64,000 nt of DNA from Burkholderiales bacterium (GCA_003241965.1 QBMB01000006.1:21351-85350); one strand, 5' to 3'. Shown: positions 1 to 64,000, counted from the first letter of the stretch. The notes: generated from the letters alone by a model not told the origin. Numbers and translations: made by a program.

Positions 1-294
1 GGCATTGCTGTTGCCGATCGCGGTGCTCGTGCCGACACCGGCGCCTGCGCTCACCGCACCGCGCTGGTTCACACCCACGCCCACACCCAACGGCCCGACA
101 CCCGTGCTGACGCCGGCATTCACACCGCCGGAGCCCAAGCCCACACCGATGGAGAAGGGCCCCACCGGGATACCGATACCCACGCCCGCCGAACAACCGG
201 TGAGCAAGGCGCCTACGCAGACCGAGGCCAGCCAGCCGGTGGCACGGCGGGTGTGGCGCACGAACGGCTTCTGAGAGGGGGGAGCAGTGTTCAA
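1..294 (-). CDS. Glycine/valine-rich lipoprotein-like protein, partial (runs off left edge)
   Basis: Reverse-strand translation reads ...MKPF-like N-term 'KPFVRHTRRATGWLASVCVGALLTGCSAGVGIGIPVGPFSIGVGLGSGG...' with a lipobox (LLTGC) and GVGVGV repeats; no in-frame ATG, likely TTG start near 294. Confidence 0.6.
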   Translation of the reverse strand, partial: MNTAPPSQKPFVRHTRRATGWLASVCVGALLTGCSAGVGIGIPVGPFSIGVGLGSGGVNAGVSTGVGPLGVGVGVNQRGAVSAGAGVGTSTAIGNSNA

Positions 295-402
295 GGTGGG
301 GTTCCCGGGAGGTTCAGGAAAATTCAGCGAGAAGGGTACTTCAAGCCCTGTCAGAGTGAGCGTTTTCGGGCGCCGTGGTTCCACGCACCCGACGAACCGC
401 GC

Positions 403-1359
403 TCACGCCGGGTCTTTTCCCAGGCGCTCCATCGCATCGGCCAGCCAGTCGGCGCGCAGTGCATCCGGGGCGGCGGGGCGCACCAGCCAGCCCCCCTGCG
501 CTGGTGTCACGCGGGCGTTGCCCGCCTGCCAGAGCAGCCAGGCCAGCCAGGCGCATTGCGGTGCGGTGGGCGTCTCGCCCGCTGGCGACACGAGCAGCGC
601 GGTGAACACAGTGGCGTTGGCCACCAGCACCCCGTCGCCACTGACCTCGCCGCCCACCGAGCGCGCCAGCGCCAGCAGGGCAGAGCCCTCCTCACCGGGT
701 GGGCCGAGCGCCTGCAGGGCATCGCGCAGGTGCGCCGCAATGACCGCGCCGCGCTGGGCTTCGGCCTGCAGCAGATCGGCGTGGTCCCACCGGTTCCAGT
801 CCACCATGGGCTCGGCACCGCCCACCGCGCGTGCAGCTTCGGCGTACCGGTACAGCGCCTGCTCATGGCCGCCGGCGTGCACGGCTGAGCCCACCATGAG
901 CAAAGCGGCGAGGCGGTTGGCCAGCAAGCGGCTCTGCTGGGCCAGCAGGCGCTCGCGCATCAGGCCATCGCGTTCGCTGCGCAAGGCCGCGAGCTCCAGC
1001 GCGTTCTTCAGGTCGGCGCGCAGGCTTTCCAGTTCCCACGGCTTGTTGATGTAGCGGTAGATCTCACCGGTGTTGATGGCCTCGATGGCGTCCCCCAGCT
1101 CCGAGTAAGCGGTGGTCAGCATGCGCACGATGCCGGGGTAGTACTCGCGGGCATGGCGCAGCAGTTCGTTGCCGCGCTCGCCGGGCATGCGCTGGTCGCA
1201 CACCAGCACGGCCACGTCGGCGCCGTGGGCCAGCAGCACCGCGCGGCCTTCTTCCACCGAGCCGGCGGTGAGCACGGGCGCCAGTGGGCTGACCAGGCGC
1301 TCGAAATACTTCAGCGCCATGGCCTCGTCGTCCACATACAGGATTTTCGTGGGTGTCAT
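403..1359 (-). CDS. phcQ: Response regulator (REC N-terminus), PhcQ-like
   Basis: KILYVDDEAMALKYF...LVCDQRMPGERGNELL...YRYINKPWE REC signature; fourth gene of a phcBSRQ-ordered operon. Confidence 0.72.
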   Translation of the reverse strand: MTPTKILYVDDEAMALKYFERLVSPLAPVLTAGSVEEGRAVLLAHGADVAVLVCDQRMPGERGNELLRHAREYYPGIVRMLTTAYSELGDAIEAINTGEIYRYINKPWELESLRADLKNALELAALRSERDGLMRERLLAQQSRLLANRLAALLMVGSAVHAGGHEQALYRYAEAARAVGGAEPMVDWNRWDHADLLQAEAQRGAVIAAHLRDALQALGPPGEEGSALLALARSVGGEVSGDGVLVANATVFTALLVSPAGETPTAPQCAWLAWLLWQAGNARVTPAQGGWLVRPAAPDALRADWLADAMERLGKDPA

Positions 1360-1367
1360 CGGGTCTC

Positions 1368-2564
1368 CTAGACCGGGGTGTCGTCAGGCGACGGTGGGAA
1401 ATAGAGGGTCACGTTCGTGCCCTGGCCCAGGGTGGAATGCACGGTGATGTCGCCACCCAGAGAGCTCATGACCCGCTGACAAAACAGCAGGCCCATGCCC
1501 GTGCCCCCGCTATCGGCCCGTGTGGTCACCGATTCTCGCGTCAGGCGCCGGAGCACGTCGGGCGCGATGCCGGGGCCATTGTCGGACACGCGCACGGCCG
1601 GCTGGGGACTCAGGCCCGCTGCCAGGGCGACCCGATCAAGCGTGATGCACACCTCGGGCTGCTGAGGCGGTTGGGCACGCAGGGCGATCAAGGCGTTCTT
1701 GACCAGCGTGCACAGCACGAGGTAGAGCAGATCGCGCCGACCGGGCAGCGTGAAGTCGGCCGACAGATCGGCCGACAACCAGCTGGACTCGTTGGATTCG
1801 AAGGGGTATTCGTCCTGCACCGCGCGCACGAGTTCGCTGGCGAGCAGGCTGGCCGAAGTGTCGCCCTGGCTGGCGTCGCGCGCGGTCTGCACGAAGGTGG
1901 AGACCAGCGACTGCGCGTACTCCGCGCGCCGCTGCGCCGCCTCGATCATGAACAGCACATCACCCGGCTTCTGCTGGGCAATGTGGGCCATGCCGTCGCC
2001 GCCCTGCGGATCGGCCTGGTGGTTCTCGCGCATGGCCGAGAGGTAGCCGCGCACCGTGGCCAGCGGCGAGGTGACTTCGTGGGCCAGAAAACCCAGCGTC
2101 TCCCGCAGCGCCGATTCACGCCGCGCGATCAGCGACTGGTCGCGCGAGCGGCGCACGCTCGTCGCCAGCGCTTCGCGCAGCGCCTGGCGGGTGAGCGCGT
2201 CGTCCAAGGGCTTCTCCAGGATGTGCTCCACATGGCCCTGGTTCACGGCCGACATGGCCACATCCTTGTCCGCATAGGCGGACACCAGCAACCGCGCCAC
2301 ATGCGGATAGAGCCGGCGCACTTCACCGAGCAGGGCCACCCCATCGCGCTGCGGCATCGCGTAGTCGGTGAGCAGCACGGCAACTTCGTGGCCCCGCTCG
2401 CCGAGCAGGACCAGCGCCTCATCCACGCTGGCCGCGGTCAACACCGTGAACTCCTTGCCGTACAGGCGCGCAAACCACTTGCAGGCCTGGGGCTCGTCGT
2501 CCACCATCAGGATCGCGTGAGGGCTCAGAGAGCCTCGCGCCACAGCGGGGTCGTGCGGCTTCAT
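1368..2564 (-). CDS. phcR: REC-histidine kinase fusion, PhcR-like
   Basis: N-terminal REC (ILMVDDEPQACKWF...LLTDYAMPQRDGV) fused to HisKA/HATPase (FLAHEVTSPLATVRGYL...VSDNGPGIAPDVL...GGTGMGLLFCQRVM); overlaps upstream gene by 4 nt. Confidence 0.78.
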   Translation of the reverse strand: MKPHDPAVARGSLSPHAILMVDDEPQACKWFARLYGKEFTVLTAASVDEALVLLGERGHEVAVLLTDYAMPQRDGVALLGEVRRLYPHVARLLVSAYADKDVAMSAVNQGHVEHILEKPLDDALTRQALREALATSVRRSRDQSLIARRESALRETLGFLAHEVTSPLATVRGYLSAMRENHQADPQGGDGMAHIAQQKPGDVLFMIEAAQRRAEYAQSLVSTFVQTARDASQGDTSASLLASELVRAVQDEYPFESNESSWLSADLSADFTLPGRRDLLYLVLCTLVKNALIALRAQPPQQPEVCITLDRVALAAGLSPQPAVRVSDNGPGIAPDVLRRLTRESVTTRADSGGTGMGLLFCQRVMSSLGGDITVHSTLGQGTNVTLYFPPSPDDTPV

Positions 2565-3892
2565 GCGGGTCTGGGCAAGTCAAAGGTGAATTCGGTCCAG
2601 GCGCCAAACTCACTGTCCACGACCAGCGTGCCGCCGTGGCGCTGCACGATGCCGTAGCTCACGCTCAGGCCCAGGCCGAGTCCGGCACCGACATCGCGCG
2701 TGGTGAAAAACGGCTCGAACACACGGCCCAGGTTCTCGGGCGCAATGCCCGAACCGTTGTCGCGCACGGACACGAACAAGCGCAGATCGCGCTGCACCAC
2801 GGTCACTGCGATGCGGGGATGATCGCGCCGCGCCGCTTGCAGGGCATGGGCCGCGTTGCTCAGCAGGTTGATCAGCACGCCGATGATGGCGGGCTCGTCG
2901 CCGAGCACATGGGTGTCTTGCGGCAATTCCAGCGGCACCTCGATGCCCTTGAGTTCGTAGCCGGCCAGGCGCAAGGCGGAGCGCAGCGCATTGCCCAGCA
3001 GGAAGGGACGCTGGGCGTCCTGGCCTGGCTTCTGATACGCGAAGGTCTTCAGGTCGGAGACGATGTTCTGGATGCGCTGCATGCCCTCGCGCGCATCGTC
3101 CAGGCTTTCCTTGAGCATGGCATCCCCCGCCACCCCCGGGCAGGTCAGGCCCATGTCGATCGCCATCAGGCTGTAGTTCACCGGGTTGTTGAGTTCGTGC
3201 AGCAGCCCGGCCGAGAGCGTGCCGATGGCGGCCATCTTCTCGCGCTGGATCAGCTGGCCCTTGACCTCGGCGAGCGTGGTGTTGATCTCGCGCAGGGAGG
3301 CGTTTTTCTCCGACACCTCGTGCTGCAACTCGAACAGGCGGATGCGGGCCTTTTCATTGAACCAGGTGCACACCGCGCTGGCGCCGGCCGAGAACAGGAT
3401 GAACAGCGAGTTCGTCACCACGCGCGAGGTGTCTTCGGCCGCATCGGGGTGCAGGGAACAGGCCGACACGTACAGGACCAAGGTGAGCACACCGAAGCCC
3501 ACACCTTCAAAGAAGCTGATGGGCAGGATGATGCCCACCGCATACAGCGCCAGGTGCAGCCCCACGAAGTAGATCGATTCGGCACCATCGGTGTCGAAAA
3601 TCATGAAGGCGATCATGATCTGCGGCAGCAGCAGCCAGAGCATGGTGAGCGAGCGCACGTGCTTGCGCCCGAACGGCGTGAACAGCACAAAGAACACGCC
3701 CAGCGTGAGCGCGGCCACGGCCACGCGCAGCACCGAGAACTGCAGCAGGCGGTCGGGGTAGGAAAAATAGTCGAGGCCGAAACCGGCCAGCACCAGCACG
3801 ATGGAGGTGATGCTGCCGGCCTTGCTGTAGGTCAACCGGAAGTCCGAGAGCTGCTGCTCGTAAGGCGAACTCGACCGGCTAACCATTTTCAA
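2561..3892 (-). CDS. phcS: Membrane sensor histidine kinase, PhcS-like
   Basis: Multiple hydrophobic segments then H-box LSAGLLHELNNPVNYSL and HATPase VSVRDNGSGIAPENLGRVFEPFFTTRDVGAGLGLGLSVSYGI. Confidence 0.78.
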   Translation of the reverse strand: MKMVSRSSSPYEQQLSDFRLTYSKAGSITSIVLVLAGFGLDYFSYPDRLLQFSVLRVAVAALTLGVFFVLFTPFGRKHVRSLTMLWLLLPQIMIAFMIFDTDGAESIYFVGLHLALYAVGIILPISFFEGVGFGVLTLVLYVSACSLHPDAAEDTSRVVTNSLFILFSAGASAVCTWFNEKARIRLFELQHEVSEKNASLREINTTLAEVKGQLIQREKMAAIGTLSAGLLHELNNPVNYSLMAIDMGLTCPGVAGDAMLKESLDDAREGMQRIQNIVSDLKTFAYQKPGQDAQRPFLLGNALRSALRLAGYELKGIEVPLELPQDTHVLGDEPAIIGVLINLLSNAAHALQAARRDHPRIAVTVVQRDLRLFVSVRDNGSGIAPENLGRVFEPFFTTRDVGAGLGLGLSVSYGIVQRHGGTLVVDSEFGAWTEFTFDLPRPA

Positions 3893-5411
3893 GCGCCATC
3901 GCTTTCAGGCGCGCGTTGACCACCAGCTCGGCAAAGATGTTCACCCCGGTGGGGTCGGTGTAGAGCGTCACCGGTGCATCGACCTCTTCCAGCACCACAC
4001 GCATCTGCGCCTCGTCGCGGTAGATCAGGTGCCATTCCAGCAGGTGCTCCATGCCGAAGCGCTCCGGGTTGTCGGAATGCACGTTGGTCACCAGCAGGTG
4101 GGCGCCGGGGTTGCTGCGCGACATGAAGTAGCGGATCAGGCGCGTGCACACCTTGTCCGACAAATAGTCGAACAAACCTGCGCAATAGATGGTGTCGAAC
4201 CCTTGGCCTTCCGCGGGCGCGGTGTCGCGCGTGGCTCGCTTGAGCAGTTCGTGCACCGACTCCTGCACATAGGTCACATCGACCTTCACGCCATGTGTGG
4301 CTGCGGCCTCTTCAATTTTCTGCTGTGTGTACTTCAGCGTCTCCAGGCTGAAGTCGATCAGGGTGAACTTCAGGCGCGAGAGGTCCACACCGGTGGCGAT
4401 CAGTTTCTGGATCTCCACACCGGGACCACAACCCACGTTGAGCACGCGCACAACGCGCTCCTGCGCAGCAGCGTCATCCGCCGCCTTTTTCAGGAAATCC
4501 ACCAGGATGTCGATGCGGTTGCGGTGCGCCACGGCCACCGCGGCCTTCAGGAACATCGCGTTGACCAGCTGGATGTAGGTGCTGCTGCCCTGACGCGGGT
4601 CGCCCAGGATCTGGTTGACCATCTCGTAGTCGCCCGCGTAGCCCAGCGGCTTGGCAAAGGTGCGGTACACGAAGGGAGCGCGCAGCAGCAGCGGATGCAG
4701 TGCAGTCTGGGCGTAGGCACGGTGCAGCAACGAGTCTTCAGCGGGCAGCTGCGAGGCCTCCTCTTCCAGCCTCACCAGGAACTCCTTGCCCTTGAGCATC
4801 AAAGGCTCGGCGATGGCCTCGAACACGTCGTCGGTGAGGCGCCCGGCGCTGTCGCGCGGGAGCGAGTCCACCATGTCGGCCTGGTCGATCCAGCGCGCGG
4901 TCTCCGAGAGAAATGCCCGGAACTCGCTGATGGTGACCTGGTAGCTCTGCTTGATCTTGAAGCGCGACTCCCAGTCGGCCACGAAGCGGCTGGCCTCGTC
5001 GCGCACCTGGCGCACATCGCCGCGGATGGCGTTGAGGTCGGACCACTCATCGATGAGGGCCACCGACACCACCGCCATCAGCCCGGTGTTGAGCAGGCTC
5101 ACCACCACGGCCTTGCCCTTGTAGATGATGCGGTCGCCAGAGCGGATGGTGAGCTCGGCCAGCACCTCACTCACCTGCACGATGGAATACGGGTTGTAGA
5201 TCTCTATCACCAGCGAGCGTCGTTGCAGGCTCGTCAAGGTGCCGCGGGCGCTCTCTCCCTGGCTGTTGCGAAAGGTGACGACGTGGTCGAATGGGCGCTG
5301 AAGGTACACGGTGTGGGCGGTTGAGTGCGTGGGGGAACCTGTGCTTTGCAACATTCCTGAATAAACCCCCCGGGGCACAGTGTAGTCAACAGCTTTGCCC
5401 CACTTGCGCAA
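3879..5411 (-). CDS. phcB: SAM-dependent methyltransferase with N-terminal PilZ-like domain, PhcB-like (3-hydroxy fatty acid methyl ester synthase)
   Basis: Class I methyltransferase motif VVRVLNVGCGPGVEIQKLI; N-terminal beta-rich region; first gene of a four-gene overlapping operon with kinase, REC-kinase and REC genes. Confidence 0.75.
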   Translation of the reverse strand: MRKWGKAVDYTVPRGVYSGMLQSTGSPTHSTAHTVYLQRPFDHVVTFRNSQGESARGTLTSLQRRSLVIEIYNPYSIVQVSEVLAELTIRSGDRIIYKGKAVVVSLLNTGLMAVVSVALIDEWSDLNAIRGDVRQVRDEASRFVADWESRFKIKQSYQVTISEFRAFLSETARWIDQADMVDSLPRDSAGRLTDDVFEAIAEPLMLKGKEFLVRLEEEASQLPAEDSLLHRAYAQTALHPLLLRAPFVYRTFAKPLGYAGDYEMVNQILGDPRQGSSTYIQLVNAMFLKAAVAVAHRNRIDILVDFLKKAADDAAAQERVVRVLNVGCGPGVEIQKLIATGVDLSRLKFTLIDFSLETLKYTQQKIEEAAATHGVKVDVTYVQESVHELLKRATRDTAPAEGQGFDTIYCAGLFDYLSDKVCTRLIRYFMSRSNPGAHLLVTNVHSDNPERFGMEHLLEWHLIYRDEAQMRVVLEEVDAPVTLYTDPTGVNIFAELVVNARLKAMALENG

Positions 5412-5421
5412 AGTCAGTCGC

Positions 5422-7284
5422 TCACAACAACAGGGCGTTCACACGCTTGACATACGCCGCCGGATCGTCTGGCAGGCCGCCCTCGGCCAGCAGCGCCTGG
5501 TCGAACAGGATGTGCGCGAGATCGTCGAAGTGCGCGCTGCTCTCCAGCTTCTTCACCAGCGGGTGTTCGGCGTTCACCTCGAGGATCGGCTTGGCCTCAG
5601 GCGCGGGCTGGCCGGCCTGCTTGAGCATGCGGGCCAGCTGGGTGGAGAGGTCGCCGTCTTCCACCACCAGGCAGGCAGGAGAGTCCACCAGGCGCGAGGT
5701 GACGCGCACATCTTTGGCCTTGTCCTTCAGGCTTTCCTTCAGGCGCTCCAGCACCGGCTTGAACACCTCGGCCGCGGCTTCAGCGGCCTTCTTCTCGTCT
5801 TCGTCCTGCAGGGCACCGAGGTCCACCGCACCCTTGGCCACGCTCTGCAGCGGCGTGCCCTCGAACTCGGTGAGGAAGCTCAAGGCCCACTCGTCCACGC
5901 GGTCGGTCATCAAGAGCACCTCGATGCCCTTCTTGCGGAACACCTCCAGCTGCGGGCTGTTCTTCGCGGCGGCCAGGCTGTCGGCGGTGATGAAGTAGAT
6001 CGTGGCCTGGCCGTCCTTCATGCGGGCCTTGTAGTCGGCGAGGGACACCATCTCCGAACCCTGGGTGCTGGCAAAGCGCAGCAGCTTGGCCAGCTTGTCG
6101 CGGTTGGCGAAGTCCTCACCCAGGCCTTCCTTCAGCACGGCGCCAAAGGCGGCGTAGAAGCCGGTGTACTTCTCCACATCCTTGCTCATGTCGTCCAGCA
6201 GGGTCAGCACGCGGCGCGTGTTGCCTTCGCGGATCGCCTTCACGTCGCGGCTTTCCTGCAGCAGTTCACGGCTCACGTTGAGCGGCAGGTCGGCCGAGTC
6301 CACCACGCCCTTGACCCAGCGCAGGTAGGCCGGCATGAGGGCCTCGGCCTCGTCCATGATGAAGACGCGCTTCACATACAGCTTGATGCCGGCCTTGCGG
6401 TCGCGGTTCCAGAGGTCCTGCGGCGCCTTGGACGGGATATAGAGCAGTTGGGTGTATTCGGTGCTGCCCTCCACCCGGTTGTGGCTCCAGGCCAGCGGGG
6501 CTTCGGTGTCGTAGCTCAGGTTCTTGTAGAACTCGGCGTACTGTTCGTCGCTGATGTCCTTCTTGCTGCGCGCCCACAGCGCGTTGGCCGAGTTCACCGC
6601 TTCCCACTCGTCCTGCTTCACGTAGGCGCTCTTCTCGGCGTCCCACTCCTCTTTCTGCATCAGGATCGGCAGGCTGATGTGGTCGGAGTACTTGGCGATG
6701 ATGGACTTGAGCTTCCAGCGGTCGAGGTAGTCGCTGGCGTCGTCGCGCAGGTGCAGCGTGACGCTGGTGCCACGCGCGGTGCGCTCGATGGTCTCCACCT
6801 CGAAGTCGCCGGTGCCACCACTGGACCAGCGAACACCTTCGGCCGCAGGCAGGCCCGCACGGCGCGACTCCACGGTGATCTTGTCGGCCACGATGAAGCC
6901 GGAGTAGAAGCCCACGCCGAACTGGCCGATGAGCTGGGCGTCCTGCTTCTGGTCACCGCTCAGGTGGCTCATGAAGTCCTTCGTGCCGCTCTTGGCAATG
7001 GTGCCCAGGTGGTCGATGGCCTCCTGCGCGCTCATGCCGATGCCGTTGTCGGTGATGGTGATGGTGCGGGCCTCGGTGTCGAAGGCCACGCGCACGTCCA
7101 GGTTGGGCGCGTCTTCGAACAGGGCTGCGTTGTTCAGTCCCTCAAACCGCAGCTTGTCGCAGGCGTCCGATGCGTTGGAAACCAGCTCGCGCAGAAAGAT
7201 CTCGGGGTTGGAGTACAGCGAATGGGTGACCAGGTGCAGCAGTTGTGACACTTCGGCCTGGAACGACAGGGTTTGTTTGCTCAT
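5422..7284 (-). CDS. htpG: Molecular chaperone HtpG (Hsp90)
   Basis: [48 protein letters not shown]...; full-length Hsp90 family. Confidence 0.98.
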
Positions 7285-7386
7285 GGGAGTTCGTAGAAAA
7301 GAAAAGGGGGGAAGCCCCGGGGGGGGCGAGCGCGAGGCGGAATTATGGGCGGCTGCGGCAATTTCAAGCCGCGGCGGATGTTTGCC

Positions 7387-8658
7387 TCAGTCGGCGTGCA
7401 CCTGAACAGGCGCGAGCCATTGCAACAACTGCTGCGCCACCACCGGACTGGAGAGCAGTTCCAGGTGACCAGTGCGGTACACCGTGCGCTGGCTGTCTTT
7501 GGCAAACACCAGCCGGCGCGCGGGCTCGTCGTGCTGACCCAGCGCGCTGCGCAGCGGCACCAGGCCGTCGCCAGTGAGGCGGTCGGCCAGCAGACCACGC
7601 TGCGGCGCCAGCGTGGCCGCCACGGTGAAGCAGGCCACGCCTTCGGGCAGCGGCAGCGGCACGCGGTGGTCGTGGGGAGAATCGAACCGGCCGCGCCCCT
7701 GCCAGTCAACATCCAGCACATGGCCGTGGCGCAGGTCGGTGATACCGGCGCTGCGCAGCATGCCGAGCTTTGTGAACGGCAGGGTGAAAGGCGAGGCGGC
7801 GAGCAGCACATCCACCCCATGGCCGGCGCGCTCCAGCGGCGCGCCGTGGTGCGGTGTGCCCAGAAACACAAGGTGCTTGAGCTGCGCGGGCCAGCGGTGG
7901 CCCATCTGTCGGCCATAAAACACCGCGGCACGAGCCAGCAGCCCGCCCATGCTGTGACCGAGCACGGTGATGGATTCGATGGCCGGCCAATGCGCCACCA
8001 GACGCTCCAGCTGACCGGCGAGTTCACGCCCGTTGATGGAGGTGTGCAGGCCGCTGTTGTAGCGCGCGTAGACCGGCGTGCAGCCCAGCGCCTGGGCGAG
8101 AAACGCTCCGTGGTCTTGGCCGCCGCGCAGCCACTGCGTGTCGTTCATGCACAGGCCGTGCACCAGCAGCAACAGGTGGGGCGAGGCGCCCGCCAGTCGC
8201 TCGTTCAGGTGCGTCGGGCGGTCCACGGGCAACACTTGCCCGGCCAGGCGCAGCTGCATGCGCTGGGCCAGCGGGTTGTTCTGTTCTTGCAAGCGGTCGC
8301 CCATCACGCCGTTGAGCGCAGCCAGCACGGCCTCGCGCCCGGGTGAAGGCTCGGGGTGGGTGGAGGGGTCGTCCAGCAGCGGCAGCAAGGTCGAGAGCGC
8401 CCCGTCCAGCCCATGGCCGACCATGGCGGTGACACCACGGATGCCTCGGTAGATCTGCCCGGTGAGGCCGCCGGTGCGGTCGTGCTCAACGCCCGATGGC
8501 AGACCCAGCTTGCGCCGCACCGACTGGTGCACACCCTCGGCAATGCCGATGACACCGGTGGTGGCCTGGGTGGCCAGGCGCACGGCCGCCTGCAGGTCAC
8601 TGGGCCGCAGGTGGCGCAGCACGGCTTGGCGGGTGGTGGAGGGCTTGGGTCGGGTCAT
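7387..8658 (-). CDS. Alpha/beta hydrolase (lipase/esterase-like)
   Basis: LLLLVHGLCMND...ITVLGHSMGGLLARAAVFYG (GHSMGG nucleophile elbow), HHGAPLERAG. Confidence 0.85.
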   Translation of the reverse strand: MTRPKPSTTRQAVLRHLRPSDLQAAVRLATQATTGVIGIAEGVHQSVRRKLGLPSGVEHDRTGGLTGQIYRGIRGVTAMVGHGLDGALSTLLPLLDDPSTHPEPSPGREAVLAALNGVMGDRLQEQNNPLAQRMQLRLAGQVLPVDRPTHLNERLAGASPHLLLLVHGLCMNDTQWLRGGQDHGAFLAQALGCTPVYARYNSGLHTSINGRELAGQLERLVAHWPAIESITVLGHSMGGLLARAAVFYGRQMGHRWPAQLKHLVFLGTPHHGAPLERAGHGVDVLLAASPFTLPFTKLGMLRSAGITDLRHGHVLDVDWQGRGRFDSPHDHRVPLPLPEGVACFTVAATLAPQRGLLADRLTGDGLVPLRSALGQHDEPARRLVFAKDSQRTVYRTGHLELLSSPVVAQQLLQWLAPVQVHAD

Positions 8659-8958
8659 GGGGCATTGTGGCCCCGGTGTCTTCGCTTTTGTGTGTCAGGG
8701 GGTTGGCGTGGTCGGGTTTTGCTCTGCGGTTTGTGCGAGGGCGGACGGAGCAGGCTTGGTGTGCCAGCGTCGCCTCACAGGACGGTGGCGGTGCCCGCGG
8801 GCGCAGGCCCCCATTCGCGGTTGCCACAGACGATGCGTTGAAAGAACGCCGTTGACGAAGAAACGGACGAGTACCCAAACGGACACCCGCGAGCAGGGCC
8901 GGAGAACGCGGGCGCCGCCACCGGCCTGGCGCGAGGTCTCCGCGCGAAACCGGAAACC

Positions 8959-10179
8959 TCAAAAAGCCTCGGAAGTCCCCAAATACCGCCACTGCCCCAC
9001 CGGCAAATTCCCCAGCACCACCTGCCCTATGCGCACGCGCTTCAGGCCCACCACATGCAAACCCACCTGCTCGCACATGCGGCGGATCTGGCGCTTCTTG
9101 CCCTCGATCAGCACGAAGCGCAACTGCTCGGGGTTCTGCCAATCCACCTGCGCCGGCTTCAAGGGCTGGTCGTCCAGGCTCAGGCCGTGGCGCAGCCGGG
9201 CCAGTTGGTGCGGCGGAAAAACCGCCTGCACGTTCTCGGCCACCACGCCCGCGCCCATCGGGCCGTTGGGTGCGAACTGCACGCGCACCAGGTATTCCTT
9301 CTCCACGCCACTGCCCTCGCCGATCAGCGTGCGGGCCACGCGGCCGTCCTGCGTGAGCACCAGCAGGCCGGTGGAGTCGATGTCGAGCCGGCCGGCCGGC
9401 GCAAGACCACGCGTGTGCTCGGGTGCGAAGCGGCGACCATCGGCCGGCGTCTTCGCGTCACCGCGCCACTGGCTGGGCGCACCGATCAGCGTGGCGGCGG
9501 CTTCGTGCCCGTCTTCGGGCTGGCCACTCACGTAGCCCACCGGCTTGTTCAACAAAATGGTGACCTGCCCCGCCTGCTGGTGGCGCGCCTGCGGCAGCAC
9601 CTCCACCTGCGCATCGGGCGCCACCGGCATGCCCATCACGGCGGGTTCACCGTTCACCAGCACCCAGCCGCGCGCGATCCATTCGTCGGCCTCGCGGCGC
9701 GAACACAGGCCGAGGTCGGCCATGCGTTTGTTCAGGCGAACCTCACCGCGCACATTGCCCACGCGCGCCAGATCGGGCCGGTGCTGGGGCGGGCGCGGTG
9801 CGGCTGGCGCGCTGCGCTGTGGGCGCTCAGGGGCGGCAAAACGGTCGTCAGCGCGGCGCGGCGCCGGGCGCTCGTTCCAGCCGCGGTCGTCACCACGCGG
9901 GCCGTTCGCCGGGCCGGAGCGTGGGCCGTCTGCGTTGTAGCGCGGACGCTCGGTGCGCTCGCCCTCCGGGCCGCCACGCTGGGCGCCGTAGGGTTTTGAG
10001 GGCTCACGCGGTGGCTTGGGCGCCGAGGCCGACACGCTTTTGGCGCGGGCCGGGCCAGGTGGGCGAACCGGCGCACGGCGTGGTGCGCGCGGATCAACAG
10101 GTGTTTTTTTGGCAGCGCCCGGATTGAGCTTGAGCGTGCGGGCGGGTTTGTCGGTTGTCATGGGTCGATCATCCTTCAT
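8959..10179 (-). CDS. rluF: RsuA/RluF-family rRNA pseudouridine synthase with disordered N-terminal extension
   Basis: S4 domain ([30 protein letters not shown]) and catalytic [38 protein letters not shown]. Confidence 0.85.
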
Positions 10180-10903
10180 CGAGTTGGCCCGAGCGCAATG
10201 CGCTCAGATCCAGCACCCGCAAACCGCCATATTCCACCCGTATCCAGCCCTTGGCCGCCAGGGTGGTGAGTGCTTCGTTGGTTCGCTGGCGCGAGAGGCC
10301 CACCAGATAGGCCAGTTCTTGTTGCGTGATGCGCAGCACACCACCGACATTGGGCGAGAGCAGCGGGTGGAACAGTGCGGCCAGGTTGCGCGCCACGCGC
10401 AGGTCGGGGCTGTTCATGCGGTCGATCTCGCGCGCAGCGATGAACTGGCCCAGGCGCTCGTTGAGCTGGTGCATCACGAAGCGGTTGAAGCCGATCGAGT
10501 GGTCGAGCAACCAGTCAAACGTCTGCACAGGCAGGCCGGCCACACGGCTCTTGCGCAGCGCCTGGATGTTGTAGCGGTACTGCTCGTGCTTGAGCACCGT
10601 GCCCTCGCCAAACCAGCCCCCGGGTGCCACGCCGGTGAAGGTGATCACGGGGCCTTGCGAATCGTCGTTGCTCATCTTGAGCAGACCATCCACCAGGCCG
10701 AACCAGTAGGTCACCGGGCGGCCAAAGCGGCAGATGGTGTCTCCTGCGTCCGCTTCTCCCACCATCAAGGCGTCCACCGCGCGTTGGCGATCGGCCGGCG
10801 TCAGACGCTCCAGCCAGGGGATCTCGGCGAGCTCTTCTTCGGTGGGTGCGCGGGCACGGTCGCGCAGATCGCTGCCGGAACGGTGGGGGGTGAAGGGGTT
10901 CAT
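10169..10903 (-). CDS. Crp/Fnr family transcriptional regulator
   Basis: cNMP-binding-like fold plus C-terminal winged helix [37 protein letters not shown]. Confidence 0.9.
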
Positions 10904-11074
10904 GGTGGCTTGGAAGGCGCAAACCCGTAGGGGAAAGTCCTAGGAGGGATGACCCGCAATTGTCGTCGTACTGACAACATGGCGTCAAACGAAGTCATAC
11001 CATCCGCTCCATTGAAGAGTGTCCTGTGCGGGACATTCGATCACCGGCACCCCAGACCGGCCCAGGAGACACAC

Positions 11075-13021
11075 ATGCAAACGACGTTCCCCCAGCTGCT
11101 GCTGGACCACGCCCAGCGCCGACCCGGCGATGCAGCGATGCGCGAGAAGGAATACGGCATCTGGCAGACCACCAGTTGGGCCAACATGGCCCGGCTGGTC
11201 GAAGCCCTGGCTTGCGGCCTGCACCAGGCCGGTCTGCAGCGGGGTGAACACATGGTGGTGATCGGCGCCAACCGACCGCGCCTGTACGCCACCATGCTGG
11301 CCGCGCAGTCGCTGGGTGCCATCCCGATCCCGCTCTACCAGGACGCCGTGGGCGGCGAATGCGTGTTTCCCATCAACAACGCCGAAGTTCGGTTTTGTGT
11401 GGTCGAAGACCAGGAACAGGTCGACAAGATGCTGGAGATCCGCGAGCAGTGCCCTCAGCTCTCGCACATCTACTACGACGACCCGCGCGGCCTGCGCAAC
11501 TACGAGCAGCCCGGCCTGTGCGGCATGGAAGAACTGATCGCAGCCGGTCAGGCGCACGCCAAAGCGCACCCGCAGCTGTTCCGCGATCAGGTGGCCGCTT
11601 GCAAGCCAGAAGACGTGGCCGCCATGTTCTTCACCTCGGGCACCACCGGCAACCCCAAAGGCGTGGTGCACACCCACCACACGCTGATCAACCGGGCCGA
11701 CGTGGGGGCACGTTTCGACAAGCTCTCCCCGGCCGACGAGGTGCTGGCCTACATGCCACCGGCCTGGATCGGTCAAAACATCTTCTCCTACGCCCAGTGG
11801 CTGGTGGCGGGCTACGTGGTGAACTGCCCCGAGTCCGGCGCCACGGTCACCATCGACCTGAAGGAAGTGGGCCCCACCTACTACTTCGCACCACCGCGCG
11901 TGTTCGAAGGCCTGCTCACCAGCGTGATGATCCGCATGGAAGACGCCGGGGCACTGAAGCGCGGCATGTTCCATTACTTCATGGATGTGGCCCGCCGCGT
12001 GGGTCCCACCCGCATGGACGGCAAGTCCATCGGGCTGATGGACTCCATCAAATACAAGCTCGGTGACTGGCTGGTCTACGGCCCGCTGCGCAACAACCTG
12101 GGCATGAGCCGCGTGCGCGTGGCCTACACGGCCGGTGAAGCCATCGGGCCCGACCTCTTCAGCTTCTACCGCTCCGTCGGCATCAACTTGAAGCAGCTCT
12201 ACGGCTCCACAGAAACCGCCGTCTTCGTCTGCCTGCAGCCCGACCACGAAGCGCGAGCCGACACCGTGGGTGTGCCGTGCGAGGGCGTGGAAATCAAGCT
12301 CAGCGAGAGCGGCGAAATCCTGGTGAAGTCGCCCGGTTTGCTCAAGGGCTACTACAAGAACCCGACCGCCACCGCCGAGGTGCTCACGGCCGATGGCTGG
12401 TACCACACGAGTGATGCCGGCTTCATCGACGCCTCGGGCCACCTGAAGATCATCGACCGCGTGAAAGACGTGGGCCGCATCATGGGTGGTGTTCACGACG
12501 GCGCCATGTTCGCGCCCAAGTACGTGGAGAACAAGCTCAAGTTCTTCTCGTACATCAAGGAAGCCGTGGCCCTGGGCGACAAGCGCGATCGTGTGTGCGT
12601 GATGCTCAACATCGACTTCGATGCGGTGGGCAACTGGGCCGAGCGGCGCAACCTCTCCTACGCCGGCTACACCGATCTGGCGCAAAAGCCCGAGGTGTAC
12701 GAACTCATCCGTGACTGCGTGGAGAAGGTCAACGCCGACCTCTCCCGCGACGAGCTGCTCGCAGGCAGCCAGATCAGCCGCTTCCTGGTGCTGCACAAAG
12801 AGCTGGACGCCGACGACGGCGAGCTCACCCGCACGAACAAGGTGCGCCGCGGCTTCATCAGCGAACGTTACGCCGTGCTGGTGGACGCGCTCTACAGCGG
12901 CAAGACCGAGCAGTACATCGAGACCCAGGTGAAGTTTGAGGACGGGCGCAGCGGCTCGGTCAGCGCCACCTTGAAGCTGGGTGACGCCAAGACCTTTGCC
13001 CCGGTGAAAGCCGCAGCCTGA
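11075..13021 (+). CDS. AMP-dependent acyl-CoA synthetase (long-chain type)
   Basis: AAMFFTSGTTGNPKGVVHTHHT AMP-binding signature; RBS GGAG upstream of ATG 11075. Confidence 0.92.
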   Translation: MQTTFPQLLLDHAQRRPGDAAMREKEYGIWQTTSWANMARLVEALACGLHQAGLQRGEHMVVIGANRPRLYATMLAAQSLGAIPIPLYQDAVGGECVFPINNAEVRFCVVEDQEQVDKMLEIREQCPQLSHIYYDDPRGLRNYEQPGLCGMEELIAAGQAHAKAHPQLFRDQVAACKPEDVAAMFFTSGTTGNPKGVVHTHHTLINRADVGARFDKLSPADEVLAYMPPAWIGQNIFSYAQWLVAGYVVNCPESGATVTIDLKEVGPTYYFAPPRVFEGLLTSVMIRMEDAGALKRGMFHYFMDVARRVGPTRMDGKSIGLMDSIKYKLGDWLVYGPLRNNLGMSRVRVAYTAGEAIGPDLFSFYRSVGINLKQLYGSTETAVFVCLQPDHEARADTVGVPCEGVEIKLSESGEILVKSPGLLKGYYKNPTATAEVLTADGWYHTSDAGFIDASGHLKIIDRVKDVGRIMGGVHDGAMFAPKYVENKLKFFSYIKEAVALGDKRDRVCVMLNIDFDAVGNWAERRNLSYAGYTDLAQKPEVYELIRDCVEKVNADLSRDELLAGSQISRFLVLHKELDADDGELTRTNKVRRGFISERYAVLVDALYSGKTEQYIETQVKFEDGRSGSVSATLKLGDAKTFAPVKAAA

Positions 13022-13040
13022 AACCGCACGCACACACACC

Positions 13041-13835
13041 ATGAGCAAAAAGATCGGCGACGTCATCCTGGACGTCAACAACATCAGCCTGCGGTTCGGC
13101 GGCGTGAAAGCGCTCACCGACATCAGCTTCAACGTGCGCGAGCACGAGGTGCGCGCCATCATCGGGCCCAACGGCGCGGGCAAGAGCTCCATGCTCAACT
13201 GCATCAACGGCGTGTACCAGCCGCAGGAAGGCTCGATCAGCTTTCGCGGCCAGACCTTCAAGCACATGAACAGCCGCCAGGTGGCCGAGATGGGCATCGC
13301 GCGCACCTTCCAGAACCTGGCGCTCTTCAAGGGCATGAGCGTGATCGACAACATCATGACCGGGCGCAACCTGCGCATCAAAAGCAACCTCTTCATGCAG
13401 GCCATCCGCAACCCCTTCGGCATCGGTGGCGCGCAGAAGGAAGAAGAAGCGAACCGCGAGTTCGTCGAACACATCATCGACTTCCTGGAGATCCAGGCGC
13501 ACCGCAAGACACCCGTGGGCCAGTTGCCCTATGGCCTGCAAAAGCGCGTGGACCTGGGCCGCGCTCTGGCCATGGAGCCGCAGGTGCTGCTGCTGGACGA
13601 ACCCATGGCCGGCATGAACGTGGAGGAAAAGCAGGACATGAGCCGCTTCATCCTCGATGTGAACGACGAGTTCGGCACCACCATCGTGCTGATCGAGCAC
13701 GACATGGGCGTGGTCATGGACATCTCCGACCGCGTGGTGGTGCTCGACTACGGCAAGAAGATCGGGGACGGCACACCCGAAGAAGTTCGCAACAACGAGG
13801 AGGTCATCAGCGCCTACCTCGGCACGAGTCACTGA
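13041..13835 (+). CDS. livG: Branched-chain amino acid-type ABC transporter ATP-binding protein
   Basis: Walker A GPNGAGKSS; Walker B VLLLDEPMAGMN; LivG C-terminal pattern. Confidence 0.92.
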   Translation: MSKKIGDVILDVNNISLRFGGVKALTDISFNVREHEVRAIIGPNGAGKSSMLNCINGVYQPQEGSISFRGQTFKHMNSRQVAEMGIARTFQNLALFKGMSVIDNIMTGRNLRIKSNLFMQAIRNPFGIGGAQKEEEANREFVEHIIDFLEIQAHRKTPVGQLPYGLQKRVDLGRALAMEPQVLLLDEPMAGMNVEEKQDMSRFILDVNDEFGTTIVLIEHDMGVVMDISDRVVVLDYGKKIGDGTPEEVRNNEEVISAYLGTSH

Positions 13836-13847
13836 GCGAGAAACACC

Positions 13848-14777
13848 ATGGCATTTTTTCTTGAAGCTCTTCTTGGCGGCCTCATGGCCGGCATGCTGTA
13901 TTCGCTGGTGGCCCTGGGCTTTGTGCTCATCTACAAGGCCTCGGGCGTCTTCAACTTTGCGCAGGGTGCCATGGTGCTGTTCGCAGCCCTGGCGATGGCG
14001 CGTTTCTCTGGCTGGGTGCCGGGCTGGCTGGGCATTGAAGACAAATTCCTGGGCAATCTGATCGCCTTCATCATGGCCGGTGCGCTCATGTTCGTGCTGG
14101 CCTGGCTGATCGAGCGCCTGGTGCTGCGCCACCTGGTCAACCAGGAGGGTGTCACGCTCTTGATGGCCACGCTGGGCATCACCTACTTCCTCGATGGCCT
14201 GGGCCAGACCATCTTCGGCTCAAACATCTATCAGATCGACGTGGGCATGCCCAAGGACCCGATCTTCCTGTTCGAGGGAATCTTCGAAGGCGGCGTGCTG
14301 GTCAACCTGGAGGATGTGTATGCGGCGTGTGTGGCCGCCCTGCTGGTGGCCGTGCTCTCGCTGTTCTTTCAGAAGACCTCCACCGGCCGTGCGCTGCGCG
14401 CCGTGGCAGACGACCACCAGGCCGCGCAGTCGATCGGCATTCCGCTGAACCGCATCTGGGTCATCGTCTGGTTCGTCGCGGGCATCACCGCGCTGGTGGC
14501 CGGGATCATCTGGGGCTCCAAGCTGGGCGTGCAGTTCTCGCTCACCACGGTGGCCCTGCGCGCCCTGCCCGTGATCATCCTGGGCGGCCTCACCTCGGTG
14601 CCCGGCGCCATCATCGGCGGCCTGATCATCGGCGTGGGCGAGAAGCTCTCCGAGGTCTACCTCGGCCCCTATGTGGGCGGGGGCATCGAGATCTGGTTTG
14701 CGTATGTGCTGGCTCTTGTCTTTTTGCTCTTCAGGCCACAAGGGCTGTTCGGCGAAAAAATCATCGATCGCGTCTAA
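13848..14777 (+). CDS. livH: Branched-chain amino acid-type ABC transporter permease
   Basis: Polytopic; LALGFVLIYKASGVFNFAQGAMV motif typical of LivH. Confidence 0.92.
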   Translation: MAFFLEALLGGLMAGMLYSLVALGFVLIYKASGVFNFAQGAMVLFAALAMARFSGWVPGWLGIEDKFLGNLIAFIMAGALMFVLAWLIERLVLRHLVNQEGVTLLMATLGITYFLDGLGQTIFGSNIYQIDVGMPKDPIFLFEGIFEGGVLVNLEDVYAACVAALLVAVLSLFFQKTSTGRALRAVADDHQAAQSIGIPLNRIWVIVWFVAGITALVAGIIWGSKLGVQFSLTTVALRALPVIILGGLTSVPGAIIGGLIIGVGEKLSEVYLGPYVGGGIEIWFAYVLALVFLLFRPQGLFGEKIIDRV

Positions 14778-14789
14778 GGAAGCTTGACC

Positions 14790-15866
14790 ATGTTCTATCG
14801 TGAAAACGGTCAATTCAAGACCTCCTACCGCGCCGACCAGCAGATCTTCCCGATTGCGCAGGACCGCTGGGTCATCCTGGCCTTCATCGCCTTTGCCTTC
14901 ATCGGCGTGCCGCTGCTGGTCGATGAGTACATGTTCCGCGCCATCCTGATCCCGTTCCTGATCTTGGCACTGGCCGCACTCGGCGTGAACATCCTCGTGG
15001 GCTATTGCGGACAGATCAGCCTGGGCTCAGGCGCCTTCATGGCCGTGGGTGCCTACATGGCCTACAACACCTATGTGCGCATCGACGGCATGCCGGTGAT
15101 CCTGGCGTTGCTCTCCGGCGGTTTCTTCGCCACGCTGGTGGGCATCTTCTTCGGCATTCCCAGCCTGCGTGTGAAGGGGCTGTATCTGGCCGTGGCCACG
15201 CTGGCGGCCCAGTTTTTCTGCGACTGGGCGTTCCTGCGCATCGGCTGGTTCACCAACAACACCGCATCGGGCTCGGTCTCGATCTCCAACCTCTCGGTGC
15301 TGGGCTGGACCATCAACACCCCGGTGGAGAAGTACCTCTTCTGCCTGGGCTTCCTGGTGGTGTTCTCGCTCCTGGCGAAGAACCTGGTGCGCTCGGCCAT
15401 CGGGCGCGAGTGGATGGCCATCCGCGACATGGACGTGGCAGCCGCGGTGATCGGCATCCGCCCGATGTACGCCAAGCTCAGCGCCTTTGCGGTGAGCAGC
15501 TTCATCATCGGCGTGGCCGGTGGCCTGTGGGGCTTCGTTCACCTGGGTTCCTGGGAACCCGCGGCCTTCTCCATCGACCGCAGCTTCCAGCTGCTTTTCA
15601 TGGTGATCATCGGGGGCATGGGCTCCATCATGGGCAGCTTCTTCGGCGCGGCCTTCATCGTCGTGCTGCCCATCTTCCTCAACCAGTTCCTGCCCGCTCT
15701 GGGATCGCTGGTCGGCGTGGAGATCTCCACCGCCACCGTCTCCCACACCGAATTCATGGTCTTCGGCGCGCTCATCGTCTGGTTCCTGATCGTGGAGCCC
15801 CACGGTCTGGCCAAGCTCTGGAGCATTGCCAAACAGAAGTTGCGGCTCTGGCCCTTTCCGCACTGA
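14790..15866 (+). CDS. livM: Branched-chain amino acid-type ABC transporter permease
   Basis: Polytopic; LGVNILVGYCGQISLGSGAFMAVGAY motif typical of LivM. Confidence 0.92.
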   Translation: MFYRENGQFKTSYRADQQIFPIAQDRWVILAFIAFAFIGVPLLVDEYMFRAILIPFLILALAALGVNILVGYCGQISLGSGAFMAVGAYMAYNTYVRIDGMPVILALLSGGFFATLVGIFFGIPSLRVKGLYLAVATLAAQFFCDWAFLRIGWFTNNTASGSVSISNLSVLGWTINTPVEKYLFCLGFLVVFSLLAKNLVRSAIGREWMAIRDMDVAAAVIGIRPMYAKLSAFAVSSFIIGVAGGLWGFVHLGSWEPAAFSIDRSFQLLFMVIIGGMGSIMGSFFGAAFIVVLPIFLNQFLPALGSLVGVEISTATVSHTEFMVFGALIVWFLIVEPHGLAKLWSIAKQKLRLWPFPH

Positions 15867-15956
15867 GTTCGGCGCGGCGCGAGCCGTCCGACATCCAAGG
15901 GTCATGGTGTGTTGTGTGTTGATCTGTGTGTTTTATTCCCAATAGGAGACAACGAA

Positions 15957-17294
15957 ATGAAGCTGCGAAATCTTGTTCTGTCTGTGTCCATCGCTTGCGC
16001 CGGCGTGTCTGCTGCGCTGGTGGCACCCAGTGCCATGGCGCAAGCCAAAGAACAGTTCTTCCCCGTGCTGGTGTACCGCACCGGCGCCTATGCACCCAAC
16101 GGCGTTCCCTTCGCCAACGGCTACGTGGACTACCTCAAGCTGGTCAACGAGCGCGGTGGCATCAACGGTGTGAAGGTGTCGTACGAAGAATGCGAAACCG
16201 GCTACGCCACCGACCGCGGCGTGGAGTGCTATGAGCGCCTCAAGGGCAAGAACGGCGGAGCCACCGTGTTCCAGCCTCTGTCCACCGGCATCACCTTCGC
16301 GCTGACCGAAAAGGCCCCGGGCGACAAGATCCCGCTGATCACCGCCGGCTATGGCCGCAGCGAGTCCGCCGACGGCGGCGTGTTCAAGTGGAACTTCCCG
16401 CTCTCGGGCACCTACTGGGTGGCTGCCGACACGCTGATCCAGCACATCGCCAAGAAGGAAGGCGGCCTGGACAAGCTCAAGGGCAAGAAGATTGCGCTGG
16501 TCTACCACGACAGCCCGTTCGGCAAGGAACCCATCCCCCTGCTGCAGGAACGCGCCGCCATGCACGGCTTCTCGCTGAGTCTGTTGCCCGTGACCCACCC
16601 AGGCGTGGAGCAAAAGGCCACCTGGCTGCAGATCCGCCGTGACCGCCCGGACTACGTGCTCAACTGGGGCTGGGGCGTGATGAACTCCACCGCGCTGAAA
16701 GAAGCCCAGGCCACCGGTTACCCACGCGAGAAGATGTACGGCGTGTGGTGGGCCGGTGCCGAGCCGGACGTGAAAGACGTGGGCATGGGCGCCAAGGGCT
16801 ACAACGCCATCATGATGCAGCACGGCTCGCAAACCGATGCGGCCGTGGCGCAGGAAGTCCTGACCAAGCTGCACGCCAAGGGCAACGGCACCGGACCAAA
16901 GGAAGAAGTGGGCCAGGTGCTTTACCTGCGCGGCGTGCAGGCGGCCATGTTTGCGGTGGAAGGCGTGCGTGCTGCGCAAGAGCGTTTCGGCAAAGGCAAG
17001 GTCATGACGGGTGAGCAGGCCCGCTGGGGCTACGAGAACCTGAACCTCACGCAACCCAAACTTGACGCGCTGGGCTTCAAGGGCGTGATGCGCCCGATCT
17101 CCACCAGCTGCCAGGACCACATGGGCGCTTCGTGGGCACGCGTGCACACCTGGGACGGCACCAAGTTCGAGTGGACCTCCGACTGGCTGCAGGGCGACGA
17201 GCAGATCATCCGCCCGATGGTCAAGGTCGCGGCCGACAAGTACGCCGCCGAGAAAAAACTGACGCGCCGCACCGGCGCCGATTGCCAGAGCTGA
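15957..17294 (+). CDS. ABC transporter substrate-binding protein (periplasmic binding protein, LivK type)
   Basis: Signal peptide MKLRNLVLSVSIACAGVSAALVAPSAMAQA; binding protein fold between livM and livF. Confidence 0.9.
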   Translation: MKLRNLVLSVSIACAGVSAALVAPSAMAQAKEQFFPVLVYRTGAYAPNGVPFANGYVDYLKLVNERGGINGVKVSYEECETGYATDRGVECYERLKGKNGGATVFQPLSTGITFALTEKAPGDKIPLITAGYGRSESADGGVFKWNFPLSGTYWVAADTLIQHIAKKEGGLDKLKGKKIALVYHDSPFGKEPIPLLQERAAMHGFSLSLLPVTHPGVEQKATWLQIRRDRPDYVLNWGWGVMNSTALKEAQATGYPREKMYGVWWAGAEPDVKDVGMGAKGYNAIMMQHGSQTDAAVAQEVLTKLHAKGNGTGPKEEVGQVLYLRGVQAAMFAVEGVRAAQERFGKGKVMTGEQARWGYENLNLTQPKLDALGFKGVMRPISTSCQDHMGASWARVHTWDGTKFEWTSDWLQGDEQIIRPMVKVAADKYAAEKKLTRRTGADCQS

Positions 17295-17382
17295 TCACTG
17301 GCTGAACCTGGCGGCTCGCAAGAGCCGCCAATTCAAAGACCCGCGCACAGCGGTCTTTGAATTGGCCACACAGGACACTCCC

Positions 17383-18204
17383 ATGACCACCCCAGAGAGC
17401 ACCCCCAACATTGTCCTCAACGTTCAAGGCATCGAGGTCATCTACAACCATGTGATCCTCGTGCTCAAGGGCGTCTCGCTCAACGTGCCCGAGGGCAAGA
17501 TCGCCGCCGTGCTCGGGGGCAATGGCGCGGGCAAGACCACCACCTTGCGCGCCATCTCCAACCTTCTGAAGGCCGAGCGTGGTGAGGTCACCAAGGGCAG
17601 CATCGAGCTGCGCGGTGAGCGCATCGAGAACCTCAGCACCTCGGACCTGGTCCAGCGTGGCGTGGTGCAGGTGATGGAGGGACGCCACTGCTTCGCCCAC
17701 CTCACCATCGAGGAAAACCTCATGACCGGCTCCTACACCCGCAAGGACAAGGCCGAGATCGCGCGCAACCTGGAGAAGGTCTACAACTACTTCCCGCGCC
17801 TGAAAACCCGGCGCACCAGCCAGGCCGCTTACACCTCGGGCGGTGAGCAGCAGATGTGCGCGATTGGCCGGGCGCTGATGACCAACCCCAGCGTGATGCT
17901 GCTAGACGAGCCCTCCATGGGCCTGGCGCCGCAGATCGTCGAAGAGGTGTTCGAAATCGTCAAGGACCTGAACCAGAAGGAGAAGGTCACTTTCCTGCTG
18001 GCCGAGCAGAACACTAACATGGCGCTGAAGTACGCCGACTACGGCTACATCATGGAATCGGGTCGCATCGTGATGGATGGCCTGGCGGCCGATCTGCGCA
18101 ACAACGAGGACGTGAAAGAGTTCTACCTCGGTATGGGTGGCGGTGAGCGCAAGTCCTTCAAAGACGTGAAGAGCTACAAGCGCAGAAAGCGTTGGCTCGC
18201 TTGA
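17383..18204 (+). CDS. livF: Branched-chain amino acid-type ABC transporter ATP-binding protein
   Basis: Walker A GGNGAGKTTT; SGGEQQMCAIGRALM; VMLLDEPSMGLAPQIVEE. Confidence 0.92.
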   Translation: MTTPESTPNIVLNVQGIEVIYNHVILVLKGVSLNVPEGKIAAVLGGNGAGKTTTLRAISNLLKAERGEVTKGSIELRGERIENLSTSDLVQRGVVQVMEGRHCFAHLTIEENLMTGSYTRKDKAEIARNLEKVYNYFPRLKTRRTSQAAYTSGGEQQMCAIGRALMTNPSVMLLDEPSMGLAPQIVEEVFEIVKDLNQKEKVTFLLAEQNTNMALKYADYGYIMESGRIVMDGLAADLRNNEDVKEFYLGMGGGERKSFKDVKSYKRRKRWLA

Positions 18205-18205
18205 C

Positions 18206-18290
18206 TTCCCCCGCGCCGCGCCGGCGGCGCGTCACCCCCTCAAGGGGGCAACACCTGCGGACCGGCAGAGCCGGATCCGCGGTGTTCTGG
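18206..18290 (+). repeat. GC-rich intergenic repeat, copy 1 (hairpin 18250-18286)
   Basis: CTTCCCCCGCGCCGCG...CACCCCCTCAAGGGGGCAACACCTGCGGACCGGCAGAGCCGGATCCGCGGTGTTCTGG matches the reverse complement of 21857-21956. Confidence 0.75.
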
Positions 18291-18313
18291 AACAGACACT
18301 TCTCTCAACTGGA

Positions 18314-19573
18314 ATGACGATGAACGAGTTTTTCGACGCGCTTGAAACCCGGAGTTCCGATCATCGTGAGGCCGCGCAGATGGCGGCACTGCCCACGCAG
18401 ATCGCGCATGCGCAACGCAACAGCCCGGCCTTCGCCGAGATCCTGACAGGCGTGGACGCCGCCAGCATCAACAGCCGCGCTGCGCTGGCGCGTCTGCCGG
18501 TCACGCGCAAGAGCGAGCTGCTGGAGCGCCAGAAGGCCTCGCGTGCGCAAGGCAAAGACGCCTTTGGTGGCTTTGCCGCGCTGGTGCGTGGCCCGGGCAT
18601 GTCGCGCGTGTTCGCCAGCCCCGGTCCGATCTACGAGCCCGAAGGCACAGGGCGCGATTACTGGCGCGCAGGCCGTGCCCTGTTCGCCGCCGGCTTTCGC
18701 ACCGGTGAGCTGGTGCACAACAGTTTCAGCTACCACATGACACCTGGCGCCTTCATCCTGGAATCGGGTGCACACGCCGTGGGTTGCACCGTGTTTCCAG
18801 CGGGTACGGGCCAGACCGAACAACAACTTGATGCGATGGTGGACCTCAAGCCCAGCGCCTACACCGGCACACCCAGCTTCCTGCGAATCTTGCTGGAAAA
18901 AGCGAAGGATGCGGGTACCGACATCGGCAGCCTCACCAAGGCATCGGTCGGTGGCGAAGCCTGTCCGCCCAGCCTGACCGCCTGGTTCAAGGAACAAGGC
19001 CTGGACGTGTACCAGACCTACGCCACCGCCGACCTGGGCCTCGTGGCCTTTGAGACGCAGTCGCGCCAGGGCCTGGTGCTGGACGAAGGCGTGATTGTGG
19101 AGATCGTGCGGCCGGGCACGGGCGACCCGGTGCCCGAAGGTGAGGTGGGTGAGCTCGTGGTCACCACGCTGAATGCGGCGTATCCCTTGATCCGCTTCGG
19201 CACCGGCGACCTCTCGGCCATCCTGCCCGGCCAGTGCCCCACGGGGCGCACCGCCCAACGCATCAAGGGCTGGATGGGTCGTGCCGACCAGACCACCAAG
19301 GTGCGCGGCATGTTCGTGCACGCGGCCCAGGTGGCCGACATCGCGCGGCGCTTTCCGCAAGTGCACAAGGCACGCCTGGTGATCAGCGGCGAAATGGCCA
19401 ACGACCAGATGTGCCTGAAGGTCGAAGCCAGCGAAGTCGACGACACCCTGCGCGGGCTGATCGAGGTTGCTGTTCGAGATGTCACCAAACTGCGGGGCGA
19501 TGTGCAAGTGGTGCCACCCGGCAGCCTGCCCAACGACGGCAAAGTGATCGAGGACGCACGCAGCTACCAGTGA
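18314..19573 (+). CDS. Phenylacetate-CoA ligase-like AMP-binding protein
   Basis: PaaK-like length and motifs (SYHMTPGAFILESG, YTGTPSFLRILLEKA, YQTYATADLG, GWMGRADQTTKVRGMFVHAAQV). Confidence 0.85.
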   Translation: MTMNEFFDALETRSSDHREAAQMAALPTQIAHAQRNSPAFAEILTGVDAASINSRAALARLPVTRKSELLERQKASRAQGKDAFGGFAALVRGPGMSRVFASPGPIYEPEGTGRDYWRAGRALFAAGFRTGELVHNSFSYHMTPGAFILESGAHAVGCTVFPAGTGQTEQQLDAMVDLKPSAYTGTPSFLRILLEKAKDAGTDIGSLTKASVGGEACPPSLTAWFKEQGLDVYQTYATADLGLVAFETQSRQGLVLDEGVIVEIVRPGTGDPVPEGEVGELVVTTLNAAYPLIRFGTGDLSAILPGQCPTGRTAQRIKGWMGRADQTTKVRGMFVHAAQVADIARRFPQVHKARLVISGEMANDQMCLKVEASEVDDTLRGLIEVAVRDVTKLRGDVQVVPPGSLPNDGKVIEDARSYQ

Positions 19574-19708
19574 AGTGGGGCCGGGATTGGGTTGGCTGCA
19601 CCGCAGCAAAGGGTTTTCCCCCGTCAGCGGCTACGTAATTTCCGCGATTTCGGGGTGTCGCGCAGGGGATACCATTTCGCGGTTACTTAAACCCCGCTGG
19701 AGATCTTC

Positions 19709-20692
19709 ATGAAGAAACTGCTCGCAGTTGCCCTGACAGCAACGCTCTCGGTGAGCGCATTCGCGCAAGCCTTCCCATCAAAACCCATCACTTTTGTGGT
19801 GCCTTTCGCCGCTGGCGGCCCAACCGATCTGGTGGCCCGTCGTCTGGCCGAAGCCATGCGCAAGCCCCTGGGCGGCGCCAACATCGTGGTGGAAAACGCA
19901 GCGGGCGCTGGCGGCACCATTGCCGGCACCAAGGTGGCGCGCGCCAACCCGGACGGCTACACCCTGCTGGTCTGGCACATCGGCATGGCTGCCACCACCA
20001 GCCTGTACCGCAAGCAGCAGTTCAAGCCACTCGAAGACTTCGAGTACCTGGGCATGATCAACGACGTGCCCATGACCCTGCTGGGCACCAACAAGCTCAA
20101 CGCCAACACCTACCGCGACTTCGAGTCCTACATTCGCGCCAACGGCGGCAAGCTCAACCTGGCCCACGCCGGTCTGGGTTCAGCCTCGCACATTTGCGGC
20201 CTGATGTGGCAGTCGGCCGTGAAACTGGAGAAGTCCATGACCACCATCGCCTACCGCGGCACGGGTCCGGCCATGAACGACCTGATCGGCGGCCAGGTGG
20301 ACGTGATGTGCGACCAGACCACCAACACCACATCGCAGATCGAAGGCGGCCGCGTGAAGGCGTTCGCCGTGACGACCGCCAAGCGACTGGAAAACCACAA
20401 GCTGCTCAAGGACTACCCGTCTCTGCAGGAGATGGGCCTCAAGGGCTTCAACCTGACCATCTGGCACGGCCTGTACGCTCCCAAGGGCACGCCTCCTGAA
20501 GTCACCAAGCGCCTGAACGACGCCCTAATCGTGGCCCTGAAGGACCCCGAGTTCATCAAGAGCCAGGAAGACCTGGGCGCCATCGTCGTAACCGACAACC
20601 GCGTGACCCCGGCCGGCCACAAGGCCTTTGTGGCCAACGAAATCGTCAAGCTGAAAACGGCGATCGATGCCGCTGGCCAGTTCGCCGACTGA
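19709..20692 (+). CDS. Tripartite tricarboxylate transporter (Bug family) substrate-binding protein
   Basis: Signal peptide; FPSKPITFVVPFAAGGPTDLVARRLAEAM Bug signature. Confidence 0.93.
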   Translation: MKKLLAVALTATLSVSAFAQAFPSKPITFVVPFAAGGPTDLVARRLAEAMRKPLGGANIVVENAAGAGGTIAGTKVARANPDGYTLLVWHIGMAATTSLYRKQQFKPLEDFEYLGMINDVPMTLLGTNKLNANTYRDFESYIRANGGKLNLAHAGLGSASHICGLMWQSAVKLEKSMTTIAYRGTGPAMNDLIGGQVDVMCDQTTNTTSQIEGGRVKAFAVTTAKRLENHKLLKDYPSLQEMGLKGFNLTIWHGLYAPKGTPPEVTKRLNDALIVALKDPEFIKSQEDLGAIVVTDNRVTPAGHKAFVANEIVKLKTAIDAAGQFAD

Positions 20693-20713
20693 CCACAGGT
20701 CACCGAGATGAAG

Positions 20714-20739
20714 AAGCCACCGCGAGGTGGCTTTTTTTT
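20714..20739 (+). terminator. Rho-independent terminator
   Basis: AAGCCACC-GCGA-GGTGGCTT stem followed by T-run, directly after the first Bug gene. Confidence 0.9.
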
Positions 20740-20789
20740 GGCCTTGCAGCTTGCACAATGGCCGTTCCAACAACACGCAGGAGACAAAC

Positions 20790-21815
20790 ATGCAGCACAA
20801 CAACCAGCCCACAGAAACCGCTCTCAAACGCCGCCACATCCTGGCGCTGGCCGCCCTGAGCACAAGCTTTGCATGGCAGGGTCTTGCCCTGGCACAGACC
20901 GCCTGGCCGGGCAGGCCGATCCGCATCGTGGTGCCCTTCACTCCCGGCGGCACGACCGACATCCTGGCCCGCACGCTGGCACCCGAGCTGACCAAGGCAC
21001 TGGGTCAACCGGTGGTGGTGGAAAACCGCGCGGGTGCGGGTGGCAACATCGGCGCCGATCTGGTGGCCAAAGCACCCAACGACGGCTACACGCTGCTCAT
21101 GGGCACCGTGGGCACACACGGCATCAACAAGTCGCTGTATTCGAAACTGCCCTTCGATCCACAGAAAGACTTCGCGCCCGTCACGCTGGTGGCCGGTGTG
21201 CCCAACGTGATGGTGATGAACACCAAACGCGCACAGGAACTCGGCATCAACAACGTGGCCGACTTCGTGAAATACGCGAAGTCCCACCCCGGCAAGCTCA
21301 ACATGGCCTCCAGCGGCAACGGCACCTCGATCCATCTGGCGGGCGAGCTGTTCAAGTCGCGCACCGGCATCTTCATGACGCACATCCCCTACCGCGGCTC
21401 AGGCCCGGCCATCACCGACCTGCTGGTGGGCGCGGTGGACGTGATGTTCGACAACCTGCCCTCGGCCATGCCGCACATCCAGTCGGGTGGCCTGAAGGCC
21501 TTCGCGGTGACCAGCGCCGTGCGCTCCAGCGCCTTGCCCGACGTCCCCACCGTGGCCGAAGCGGGCGCGCTGGCGGGCTTTGAAGCCAGCTCGTGGTTCG
21601 GCCTGCTCGCACCCGCCGGCACCCCGCCCGAGGTGGTGAGCCGCCTCCAACAGGAAACCGCCAAAGCATTGAGCCTGCCCACGGTCAAGGAACGCCTGGT
21701 CGCACAAGGCGCCATTCCCAGCGGCAACACACCGCAGGAATTCGCCAAGCTGATTGAAGCCGAGATTGCGAAGTGGGCGCCGGTCGTAAAAGCGTCCGGC
21801 GCGAAAGTTGACTGA
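20790..21815 (+). CDS. Bug family substrate-binding protein
   Basis: [50 protein letters not shown]. Confidence 0.93.
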
Positions 21816-21856
21816 ATAGAAGAGAAGACAGCTCCCTCAACGGAGCGCGTGCCCCA

Positions 21857-21956
21857 ACCCAGGGACACCGAGGGTCCGGCTCCGCCGGCCCCAGGTGTCG
21901 CCCCCCTCCCGCCGAAGGCGAGAGAGGGGGGTGGCGCCGCAGGCGACGCGGGGGAT
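21857..21956 (-). repeat. GC-rich intergenic repeat, copy 2 (hairpin 21864-21899)
   Basis: Reverse complement CCCCCGCGTCGC...CCACCCCCCTC...GGGGGGCGACACCTGGGGCCGGCGGAGCCGGACCCTCGGTGTCCCTGG aligns with 18206-18290. Confidence 0.75.
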
Positions 21957-21963
21957 GCCTCTT

Positions 21964-22290
21964 CTAGACCCCCCAGACGATGTCCACACCCGCCTGCTCG
22001 CAACGCTGCAGCATCTCGATGAAAGGTGCGCTGCGCATGCGCAGGCTCACCTGCTCGAAATCGGGCGGCACATCGCCGCGGGCGGCGGCCTCTTCCAGCT
22101 GCTTTTTCTGATCGGCCTCTTCGAGCGCAATGGCGTCGCGGATGGCCTGCAGGGCGGCCGGCATTTGCTGGTGCAACAAGACACCGGGACCCGACGGGTC
22201 TTTGCTGAGAATTTCCAACAGGCGCTTGCCGTGCTGCTCCAGCATCACCAGGTCTCCGGTTTCGCGGGATTTGAATCGGTAAACGGACAT
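21964..22290 (-). CDS. DUF1840-type small protein
   Basis: MSVYRFKSRETGDLVMLEQHGKRLLEILSKDPSGPGVLLHQQMPAAL...; matches my recollection of the DUF1840 family. Confidence 0.8.
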   Translation of the reverse strand: MSVYRFKSRETGDLVMLEQHGKRLLEILSKDPSGPGVLLHQQMPAALQAIRDAIALEEADQKKQLEEAAARGDVPPDFEQVSLRMRSAPFIEMLQRCEQAGVDIVWGV

Positions 22291-22379
22291 AAGGGCCTCC
22301 TTGGCTTCGGTTCATTGTTGCACCAAAGTACTCCATACGGGGAGCAGTACCCAAAAGATCGGGGTAAACCCGATTGAAG

Positions 22380-22409
22380 CTGAATAATTCAGGTCTAAAC
22401 TAATTAGAC
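22380..22409 (+). promoter_or_regulatory. Two adjacent perfect inverted repeats, candidate MarR operator
   Basis: CTGAATAATTCAG (22380-22392) and GTCTAA-N5-TTAGAC (22393-22409), ending one base before ATG 22410. Confidence 0.6.
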
Positions 22410-24770
22410 ATGAACACTCCAGACTCGGCACTGCAACGAATCCTGTGCATCGGCGGCGGCCCGGCAGGCCTGTATTTCGCGCTGCTCATGAAGCGGCGCG
22501 ACCCCTCGCTCACCGTGACGGTGGTTGAGCGCAACCGGCCGTTTGACACCTTCGGCTGGGGCGTGGTGTTGTCGGATCAGACCCTGGGCAACCTGCGCGC
22601 CGCCGACCCCGAATCGGCCACGCTGATTGGTGACGCCTTCAACCACTGGGACGACATCGAGGTCTTTTACAAAGGCGGTCGCGTGCGCTCGGGTGGCCAT
22701 GGCTTCTGCGGCATCGGCCGCAAAAAGCTGCTCAACATCCTGCAGGACCGTTGTCTGGCCCTGGGCGTGAACCTGGTGTTCGAGACCGATGTGGCCGACG
22801 ACCAGGCGCTGGCCGCGCAGTACAACGCCGATCTGGTGATCGCCGGCGACGGCCTCAACAGCCGCATCCGCACCCGCTACGCCGAGACCTTCCAGCCCGA
22901 CATCGACACGCGCGAATGCCGCTTCGTCTGGCTGGGCACCAAAAAGACGTTTGACGCTTTCACCTTCGACTTCGTGCAGACCGAGCACGGCTGGTTCCAG
23001 GCGCACGCCTACCAGTTCGACGGCGAAACATCGACCTTCATCGTGGAGACACCCGAAGCGGTGTGGAAGGCGCACGGCATCGACCAGATGGAACAGGCCG
23101 AGGGCGTGGCCTTCTGCGAGCGGCTTTTCGCCGACCGGCTGGACGGGCACGCGCTCATCAGCAACGCGCAGCACCTGCGCGGCTCGGCCAACTGGATCCG
23201 CTTTCCACGCGTGATTTGTCGTACATGGGTACACAGAATTGACGTTGGCGGTCGCCAGATACCCATCGTGCTCATGGGCGACTCTGCCCACACCGCGCAC
23301 TTCTCGATTGGCAGCGGCACCAAGCTCGCACTCGAAGACGCGATCGACCTGGCCAACGAATTCACACGACACGCGAATGCCGACGTGGCCGAGGTGTTGC
23401 AGGGCTATGAAGCGCGGCGCAGCGTGGAGGTGCTCAAGATCCAGAACGCCGCGCGCAACTCCACCGAATGGTTCGAGAACGTGGACCGCTACACCGGCAT
23501 GGAGGTGGAGCAGTTCGCCTACTCGCTGCTCACCCGCAGCCAGCGCATCAGCCACGAGAATTTGCGCCTGCGAGACCCGGCCTGGCTTGAGGGATACGAG
23601 GCTTGGCTTGAAACTCAGGCCAAGCCGGGCACGCCAGCAAAGAAACATCCGACCCCTCCGATGCTGCTGCCGCTCACCGTGCGCGGCCTCACACTGAAGA
23701 ACCGCATCGTCGTCTCGCCCATGGCGCAGTACAGCGCGGTGGACGGCGCGGTGGGCGACTACCACCTGGTGCACCTGGGTGCGCGCGCCCTCGGCGGCGC
23801 GGCGTTGGTGATGGTGGAGATGACCAGTCCCACGCCTGAGGGCCGCATCACACCCGGCTGCCCCGGTCTCTGGAACGATGTGCAACAAGCCGCGTTTGAG
23901 CGCATCGTGCACTTCACACACAGCAGCCATGCGCACATCGGCATCCAGCTCGGCCACAGCGGCCCCAAGGGTTCCACGCAGCTCGGCTGGGATCGCATCG
24001 ACGAACCGCTGGAGAGTGGCAACTGGCCCGTGATCTCGGCCAGCGCCGTGCCCTATGGCGAGCAGAACCAGACACCGCGCGCCATGACCCGCGCCGACAT
24101 GGACGCGCTCACCGCCGCCTTCGTCGAGTCCACGCAGCGCGCCGCCGCTGCCGGCTTCGATTGGCTCGAACTGCACGCCGCCCACGGCTATTTGCTCTCG
24201 GCCTTCATCTGCCCGCTGACCAATGTGCGCACCGACGAATACGGTGGCTCACTGGAGAACCGCTGCCGCTACCCGCTGGAAGTGTTCAAGGCCATGCGCG
24301 CCGCGTGGCCGGCCGACCGACCCATGAGCGTGCGCATCTCCGCGCACGACTGGGCACCCGGCGGCAACACGCCCGACGACGCTGTGGCCATGGCGCGCTT
24401 GTTCAAGGCAGCAGGTTGCGACGTGATCGACGTGTCCTCGGGTCAGACCACGCGCGCGGCCAAGCCCGTCTACGGCCGCATGTACCAGACCCCGTTCGCC
24501 GACCGCGTGCGCAACGAAGCCGGCATCCTCACCATGGCGGTGGGCGCCATTCAAGAGGCCGACCACGCCAACAGCATCATCGCCGCCGGCCGCGCGGACC
24601 TCTGCGCCGTGGCCCGCCCACACCTGGCCGATCCGGCCTGGACGCTGCACGAAGCCGCCAAACTGCAGACCCGCGCGCTGCAATGGCCGCGCCAGTACGA
24701 AAGCGGGCGCGACCAGCTCTACCGCGAAACCGCCCGACTGCAAGCCCTCAACAACAACGACAAACCATGA
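22410..24770 (+). CDS. Bifunctional flavoprotein: aryl-CoA monooxygenase + Old Yellow Enzyme-type oxidoreductase (2-aminobenzoyl-CoA monooxygenase/reductase or salicylyl-CoA 5-hydroxylase type)
   Basis: N-terminal [31 protein letters not shown] motif; C-terminal OYE domain [17 protein letters not shown]...[28 protein letters not shown]. Confidence 0.9.
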
Positions 24771-25261
24771 ACGATTCACCCCTGGACCTCGAGGCCCGCG
24801 CCCACAGCGAACACGCGCAGGAACTGCGCCTGTGGTTGCGGTTGTTGACTTGCTCGCAGCTGATCGAGAAGCGCGTGCGCGCCGGCCTGCGCGAACAGTT
24901 CGACACCACGCTGCCGCGCTTCGATCTCATGGCCCAGCTGGAGCGCCACCCCGAGGGCTTGAAGATGAAGGATCTCTCGCACCGGCTCATGGTCACCGGT
25001 GGCAATGTGACCGGCATCACCGACCAGCTGGTCAACGAAGGCCTGGTGGAGCGGCTGGATGTGGATGGCGACCGCCGTGCGTTTCGCGTGGCCCTCACCG
25101 ACCTCGGCCGCACCACTTTCGCCGAGATGGCGCGCCAGCACGAGGCGTGGATCGTGGACGCTTTCGAAGGCCTGAGCCCGCGCGATCTGGACAGCCTGCA
25201 CAAGCTGCTGGGCAAGGTGAAAGCGCACCAACTCGACATCAACCAACGCATCGAAGAATGA
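24767..25261 (+). CDS. MarR family transcriptional regulator
   Basis: Winged-helix MarR pattern [52 protein letters not shown] overlap with upstream gene. Confidence 0.93.
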
Positions 25262-26112
25262 AACATCCCATTCCCGACCACAACCCCATGCGCGGCCAGT
25301 ACACCGCCATGGCCGATGCACGCCCCAGCCACTTCGCGCTCAGCGTGAACGACGGCGTGGCCACCGTCACGCTCAACCGGCCCGAGCGCAAGAACCCGCT
25401 GACCTTCGAGTCCTACGCCGAGCTGCGCGACTGGTTCCTGGCCTTGCAGAAAAGCACCGACATCAAAGCCGTCGTGCTCACCGGCGCCGGCGACAACTTC
25501 TGCTCCGGCGGCGACGTGCACGAAATCATCGGCCCGCTCACGAAGATGACCATGCCCGAGCTGCTGGCCTTCACCCGCATGACCGGTGCGCTGGTGAGCG
25601 CCATGCGCGCCTGCCCGCAGCCCATCGTGGCCGCGCTCGACGGCGTGTGCGCCGGCGCTGGCGCCATGATGGCGCTGGCCTCCGATCTGCGCCTGGGCAC
25701 ACCACAAGCCACCGTGGCTTTCCTCTTCACCCGTGTGGGTCTCGCCGGTGCCGACATGGGCGCCTGCGCACTGCTGCCGCGCATGATCGGCCAGGGCCGC
25801 GCCAGCGAGCTGCTGCTCACCGGCCGCGCCATGACCGCCACTGAGGGTCACGCCTGGGGTTTCTTCAACGCGCTGCACGAAAACGCCGCCCTGCTGACCT
25901 CAGCACACCAGCTCGCCACCCAACTCGCGCAGGGCCCCACCTTCGCGCACGGCATGACCAAAACCATGCTCCACCAGGAATGGGCCATGACGCTGGACCA
26001 GGCGATCGAGGCCGAAGCGCAGGCACAGGCCATCTGCATGCAGACGCAGGATTTCAAACGCGCGTACGAAGCGTTCGCGGCCAAGCAGCGCCCCGTCTTC
26101 GAGGGAGATTGA
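25258..26112 (+). CDS. Enoyl-CoA hydratase/isomerase family protein
   Basis: [18 protein letters not shown]...[36 protein letters not shown] crotonase signature. Confidence 0.93.
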
Positions 26113-26125
26113 GATGAAGCAATAT

Positions 26126-26200
26126 CCGTTCGGGCTGAGCCTGTCGAAGCCCCTCCAGTCCACATTGCAAGAGCCCTTCGACAGGCTCAGGGCGAACGGG
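26126..26200. repeat. REP-like imperfect inverted repeat (intergenic)
   Basis: CCGTTCGGGCTGAGCCTGTCGAAGCCCC ... GAGCCCTTCGACAGGCTCAGGGCGAACGGG. Confidence 0.85.
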
Positions 26201-26207
26201 AGTGGGG

Positions 26208-27416
26208 ATGTCTGACATGGTCGCCTTCGAACACCCCCACGGCATGCACCCGCCGCAAACGCAGTGGGAGCTGCCCTTCTTCGACGCGCAGCACCGCGCC
26301 ATGGCGCCGCGCCTGGCCGACTGGGCAGCGCTGCAGCATGTGGATGAGGCCGACGACCGCGCCGCCTGCAAGGACTGGGTGGCGCGCCTGGGCGAAGCCG
26401 GCTGGCTGCGCTACTGCGTGCCCGCAGCACACGGCGGCGCCCTGCACGCGCTCGATTCGCGCGCGCTGGTGATCCTGCGCGAGACGCTCGCTTTCCATTC
26501 CCCGCTGGCCGACTTCGCGTTCGCCATGCAGGGCCTGGGCAGCGGCGTGATCACGCTCGCCGGCACACCCGATCAGCAAACGAAGTACCTGAACGCCGTG
26601 GCCAGCGGCCAGAAGATCGCGGCGTTTGCATTGAGCGAGCCCGACGCCGGCTCCGATGTAGCCGCCATGGCCACACAAGCCGTGCAGACCACCAGCGGCT
26701 GGACCCTGAACGGCACCAAAACCTGGATCAGCAACGGCGATCTCGCGGACTTTTACGTGGTGTTCGCCAAGACCGACCCGCAGGCCGGCGCGCGCGGCAT
26801 CAGCGCCTTCGTCGTCGACGCCGGGCATCCTGGCCTGGACAGCAGCGAACACATCCACGTGATGGCGCCGCACCCGCTGGCCACGCTGCGTTTTTCCGAC
26901 TGCGCCATCGGCAACGACGCGATGGTCGGCCCGCTGCACGGTGGCTTCAAACTCGCCATGCAGACGCTGGACATCTTCCGCGCCTCGGTGGCTGCCGCCG
27001 CGCTGGGCATGGCACGCCGTGCGTTTGCCGAAGCCGTGGCGCAGGCGAAGCAGCGCAAGATGTTCGGCCAGACCCTGGCCGACTTCCAGCTCACGCAGGC
27101 CCGCCTGGGCGAGATGAGCGCACTCATCGACGCCGCCGCCCTGCTCACCTACCGCGCGGCCTGGCAGCGCGACTGCAGCACCACCCAAGGCATGGGCACA
27201 CCGGCCTACACCACCGCAGCCGCAGCTGCCAAGCTCACCGCGACCGAGAACGCGCAGCGCGTGATCGACATGGCGCTGCAGATGTTCGGCGGGCGCGGCG
27301 TGCAGGTGGGCCAGAAGGTGGAGAGCCTGTACCGCGACATCCGCTCGCTGCGCATCTACGAAGGTGCCAGCGAAGTCCAGTTGCTCATCCTCGGAAAAGC
27401 TGCACTGCGCGCTTGA
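26208..27416 (+). CDS. Acyl-CoA dehydrogenase family protein
   Basis: [21 protein letters not shown]...[27 protein letters not shown]-terminal [33 protein letters not shown]. Confidence 0.93.
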
Positions 27417-27429
27417 AAAAACCACCACC

Positions 27430-29085
27430 ATGTCCACACGCCTCATCCCCAGCGCCCAGGTCGACCGCTTCGTGCACGACCACCTGCCGCCGCCTGAGCA
27501 GTGGCCCGAGCTGCGCTTCGACCGGCCCGAGCTGCAGCTGCCCGCGCAGGTCAATGCGGTGCAGGCGCTGTTCGAGCGCGCCATGGTCGCCGGCCATGCA
27601 GACCGAGCACTGTTTCGCAGCGACGAACGCACGCTGAGCTACGCGCAGGCACAGCTTGAAGTGAACCGCATCGCCAATGCGCTCACTGTGGAGCTGGGTC
27701 TGGTACCCGGCAACCGCGTGCTGCTGCGCGGCGGCAACTCGGTGGCCATGGCGCTGGCCTGGCTGGCCACGGTACAGGCCGGGCTCATTGCGGTGGCCAC
27801 CATGCCGCTGCTGCGTGCCAAAGAGCTCGGCGCCATCGTGGCCAAGGCGCAGCCCGTGCTCGCGCTGTGCGACGTGAAGTTGCAGGACGAACTCAAGACC
27901 GCTTTGGCGGCCGACCCGACCACCGCCGGCATGACGCTGCTGGTGTTCAACACCGGCAGCACCGACGTGCCGAACTCATTGGAAGCCATGGCGCAGCGCC
28001 AGTGCATGCACAGCGCACCCTGCCCCACCGCCGCCACCGACATCGCACTGCTGGCCTTCACCTCCGGCACCACCGGCACACCCAAGGCCGCCGTGCACAC
28101 CCACCGCGATGTGCTCGCCGCCTGCGAGACCTGGCCGCGCCACGTGCTGCGCGCCACACCCGACGACATCGTCATGGGCTCTCCGCCGCTGGCCTTCACC
28201 TTCGGGCTGGGCGGACTGCTGGTGTTTCCCATGTGGGCGGGCGCCTCGGTGTACTTCCCGTCTGTGCCTTACACGCCCGAGGGCATGGTGCAACTCATGA
28301 TCCGCGTGGGCGCCACCATCTGCTACACCGCGCCCACTTTCTACCGGCAGATGGCCGCGTTCGCCAAAGTGCACGGCATCGGACAGCTGCGCATCAGCGT
28401 GAGCGCGGGCGAGGGTCTGCCCGACGCCACGCGCCAGCTCTGGAAAGAAGCCACCGGGCTGGAGATGCTGGACGGCATTGGCGCTACCGAGATGTTCCAC
28501 ATCTTCATCTCGTCGCCACCCGAGTCGGTGCGCCGTGGCGCCATTGGCCAGGCGGTGCCGGGCTACGAGGCGCGCGTGGTGAACGACGCCGGTGAGCCGC
28601 TGCCCACGGGCGAAGTGGGCAAGCTCGCGGTGATCGGCCCCACCGGCTGCCGCTACCTCGACGACGAGCGCCAGACCCAGTACGTCCAGGGCGGCTGGAA
28701 CCACCCTGGCGACGCTTTCCGAATGGACGCCGACGGCTACTTTTTCTACCAGGCGCGCACCGACGACATGATCATCACCGCCGGCTACAACGTGGCCGGT
28801 CCCGAAGTGGAAGCCGCCCTGCTGGAGCACCCGGCCGTGGCCGAGTGCGGTGTGGTGGGCAAGCCCGACGACGAGCGCGGCCAGATCGTGCAGGCCTTCG
28901 TGGTGCTCAAGCCGGGACACGCGGCCGATGCCGCGCAGGTGAAGGCGCTTCAAGACCATGTGAAGCACAGCCTGGCCCCCTACAAGTACCCGCGTGAGGT
29001 GGTCTTCATGCCCCAGCTCCCGCGCACTGAAACCGGCAAGCTGCAGCGTTTTGCGCTGCGCCAGCAAGCTACCCAACAACACTGA
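27430..29085 (+). CDS. Benzoate-CoA ligase-family AMP-binding protein (candidate 2-aminobenzoate-CoA ligase)
   Basis: LLAFTSGTTGTPKAAVHTHRDVL; MIITAGYNVAGPEVEAALLEHPAVAECGVVG; PRTETGKLQRF. Confidence 0.88.
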   Translation: MSTRLIPSAQVDRFVHDHLPPPEQWPELRFDRPELQLPAQVNAVQALFERAMVAGHADRALFRSDERTLSYAQAQLEVNRIANALTVELGLVPGNRVLLRGGNSVAMALAWLATVQAGLIAVATMPLLRAKELGAIVAKAQPVLALCDVKLQDELKTALAADPTTAGMTLLVFNTGSTDVPNSLEAMAQRQCMHSAPCPTAATDIALLAFTSGTTGTPKAAVHTHRDVLAACETWPRHVLRATPDDIVMGSPPLAFTFGLGGLLVFPMWAGASVYFPSVPYTPEGMVQLMIRVGATICYTAPTFYRQMAAFAKVHGIGQLRISVSAGEGLPDATRQLWKEATGLEMLDGIGATEMFHIFISSPPESVRRGAIGQAVPGYEARVVNDAGEPLPTGEVGKLAVIGPTGCRYLDDERQTQYVQGGWNHPGDAFRMDADGYFFYQARTDDMIITAGYNVAGPEVEAALLEHPAVAECGVVGKPDDERGQIVQAFVVLKPGHAADAAQVKALQDHVKHSLAPYKYPREVVFMPQLPRTETGKLQRFALRQQATQQH

Positions 29086-29095
29086 GACATCCCGG

Positions 29096-29488
29096 ATGAA
29101 ACATCTGCAACCGCCCGGCTGGGCCACCCCCAAGGGCTACGCCAACGGCATCAGCGCGCGCGGCACCCACGTGTTCGTGGGCGGTCAGATCGGCTGGAAC
29201 GCCACCCAGACCTTCGAGAGCGACGACTTCATTGCGCAAACGCGCCAGGCCCTGCTCAACATCCGCGACGTGCTCACCTGCGCCGACGCCGGGCCACAGC
29301 ACATGGTGCGCATGACCTGGTACATCACCGACCGGGTGGAGTACAACGCCCGCCTGCGCGAACTCGGCGAGGCCTACCGCGAGGTGATGGGCAAAAACTT
29401 CCCCGCCATGACCTGCGTCGAAGTGAGTGCGCTGGTGGAGGAGCGGGCCAAGGTGGAGATCGAAGTGACGGCGGTGGTGCCGGACTGA
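29096..29488 (+). CDS. RidA (YjgF/YER057c/UK114) family protein
   Basis: PPGWATPKGYANGISARGTHVFVGGQIGWNATQTFES...FPAMTCVEVSALVEERAKVEIEVTAVV. Confidence 0.92.
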   Translation: MKHLQPPGWATPKGYANGISARGTHVFVGGQIGWNATQTFESDDFIAQTRQALLNIRDVLTCADAGPQHMVRMTWYITDRVEYNARLRELGEAYREVMGKNFPAMTCVEVSALVEERAKVEIEVTAVVPD

Positions 29489-29505
29489 CAAAAGCGATCG
29501 CCCAC

Positions 29506-29537
29506 GAAAAAGCCCACCGATCAAGGTGGGCTTTTTC
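29506..29537. terminator. Bidirectional rho-independent terminator
   Basis: GAAAAAGCCCACC-GATCAA-GGTGGGCTTTTTC between convergent genes. Confidence 0.9.
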
Positions 29538-29568
29538 ACGAGCAGGCAAGCCCGCTCAGGCGCAGCAC

Positions 29569-30273
29569 TCAGGCAGCGCGGCGACGGCGGGCGAAGCCCA
29601 GACCGGCCAGACCCAGACCCAACAGGGCGATGGTGCCCGGCTCAGGCACGGCGCGGGTGGCGCTCCAGGCGATGTTGTCGAATTCGAAGGCGTAGCTGGT
29701 GCTTTTGAACACGATCTTGTCGAAACCACCGATCAGGTCGATGTTCACGTAGAAGGTGCCTGCCGCGCCCTGGTTGCCAGTGGCGGTCGAGGTGACATCG
29801 TCGCCATTCAACGAGCCCATGGACAGGCCGTTGTTGAAGAACTCCATCGTGTTGCCGTTGCCTGGGTCCACAGAACCCCACAGCAGGCCGAAGTAAAACT
29901 GGTCAGCAGTGAAATTGATGACGATGTTGGAACCGACTTGGGCGTTCGTGGAGCCAGTGGTGAGGTATCGGGTCGAGTTCTCACCGTCGCCCTGAACGCC
30001 GCCCATGAAGCCAAAGCCAATGCCGTTGGCGCCGGACAGGACGGGTGCAGCATAGAAACCGGACGAGCTGCCCGACACAAAAGCTGCATTTGGCGTCACG
30101 TCAATGGAGCCCAAACCTGTGCCCTCGGGCATCGGAGTGTCGATGTCCAGGTTCCACTTGTTCACACCGGTCGGCGCACCACCCACCGAAGAGAACACGG
30201 TCGGGGCTGCGGAAGCAGCACCCATGGAGGCAACCAGAGCGGTGGCGAGAGCAATCTTGGTGAAGAAGGTCAT
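29569..30273 (-). CDS. PEP-CTERM sorting domain-containing secreted protein
   Basis: Signal peptide MTFFTKIALATALVASMGAASAAP; C-terminus AVPEPGTIALLGLGLAGLGFARRRRAA. Confidence 0.93.
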   Translation of the reverse strand: MTFFTKIALATALVASMGAASAAPTVFSSVGGAPTGVNKWNLDIDTPMPEGTGLGSIDVTPNAAFVSGSSSGFYAAPVLSGANGIGFGFMGGVQGDGENSTRYLTTGSTNAQVGSNIVINFTADQFYFGLLWGSVDPGNGNTMEFFNNGLSMGSLNGDDVTSTATGNQGAAGTFYVNIDLIGGFDKIVFKSTSYAFEFDNIAWSATRAVPEPGTIALLGLGLAGLGFARRRRAA

Positions 30274-30321
30274 GAAATTAGTTTTTATCAATGCACCTTT
30301 TGTGCGGGATAGAAAGTACCT

Positions 30322-30337
30322 TGCAAGACGCGGGCCA
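30322..30337 (-). promoter_or_regulatory. Sigma-54 (RpoN) promoter candidate
   Basis: Minus-strand TGGCCCGCGTCTTGCA; GG and GC separated by 10 bp, near-consensus TGGCACG-N4-TTGCA, upstream of the PEP-CTERM gene. Confidence 0.7.
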
Positions 30338-30607
30338 CGCCAGCGCACCCATGATTTGTAACGACTTGTCTGAGCCTTCACTCAGCAGCCTGCGCAATCT
30401 GTCAAATATCCCGACAGTTTTGAGCCGCCGTCCGAGTCCACACCATAGGGGGGTATAGAACTCGCCTACCACGGTGGAAAGGCTTTCCGAGCGGCGCAAC
30501 AACGATGGCCCCACCGCCGTCGTGGCTTGCCTGCACTTCCGATTTCCCTCCAGAATCTTTCTCCCGAAAAGTGGTTTTCGGGAATCAAAAACCCACAGAG
30601 GAGACAT

Positions 30608-31885
30608 ATGAAACGCACCCAACTGTTGCTGGCCTTGATGGCCTGCGGCCTGGCGACCAGCGCCCTGGCCCAGGCCGGCAAGGACAACCTTGCAACCCTC
30701 AAGCAGATGAAGGTCTCAGGCGTCGACCTGAACATTCCACCGGTTCCGCAAGAAGGCAAAAACGCCGATGCGATCCGCGCCAACCTCAAGGCCGTGAAGC
30801 TGCCGCCCGGTTTCAAGATCGAGCTCTACGCCGTGGTGCCGGACGCGCGCCACATGGCGGTGGCCCCGTCCACCAACATGCTCTTCGTGGGCACACGCAA
30901 GACCCGCGTGTGGGCGGTGACCGATCGCAACGGTGACGGCACCGCCGACGAGGTCAAACCCTTCGCACCGTCGATCAACTTCAAGGTGCCCAACGGCGTG
31001 TGCTGGACCAAGGACGGCTTCCTCGTCGTGGTCGAGCACAACCGCGTGCTCAACTTCCCCGCTGCCGAGTTCTTCTATGAAGGACCGGATGTTGCCGTGA
31101 TCGAGGTGGTATCCCAAGGCGGCCTGATCCCGGTGGAAGAAGAGTCGTTCAACCACGGCGCACGCACCTGCCGCGTGGCCGACGACGGCATGCTCTACAT
31201 CACCCTGGGCCAGCCGCACAACGTGCAACCGGCGGGCAAGGTCGAGCTGTACGACAAGCTGGGCATCGGCGGTGTGGTCCGCATGAACGCCTTTGACGGA
31301 TCCAAGCGCGAGGTGTTTTCGCGTGGCATGCGCAACTCGGTCGGCATGGACATCAACCCCAAGGACAAGTCGGTGTGGTGGACCGACAACCAGACCGACG
31401 GCCTGGGTGACGACGTCCCGCCGGGCGAGCTCAACCGCGCCACCAAGGTCGGTGAACACTTTGGCTATCCCTACTGGAACGGCAAATTCAAGGTGGCAGG
31501 CACAGCCGCCGCAACCGACCTCAAGGACATGAAGGAACCCGCCAACGCGGTCTTCCCGCAGGTGGAGTTCCCGGCCCACCAGGCGCAGCTGGGCATGACC
31601 TTCTACAACGGCAAGCAGTTCCCGGCCAAGTACCAGGGCGGCATCTTCGTGGCCTCGCACGGCTCGTGGAACCGCAGCCAGGCCACCGGCGCGTTGATCA
31701 ACTTCATCCCGCTCAACGCCAACGGCACCGCCGGCAAGTCCGAGGTGTTCGCTGAGGGCTGGCTGGACGGCAACGGCGTCTACAAGGGCCGCCCGGTGGA
31801 TGTGGCGCCCATGAAGGACGGCTCGCTGCTGATCTCCGACGACTACGTCGGCGCGATCTACCGCGTGACCTACTCGCCGAACTGA
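30608..31885 (+). CDS. Sorbosone/glucose dehydrogenase-family beta-propeller enzyme (PQQ-type), secreted
   Basis: Signal peptide MKRTQLLLALMACGLATSALAQ; LPPGFKIELYAVVPDARHMAVAPSTNMLFVGTRKTRVWAVTDRNGDGTADEVKPFAPSI...FSRGMRNSVGMDINPKDKSVWWTDN. Confidence 0.88.
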   Translation: MKRTQLLLALMACGLATSALAQAGKDNLATLKQMKVSGVDLNIPPVPQEGKNADAIRANLKAVKLPPGFKIELYAVVPDARHMAVAPSTNMLFVGTRKTRVWAVTDRNGDGTADEVKPFAPSINFKVPNGVCWTKDGFLVVVEHNRVLNFPAAEFFYEGPDVAVIEVVSQGGLIPVEEESFNHGARTCRVADDGMLYITLGQPHNVQPAGKVELYDKLGIGGVVRMNAFDGSKREVFSRGMRNSVGMDINPKDKSVWWTDNQTDGLGDDVPPGELNRATKVGEHFGYPYWNGKFKVAGTAAATDLKDMKEPANAVFPQVEFPAHQAQLGMTFYNGKQFPAKYQGGIFVASHGSWNRSQATGALINFIPLNANGTAGKSEVFAEGWLDGNGVYKGRPVDVAPMKDGSLLISDDYVGAIYRVTYSPN

Positions 31886-31965
31886 TCGAGCCCCGCTCGA
31901 CCTCTCGCGCAAGCGGCCCACACAGGCCGCTTGCGCGGTTTCACGTTTGAACGGACTTCCTCCCC

Positions 31966-32280
31966 ATGCGAATCCCCCTCCTCATGGCCGCCGCACTGAG
32001 CGTCGGCGCTGCCCACGCAGCCGATCCCGTTGTGGGCCGCACCAAGGCCAGCATGGCCTGCGCCGTCTGCCACGGACCCACCGGCATGTCCATGATGCCC
32101 AACGCACCGCACCTGGCCGGCCAACCGGCCATCTACCTCGTCGAACAGCTGAAGAACTACCGCAGCGGCAAACGCACGCACGAGGTCATGGGCGTGATCG
32201 CCAAACCGCTCACCGACGCCGAGATCGAGGATCTCGCCGCCTGGTATTCCTCGCTGCAGATCAGCGTGCAAGCTCCCTGA
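31966..32280 (+). CDS. Small class I c-type cytochrome, secreted
   Basis: Signal peptide; CAVCHG heme motif; MGVIAKPLTDAEIEDLAAWYSSL. Confidence 0.92.
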   Translation: MRIPLLMAAALSVGAAHAADPVVGRTKASMACAVCHGPTGMSMMPNAPHLAGQPAIYLVEQLKNYRSGKRTHEVMGVIAKPLTDAEIEDLAAWYSSLQISVQAP

Positions 32281-32301
32281 CACACAAGACTCCCATCCAT
32301 C

Positions 32302-34458
32302 ATGCAAGTGCGCTCCCTGGTTCTTTTCCCCCTGGCCGTGTTGCCCGCCTGGCTGCACGCGCAGACCCCCACCCCACCGCCGGAGGCCGATGGCGGCGCG
32401 CTCGCACCGGTGGTCATCACCGGCAGTTCATCGGCCAGCAACCGCTGGCTGGGTACCGCCACGGTGGACGTGATCGATGGCCGTGAACTGCGCGACGGCC
32501 AGTTGCAGATCAACCTCTCCGAGGGTCTGGCGCGCGTGCCGGGCCTGGTCATCCGCAACCGCGAGAACTACGCGCAGGACCTGCAGGTCTCCATCCGCGG
32601 CTACGGCGCGCGCTCCACCTTCGGCGTGCGCGGCGTGCGCCTGTTTGTCGACGGCATTCCAGCCAGCGCGCCCGACGGTTCGGGCCAGGCGGCCAACTTC
32701 CCGCTGGGCAGCGCCGACCGCATCGAGGTCGTGCGCGGCCCGTTTGCCGCGCTGTACGGAGCCTCCAGCGGCGGGGCGATCCTGGCCTACACGCAAGATG
32801 GCACCCGGCCGGGTGAAGTGCGTGTCGGCGCGGTGATGGGCTCCAACGGTCTGTGGCGTCTGTCCACCCAGGCCACTGGCCAGACCGGCACCCCAGAAGC
32901 CCCGGGCTGGTCGTACACGCTGGACGTAGGCAAGTTCGCCACCGACGGCGCGCGCCCACAGTCAGCCGCCGACCGCACCACCGCCAACGTGAAGCTCTCG
33001 CGTGCCCACGAGGGTGGTCGAACGGTGATTCTGTTCAACCAGCAACGCGCCTTTGCGCTCGACCCGCTGGGCCTGTCGCGTGCCGAGTTCGAGGCCAGCG
33101 ATGAAGCGACCACCCCCGTGGCCACGCAGTTCAACACCCGCAAGTCGGTGTCGCAGAGCCAGCTCGGCCTGGCCTGGGACCAGGCGCTGGGTGGCGGGCA
33201 CAAGATCGAGCTGATGGGCTACGGCGGCACCCGCCAGGTGGTGCAGTACCAGGCCATCCCCACCGGCGCCCAGGGCATCACCAGCTCGGGCGGCGTGATC
33301 GACCTCGACCGCACCTACTGGGGCTGGAACGGCCGCTGGCGCTGGAGCGGCGAGGCGGCCAACGGCCGTGTGAACGTGAGCGCAGGCCTGGCCTCCGACC
33401 GCCAGACCGACGAGCGCAAGGGCTACCAGAACTTTGTCGGCCCGACGCTGGGCGTGCAAGGCGCACTGCGCCGCGACGAGACCAACCGCGCCACCACCCT
33501 CGACCCCTACGTGCAAGGCGAATGGGCCAGTGATCAACTCACGCTCAGCGCAGGCGTGCGGCGCGTGCATGCCGAGTACACCTCCAGCGACCGTTTCATC
33601 GTGGGCGCCAACGGCAACGACAGCGGCGAAAAAAGCTTCGGCGCCACCTTGCCGGTGGTGGGCGCACGCTGGCAACTCACACCGGGGCTGCAGGCCTTCT
33701 TCAATGTGGGCAAAGGGCTGGAGATCCCCACGCTCAACGAAGTGGCCTACCAAAGCAGCGGCGCGGCCGGCTTCAACACCGCGCTCAATGCGGCGCGCAG
33801 CACCAGCGCCGAAGTCGGCCTGCGCGGGCGCAACGGCGCGGGCCTGTGGAACGCCACCGCATTCGACATCCGCACCGACGACGAGATCGTGGTGCAGAAC
33901 AACACCGGCGGTCGCTCGACCTTCCAGAACGCCGGTCGCACGAAGCGCCAGGGTCTGGAACTCTCGGCTGAGTACGGCCTGGGCCCGGTCACCCTGACCA
34001 CCGCCTACACCTACATCCGCGCGCGCTACGAGGACAGCTTCCGCACCTGCACCGTCACGCAGTGTCCGGGCGTCAATCCCCAGGTGCTGGTGCCCGCCGG
34101 CAACAGCATGCCGGGGATCCCGGGTCAGCAGCTGTTTGCACAGATCGCCTGGGCACCAAACCTGGCCGGCAGCTGGGCCGCCGGCAGCGTGTTCACGCTG
34201 GAGGCACGCCACACCGGTCGCGTGTTCGTCAACGACCTCAACAGCGATGCAGCCGCCAGCAACACCCTCTTCAGCCTGGGCGCCCGCTTCGAGCAAACCA
34301 CCGGCGCCTGGACCTGGCGCGAGTTCGTGCGCATCGACAACCTCACCGACAAGAAACATGTGGGCTCGGTGATCGTCAACGACGGCAACAGCCGCTTCTT
34401 CGAACCCGGCTTGGGCCGCTCGCTATCGGCCGGGGCCGAACTCACGCGTCGCTTCTGA
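32302..34458 (+). CDS. TonB-dependent receptor, PqqU/YncD-like
   Basis: Plug domain INLSEGLARVPGLVIRNRENYAQDLQVSIRGYGARSTFGVRGVRLFVDGIPASAPDGSGQAANFPLGSADRIEVVRGPFAALYG and C-term KKHVGSVIVNDGNSRFFEPGLGRSLSAGAELTRRF resemble E. coli YncD (PqqU) as I recall it. Confidence 0.88.
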   Translation: MQVRSLVLFPLAVLPAWLHAQTPTPPPEADGGALAPVVITGSSSASNRWLGTATVDVIDGRELRDGQLQINLSEGLARVPGLVIRNRENYAQDLQVSIRGYGARSTFGVRGVRLFVDGIPASAPDGSGQAANFPLGSADRIEVVRGPFAALYGASSGGAILAYTQDGTRPGEVRVGAVMGSNGLWRLSTQATGQTGTPEAPGWSYTLDVGKFATDGARPQSAADRTTANVKLSRAHEGGRTVILFNQQRAFALDPLGLSRAEFEASDEATTPVATQFNTRKSVSQSQLGLAWDQALGGGHKIELMGYGGTRQVVQYQAIPTGAQGITSSGGVIDLDRTYWGWNGRWRWSGEAANGRVNVSAGLASDRQTDERKGYQNFVGPTLGVQGALRRDETNRATTLDPYVQGEWASDQLTLSAGVRRVHAEYTSSDRFIVGANGNDSGEKSFGATLPVVGARWQLTPGLQAFFNVGKGLEIPTLNEVAYQSSGAAGFNTALNAARSTSAEVGLRGRNGAGLWNATAFDIRTDDEIVVQNNTGGRSTFQNAGRTKRQGLELSAEYGLGPVTLTTAYTYIRARYEDSFRTCTVTQCPGVNPQVLVPAGNSMPGIPGQQLFAQIAWAPNLAGSWAAGSVFTLEARHTGRVFVNDLNSDAAASNTLFSLGARFEQTTGAWTWREFVRIDNLTDKKHVGSVIVNDGNSRFFEPGLGRSLSAGAELTRRF

Positions 34459-34478
34459 GCGAAGGGTGAGCTGTCCGC

Positions 34479-35726
34479 TCAGACCGGCAGCCGCCCGAAC
34501 TCGCTCTCGGGGTCGATCACCTGGCCCGGCAGGCTGATGGCAAAGGTGCAGCCGGCGCCCGATGCCGACTCGCACCAGATGCGCCCGCCGTGGCGCTCGA
34601 CGATGCGCTGCGTCAGGGCCAGACCGGTGCCGATGCCCTCGTAGTCCATCGAGTGGTGTTGCCGCTGGAACAAGGCGAACAGGTTGGGCGCGTGTTCCAG
34701 GTCGAAGCCCACGCCGTTGTCGCGCACGAACACCACCCGCTCACCGGTGCTGTCGGTCCATTGCCCCACTTCGATGCGAGCCGGGGTTCTCGTGCGCGTG
34801 AAGCTCACCGCGTTGTCCAGCAGGTTGCGCAGCACCTCGGCCAGCAAAATGGCGTCGCCGCGCACCTGAGGCAGATCGTCGTCGATCACCCACTCGATCG
34901 AGCGCGCCGGGTGCTCGGCTTGCAGGTGGCGCACCACGCCGTGCACCAGCGGGCTCAGCGGCACCTGCTGGCGCGCGAGCTGCACGCGCCCCATGCGCGC
35001 ATATTCGAGCAAGCCTTCGATCATCAAACCCATGCGCTTGCTGGCCTTGGCGATCGAGGCCTGGTACTGCAGCAGCTGGCTGTCGCCGTTGGCGCCCAGG
35101 CGCTCCTGCGCCAGCGACACGAAGCTGGAGATGTGGCGCAGGGGCGCTCGCAAGTCGTGCGAGACGCTGTGCGAGAACACGTCGATGTCCTTGTTCGCCG
35201 CCACCAACTGGTTGGTGCGCCGGGCCACACGCTGCTCCAGGTCGCGCCTGAGCTGAGCCACATGCTGCTCGGCCTGGCTGCGTGCGGTGGCATCCAGCAC
35301 CACCGCGCTGGCGCACAGAAAGCGTCCCTCGGCATCGAGCACGGGCTCGGTGCCCACCTCGGCCCGGAACACCTGGTCGTTCGGGCCAGCAATGTCCAGC
35401 TCCAGCGGCGCGCCCAGGCCACCGCGCGAGAGCACCGCGAGAAAGGAACCCAGCATGGCCCGTGAATGTGCGTCGGTGAGACCCACCAGACTCAGAAAAT
35501 CCGTGGCCTGCGTGGGGCGTCCCTCCTTGAAACTGCGGGCATCCAACCCCAGCCACTCGATCAGTGTGCGGTTGATGTGGACCACGCGCAGCTCGACGTC
35601 GATGCAGACCAACCCACAGGGCACGCGGTCGTACAAGGCACGGTGGCTGGTGGAAAGTTCGGGGAAAGCTGGCGTGTTGTCCATGGCGTCTCGCTGGGAA
35701 AGGGGCATGGGTAGGGCGATCAGCAA
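34479..35726 (-). CDS. PAS-containing sensor histidine kinase
   Basis: PAS region, H-box DVFSHSVSHDLRAPLRHISSF, HATPase VVFVRDNGVGFDLEHAPNLFALFQRQHHSMDYEGIGTGLALTQRIV; start may be ATG 35684. Confidence 0.9.
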   Translation of the reverse strand: MLIALPMPLSQRDAMDNTPAFPELSTSHRALYDRVPCGLVCIDVELRVVHINRTLIEWLGLDARSFKEGRPTQATDFLSLVGLTDAHSRAMLGSFLAVLSRGGLGAPLELDIAGPNDQVFRAEVGTEPVLDAEGRFLCASAVVLDATARSQAEQHVAQLRRDLEQRVARRTNQLVAANKDIDVFSHSVSHDLRAPLRHISSFVSLAQERLGANGDSQLLQYQASIAKASKRMGLMIEGLLEYARMGRVQLARQQVPLSPLVHGVVRHLQAEHPARSIEWVIDDDLPQVRGDAILLAEVLRNLLDNAVSFTRTRTPARIEVGQWTDSTGERVVFVRDNGVGFDLEHAPNLFALFQRQHHSMDYEGIGTGLALTQRIVERHGGRIWCESASGAGCTFAISLPGQVIDPESEFGRLPV

Positions 35727-35875
35727 CCACCGGGATGCAACTCGCCATGTCTGGGCTGCGGTGCTGAATTTCAGTATCGGACAAAAGGCCGCCGCACGGT
35801 GCGCTTTTTGTCCAGGAACTGCCGTCAGAACCCAGCGCCGCTGGACGCCCTGGTGTTCGAGATGTGTTCAAAGGC

Positions 35876-36517
35876 TCATATGTCGTCTGCGCTGATAAGC
35901 CCTTCGCGAATCGCCAGGCGCACCAGCGCCGGCACATCGTGCACAGCGAGTTTGGCCATGATCCGGCTGCGGTAAGACTCCACCGTCTTGCGCGACAGGT
36001 GCAGCTGCTCGCTGATGGCCACGCTGGTCATGCCACGCACCACCAGCAGGATCACCTGGCGTTCGCGCCCGGACAGCGCATCGATCGGCGCGGGCGAGGC
36101 GTCCTGGCGCATCACATCCATGGCCAGCTGCGTCACTTCGGGGCCCAGGTGTTTGCGCCCCAGGGCCACCACCTCCACCGCCTTGAGCACCTCGCTGGCG
36201 GGCGAGCCCTTGAGCACATAACCCGAAGCGCCCAGGCGCAGGGCTTCGGCCACATGGCGAGGCTGGGCCGACATGGTCAGCACGATGGTGCGCGCGGCGC
36301 ACTTGCGCTTGAACAGCTGCTCCATGACCTCAAAGCCCGATCGCTGGCCCAGGTTCAGGTCCAGCAACACCACGCCGGGCGCCAGGCGCAGCACTTCCGA
36401 CAGCGCATGGGTCGGCTGGTCGGACTCGCCCACCACGTGGTGCCCGGCATCCTCCAACACGGCCCGCAGGCCATCGCGCACCATGGCGTGGTCATCGATG
36501 AGATAGATATCGCTCAT
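35876..36517 (-). CDS. NarL/LuxR-family response regulator
   Basis: REC MSDIYLIDDHAMVRDGLRAVLED; HTH LSGRERQVILLVVRGMTSVAISEQLHLSRKTVESYRSRIMAKL. Confidence 0.94.
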   Translation of the reverse strand: MSDIYLIDDHAMVRDGLRAVLEDAGHHVVGESDQPTHALSEVLRLAPGVVLLDLNLGQRSGFEVMEQLFKRKCAARTIVLTMSAQPRHVAEALRLGASGYVLKGSPASEVLKAVEVVALGRKHLGPEVTQLAMDVMRQDASPAPIDALSGRERQVILLVVRGMTSVAISEQLHLSRKTVESYRSRIMAKLAVHDVPALVRLAIREGLISADDI

Positions 36518-36540
36518 CGGTCAACCGTATCGCGGCGGCG

Positions 36541-39048
36541 TCAGCCGGTCGGTACGGTAGCGGACACAGTTGCCCAAACCAGCGAGATCAAGGTGCCGCC
36601 CGATGGCGACGCCTTCACGGTCAGCCGCCCACCCACAGCCACCGCCCGCTCGCGCATGCCCACGATGCCCAGGTGGCCGGGACGGCCAAAGCTCAGGCTG
36701 TCGTGCAGACCGATGCCGTCATCACTCACCCACAGCCGCAGTTCGTCGGCACTCCCCTGAAGGTGCAGCTCGATAGAACTGGCGCAGGCGTGCAGCAGCG
36801 CATTGCCGGTGGCTTCACGCGCGATCATGAAGGCCGCGTACTCCACCTCACCGGGCCAGCGCAGGCCTTCGGCGTCGGGGCTCACTTCCAGCGTGATCAC
36901 CACCGATTCGGCCTCGATCGAGCGCACACGCACCTCGTTGTCCAGCGCGGCTTGAAGGCCCATTTCCTGCAGCAACGGAGGGCGCAGCTCCACCAGCGCC
37001 TGGCGCACCTCCAGAACCGCCTGCTCGATCAACTGACCGATCGAGCGCAGCCGCTCCTGCTGCGCCGGCTCCAGCTGCTCGATGGCACGGGGGCTGAACG
37101 CGTCGTACGAAAAACGGATGGCGCTCAAGGTCTGGCCCAACTGGTCGTGCAGGGTCTGGGCCATGCGCTGGGTGGTGTTCTTTTCCTGGTCCAGCAGGCG
37201 CTGCGCGAGGGCGGAGAGTTCCTTGCGGTACTGCACCATGGCCTGCTCGGCGCGCCGGCGTTCGCTCACGTCGCGCAGGATCGCGGTGAGCAGCTTCTGT
37301 CCCCGCACCATGACCTGCGAGATGGACGCTTCCAGCTCCAGCAGCTGGCCGTCTGCCCGCAAACCCCGCACATGGCCCACGGCCAAGGGAAGGGTGGTGA
37401 CGGGGGATTCGGCAAAGCGCTGCATGTAGCCCCGGTGGTGGTGGCGCTCCGCATCGGGCACCAGGATGTCCAGGTTCTGGCCGATCATGGTGTCGGCTGC
37501 GTGGCCAAAGATGCGCTCGGCGGCCGGGTTGAACAGGCTGATGCGGCCATCCACATCCACGCTGATGACCGCGTCGCTGGCCGACTTGATCACCGCCTCG
37601 AACACCTCGCCCTGTTCGCGCACGCGCCGCTCCGCAGTGAGATCGTTCACCTGCGCCATCACGCCGAACGAACGGCCATCGGCACCCAGCACCTTGATCA
37701 GGCGCCACTCCCCCCACATCTCGCTGCCATCGCGGCGCAGCATGTGGCCCTCGAACTGCCACGGCCCGCGCCCGGCCACCACCTCGGCGCGTATGCCGTC
37801 GCGCTCCTGCGCGCCCGAAGCGCTGGGCAGGATCTCGTTGACGTGGCGGCCCTGCGCCTCGGCAGCGGTCCAGCCAAACACGGTCTCGCACGCCAGGTTC
37901 CAGAACACCACGCGAAAGTCGTCGTCCACCAGGTACACCGGTGCGGGCAGGTTTTGCAGCACGGCCTGCAAGCGGCTGGTGTCGTGCAGCATCTTGGCCA
38001 GCGCCTGGCTGTAAGGGCGGGCCAGGCGGCGCGAAAACCAGAAACCCGCCAGCCCGATGACCAACGTGGTGGCCACGCCCAGCCACTGCACCATGCGTTC
38101 GAGTTGCGCCACCGGCAGCAGCGCGGCCTCCAGCGGCTGGCTCGCCACCACCTGCCACCCGATGTGCAGCCGGGAATCCGTCGGCACGACCCGCGTGCGC
38201 GACAGCATGTGCTGGCGCCCGTCGTTGCCGGTGCTCACAACGCCGGTATCGGGCCTTGCGCTCATCACGCTGCGCCAGCCCTCGCCGCTGGCGTCTTTCA
38301 GCCCGCCCAGCAAGACCGCGCCCTGTTCATCGACCAACGCCAGTTGCAGGCCGCGCTGCGCGTGCACCGGCCCCAGCACGTCGCGCCGCAACTGGTCGAA
38401 ATAGGCCGCATCGATGTGTGCGGCCATCACGCCGCGCGCTGCCCCGTCGTGGCTGACGCGCGGCAACGCCACGTCGGCCACCCGGTCGGGCACGGCCAGG
38501 TTGGCCTGCTCGAGAGGTGTCTTTAGCATCAGCGGCGGGTGCGGGCGGCCCAACCACAGGCCTTGCCGGCCGTTGATGAACACCGGGTTGTCCGCGATGG
38601 ACTCGCCCTCCAGCAGGCCGCTGGTGCCCACTTCCACGCGGCCGTCCCGGTCCAGCGAGCCGATCCACACATAGGCGCTGGAGGCCGTCTTCAGCCGCTC
38701 CATCTCGCGGCGCAGCGCATCGGGCGGCAGGCCGGTGTTGCTCAGCGTGCCCAGCAGTTCCAGCTCGGCCGCGCGGCGGGCCAGCATTTTGCCGATCTGG
38801 TCGGCGTAGCTTTGGGCCACCTGCTCCACGCGGTACTCGGCGCGTTGCTCCAGCGCGCGGCCCACGATGTGGTCGGTGGCGAACATCACCAGCCCCATCA
38901 ACACGAGGGCCACCAAAGCCGGCAACAGCGGCAGCAGCTGTGGCAACCCATGAACGAAGCGCTGGCGTGGTCGCGTGGCAGCCATGTCGGGAGCAACTTT
39001 CGTTGGGGTGGTCCGGGAAAGGGCCCGGAAACCCTGCAGAACCATCAT
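36541..39048 (-). CDS. Cache/PAS sensor histidine kinase (HisKA_3, NarX type)
   Basis: TM-flanked sensor region, two PAS regions, dimerisation motif QRMAQTLHDQLGQTLSAIRFSYDAF, HATPase LRLWVSDDGIGL; likely start ATG 38985; directly upstream of the LuxR-family RR. Confidence 0.9.
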   Translation of the reverse strand: MMVLQGFRALSRTTPTKVAPDMAATRPRQRFVHGLPQLLPLLPALVALVLMGLVMFATDHIVGRALEQRAEYRVEQVAQSYADQIGKMLARRAAELELLGTLSNTGLPPDALRREMERLKTASSAYVWIGSLDRDGRVEVGTSGLLEGESIADNPVFINGRQGLWLGRPHPPLMLKTPLEQANLAVPDRVADVALPRVSHDGAARGVMAAHIDAAYFDQLRRDVLGPVHAQRGLQLALVDEQGAVLLGGLKDASGEGWRSVMSARPDTGVVSTGNDGRQHMLSRTRVVPTDSRLHIGWQVVASQPLEAALLPVAQLERMVQWLGVATTLVIGLAGFWFSRRLARPYSQALAKMLHDTSRLQAVLQNLPAPVYLVDDDFRVVFWNLACETVFGWTAAEAQGRHVNEILPSASGAQERDGIRAEVVAGRGPWQFEGHMLRRDGSEMWGEWRLIKVLGADGRSFGVMAQVNDLTAERRVREQGEVFEAVIKSASDAVISVDVDGRISLFNPAAERIFGHAADTMIGQNLDILVPDAERHHHRGYMQRFAESPVTTLPLAVGHVRGLRADGQLLELEASISQVMVRGQKLLTAILRDVSERRRAEQAMVQYRKELSALAQRLLDQEKNTTQRMAQTLHDQLGQTLSAIRFSYDAFSPRAIEQLEPAQQERLRSIGQLIEQAVLEVRQALVELRPPLLQEMGLQAALDNEVRVRSIEAESVVITLEVSPDAEGLRWPGEVEYAAFMIAREATGNALLHACASSIELHLQGSADELRLWVSDDGIGLHDSLSFGRPGHLGIVGMRERAVAVGGRLTVKASPSGGTLISLVWATVSATVPTG

Positions 39049-39206
39049 GCCGGAAAAACCCGAAGGGTATTTCCCGCATCTCTCGTCCAGCTTTCCCTAC
39101 AGAGGCAGCACCACCCACTGCCGATGTAATGGGTGTGCACCATGGATGCCCGAGAGAGGGCGCTGGGGCACCCCCGGCATCGCGCCGCACAGAAGGAGTT
39201 CCGACC

Positions 39207-39740
39207 ATGACGAACCGCCAAGCAACAACCCAGCGCCTGCCCCACGGAGGCCTGCGCCACACCCTGTCGCTGCTGGTCCTGCTGACCCTGCTCGGTTTTG
39301 CCCAGACCGCCCGCGCCCAGACCAGCACCGCCACCTTCACCGTCACAGCCAGCGTGCTGGCCAGCTGCACCGTGGCGGGCGGCGTGCCGCTGGCCTTCGG
39401 TGTGGTCACGCCCGGTGTCTTGAAGGACGGCAACGTGCTCGTGTCCGCCGTTTGCACCGTGGGCACGCCCTACACACTGGCGCTGGACGCCGGCATCGGC
39501 TCCGGTGGCACCGTGGCCACCCGGCGCATGACCAGCGGTGCCGACACCCTCGAATACACGCTGTTCCAGGACGCTGCGCGCACCACGTTGTGGGGCGATG
39601 GCACCGTGGGCACCAGCACCCGCAGCAGCACCGGCACCGGGTTGCTGCAATCGTTCACCGTGTATGGCCGGGTGCCGTCCAGCGCTTCCGCTTCGGTGGG
39701 CACGTACAGCGACATCATCACCCTGACGGCCACCTACTGA
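39207..39740 (+). CDS. Csu-type (spore coat U domain) pilin subunit
   Basis: Signal peptide; TFTVTASVLASCTVAGGVPLAFGVVTPGV...YTLFQDAARTTLWGDGT...FTVYGRVPSSASASVGTYSDIITLTATY. Confidence 0.9.
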   Translation: MTNRQATTQRLPHGGLRHTLSLLVLLTLLGFAQTARAQTSTATFTVTASVLASCTVAGGVPLAFGVVTPGVLKDGNVLVSAVCTVGTPYTLALDAGIGSGGTVATRRMTSGADTLEYTLFQDAARTTLWGDGTVGTSTRSSTGTGLLQSFTVYGRVPSSASASVGTYSDIITLTATY

Positions 39741-39747
39741 GCCCGAC

Positions 39748-40470
39748 ATGGCTGCCCGTGGCTTGGTCGCGCAATGGTTGGGCGCTGCAGCCATGGCGCT
39801 GCTCGTGGGCGCTGCCGTCTGGCCGCAGCACGCCCACGGGTTTCAGGTGCGCCCGGTGCGCCTGGACCTGGGCCACCGGCAAGCCACCGCCCAGCTGGTG
39901 GTATCGAACCCCACGGCGCGCCCCTTGCTGATCCAGGCCGAGGCCTTCGACTGGTCGCAGGACCAGGACCGCGACCAGCTCCTGCCCAGCGGGGACCTGA
40001 TCGTGAACCCGCCCATTTTTGAGCTGGCTCCGGGCGCCCAGCAGGTGGTGCGGGTGGGTTTGCGGCGGCCCGCGCAAGACGGTGTGGAGCGACCCCACCG
40101 CATCTGGCTCTCGCAAGTGGCCACCGCGCCCAAGGAGGACGACAGCGGCGTGCAGATGCTGCTGCGCCTGAGCTTGCCGGTGTTCGTGACCGGCGCCGGC
40201 ACACCCGCCGCGCAGACCCGCTGGCAGCGCAACGCGGCGAGCAGCGAGCTGGAACTCCACAACCCCGGCGCACGCCATGTGCATGTGCGCGAACTGCGGC
40301 TGCTGGCCGACGACGCCTCGCCGACCCGCCTGGGAGCTTGTTACGCCTTGCCGGGCGGGCGCTGCCGCTGGCCACTGCCGCCCGCGCTGCGCCACAAGGC
40401 CCTGCGCATCGAAGCCGACAGCGATGCCGGACCGCTGCGCAGCCACTTCGATGCCGTGGTCGCGCAATGA
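39748..40470 (+). CDS. Fimbrial periplasmic chaperone
   Basis: FQVRPVRLDLGHRQATAQLVVSNPTARPLLIQAEAFDWSQ...PPIFELAPGAQQVVRVGLRRPA PapD-like. Confidence 0.9.
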   Translation: MAARGLVAQWLGAAAMALLVGAAVWPQHAHGFQVRPVRLDLGHRQATAQLVVSNPTARPLLIQAEAFDWSQDQDRDQLLPSGDLIVNPPIFELAPGAQQVVRVGLRRPAQDGVERPHRIWLSQVATAPKEDDSGVQMLLRLSLPVFVTGAGTPAAQTRWQRNAASSELELHNPGARHVHVRELRLLADDASPTRLGACYALPGGRCRWPLPPALRHKALRIEADSDAGPLRSHFDAVVAQ

Positions 40471-42757
40471 GCGCCGGGTCGTCGTGACCGCCGCACTGCT
40501 GATCGGGTCGGGCCAGGGGCTCGCCGCCCACCAGGTGCGCCTGCTCGACGTCTGGATCAACGGGCAGTCGGCCGACGCCAACGCCTTCATCGTGGAAGAG
40601 GACGGCCGGTTCTTTGCCTCCGCGCAGGCCATGGCGGCCTGGCGCCTCAAGCCTGTGGACCTGGCGCGCAGCATCGACGGCGTGCCCCACCATGGCCTGT
40701 ACGCCTGGCGCCCCCAGCTGCGCGCCAGCACACAACGCCTGGAGCTCAGCGCCGGCTCCGCCGCGTTCACGGGCCAGGTGTTGAACATGGCCGGGTCGGC
40801 CCAGGCGTCGGCCGCACTGAGTGAGAACAGCCTGGGCCTGGCGCTGGACTACACGCTCAACATGGACCGCTACAGCCAGGACAACCAGGCCAGCCAGTCC
40901 AGCGCCTACCTCGATCTGCGCGCCTTCGGCCTGCCGGGCCAGGGCGGCCTGCGCCACAGCGGTGTGCTGCAGCTCGGCGCCCTGCCGGGCAACGACCCGC
41001 GCTTTCGCCGGCTCGACACCGCCTGGTACCGGGCCGACCCAGACACCTTGTGGCGCACCACGGTGGGCGACACCCTGAGCTGCGGCGGCGAGCTGGCACC
41101 CACGCTGCGGTTTGCCGGCGTGCAGGTGCGGTCCGACTTCGGCCTGCAACCCGAACAGGTGTACCACCCGCTGCCCTCGGTGCAGGGCAGCGCCCAGGTG
41201 CCCAGCGGCATCGACCTGCTCATCAACGACCGCCCGGCCGGCAGTGTGGCCGTGGGCTCCGGGCCGTTCTCGCTGGACACCCTGCCCACCGTGACGGGCG
41301 CGGGCGAAATCCGCATCGTGCAGCGCGACCTGCAAGGCATCGAGCAGGTGCGCTCGGTGCCCTACTACACCAGCCCCCGGCTGCTGCGCTCGGGCCTCAC
41401 CGACAGCTGCTTTGAGGCCGGCGCGCTGAGGCTGAATTACGGCCTGCCCAGCGACCGCTACGCCGAGCGCTTTGCCGCTGTGTCGGTGCGCCACGGCTGG
41501 AGCAACACCCTCACCGCGCAGGCGCGGGTGGAAACCAGCGAACTGGTGCGCAGCCTGCGCGTGGGCGGGCACTGGATTCCTTCGCAGTGGGCCGTGCTCA
41601 GTGCACAGAGCGCGTTCAGCCAGACCGATGGTGTGGGCAGCGGGCACAGCCTGCGCCTGGGCATGGAGCGCATCACACGCCAGTACCACCTGAGCGCCAG
41701 CATCGAGAGCGCCGACGACAACTTCCGTCAGCTCGACGGCAGCCGCGCACCCTCGCGCCGCACCGCGCTCTTCGGTGGCTGGACCCTGGGCCAGACCAGC
41801 TGGTCGGCCGGCGGCATCTGGCAGATCGGCGCCACCGGGGTGCGCACCCGCGTGCTCACCGCCTCGATGCAGCGGCGCGTCGGCGCCGACTGGCACATGG
41901 GCCTGAGCGCGCTGCAACGCGAGCGCCGCTGGAGCCTGGCCGTGATGCTGACCCGCCAGCTCGATACCGACACCACCGTGGCCGTGCTGGCGCAAGGTGG
42001 CCGCGAAGACGCCCTGACCGTGCAGGCGCAGCGGTACGAACCGGCCACCGGCGGCCAGGGTTGGCGCGTGCAGGGCAGCACCGGCCAGGCGCGCGCGCTG
42101 GGGGCCTGGAGCCACCTGGGCGACGCCGGGCGCGTGGAGTTGCAGGCCGCGCGGCTGGCCGGCAGCAACGACACCGCGGTGCGCGCCACCGCCAGCGGCG
42201 ACGTGATCTGGCTCGGCGGCATGCCGGTGCTCGGTCGCTCGCTGGGCGAGGGCGTGGCCGCACAGATCGAGGTGGAAGGCATGCCGGGTGTGGGCGTGCA
42301 GCTCAACCACCGCGACGTGGCCGTGACCGACCAGCACGGCCGCGCCTGGCTGTATGGCTTGCAGCCTTGGGAAGACAACGTGATCGGCATCTCGGCCGAA
42401 GCGCTGCCCATGGACATGCTGCTGTCGTTCCCCGAGATGCGCCTGCGCCCGCGCGCGCAGTCGGTGGTGCAGGCGAAGTTTCCAGCCCGGCGCAGCCGCT
42501 CGGTGCTGCTGGAGGTGCTGCGCCCCGACGGCGAGCCCGTGGCCGCCGGCTCGCGCGCGCGCCGCACCGATGAAGCCCCGGGCAGTGGCGCGCCGTTCGC
42601 GCAGGACGGCAAGGTCTTCCTCAACGACGTGCAGGACGTCAACCGCATCCGCATCGAGGGCCCGCAGGGCGTCTGCCACCTGCTCTTCCAGGCGCCCGAC
42701 GCAGCCATCATCCAGCCCGAGATCGGGCCGCTGACCTGTCAGGAGCACCCGCCGTGA
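40451..42757 (+). CDS. Fimbrial outer membrane usher (CsuD-like)
   Basis: LDVWINGQSADANAFIVEEDGRFFASAQAMAAWRL...; SGIDLLINDRPAGSVAVGSGPFSLDTLPTVTGAGEIRIVQRDLQGIEQ; overlaps chaperone gene by 20 nt. Confidence 0.9.
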   Translation: MPWSRNERRVVVTAALLIGSGQGLAAHQVRLLDVWINGQSADANAFIVEEDGRFFASAQAMAAWRLKPVDLARSIDGVPHHGLYAWRPQLRASTQRLELSAGSAAFTGQVLNMAGSAQASAALSENSLGLALDYTLNMDRYSQDNQASQSSAYLDLRAFGLPGQGGLRHSGVLQLGALPGNDPRFRRLDTAWYRADPDTLWRTTVGDTLSCGGELAPTLRFAGVQVRSDFGLQPEQVYHPLPSVQGSAQVPSGIDLLINDRPAGSVAVGSGPFSLDTLPTVTGAGEIRIVQRDLQGIEQVRSVPYYTSPRLLRSGLTDSCFEAGALRLNYGLPSDRYAERFAAVSVRHGWSNTLTAQARVETSELVRSLRVGGHWIPSQWAVLSAQSAFSQTDGVGSGHSLRLGMERITRQYHLSASIESADDNFRQLDGSRAPSRRTALFGGWTLGQTSWSAGGIWQIGATGVRTRVLTASMQRRVGADWHMGLSALQRERRWSLAVMLTRQLDTDTTVAVLAQGGREDALTVQAQRYEPATGGQGWRVQGSTGQARALGAWSHLGDAGRVELQAARLAGSNDTAVRATASGDVIWLGGMPVLGRSLGEGVAAQIEVEGMPGVGVQLNHRDVAVTDQHGRAWLYGLQPWEDNVIGISAEALPMDMLLSFPEMRLRPRAQSVVQAKFPARRSRSVLLEVLRPDGEPVAAGSRARRTDEAPGSGAPFAQDGKVFLNDVQDVNRIRIEGPQGVCHLLFQAPDAAIIQPEIGPLTCQEHPP

Positions 42758-43248
42758 TGAAACACCTCGGGCTCACCGCAGTGCTGCTGCTCGGCGCTCT
42801 GGGCGGTTGGGAAGTCCGCGCGGCCACTTGCGCCGTGGCAGTGACGCCACTGGCTTACGGTGCCTACACCTCGCCAGGCGGACCGCGCGTGGACAGCTCG
42901 GCCAATGTGGTCGTGACCTGCACACCCACCTACCTGTTGATGGCTTGCAACGTGTCCTACACACTCTCGCTCTCCAACGGCCTGGTGGGCAGCCCCGGCG
43001 ACCGGCAAATGGCCAACGGCGCGAGCCGGCTGCACTACGCGCTCTACAGCGACGCGGCCCGCAGCACGCCCTGGGGCGACGGCGGGGCCAGTGGGAGCAC
43101 CGTCGGCGGCACCATCTCCACCAGCCTGCTGAGCCTGGTGTGCATGCAAGGCACCCGAGGCCACACGGTGTACGGCCGCCTGCCGGCCAGCCAGAGCGTG
43201 CCGGCGGGCAGCTACCTGGACCAGGTGACGCTGACCATCACCTACTGA
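42757..43248 (+). CDS. Csu-type (spore coat U domain) pilin/tip subunit
   Basis: Signal peptide; ATCAVAVTPLAYGAYTSPGG...LHYALYSDAARSTPWGDGGASG...HTVYGRLPASQSVPAGSYLDQVTLTITY. Confidence 0.9.
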   Translation: MKHLGLTAVLLLGALGGWEVRAATCAVAVTPLAYGAYTSPGGPRVDSSANVVVTCTPTYLLMACNVSYTLSLSNGLVGSPGDRQMANGASRLHYALYSDAARSTPWGDGGASGSTVGGTISTSLLSLVCMQGTRGHTVYGRLPASQSVPAGSYLDQVTLTITY

Positions 43249-43379
43249 AGAAAAGGGTCGGTCACACCTCTGCGCACAGGCTTTGGGAGCCCCGCCTGAT
43301 GTTTCATTAGCAATTCTGATGAATCGGGCGTTTGGGTCGCCTCACACTTAAAATACGGGTTAACCCTAAGTGAGTTCCC

Positions 43380-43574
43380 ATGTTGAAGTTTTTCCAAACC
43401 ATGTTCCAGACGCCCCGTTTCCCGGTGGGCGTTCGTGTCAACCGCCTGCACCAGGGCAGCCTGGACCGCACCGACGGCCGCGTGGTCGCCCAGACCGATG
43501 AAGGCGTGCTCGTCGAGTGGCCGCGCAACGGTTCGGGCTGGGAACAGCCCGGCGCCCTCTGCCAGCAGGGCTGA
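43380..43574 (+). CDS. Small uncharacterised protein (64 aa, possible small beta-barrel)
   Basis: ORF MLKFFQTMFQTPRFPVGVRVNRLHQGSLDRTDGRVVAQTDEGVLVEWPRNGSGWEQPGALCQQG; no longer competing ORF supported. Confidence 0.55.
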   Translation: MLKFFQTMFQTPRFPVGVRVNRLHQGSLDRTDGRVVAQTDEGVLVEWPRNGSGWEQPGALCQQG

Positions 43575-43593
43575 TCCCGGCGCAGATGCGCAC

Positions 43594-44745
43594 TCAGGTG
43601 CGCACGCGCCCGTCGCCGGTGAGCATGGACAGCTCGGCGTAGCGCGAAGCCACATGGTTGGTCGGGCTCAACGACACCGAGTAACCCCCCATGGAGGTGG
43701 TGCCGATCGACTCCAGCCCGCTGATCAAGCCATCGCGCGTGGTGCGTGAGCCCGCGCGGCGCAGGCCTTCGGTGAAGAGCTTGGCGGCCAGAAAGCCTTC
43801 CATGCTGGAGAAATTGGCCTGCACCTTGTTGCCGCCCTTGCCAATGACCTCCTGAAACTCGCGCGAGATCGGCTTGGACGCCGTGTAAGGCGTGGGCATG
43901 ACCTGCGACACCACCACCCCCGCGCCGTCCTTGCCCAGCTCGTCGGCCAGCGCCTGCGTGCCCACGAACGACACGTTGTAGAACGTGCCGCCATAGCCTG
44001 CAGCCTTGGCTGCGCGGATGTAGGCTGCGCACGATTTGTAGGCGCTGATCTGCACCACCGCATCGGGCTTGGCCGCGTTGATCTTTTCAACCGCATTGGC
44101 CACGTCCACCGAGTTGCGCTCCACCGTGGCCGTGGCCACCGGCTCCAAATTTCGCGATTTCAGTGCCAGCACGGTGCCGTCCAGGCCGGCCTTGCCGTAG
44201 GCGTCGTTCTGGTGAAACACCGCGATCTTCTTCAGACCCAGGTTGGTGAGCTGGCGCACGATGAGTTCGGTCTCGTCGTTGTACGACGCGCGCAGATGAA
44301 AGGCGAGCCGGTTGAACGGCTGGCGCAGGCCCATGGCGCCGGTGAACGGCGCGAAGAAAGGCACATCGGCCTTGAAGGCCAGTGGCAACGCGGCCACGCT
44401 GGTGGGCGTGCCGATGTAGCCAAACAGCGCGAACACGTCGGCCGCGATCAGCTTGTTGGTGTTTTCCACGCAGCGCTCGGGCTCGTAGCCGTCGTCGAGC
44501 TGCAGGATCTCGATGCGCTGCTGGTTCACACCGCCCTGCGCGTTGAGCTGATCAAAGAACAGCTTGGCCCCCGCATGGAACTGGATGCCGAGCTGCGCAG
44601 CGGCGCCGGTGAACGCGGCCGACTGGCCCAGCACGATGCGGTTGGCCGACTGCGCGTGCACGACGGGCACCCCGAGTGTGGCCATGCCGGCAACGAGTCC
44701 GCTGAACGTGCGACGGGAAATGCCGGTGGCTGAGGAAGATTTCAT
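43594..44745 (-). CDS. ABC transporter substrate-binding protein (Peripla_BP_6 type)
   Basis: ISRRTFSGLVAGMATLGVPVVHAQSANRIVLGQSAAFTGAAAQLGIQFHAGAKLFFDQLNAQGGVNQQRIEI. Confidence 0.92.
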   Translation of the reverse strand: MKSSSATGISRRTFSGLVAGMATLGVPVVHAQSANRIVLGQSAAFTGAAAQLGIQFHAGAKLFFDQLNAQGGVNQQRIEILQLDDGYEPERCVENTNKLIAADVFALFGYIGTPTSVAALPLAFKADVPFFAPFTGAMGLRQPFNRLAFHLRASYNDETELIVRQLTNLGLKKIAVFHQNDAYGKAGLDGTVLALKSRNLEPVATATVERNSVDVANAVEKINAAKPDAVVQISAYKSCAAYIRAAKAAGYGGTFYNVSFVGTQALADELGKDGAGVVVSQVMPTPYTASKPISREFQEVIGKGGNKVQANFSSMEGFLAAKLFTEGLRRAGSRTTRDGLISGLESIGTTSMGGYSVSLSPTNHVASRYAELSMLTGDGRVRT

Positions 44746-44972
44746 GGGGTGGCGGGCTCCAGAAAGGGCACCGGTGGCCAGGCGCGTTCAGCGCTGGCGC
44801 CACCGGGAACATTGCAAAACTTTGTATCGTTTGATGCTACCCACCCCAGTATCGGGCGGGCGCACGTTGGTCCTCCCATACAACCCGCTCATCGGGACAG
44901 GCCGCCCCGCAGTGGATTGACACGCGCCGGTGGCGCGCCGACAGTGGAGCCACGACCGGAGGGAGCACGACG

Positions 44973-45890
44973 ATGCGCGTTTTCATCAGCCATGCCTGGG
45001 AGGACAAGCCGCTGGCACTGTCACTGGCCCAGTTGCCCGACTTCATCGACGCCTGGGTCGATGTGCGCGAACTGCTCGGCGGAGAAAAGCTGGACCCCAC
45101 CATCATCACGGCCATTGAAGACAGCCACGTCTTCATCGTGCTGATCAGCCGCATCTCGCTGGCCAAGGCCTGGGTGGCGCAGGAGGTGAATTGGGCGATG
45201 GAGCGCGAGGCACAAAAAGACCGCGTGTTCGTGCTGCCCGTCGTCATCGACGCGGGCATCAACCTGGCCGCCAGCGCGCCGCCCTTTCAGCAGTTCGCCC
45301 AGCGACTGTTCATCGACGCGAGCGACCGCAGCGACATCGGCATCGACACGGCCCGCACCCTGATCGCCCGCACGCTGTTTCACTGGGCCAGCGACTGGCT
45401 CGACCGCATGGAGCCCCGGGGCGACAGCAACCGGCGTTTCGCCGACACGCTGGAGCGCGACCTGGTGGAGTTTCAGACGCGCCTGTTTGCGGTGAAGGCC
45501 GCACTGGCCTGGCCGCTGCCCACCCTGGTTCAGGACGAAGCGGTGGCCCACCTGATCCAGGTGAAGGACGCGTACAACACGTTCACCGAAGCTTTCATCC
45601 CTCGCTTGGTGGGACTCGATGCCGACATCCGCTGGCGCTTTGGCGCGTCAGCGCAAAAAGGCTTCGCCAAACTCATGACCTTCATCCGAAACGAGGTCTA
45701 TCACGGTGCGGCGTTTGCACTCAACGACGCGATCGAGTCGATCAACGCCTTCGACAGCGTCCTGAGCAAGGACGCCGCTGCCCTGGCGCAAGCCGATGCG
45801 CGGCGGCAAGCGCGGGTGATCGCGCTGGAGCCCGTCATGGCCGAACTGGTCGAACGCACTGCCGACTACGTGGACACGCTGCGGCCATGA
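44973..45890 (+). CDS. TIR domain-containing protein with alpha-helical C-terminal region
   Basis: MRVFISHAWEDKPLALSLAQ...FIVLISRISLAKAWVAQEVNWAMEREAQKDRVFVLPVVID. Confidence 0.85.
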   Translation: MRVFISHAWEDKPLALSLAQLPDFIDAWVDVRELLGGEKLDPTIITAIEDSHVFIVLISRISLAKAWVAQEVNWAMEREAQKDRVFVLPVVIDAGINLAASAPPFQQFAQRLFIDASDRSDIGIDTARTLIARTLFHWASDWLDRMEPRGDSNRRFADTLERDLVEFQTRLFAVKAALAWPLPTLVQDEAVAHLIQVKDAYNTFTEAFIPRLVGLDADIRWRFGASAQKGFAKLMTFIRNEVYHGAAFALNDAIESINAFDSVLSKDAAALAQADARRQARVIALEPVMAELVERTADYVDTLRP

Positions 45891-46996
45891 AGCGCGGTCT
45901 GCGCTCGCTCGCTCACGGGCTGCTCGCCGGGGCCGTGCTGCTGGCGGCCGGCCCGGCCCGCGCCGAGCGCATCGCGCTGCAGCGCCTGAGCCTGGGCGAT
46001 GTGGGCGGCTGGATCGAAGTGGTTGCTCAGGTCAACGGCATGCCGGGGCGCTGGATCATCGACACCGGCAGCACGCGCCACATCGTCTCGCACGCCTTTG
46101 CCGAACAACACGCGCTGGCCACCGGCGCCAACGTGCGGATCGAAACCGCGCTGGGCGCGGTGGCCGGCACCGAGGTGAGCTTGCCCACCTTGAACCTGGG
46201 CACGTGGGAGCATGCGGGCCAGACCGCGCTGCGCATCGACGACCTCACGCGCGTGCTCGGACCCGCCGGCGAGGGCGTCAGCGGCATCCTGGGCCTGCCA
46301 CTGCTCAAGGCCCACACACTCGATCTGAACCTGCGCGACTGGACGCTCGACATCACCCCGCCCAACGCGACCAACTGCCCTGCGGGCACCACGGCGATGG
46401 CGCTCGGCGAGCACCGGGGCCTGCCGGTGATCAGCGTCGTGGTCCAGGGCGCTGCGCCCGAGTCGCTGCTGCTGGACACCGGCAACCCCGCGGCGGTGGT
46501 GCGCATCGAAGCCACGCCGAACGATGCGGCAGCACCGGGCCTGGCGCTGGCCGCCAGCGTGAACGCCGGCGCACTGCAGCGCACCCAGGTGCCCGTGGTG
46601 CGCCTGAACGCGCCGGCGCTGCACCGCGTGCTGTCCCCACGCATTCAAGGTCTGGCCGGCACCGCGCTGATCGATGGCACACGCTGGGTGATCGACCTCG
46701 ACCAGCGGCGCGCCTGCGTGGAGCCCGAACGCCTCGCGGTGCCCGGCGGCTTCGGTCTCACGCTGGCCCGGCGCGACGGGGGTGTGTTCATCGAAACGGT
46801 GCTGCCCGCCAGCCCGGCCGCGCTGGCCGGGCTGCGCGAGGGCGACGCCGTGCAGCACTGGGTGGACGGCCCACCCACCGGTTCGCCGGCCGCCTTGTGG
46901 GCGCGCGTGCAGGGGCGAGAAACCATTGAGGTGCAGGCGGGCGCCTCGGCACGCACGCTGCTGCGCCGCGCGCACTTCCTGCCCGCCCTGCCCTGA
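45887..46996 (+). CDS. Secreted retropepsin-like aspartic protease with C-terminal PDZ domain
   Basis: Signal peptide; two motifs WIIDTGSTRHIV and LLLDTGNPAAVV; PDZ-like GGVFIETVLPASPAALAGLREGDAVQHW; ATGA overlap with TIR gene. Confidence 0.85.
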   Translation: MKRGLRSLAHGLLAGAVLLAAGPARAERIALQRLSLGDVGGWIEVVAQVNGMPGRWIIDTGSTRHIVSHAFAEQHALATGANVRIETALGAVAGTEVSLPTLNLGTWEHAGQTALRIDDLTRVLGPAGEGVSGILGLPLLKAHTLDLNLRDWTLDITPPNATNCPAGTTAMALGEHRGLPVISVVVQGAAPESLLLDTGNPAAVVRIEATPNDAAAPGLALAASVNAGALQRTQVPVVRLNAPALHRVLSPRIQGLAGTALIDGTRWVIDLDQRRACVEPERLAVPGGFGLTLARRDGGVFIETVLPASPAALAGLREGDAVQHWVDGPPTGSPAALWARVQGRETIEVQAGASARTLLRRAHFLPALP

Positions 46997-46997
46997 C

Positions 46998-47759
46998 TCA
47001 GCAGGTCACGTTGTTCGTGTTGGGTTGGCGCTTGAGCGTCACGAGCTGCCCCCCGGCGTTGAGCAAGCGCAAGGTCGAAATATCGACCAATTCGACCTGG
47101 GTGAAGTACTCCTGCGCAGCGTTCAAAGGATTCACCAGTTTGGGGATGAACGGCCGACGCAGCGTGGCCTCGTTGAAGCCCTCCATCTGCCCCTGGAAGT
47201 TCACCTTGGCAGCGGGAACCGTCACGTTGCAGCCGGTCACAGACGCCGTGTTGGCACCGGTGAAGTTGTCCACCGACGAAGGGGTGTCGAACTTCAAGCT
47301 CAGGGTGCCACTTTCGCTCACCCACAGGCCCTCCCGCATCTGCACATCGATCCGGCCGTTGGTGTAGCTGCGCGCGGGCTGACCGCCCAGCGCCACCGCG
47401 TCGAACTTGCGCAAATCGGTGAAAGTGGCTTCGATGCAGTTGGGGGCGCCAGCGGGCGCCACCGGTCGCAGCACCACCTTGCCGTTGTCCAGCGTGCCGA
47501 CCAGGTCCACGCCGTTGTTCAAGGTGTCACCGCAAACTCCCTCGGTGGACCCGACGTTGGCCGTGACATCGAACTTGGTCAGGAACACCTGGGTGGCCGG
47601 TTGCAGGTTGGTGAACTGCAGGTTGGTCTTGAAACCAGCCGTGGCCCACGAACCGCCCAGCGGCGTCACGATCTGCAGCACCGCCAGCAGCTCGCCGCCG
47701 CCGCAAGCCACCAGACTGGCCGCCGCTGCCAGGGCCAAGGCACGCGTTGTTCGTTTCAT
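46998..47759 (-). CDS. Hypothetical lipoprotein
   Basis: MKRTTRALALAAAASLVACGGG lipobox; no family recognised. Confidence 0.7.
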   Translation of the reverse strand: MKRTTRALALAAAASLVACGGGELLAVLQIVTPLGGSWATAGFKTNLQFTNLQPATQVFLTKFDVTANVGSTEGVCGDTLNNGVDLVGTLDNGKVVLRPVAPAGAPNCIEATFTDLRKFDAVALGGQPARSYTNGRIDVQMREGLWVSESGTLSLKFDTPSSVDNFTGANTASVTGCNVTVPAAKVNFQGQMEGFNEATLRRPFIPKLVNPLNAAQEYFTQVELVDISTLRLLNAGGQLVTLKRQPNTNNVTC

Positions 47760-47877
47760 GGCCGAGCTCCTTTTCAACGTGAGGAGCCGAAATTCTGATC
47801 CTCTCCTTTGGCTTTGAAAAGCGCTCCCGTCGGCCGGTTCTGCACATCTGGGGGATGTGTTCGCGAGCCCTCGCTCG

Positions 47878-49599
47878 TCAATCCTCCTGGCGCAGGTTCG
47901 GGAAATCGCTCTCCAGGTGTTCGCCCGCACCGCGCGTGCCGCTAGCCAGGCGCTCCACCTCCTGCGCGCGCAATTGAACGCGCCGGATCTTGCCCGAAAT
48001 GGTCTTGGGCAATTCGCTCACGAACTCGATGCGGCGCACGCGCTTGTAAGGCGCGAGCTGTTGGCGCGCAAACGCAAAGATCGACTCGGCCAGCTCGGCA
48101 CCCGGCGTGAAGCCGGGCGCGAGCATCAGGTACGCCTTGGGCACCGCGGTGCGCACCGGGTCCGGGCACGGCACCACCGCCACCTCCACCACGGCTTCGT
48201 GTTCGATCAGCGCGCTCTCCAGCTCGAACGGGCTGATGCGGTAACCCGAGGCCTTGAACACGTCGTCGGCGCGCCCCACGAAGGTGAGGTAGCCGTCGCC
48301 GTCGCGCGCGGCGGTGTCGCCCGTGTGGTAGTACCCATCCCGCATGACTTCGGCGTTTTTCTCCGGGCTGTCGAGGTAGCCCACCATCAGGCCCAGCGGG
48401 CGCGCGCTCAGGTCGATGCAGACCTCACCCTCCTCGGCCTCGTGTCCGTCGGCGTCCAGCAGCGTGATCTTGTAGCCCGGCAGCGGCAGGCCCATGGAGC
48501 CGGGCTTGAGTGGCAAGCCGGGCGAGTTGCCCACCTGCGCCGTGGTCTCGGTCTGGCCATAGCCGTCGCGCAGCGTGAGGCCCCAGGCCTTGCGGATCTG
48601 CTCGATGATTTCCGGGTTCAGCGGCTCACCCGCGCCGATCACCTCGCGCAGCGCCAGGCGCCCTTGCCAGGCGGCCAGGTCTTCCTGAATCAGCATGCGC
48701 CACACCGTGGGCGGCGCACACAGGCTGGTGATGCGGCAGCGCTCCAGCACGGCCAGCAACCCCTGCGCGCTGAAGCGCGGCGTGTTGTGGATGAAGACGC
48801 AGGCGCCCGCATTCCATGGCGCAAAGAAGCAGCTCCAGGCGTGTTTGGCCCAGCCGGGCGACGAGATGTTGAGGTGCACGTCGCCAGCCTTCAAGCCCAG
48901 CCAGTACATGGTGGAGAGATGCCCCACCGGATAGCTCTGGTGGGTGTGCAGCACGAGCTTGGGCTGCGAGGTCGTGCCCGAGGTGAAGTACAGCAGCATC
49001 GGGTCGGTGGCGCGCGTGACACCTTGCGGGTCGAATGCGGTGGCCGCGTCTCTCGACGCGGCGAAATCCACCCAGCCCGGCTGCGGCGCACCCACGCAGA
49101 CGCGCGAGAAGCTGCCCGTGATGGCTTCGAACTTGGGCACCTGCACGGCGCCCACCACCACATGCTTCACGTCGCCACGCGCGATGCGGTCGCGCAGGTC
49201 CTCGGGTGTGAGCAGCGCGGTGGCCGGAATCAGCACCGCGCCCAGCTTGATGGCCGCCAGCATGGTCTCCCACAGCGCGCTCTCGTTGCCCAGCACCATG
49301 AGCACACGGTCACCGCGTTGCACGCCCTGGGTGCGCAGAAAGTTGGCCACCTGGTTGGAGCGCTGAGCGAGTTGCGCGAACGAGAACCGCTCTTCGGTGC
49401 CGTCGGCGTCCACGATCCACAGCGCGGTCGCGTCATTGCCCTGCGCCATGGCGTCAAAGTGGTCCAGTGCCCAGTTGAACTCGGTGAGTTGTGGCCAATG
49501 GAATTGCGCGCTCGCGGCGGTGGGGTTCCCGCGCAGGCTCAGCAACTGGTCACGTGCTTGCAGAAAGGCCTGGCTGGATGAACGGGGTACGGATGTCAT
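47878..49599 (-). CDS. AMP-dependent acyl-CoA synthetase
   Basis: LLYFTSGTTSQPKLVLHTHQSYPVG; DGYGQTETTAQVGN; VFKASGYRISPFELESALIEHEAVVEVAVV; PKTISGKIRRVQL. Confidence 0.92.
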   Translation of the reverse strand: MTSVPRSSSQAFLQARDQLLSLRGNPTAASAQFHWPQLTEFNWALDHFDAMAQGNDATALWIVDADGTEERFSFAQLAQRSNQVANFLRTQGVQRGDRVLMVLGNESALWETMLAAIKLGAVLIPATALLTPEDLRDRIARGDVKHVVVGAVQVPKFEAITGSFSRVCVGAPQPGWVDFAASRDAATAFDPQGVTRATDPMLLYFTSGTTSQPKLVLHTHQSYPVGHLSTMYWLGLKAGDVHLNISSPGWAKHAWSCFFAPWNAGACVFIHNTPRFSAQGLLAVLERCRITSLCAPPTVWRMLIQEDLAAWQGRLALREVIGAGEPLNPEIIEQIRKAWGLTLRDGYGQTETTAQVGNSPGLPLKPGSMGLPLPGYKITLLDADGHEAEEGEVCIDLSARPLGLMVGYLDSPEKNAEVMRDGYYHTGDTAARDGDGYLTFVGRADDVFKASGYRISPFELESALIEHEAVVEVAVVPCPDPVRTAVPKAYLMLAPGFTPGAELAESIFAFARQQLAPYKRVRRIEFVSELPKTISGKIRRVQLRAQEVERLASGTRGAGEHLESDFPNLRQED

Positions 49600-49719
49600 G
49601 GCGTCTCGATGTTGTGGTGGCCGGTCCATCGTAGACCCCACACATGCGCGACAGCCGATCAGTACTTACCCTAGCGCGCAGGGGGGCCATGTCGGTACAC
49701 ATTCGCAGTGAGCCCCGGC

Positions 49720-50946
49720 ATGCCACACCCACCTGCATCTTCCTTCGCCCACCGAGCCGCTGCGCCAGCCCGCACGGCAGGCCTGTTCTTTGCCACGCCC
49801 GAACAGCGCGTGGCGCTGGCGCGCGAAATGTTCTTTGGCGAAGGCCGGCGCCCCTCGGGTCTGGTGCCCGAGCTGGTGATCCAGTCGTGGATGCGCTGCA
49901 CCGTGGCCAACCGCCAGCCGTCCGAAGCGCTGGACCTGGAGCCCGTGAGCAAGGCGCGCATCGCCAGCGCACTGGCGCGCAACCGGCTGCTGCTGCAGGC
50001 CGCCAGCCACGACCTGCAACAGCTCGACGCCGCCCTGGCCGGCACACCCTGCAAGGCCCTGCTCACCGGCCCCGACGGTGTGCTGATCCAGGTCACACCC
50101 ACTGCGCGTGGCGAGGGGCGGCTCATGCCGCATGTGGCGCGCGTGGGTGTGAACCTCAACGAATCGCACATCGGCACCACCGCGCCCAGCGTGGTCGCGC
50201 GCACCGCAGAGGCCTGCGTGGTGCGGGGCGCCGAGCACTTCTTCACCGGTGTGTCGGTGATGCAGTGCGCTGCCGCACCGATCCGCAACGCGCGCGGTGA
50301 TCTGGCCGGTGTGCTGGACCTTTCCACCGAAGGCGAAGCCTTCCGCTTCGACGCCGCCGCCATGGTGCGGCTGTACGCCACCGCCATCGAGAACCGGCTG
50401 TTTGAAGCGCAGTCGGCCGCGCTGCTGCTGTTGCGCTTTCAGTCGAGCCCCGCGCTGCTGCACACGCCGCTGGAAGGCCTGGCTGCGGTGGACGGGCACG
50501 GCCGCGTGGTCTGGCTCAACCAGACCGGCGCCAGCCTGCTCGGCACCGAGCGTGTGCCCGCCGAACCGACCGACGCCGAATCGCTGTTCGGCCTCGGACT
50601 GAAAGACCTGCTCGCGCTGGCGCATCAGGGCCGACCGATGGCGCGCCCCTGCCCCAACGGCCTGACGCTGTGGATGCAGGCCCGGCCCGACGGCACGCCG
50701 GCGCCCGTCACCGACAGCCTGCCGCCGCTGCCGACGCTTCAGACCCACGAACCCGACGACGCACCCGATCCCGTACCCGACCCCACACCCACCCTGCACC
50801 ACGCCAGCCGGGCGCTCATCGAAAGCACGCTGCAGGGCTGTGGCGGCAACGTGTCTCGTGCCGCGCGCCAGCTCGGCGTGTCGCGCGGCCTGCTGTACCG
50901 GCGGCTGGTGGAATGGCGCGCCAGCGACGACCTGCCCGCGCGCTGA
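49720..50946 (+). CDS. GAF-domain regulator with Fis-type HTH (AcoR-like, lacks AAA+ domain)
   Basis: N-terminal AcoR-like GAF region (SHIGTTAPSVVARTAEACVVRGAEHFFTG...CAAAPIRNARGDLAGVLDLST) and C-terminal IESTLQGCGGNVSRAARQLGVSRGLLYRRL; alternative GTG start 49708. Confidence 0.88.
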   Translation: MPHPPASSFAHRAAAPARTAGLFFATPEQRVALAREMFFGEGRRPSGLVPELVIQSWMRCTVANRQPSEALDLEPVSKARIASALARNRLLLQAASHDLQQLDAALAGTPCKALLTGPDGVLIQVTPTARGEGRLMPHVARVGVNLNESHIGTTAPSVVARTAEACVVRGAEHFFTGVSVMQCAAAPIRNARGDLAGVLDLSTEGEAFRFDAAAMVRLYATAIENRLFEAQSAALLLLRFQSSPALLHTPLEGLAAVDGHGRVVWLNQTGASLLGTERVPAEPTDAESLFGLGLKDLLALAHQGRPMARPCPNGLTLWMQARPDGTPAPVTDSLPPLPTLQTHEPDDAPDPVPDPTPTLHHASRALIESTLQGCGGNVSRAARQLGVSRGLLYRRLVEWRASDDLPAR

Positions 50947-51040
50947 GGCCGCATCGGCCCGCGGTTGCATCCCCTACTTGTGGTGGGTCCAGACGGCTTG
51001 GCGTGATAGTTTTGCCGCTTCGCCAAAGCGGAGCCCCGCC

Positions 51041-51535
51041 ATGAACCTGCAACGATTCCTCGACGCCCAGAACCCCGTGTACGACCAGGCTCTGGAAGAG
51101 CTCAAAGCCGGGCGCAAGCAGAGCCACTGGATCTGGTTCGTGTTCCCCCAGCACCGCGGGCTGGGCAGCAGCCACAAGGCGCAGTTCTATGGCATCGAAT
51201 GCCTGGACGAAGCCCGCGCTTTCCAGAAGCACCCGGTGCTCGGTCGCCGCCTGCACGAGTGCACCACCGCCGTGCTGCGCCACACCCAGCAGTCGGCCAG
51301 CCAGATCCTGGGCGTGCCCGACGACCTGAAGTTTTTCTCCAGCATGACGCTGTTCAACGAAGCCGCGCCCCAGGAACTGGTGTTTCGCCTCGCCCTGCAG
51401 GCCTTCTTCAACGGCTCCAAAGACCCCGAGACCCTGCGCCTGTGCGGCCTGACCACACGAAAGCCCGCGGCTGCACGACCCGCCGGCACACAGCAGCAGA
51501 ACCTGTCGGCGGCAGCGCTCTGGCCGATGCGCTGA
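51041..51535 (+). CDS. DUF1810 family protein
   Basis: MNLQRFLDAQNPVYDQALEELKAGRKQSHWIWFVFPQHRGLGSSHKAQFYGI. Confidence 0.88.
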   Translation: MNLQRFLDAQNPVYDQALEELKAGRKQSHWIWFVFPQHRGLGSSHKAQFYGIECLDEARAFQKHPVLGRRLHECTTAVLRHTQQSASQILGVPDDLKFFSSMTLFNEAAPQELVFRLALQAFFNGSKDPETLRLCGLTTRKPAAARPAGTQQQNLSAAALWPMR

Positions 51536-51565
51536 CGCGCTGCTTTTGATGCCGGGCGAGCCCCC

Positions 51566-51985
51566 TCAGAGTGCTCCGCTGGGAAACACCTGCAACAACA
51601 CCGTGGACCAGAGCAGGCGGACGTCCGCTTCGCCCAGTTCATCGGCTCCCTGTCGGCTGAAAAACCACCGGATGTGTTCGTCGAAGCGCCGGTGGCTTTT
51701 GTCGACCGGGGTGTAGACGTAGAGCAGCCACTCGCGTTCGACTTCCCAACCCGTGACAAGGGTGAGGCTGCGGTGGAGCGGCAGCTCGATGGGTTGCAGG
51801 TGCGCCAGCACCAGTTCGCGCACCAGGTCGTCTTGCTCCACGATGAGCCGGGTGCGCGACAGGTCGGGCGGACCGAGGTCGTCATGGGCCGCGGGCAAGG
51901 ACGGCAGCGCGTCCACCGACAGCACGCGCCCCACCACCACGCGGACCGGAAATGCACCACGCACCGTTTCGGCCAGCCGGATCAT
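51566..51985 (-). CDS. Hypothetical protein
   Basis: 139-aa ORF MIRLAETVRGAFPVRVVVGRVLSVD...YTPVDKSHRRFDEHIRWFFSRQGADELGEADVRLLWSTVLLQVF; no family recognised. Confidence 0.5.
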   Translation of the reverse strand: MIRLAETVRGAFPVRVVVGRVLSVDALPSLPAAHDDLGPPDLSRTRLIVEQDDLVRELVLAHLQPIELPLHRSLTLVTGWEVEREWLLYVYTPVDKSHRRFDEHIRWFFSRQGADELGEADVRLLWSTVLLQVFPSGAL

Positions 51986-52181
51986 CGCGCGGGGACGGCC
52001 TGAGGCGGTCGGGTCTTCTCATGCATGGGGTGGTGATCGTGGTCTGGGTCGGTCATTTGTTACCCAAGGTAACCGACATCGACCCCCACTCCTCCGTTTG
52101 CGGGAGCCTTTGGGCAATGGATCACACAACCCGCTGCCCGCACGCTCAACACGTCCATCGAAGGTTGTACCTCCGTGCTGT

Positions 52182-57821
<5,640 letters not shown>

Positions 57822-57973
57822 GGTTCAGGCTCACGAGGTACAGGACCTTGCAGTGTCTGACGGTGCTGGCCTCCCGATGCCTTGAACTGCGCCGCTGCGG
57901 TGCCGCTTTTCAAGGTTTGCCGCCGCGTGAAACCGAGCAACATCGGACCTCCCACACACCGGAGAACCCGTTG

Positions 57974-58783
57974 ATGCAGCCCAAACCCGATGCCCCCCCC
58001 GAGCGACGACGGGTGCTGATCGTCGACGACGATCCGACCATGGTGCACGTGCTCGCACGCACGCTGATGGATTGCGCGCAGCTGTACTTTTCGGTGCGAG
58101 GCGAAGACGCGCTCAAGAAACTCGACGCGCACCAGCCCGACCTGATGCTGATCGACGTGGACATGCCCGACCTGAGTGGCTACGAGGTGATGCGGCGCAT
58201 GCAGCAAAACCCGCGCACGCGAGACATCCAGGTGATCATGGTGACCTCACACACCGAGGAGAGCTACCGCCGCGAGGCCATGGACCTCGGCGCCGTGGAC
58301 TTCTTCATCAAGCCCGTGAACCGGGCGGAAATTCGCGAGCGTGTGGACCAGCTGATCAACCAGGAGGTGGAGTCCATCGAGCTGAGCTTTTCGGCCCACG
58401 GCGACTTCACCAGCAAGACCGCAGCGGCCCCCGAAAGCCAAGGCAAGCTCCGAGACCGCTCCGCGCGGCCGGCCCAACAGGACTTCGCACCGACCGACAT
58501 CCTTGAGCAGTTCACCACGCCCCTGCCCCTGCTGGACACACCGATGGGCCAGCCCAAGCGCGCGGCTGCGCCTGCTCCTCGTGTCACGAAGTCCGCGCAG
58601 AACGCCGACCGCATCACCTCGGAACTTTTCGAGCGCATGTCCGCCATCCTGGAGCAGACCGAATCGATCCGCCACACAGATCAGAAAAGCCTGACACCGG
58701 CGGTGTCCCACCGCATCGCACGCATCGAGGAAGAGTGCGCCGAGGTGATCCAGTTGCTGGTGACCCTGAGCGACGGCGGCTAG
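57974..58783 (+). CDS. Response regulator with uncharacterised C-terminal region
   Basis: REC VLIVDDDPTMVHVLARTL...LMLIDVDMPDLSGYEVMRRM...VDFFIKPVN; no recognised output domain. Confidence 0.9.
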   Translation: MQPKPDAPPERRRVLIVDDDPTMVHVLARTLMDCAQLYFSVRGEDALKKLDAHQPDLMLIDVDMPDLSGYEVMRRMQQNPRTRDIQVIMVTSHTEESYRREAMDLGAVDFFIKPVNRAEIRERVDQLINQEVESIELSFSAHGDFTSKTAAAPESQGKLRDRSARPAQQDFAPTDILEQFTTPLPLLDTPMGQPKRAAAPAPRVTKSAQNADRITSELFERMSAILEQTESIRHTDQKSLTPAVSHRIARIEEECAEVIQLLVTLSDGG

Positions 58784-58809
58784 AGCAGAGACGCCATCCA
58801 CCCGCGGGT

Positions 58810-58826
58810 TTTGCAGTTTCTGCAAA
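58810..58826. promoter_or_regulatory. Perfect inverted repeat TTTGCAG-TTT-CTGCAAA, candidate operator
   Basis: 7-bp perfect arms in the intergenic region upstream of the 58901 gene. Confidence 0.45.
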
Positions 58827-58900
58827 TTTGATTTCCAGCCCGGGGGTTCATTCCTCGTTGTGATCGACATAGAGTGCGCCCACAAACGAGGAGACACACC

Positions 58901-59533
58901 ATGGACGACGAGCTGAACGAGCAACTGCGCATCCGGCAGATGGTGGAGCGCTGGGCGGTGTGGCGCGACGCGGGCGACTGGCACCGTTTCGCCACCGTCT
59001 GGCATCCGCAGGGCGTGATGATGGCCACCTGGTTCCAGGGCCCTTTTGCCGACTTCATCCGCGTCACGCAAGAGGGCTGGGCCAAGGGCGTGAGCATCCT
59101 GCACTTCCTGGGCGGCTCGGCGATCGAGGTGGCGGGCGACCGCGCCATTGCACAGACCAAGATGACCATTTCCCAGCGCGGCATGGTCGAGGGTGAACAC
59201 GGCCCGGTGCTGTGCGACGTCGTATGCACCGGCCGCTTCTACGACTTCGTGGTGAAGGTCGATGGCCAGTGGAAGCTGCTGCACCGCCAACCCATTTACG
59301 AGAAGGACCGCATCGACGCGGTCGACCCGGCCGCGCAGCTGTCACTCGACCAGCAGGCCCTGGCCGGCTTCCCCGAGGGCTACCGGCACCTCGCCTACAT
59401 CCAGACCCGCATTGGCTACACGGTGAAGCTGGACATGCCCATGCTCAAGGGCGCCGAGGTGCAGGACTTGTACCGCCGGGGCGCTGCCTGGCTGGCCGGT
59501 GGGCCGCTGGAGCGGGAGATCAACCCCACTTGA
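58901..59533 (+). CDS. NTF2/SnoaL-like domain protein
   Basis: LRIRQMVERWAVWRDAGDWHRFATVWHPQGVMMATWFQGPFADFI; GRFYDFVVKVDGQWKLLHRQPIYEKDRIDAV. Confidence 0.85.
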   Translation: MDDELNEQLRIRQMVERWAVWRDAGDWHRFATVWHPQGVMMATWFQGPFADFIRVTQEGWAKGVSILHFLGGSAIEVAGDRAIAQTKMTISQRGMVEGEHGPVLCDVVCTGRFYDFVVKVDGQWKLLHRQPIYEKDRIDAVDPAAQLSLDQQALAGFPEGYRHLAYIQTRIGYTVKLDMPMLKGAEVQDLYRRGAAWLAGGPLEREINPT

Positions 59534-59577
59534 ATCACGCGCCAGCAGATCGGTTCACAACAAGACAGGAGACAGAC

Positions 59578-60582
59578 ATGCAAGACAACAACAGCCCATC
59601 ATCCTCACGCCGCCACCTCGTCGCCGCCCTGCCCGCGGCCTGCCTGCTGAGCGTGTTCGCGCCCACTGCCTGGGCGCAGACCGACTACCCCTCGCGCGCA
59701 CTGCGTGTGATCGTGCCGCAGCCGCCCGGTGGTGGTTTTGATTTCGTGGCGCGTGCGCTCGGCGAGCGCCTGGCCAAGCGGCTGGGCCAGCCGGTGGTGG
59801 TTGAAAACCGCACCGGCTCGGGCACGCTGATCGGTACCGACGCGGCCGCCAAGGCCGCACCCGACGGCTACACGCTGCTCACCGGTTCGGTGTCGAACAT
59901 GGTGCTGAACATGGGCCTGTACAAAAACCTCACTTACGACAGCCTGCGCGACTTCGAGCCGGTGGGCCTGGCGGTGAGCTACAGCTACACGCTGATCGCG
60001 CGCGCCGACCTGCCGTTCAAAACCCTGGCCGAGGTGGTGGCGCACGCCAAGGCCAACCCCGGCAAGCTCACCTGCGCCTCGGCCGGCAACGGATCGGGCC
60101 AGCACGTGCTGGCCGCCGCGCTTTGGCAACTGGCCGGGGTGGAGATCACGCACATTCCCTACCGCGGTGCGCAGGCCGCGTACACCGATCTGCTCGGTGG
60201 CCGGGTCGACATGTTCTTCGACCTCACGCCCACCACGCGCGCGCACATTGAAACCGGCAAGGTGTTTCCGCTCGTGGTGTCGGGCACCGAGCGCAATGCG
60301 TTGCAGCCCACGGTGCCCACGATCAACGAAACCGGCGTCGCCAGGCTCGACCTGGAATCGTGGTTCGGCTTTCTCGCGCCGCGCGGCACTCCACCACAAG
60401 CCCTGCAGCGCCTGCGCACCGAGCTGGCCGCGGTGATCGCCGAGCCGGAACTGCGCGAGGTGTTTGCCAAGGCTGGCGGCAAGCCGATGACCATCAGCGT
60501 CGAACAAACGTCTGCCATGCTCAAGCGGGACGTGGACCGCTGGACCGCGCTGATCCGCGCGGCCAACATTTCACTCGACTGA
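59578..60582 (+). CDS. Bug family substrate-binding protein
   Basis: [52 protein letters not shown]. Confidence 0.93.
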   Translation: MQDNNSPSSSRRHLVAALPAACLLSVFAPTAWAQTDYPSRALRVIVPQPPGGGFDFVARALGERLAKRLGQPVVVENRTGSGTLIGTDAAAKAAPDGYTLLTGSVSNMVLNMGLYKNLTYDSLRDFEPVGLAVSYSYTLIARADLPFKTLAEVVAHAKANPGKLTCASAGNGSGQHVLAAALWQLAGVEITHIPYRGAQAAYTDLLGGRVDMFFDLTPTTRAHIETGKVFPLVVSGTERNALQPTVPTINETGVARLDLESWFGFLAPRGTPPQALQRLRTELAAVIAEPELREVFAKAGGKPMTISVEQTSAMLKRDVDRWTALIRAANISLD

Positions 60583-60605
60583 TTTTTTCAACCTCAGGAC
60601 ATTCC

Positions 60606-61160
60606 ATGACCTTCAACGTCGTTGCCATCTCGGGCAGCCTTCGCAAGAGCTCCACCAACACCATGGCACTGCGCGCAGCGCAGCGGCTGGCACCCGAGGG
60701 CATGTCGATCGAGATCGTGGACATCGCCGACATTCCCTTCTACAACGACGATGTGCGCGCGGCCGGTGAACCCGCGTCGGTGACGGCGCTCAAGGCGAAG
60801 ATCGCTGCCGCCGACGCGGTGCTGATCGCCACGCCCGAGTACAACTTCTCCATTCCCGGCGTGCTCAAGAACACGCTGGACTGGATGTCGCGCCCGCCCT
60901 CGCCGCCATTCGACGGCAAGCCGGTGGCCATTCTCGGCGCCAGCCCCGGCCCGGTGGGCACCGCCCGCGTGCAATACCACCTGCGCCAGGTGCTGGTGTT
61001 CCTCAACGCGTTCACGCTGAACAAGCCCGAGGTGTTCATCAACCACTCGGGCAGCAAGTTCAACGCCGAGGGCGAACTGACCGACGAAGCCACGGCCAGG
61101 TTCATCGGAGAGCAGCTGGTGGCATTGCGCACCCTGGCCGAGCGGGTGGCGCCACGCTGA
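60606..61160 (+). CDS. NADPH-dependent FMN reductase family protein
   Basis: FNVVAISGSLRKSSTNTMALRAA...ADAVLIATPEYNFSIPGVLKNTLDWMSRPPSPPFDGKPVAILGASPGPVGTARVQYHLRQVL. Confidence 0.92.
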   Translation: MTFNVVAISGSLRKSSTNTMALRAAQRLAPEGMSIEIVDIADIPFYNDDVRAAGEPASVTALKAKIAAADAVLIATPEYNFSIPGVLKNTLDWMSRPPSPPFDGKPVAILGASPGPVGTARVQYHLRQVLVFLNAFTLNKPEVFINHSGSKFNAEGELTDEATARFIGEQLVALRTLAERVAPR

Positions 61161-61250
61161 ACAAGGCCTGGGCGCGCGAAGCCCCCGCGACAGCGGAAAC
61201 GGCATGGCCTGTTTAAGATCCCGGCGCACCCTACAACACCCGGAGACACC

Positions 61251-62273
61251 ATGTTCGATACCGCGATCGCAGGCAGCCTGCCCAAACCGTCCTGGCTGGC
61301 AGAAACCGAAAAACTCTGGCCGCAATGGAAGACCCAGGGCCCCGAGTTGCAGCAGGCCAAGGCCGACGCCACCCTGCTCTGGATCAAGGCACAGGAAGAC
61401 GCGGGCCTGGACGTGATCGGTGACGGCGAGCAGGCGCGCCAGCACTTCGTGCACGGCTTTGTGGAGCAGGTCGAGGGCATCGACTTCGAGCACAAGGTGA
61501 CCATGGGCATCCGCAACAACCGCTACGACGCGCAGGTGCCGCAGGTGGTGGCCCCACTGCGTCTGAAGGGCCGCGTGCACGCGTTTGAAGCGCAGCTCGC
61601 ACGCAAGCACACGAAGAAGAAACTCAAGTTCACCCTGCCCGGCCCCATGACCATCGTGGACACGGTGGCAGACCGTTTCTACGGCGACAAGGTGAAGATG
61701 GCCATGGCGTTTGCCGAGCTGCTCAACCAGGAAGCGCTGGCGCTGCAGGCCGATGGTGTGGACATCATCCAGTTCGACGAACCGGCCTTCAACGTCTACA
61801 TGCAGGACGCGGCCGACTGGGGCGTGGCCGCGCTCGAAGTGGCCGCGCGCGGCCTCACCTGCACCACGGCCGTGCACATTTGTTACGGCTACGGCATCAA
61901 GGCCAACGTGGACTGGAAGCAGACGCTGGGCGAGGAGTGGCGCCAGTACGAGCAGGTGTTCCCAGCGCTGGCGAAAAGCAGCATCCAGCAGGTGAGCCTG
62001 GAGTGTTTCCATTCGCATGTGCCGCCTGAGCTGATGCAGCTGCTCGTGGGCAAGGACGTGATGGTGGGTGTGATCGACGTGGCCAGCGACGTGATCGAAA
62101 CGCCGGAACAAGTGGCCGACACCATCGGGCTGGCGCTGAAATACGTGCCGAAAAACCACCTGATCGCCTGCACCAACTGCGGCCTGGCGCCGATGAGCCG
62201 CGAAGTCGCCATGGCCAAACTCGAAGCGCTGGCCCAGGGTGCTGCGCTGGCGCGTCAACGCTACAGCGTCTGA
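61251..62273 (+). CDS. MetE-like (cobalamin-independent type) methionine synthase, short core form
   Basis: GSLPKPSWLAETEKLW...DVIGDGEQARQHFVHGF...FTLPGPMTIVDTVAD...GVDIIQFDEPAFN...HICYGYG...LIACTNCGLAPMSREVAMAKLEAL. Confidence 0.88.
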   Translation: MFDTAIAGSLPKPSWLAETEKLWPQWKTQGPELQQAKADATLLWIKAQEDAGLDVIGDGEQARQHFVHGFVEQVEGIDFEHKVTMGIRNNRYDAQVPQVVAPLRLKGRVHAFEAQLARKHTKKKLKFTLPGPMTIVDTVADRFYGDKVKMAMAFAELLNQEALALQADGVDIIQFDEPAFNVYMQDAADWGVAALEVAARGLTCTTAVHICYGYGIKANVDWKQTLGEEWRQYEQVFPALAKSSIQQVSLECFHSHVPPELMQLLVGKDVMVGVIDVASDVIETPEQVADTIGLALKYVPKNHLIACTNCGLAPMSREVAMAKLEALAQGAALARQRYSV

Positions 62274-62275
62274 CC

Positions 62276-63463
62276 ATGCGCGCGCCCCTGCCTGCGGCCG
62301 ACCTGGCCGACCTGGGTCTGAGCCCCGAGCGCATGCGCCACCTGGTCGGCGTCTTGCAGGCCGACGTGGACCGTGGCCGTCTGCCCGGCGCCGTGGTGGT
62401 GCTCGCGCGCCACGGCCGCATTGCGCTCATGGAGAGCATCGGCCGGCTCGACCCGAACCGCGATGCGCCCATGAGCCTGGATGCCGTGTTCCGCATCTAC
62501 TCCATGACCAAGCCCATCGTCTCGGTGGCGGTGATGATGCTGATCGAACAAGGCCGCTTGAAGCTGGCCGACCCGGTGCACCAGCACCTGAGCGAGTACG
62601 CGCAGCAGCAACTGGCGGTGCAGACGCCCGATGGCATGACGCTGCGCCCGGTGCAGCGGGCAGCCACGGTGCAGGACCTGCTGCGCCACACCGCCGGCCT
62701 GACCTACGAGTTCCTGGGTGATTCGCCGGTGCAGCAACGCTACCGCGAAGAAAACATGGGATCACGCCAGCGCAGCAACGCCGAGTTCAGCCACGCACTC
62801 GCTGCCCTGCCGCTGATGTTCGAGCCCGGCAGCGTGTGGGCCTACAGCCGCGCCACCGACGTGCTGGGCCGCCTGGTGGAAGTGATCACCGGCCAGCCGC
62901 TGGGTGAACACCTGCAACAGGCGATCCTGGCGCCGCTGGGCATGACAGACACAGCCTTCGTCGTGCCCGAGGCCGTCCACGCGCGCATCGCCGAACCGTT
63001 CGCTCACGACCCCGACGGTGGCATCCCGATGCGCCTGATCGATCCGCGCGAAACGCCCACCATGCACAGCGGTGGCGGCGGGCTCATGTCCACCGCCGCC
63101 GACTACGCGCGTTTCCTGCAGTTCATGCTGAACAAGGGGCAACTCGGCGGCGTGCGGCTGCTGGGCCCGCGCACGGTGGACTTCATGACCGCCGACCACC
63201 TGGGGCCGATACGGGGCAACGACCCGTCGCTGCTGCCACCCGGCCACGGCTTCGGTCTGGGTTTTGCCGTGCGCACCAGCGCCGGCGAGGCACCCATGCC
63301 GGGCTCGGTGGGCACCTACCACTGGAGCGGCATCGGTGGCACCAGCTTCTTCGTCGACCCGACCGAGAACCTGTTCGGCATTTTCCTGGCCCAAGCCCCC
63401 AACCAGCGCGAGCACTACCGGGCGCTGTTTCGCACCATGGCTTATGCAGCGTTGGTGGACTGA
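62276..63463 (+). CDS. Serine hydrolase (class C beta-lactamase family)
   Basis: FRIYSMTKPIVSVAVMMLIEQGRLKLADPV (SxxK); class C-like fold markers. Confidence 0.92.
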   Translation: MRAPLPAADLADLGLSPERMRHLVGVLQADVDRGRLPGAVVVLARHGRIALMESIGRLDPNRDAPMSLDAVFRIYSMTKPIVSVAVMMLIEQGRLKLADPVHQHLSEYAQQQLAVQTPDGMTLRPVQRAATVQDLLRHTAGLTYEFLGDSPVQQRYREENMGSRQRSNAEFSHALAALPLMFEPGSVWAYSRATDVLGRLVEVITGQPLGEHLQQAILAPLGMTDTAFVVPEAVHARIAEPFAHDPDGGIPMRLIDPRETPTMHSGGGGLMSTAADYARFLQFMLNKGQLGGVRLLGPRTVDFMTADHLGPIRGNDPSLLPPGHGFGLGFAVRTSAGEAPMPGSVGTYHWSGIGGTSFFVDPTENLFGIFLAQAPNQREHYRALFRTMAYAALVD

Positions 63464-63981
63464 GGCACTTTTGCCGGCGGCTGCCAGCGGAAGAACATTG
63501 GATACACCTTCTCCACCACGGGCCCATTGAAGTCCCAGGCCAGGCACTGGCCCAGGTGCACCGGCGGGCTGCCGTCGGCCGGTGGGGCGAACGAGGCCGA
63601 GCGGGTCTGGAACGCGGCGGTGGCCAGGTTGAACAGCAGCTCGCGCAGGTGCGTACAACCCTGGATGCCGCCGAGGTGGCGCTGGATGGTGTGGCGCCAG
63701 CCCTTGCCGAGCACCTCGCCCACCAGGCGTTGCATGGGTGCCATCGTTTCGGGGCACGGGCCGTGTGGGTGCGCGTCCATGGCCACCGAAATCTCGCGGA
63801 TCACCATGGACTCATCGACCGTGACGCGGATGTGCATGTGGTGCACCGGCTCGCCCGCCTGCCAGCTGCGCTCGCCGTCGATCTTGAAGGTGTGGGGCTT
63901 GCTGTCGTGCAGCGTGCCCTCGATGTCCCAGAGACCGTCTTCGCGGTGAAAGCCGCGGTATTCGACGCGGCGGGTGTGCAT
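63442..63981 (-). CDS. DUF2889 family protein
   Basis: MHTRRVEYRGFHREDGLWDIEGTLHDSKPHTF...GGIQGCTHLRELLFNLATAAFQT. Confidence 0.88.
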   Translation of the reverse strand: MHTRRVEYRGFHREDGLWDIEGTLHDSKPHTFKIDGERSWQAGEPVHHMHIRVTVDESMVIREISVAMDAHPHGPCPETMAPMQRLVGEVLGKGWRHTIQRHLGGIQGCTHLRELLFNLATAAFQTRSASFAPPADGSPPVHLGQCLAWDFNGPVVEKVYPMFFRWQPPAKVPQSTNAA

Positions 63982-64000
63982 GGGTGTGCGGGGCTGGGGT

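Follow-up and report, generated by a model that had tools for sequence, protein, structure and literature searches.

The closest described relative of the locus analysed here is the Phc quorum-sensing system of the plant-pathogenic Ralstonia solanacearum species complex (RSSC), which consists of phcBSRQ together with phcA and uses 3-OH-PAME or 3-OH-MAME. Two PhcB/PhcS types, with PhcR and PhcQ following phylotype, have already been described within the RSSC; the two PhcB/PhcS groups correspond to the two esters, and mutant work indicated that PhcQ is the main contributor to the output (PMC8578825). Balancing selection on phcB/phcS has been described as well (PMC6580516). In Cupriavidus, from which phcBSRQ have also been published (PMC2864759, PMC2842291), the gene for PhcA lies beside fur, at a distance of about 25 genes from phcBSRQ; no 3-OH-PAME could be extracted from C. 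metallidurans, which nevertheless carries phcBSRQ (PMC2864759). A 2023 survey mapped phc genes in the Betaproteobacteria, with Hydrogenophaga among the named genera; systems without PhcA are not taken up in its text (PMC10653808). We read the locus presented here, with a probability of roughly 0.75, as a Hydrogenophaga phcBSRQ quorum-sensing module that has a recombining synthase/sensor specificity block and a PhcA-independent response.

The operon lies in the window (the whole stretch of 64,000 nucleotides that was analysed) on contig C144 of a 4.89-Mb genome that is 99.97% complete. By sequence, the host belongs to the environmental genus Hydrogenophaga, because the second contig of a congener is identical to a plasmid of Hydrogenophaga sp. 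PBL-H3 (12 kb compared). The features of the locus, in window coordinates, are as follows:

1..262, minus strand: small glycine-rich lipoprotein-like gene, the 3' neighbour, cut by the window edge
403..1359, minus strand: phcQ, receiver (D55) plus a C-terminal domain of unknown fold, 318 aa, ATG start
1368..2564, minus strand: phcR, receiver (D67) fused to a histidine kinase (H162), 398 aa, ATG start
2561..3886, minus strand: phcS, membrane histidine kinase, 441 aa, phospho-acceptor H230
3269..5033, minus strand: putative exchangeable synthase/sensor block, PhcB aa ~108 to the end plus PhcS aa 1 to ~206 (breakpoints from the comparison with congener G001)
3365..3733, minus strand: hydrophobic transmembrane sensor stretches of PhcS, aa 52-174 (hydropathy scan)
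3879..5354, minus strand: phcB, SAM-dependent methyltransferase, 491 aa, ATG start preferred
5052..5285, minus strand: predicted N-terminal six-stranded beta-barrel domain of PhcB, aa 24-101, outside the exchanged block (AlphaFold2 model)
5422..7284, minus strand: htpG, adjoining phcB upstream across a 67-nt gap; used as the backbone control

The preliminary description of this DNA had placed four minus-strand ORFs here, and all of them were found at these positions (phcB 3879-5411 and phcS 2561-3892, both from TTG; phcR 1368-2564; phcQ 403-1359). The overlaps of 14 nt between phcB and phcS, as first annotated, and of 4 nt between phcS and phcR were confirmed; the phcR/phcQ junction is an 8-nt gap. 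The TTG starts at 5411 and 3892 are readable, though less likely than the ATG starts at 5354 (phcB, 491 aa) and 3886 (phcS, 441 aa), which are favoured because relatives have in-frame stops upstream and codon scoring agrees. With the revised starts the phcB/phcS overlap becomes 8 nt and the operon spans 403-5354 instead of 403-5411. A terminator-like site was sought between htpG and phcB and was not found. The glycine-rich lipoprotein-like gene is kept 3' of phcQ in several congeners; it is at most a candidate member of the Phc system.

The predicted domain set was also confirmed, namely a methyltransferase, a HisKA+HATPase kinase, a REC+HisKA+HATPase fusion and a REC protein. The H-box HELNNPVNY is present in PhcS with the phospho-acceptor histidine at residue 230, and the H, N and G boxes of this kinase are intact. 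The PDB structure matches of PhcQ span essentially the receiver alone and not the C-terminal domain, and no DNA-binding domain was found in PhcQ.

The comparison with known Phc proteins bore out the proposed orthology. For this, Ralstonia genomes were recognised by PhcA (~75-77% identical to Cupriavidus PhcA) and by phcB lying ~15 kb from phcA. The Ralstonia-type queries retrieved exactly the four genes of the window, with identities to PhcB/S/R/Q of ~57/54/42/46%, far ahead of any paralogue. In the whole genome, the best full-length matches of the Ralstonia PhcS, PhcR and PhcQ queries were phcS (E 6e-147, next locus 9e-25), phcR (5e-75, runner-up 2e-25) and phcQ (9e-66, runner-up 2e-21) of the window; these margins amount to 44 to 122 orders of magnitude, and the runners-up for PhcR and PhcQ were partner genes of the same operon. 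The PhcB of the window was 51-58% identical to PhcB in 16 of 16 genomes of Ralstonia and its sister genus (55-58% for Ralstonia, 51% for the sister genus g168), and the identities to Cupriavidus B/S/R/Q were ~58-60/56/39/45%. Other SAM methyltransferases stayed below 30% identity to it. The sequence outcomes that would have spoken against the proposal, best matches of the methyltransferase to other families and kinases of unrelated two-component systems, were not observed. Thus, the locus holds a full-length PhcB, a polytopic PhcS, the PhcR fusion and PhcQ in the B-S-R-Q order with overlapping or nearly overlapping genes, and its genes, order and domains are the same as in the RSSC.

The setting outside Ralstonia, stressed in the preliminary description, is real and was already known from Cupriavidus and from the naming of Hydrogenophaga in the survey. 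A profile scan of named genomes led to Paraburkholderia, Cupriavidus, Janthinobacterium and Pseudoduganella. The order B-S-(R)-Q recurs in the loci of the best 80 named relatives, with phcR shortened or missing in some, and by this comparison the four-gene arrangement is far beyond chance. The phcB gene occurs in 27 of 35 congeners and is patchy across the order (10 real matches in 399 evenly drawn Burkholderiales genomes). In 24 Paraburkholderia-type loci PhcR consists of the receiver alone, and three loci have no PhcR; PhcQ was found in every locus examined, which fits the mutant data on PhcQ as the main output.

A search of the genome for a PhcA-like LysR regulator gave a different result. 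The query was the Cupriavidus protein, taken from its known position beside fur (PMC2864759). No PhcA orthologue was found in the 99.97%-complete host genome, where the best LysR protein was 28% identical, or in the 35 congeners (up to 33%). Among 25 phcB-bearing genomes, a true PhcA (83-98%) was present in seven, all Cupriavidus-type, and in none of the Paraburkholderia, Janthinobacterium, Pseudoduganella and other non-Cupriavidus genera tested. Within 300 genomes of the Cupriavidus/Ralstonia family, 3 of 25 genera had PhcA; no orthologue was seen outside Cupriavidus, Ralstonia and one related genus. On these searches, the phcBSRQ module commonly occurs without PhcA. Therefore, the reading as a Ralstonia-type Phc system holds for the four genes and fails for the complete pathway: unlike Ralstonia and Cupriavidus, Hydrogenophaga has no PhcA, so the known Phc output is missing in the host. 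Conservation of the phospho-residues speaks against the possibility that the module, lacking PhcA, is partly vestigial: H230 of PhcS, D67 and H162 of PhcR and D55 of PhcQ are invariant across 25 Hydrogenophaga species.

A complete Phc system in which a diverged LysR protein plays the role of PhcA seems unlikely to us. In its favour, all phospho-relay proteins are intact, and among the LysR proteins of the host genome several share 28-30% identity with PhcA; however, this is the ordinary level of similarity among LysR proteins, PhcA orthologues elsewhere are 67-99% identical, and the neighbourhood of the operon in ten Hydrogenophaga genomes contains no conserved LysR gene. In the same ten genomes, no universal neighbour gene that might replace PhcA was seen around the operon. 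A flippase-like/oxygenase gene pair lies near three of these operons and is sporadic.

We give similarly low odds to the possibility that PhcBSRQ feeds a co-resident Lqs-type alpha-hydroxyketone system by sharing a response regulator and a kinase. The Lqs system of Legionella, to whose LqsR family Ralstonia PhcX belongs, is a separate quorum-sensing system with a REC regulator and a kinase, and an Lqs-type system shares the genome with phc here; Lqs has a different synthase (for alpha-hydroxyketones) and no PhcB. In congeners, an LqsA synthase, a REC protein and an LqsS-like kinase are encoded ~40 kb from phc, this LqsS-like kinase is the nearest kinase paralogue of PhcR outside the phc operon, and the LqsR orthologue PhcX adjoins phc in Ralstonia, according to the survey (PMC10653808). 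Yet the physical or regulatory link is so far only a candidate one, and the PhcX match covers only ~150 residues at 30% identity. No PhcX/LqsR orthologue was found beside the phc operon in the host genome, the 30% REC match being located in an lqs-type cluster elsewhere.

The remaining part of our main reading, the recombining specificity block, came from the comparison of the window's genome with congener genomes, those discussed being labelled G001, G005, G007, G014, G017, G022, G024 and G025. Seven close Hydrogenophaga species are 94-98% identical in HtpG, 88-97% in the kinase half of PhcS, 81-94% in PhcR and 80-96% in PhcQ. The same seven species carry three types of the region in between, with only 61-72% (PhcB) and 48-56% (membrane part of PhcS) identity between types, and species with nearly the same HtpG have blocks only ~50-60% identical. 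For example, the window's genome and G001 share 61% identity in PhcB and 50% in the PhcS sensor, as against 92% in the PhcS kinase, 85% in PhcR, 96% in PhcQ and 96% in HtpG; Hydrogenophaga sp. PBL-H3 carries the same block type as G001. In these comparisons, the region from about residue 105 of PhcB to about residue 206 of PhcS, which ends shortly ahead of the kinase H-box, behaves like a single exchangeable unit, and its variation is uncoupled from that of htpG, the kinase half of PhcS, PhcR and PhcQ. Across 19 genomes, the distances of the PhcB C-terminal part (PhcB-C) and the PhcS N-terminal part (PhcS-N) were correlated with each other (r = 0.89; partial correlation given HtpG 0.88, p = 2e-4) and hardly followed those of HtpG (r only 0.27 and 0.21), whereas the PhcB N-domain, the PhcS C-terminal part, PhcR and PhcQ did so with r of 0.71-0.85. 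This mosaic synthase/sensor block had been missed by the preliminary description.

The edges of the block were located by two-breakpoint fits in 11 mosaic pairs from three genera. The right edge fell at PhcS 204-212 in 10 of them, ~20-25 residues ahead of the phospho-histidine; the exception was the Cupriavidus pair L066-L062, with PhcS 168. The left edge is not sharp: it lay at PhcB 105-109 in the cleanest pairs and at 66-176 overall, with wider intervals in some. The edges appear to lie near domain borders, since the modelled N-terminal barrel of PhcB stops at residue 101 (AlphaFold2, medium confidence, pLDDT ~60-73). This N-domain had no Pfam match even at E values up to 10. A PilZ-like identity, suspected from the six strands of the barrel, found no support in Pfam or in the PDB fold search, in which the best matches of the whole PhcB model were methyltransferases.

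It is very unlikely that the block merely diverges fast in place under diversifying selection, with synthase and sensor co-evolving and the rest conserved. Such divergence would agree with the concentration of amino-acid change in the functional specificity parts and with the balancing selection on phcB/phcS reported within the RSSC (PMC6580516). However, synonymous differences are doubled inside the block too (~0.6 versus ~0.3 outside); between G024 and G014 the values are 0.14 (PhcB N-domain), 0.55/0.54 (block) and 0.17 (kinase half). In the block trees, in conflict with the backbone, G001 groups with G025, and G024 groups with G017; other groupings were rejected by AU tests with p from 1e-11 to 8e-5, for groups chosen after seeing the identities. 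Nor can divergence in place make the G001 block 83-87% identical to that of a species whose PhcQ is only ~70% identical to that of the G001 clade. Rate variation without recombination was therefore rejected on the synonymous divergence and the tree conflict. Assembly chimerism was rejected as a source of the mosaic as well, because the genomes G001, G024, G025, G005, G007 and G022 consist of 1-3 contigs each and the mosaic recurs in Cupriavidus isolates.

The recombining block was seen again in other genera. Cupriavidus, in which C. metallidurans and C. pinatubonensis JMP134 have orthologous phcBSRQ, shows the same mosaic among its species, with three block types. A Cupriavidus MAG and C. gilardii are 99/97/94% identical in the kinase half, PhcR and PhcQ and 69/53% in PhcB-C and PhcS-N, and the block of this MAG resembles that of Paraburkholderia (79/78%). 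Two strains labelled C. basilensis differ in block type. Ralstonia has two types, between which the identities are 97% in the PhcB N-domain, 65-68% in PhcB-C, 44-48% in PhcS-N and 92-96% in the kinase half. No decoupling was observed in Janthinobacterium (r 0.95-0.98 with the other blocks), the negative control of the method.

Hydrogenophaga has many more block types than Ralstonia, from 8 (by PhcB-C) to 12 (by PhcS-N) at the cut-offs used. Within one type (G024-G017), pS is 0.54 and pN 0.01, the protein being nearly fixed; the types are old, because the synonymous divergence within a type is high. Exchange between a specific recent donor and recipient stays outside our claim. As at a pherotype locus, the synthase and sensor parts vary together and are swapped while the backbone stays conserved. 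In Staphylococcus agr and Bacillus ComQXP, a variable signal-making gene and sensor half of the receptor are likewise joined to a conserved kinase backbone. Those systems are Gram-positive and use peptide signals, whereas in phc the signal-making enzyme is a fatty-acid methyltransferase and the polytopic sensor is proteobacterial. The comparison of the phcB/phcS polymorphism with agr has already been drawn (PMC6580516). The counts suggest 8-12 signal "dialects" in Hydrogenophaga. The types may stand for different or mutually unrecognised signals, as the match of the two groups to the two esters in Ralstonia and the co-variation of the two halves suggest.

The proposed working of the module follows the Ralstonia system by homology. 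The most likely reaction of PhcB is the methylation of a 3-hydroxy fatty acid, and the resulting diffusible methyl ester would be sensed by the transmembrane part of PhcS; the PhcS kinase would then pass phosphate to PhcQ as the core and PhcR as the accessory partner, with PhcQ as the probable main output. As there is no PhcA, the response would have to leave PhcQ/PhcR by another route. We take the catalytic region of PhcB and the sensor region of PhcS to be inherited together as a single specificity block, which recombines in one piece with the conserved signalling backbone; related species would for this reason carry different signal-receptor types ("pherotypes"). That PhcB methylates another substrate in an ordinary two-component sensor operon is least probable of all: Pfam and NCBIfam, which hold no PhcB/S/R/Q-specific model, gave only generic methyltransferase and kinase matches, but PhcB is 51-61% identical over its full length to Ralstonia/Cupriavidus PhcB, compared with less than 30% for other SAM methyltransferases, and synthase and sensor co-vary as expected of a ligand-receptor pair.

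The presence of phcBSRQ outside Ralstonia is already known, and so is the synthase/sensor polymorphism inside the RSSC (PMC8578825, PMC6580516). The literature searched, which covered few subscription journals, gave no account of block exchange across species and genera, of block edges close to domain borders or of a widespread absence of PhcA. A wider reading, which we hold only tentatively and consider somewhat less probable than its opposite, is that phc is a polymorphic locus in Hydrogenophaga, Cupriavidus and Ralstonia, with ~12 old, non-recognising types in one genus, block recombination between the PhcB N-domain and the PhcS kinase core, frequency-dependent selection and a PhcA-independent PhcQ output in most host genera.

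Phc research has been almost confined to Ralstonia, and to Phc as the control of PhcA. If it is true that most phcBSRQ-bearing Burkholderiales genera lack PhcA, PhcA may be a late addition. The recombining block provides natural chimeras and points to the residues of signal specificity, in PhcB after ~105 and in PhcS before 206. By this view, dialects may have arisen in quorum sensing by fatty-acid methyl esters much as they have in peptide systems.

The gene phcQ was kept in every locus examined, including those in which phcR is reduced or absent. In 24 Paraburkholderia-type loci (among L037-L061), a lone receiver domain is all that remains of phcR, and the gene is absent from loci L054, L077 and L110.

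The N-terminal six-stranded barrel of PhcB (window 5052-5285) is conserved and lies outside the PhcB-PhcS block exchanged between species; a Pfam search with it returned no match. The PhcB substitution R22C has been described as an adaptive change located outside the methyltransferase domain (PMC6989110), and its site may map to this barrel.

The PhcA frames are only partial in two Ralstonia-type genomes (G547, contig C21; G555, contig C26), a pattern that lineages with spontaneous phenotype conversion might show.

A phcBSRQ-type operon (locus L037) is borne by the Paraburkholderia graminis plasmid pPHS1_P (NZ_CP024936.1), which is conjugative by PLSDB typing. In three Hydrogenophaga genomes other than the window's own, an insertion adjacent to phc, at a position that varies, carries genes for a flippase-like membrane protein and an oxygenase-like protein of the 2OG-Fe(II) kind (assignment by eye):
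L174:3546-5429, flippase-like/oxygenase-like pair
L175:11529-13384, the same pair
L177:4527-6401, the same pair

Hydrogenophaga also encodes an LqsA-type alpha-hydroxyketone autoinducer synthase (NF005526, scoring above the cut-off). Its gene adjoins one for a receiver protein and another for an LqsS-like kinase, and several congeners have this group at a distance of about 40 kb from phc:
G000:C170 (window's own genome; L306:14-1183 and neighbours), Lqs-type genes
L302, Lqs-type genes

Outside the phc operon, the protein of the window's genome most closely related to the kinase domain of PhcR is the LqsS-like kinase (G000:C170:2225-2911), a hint that parts of the phc and Lqs-type systems share a common origin.
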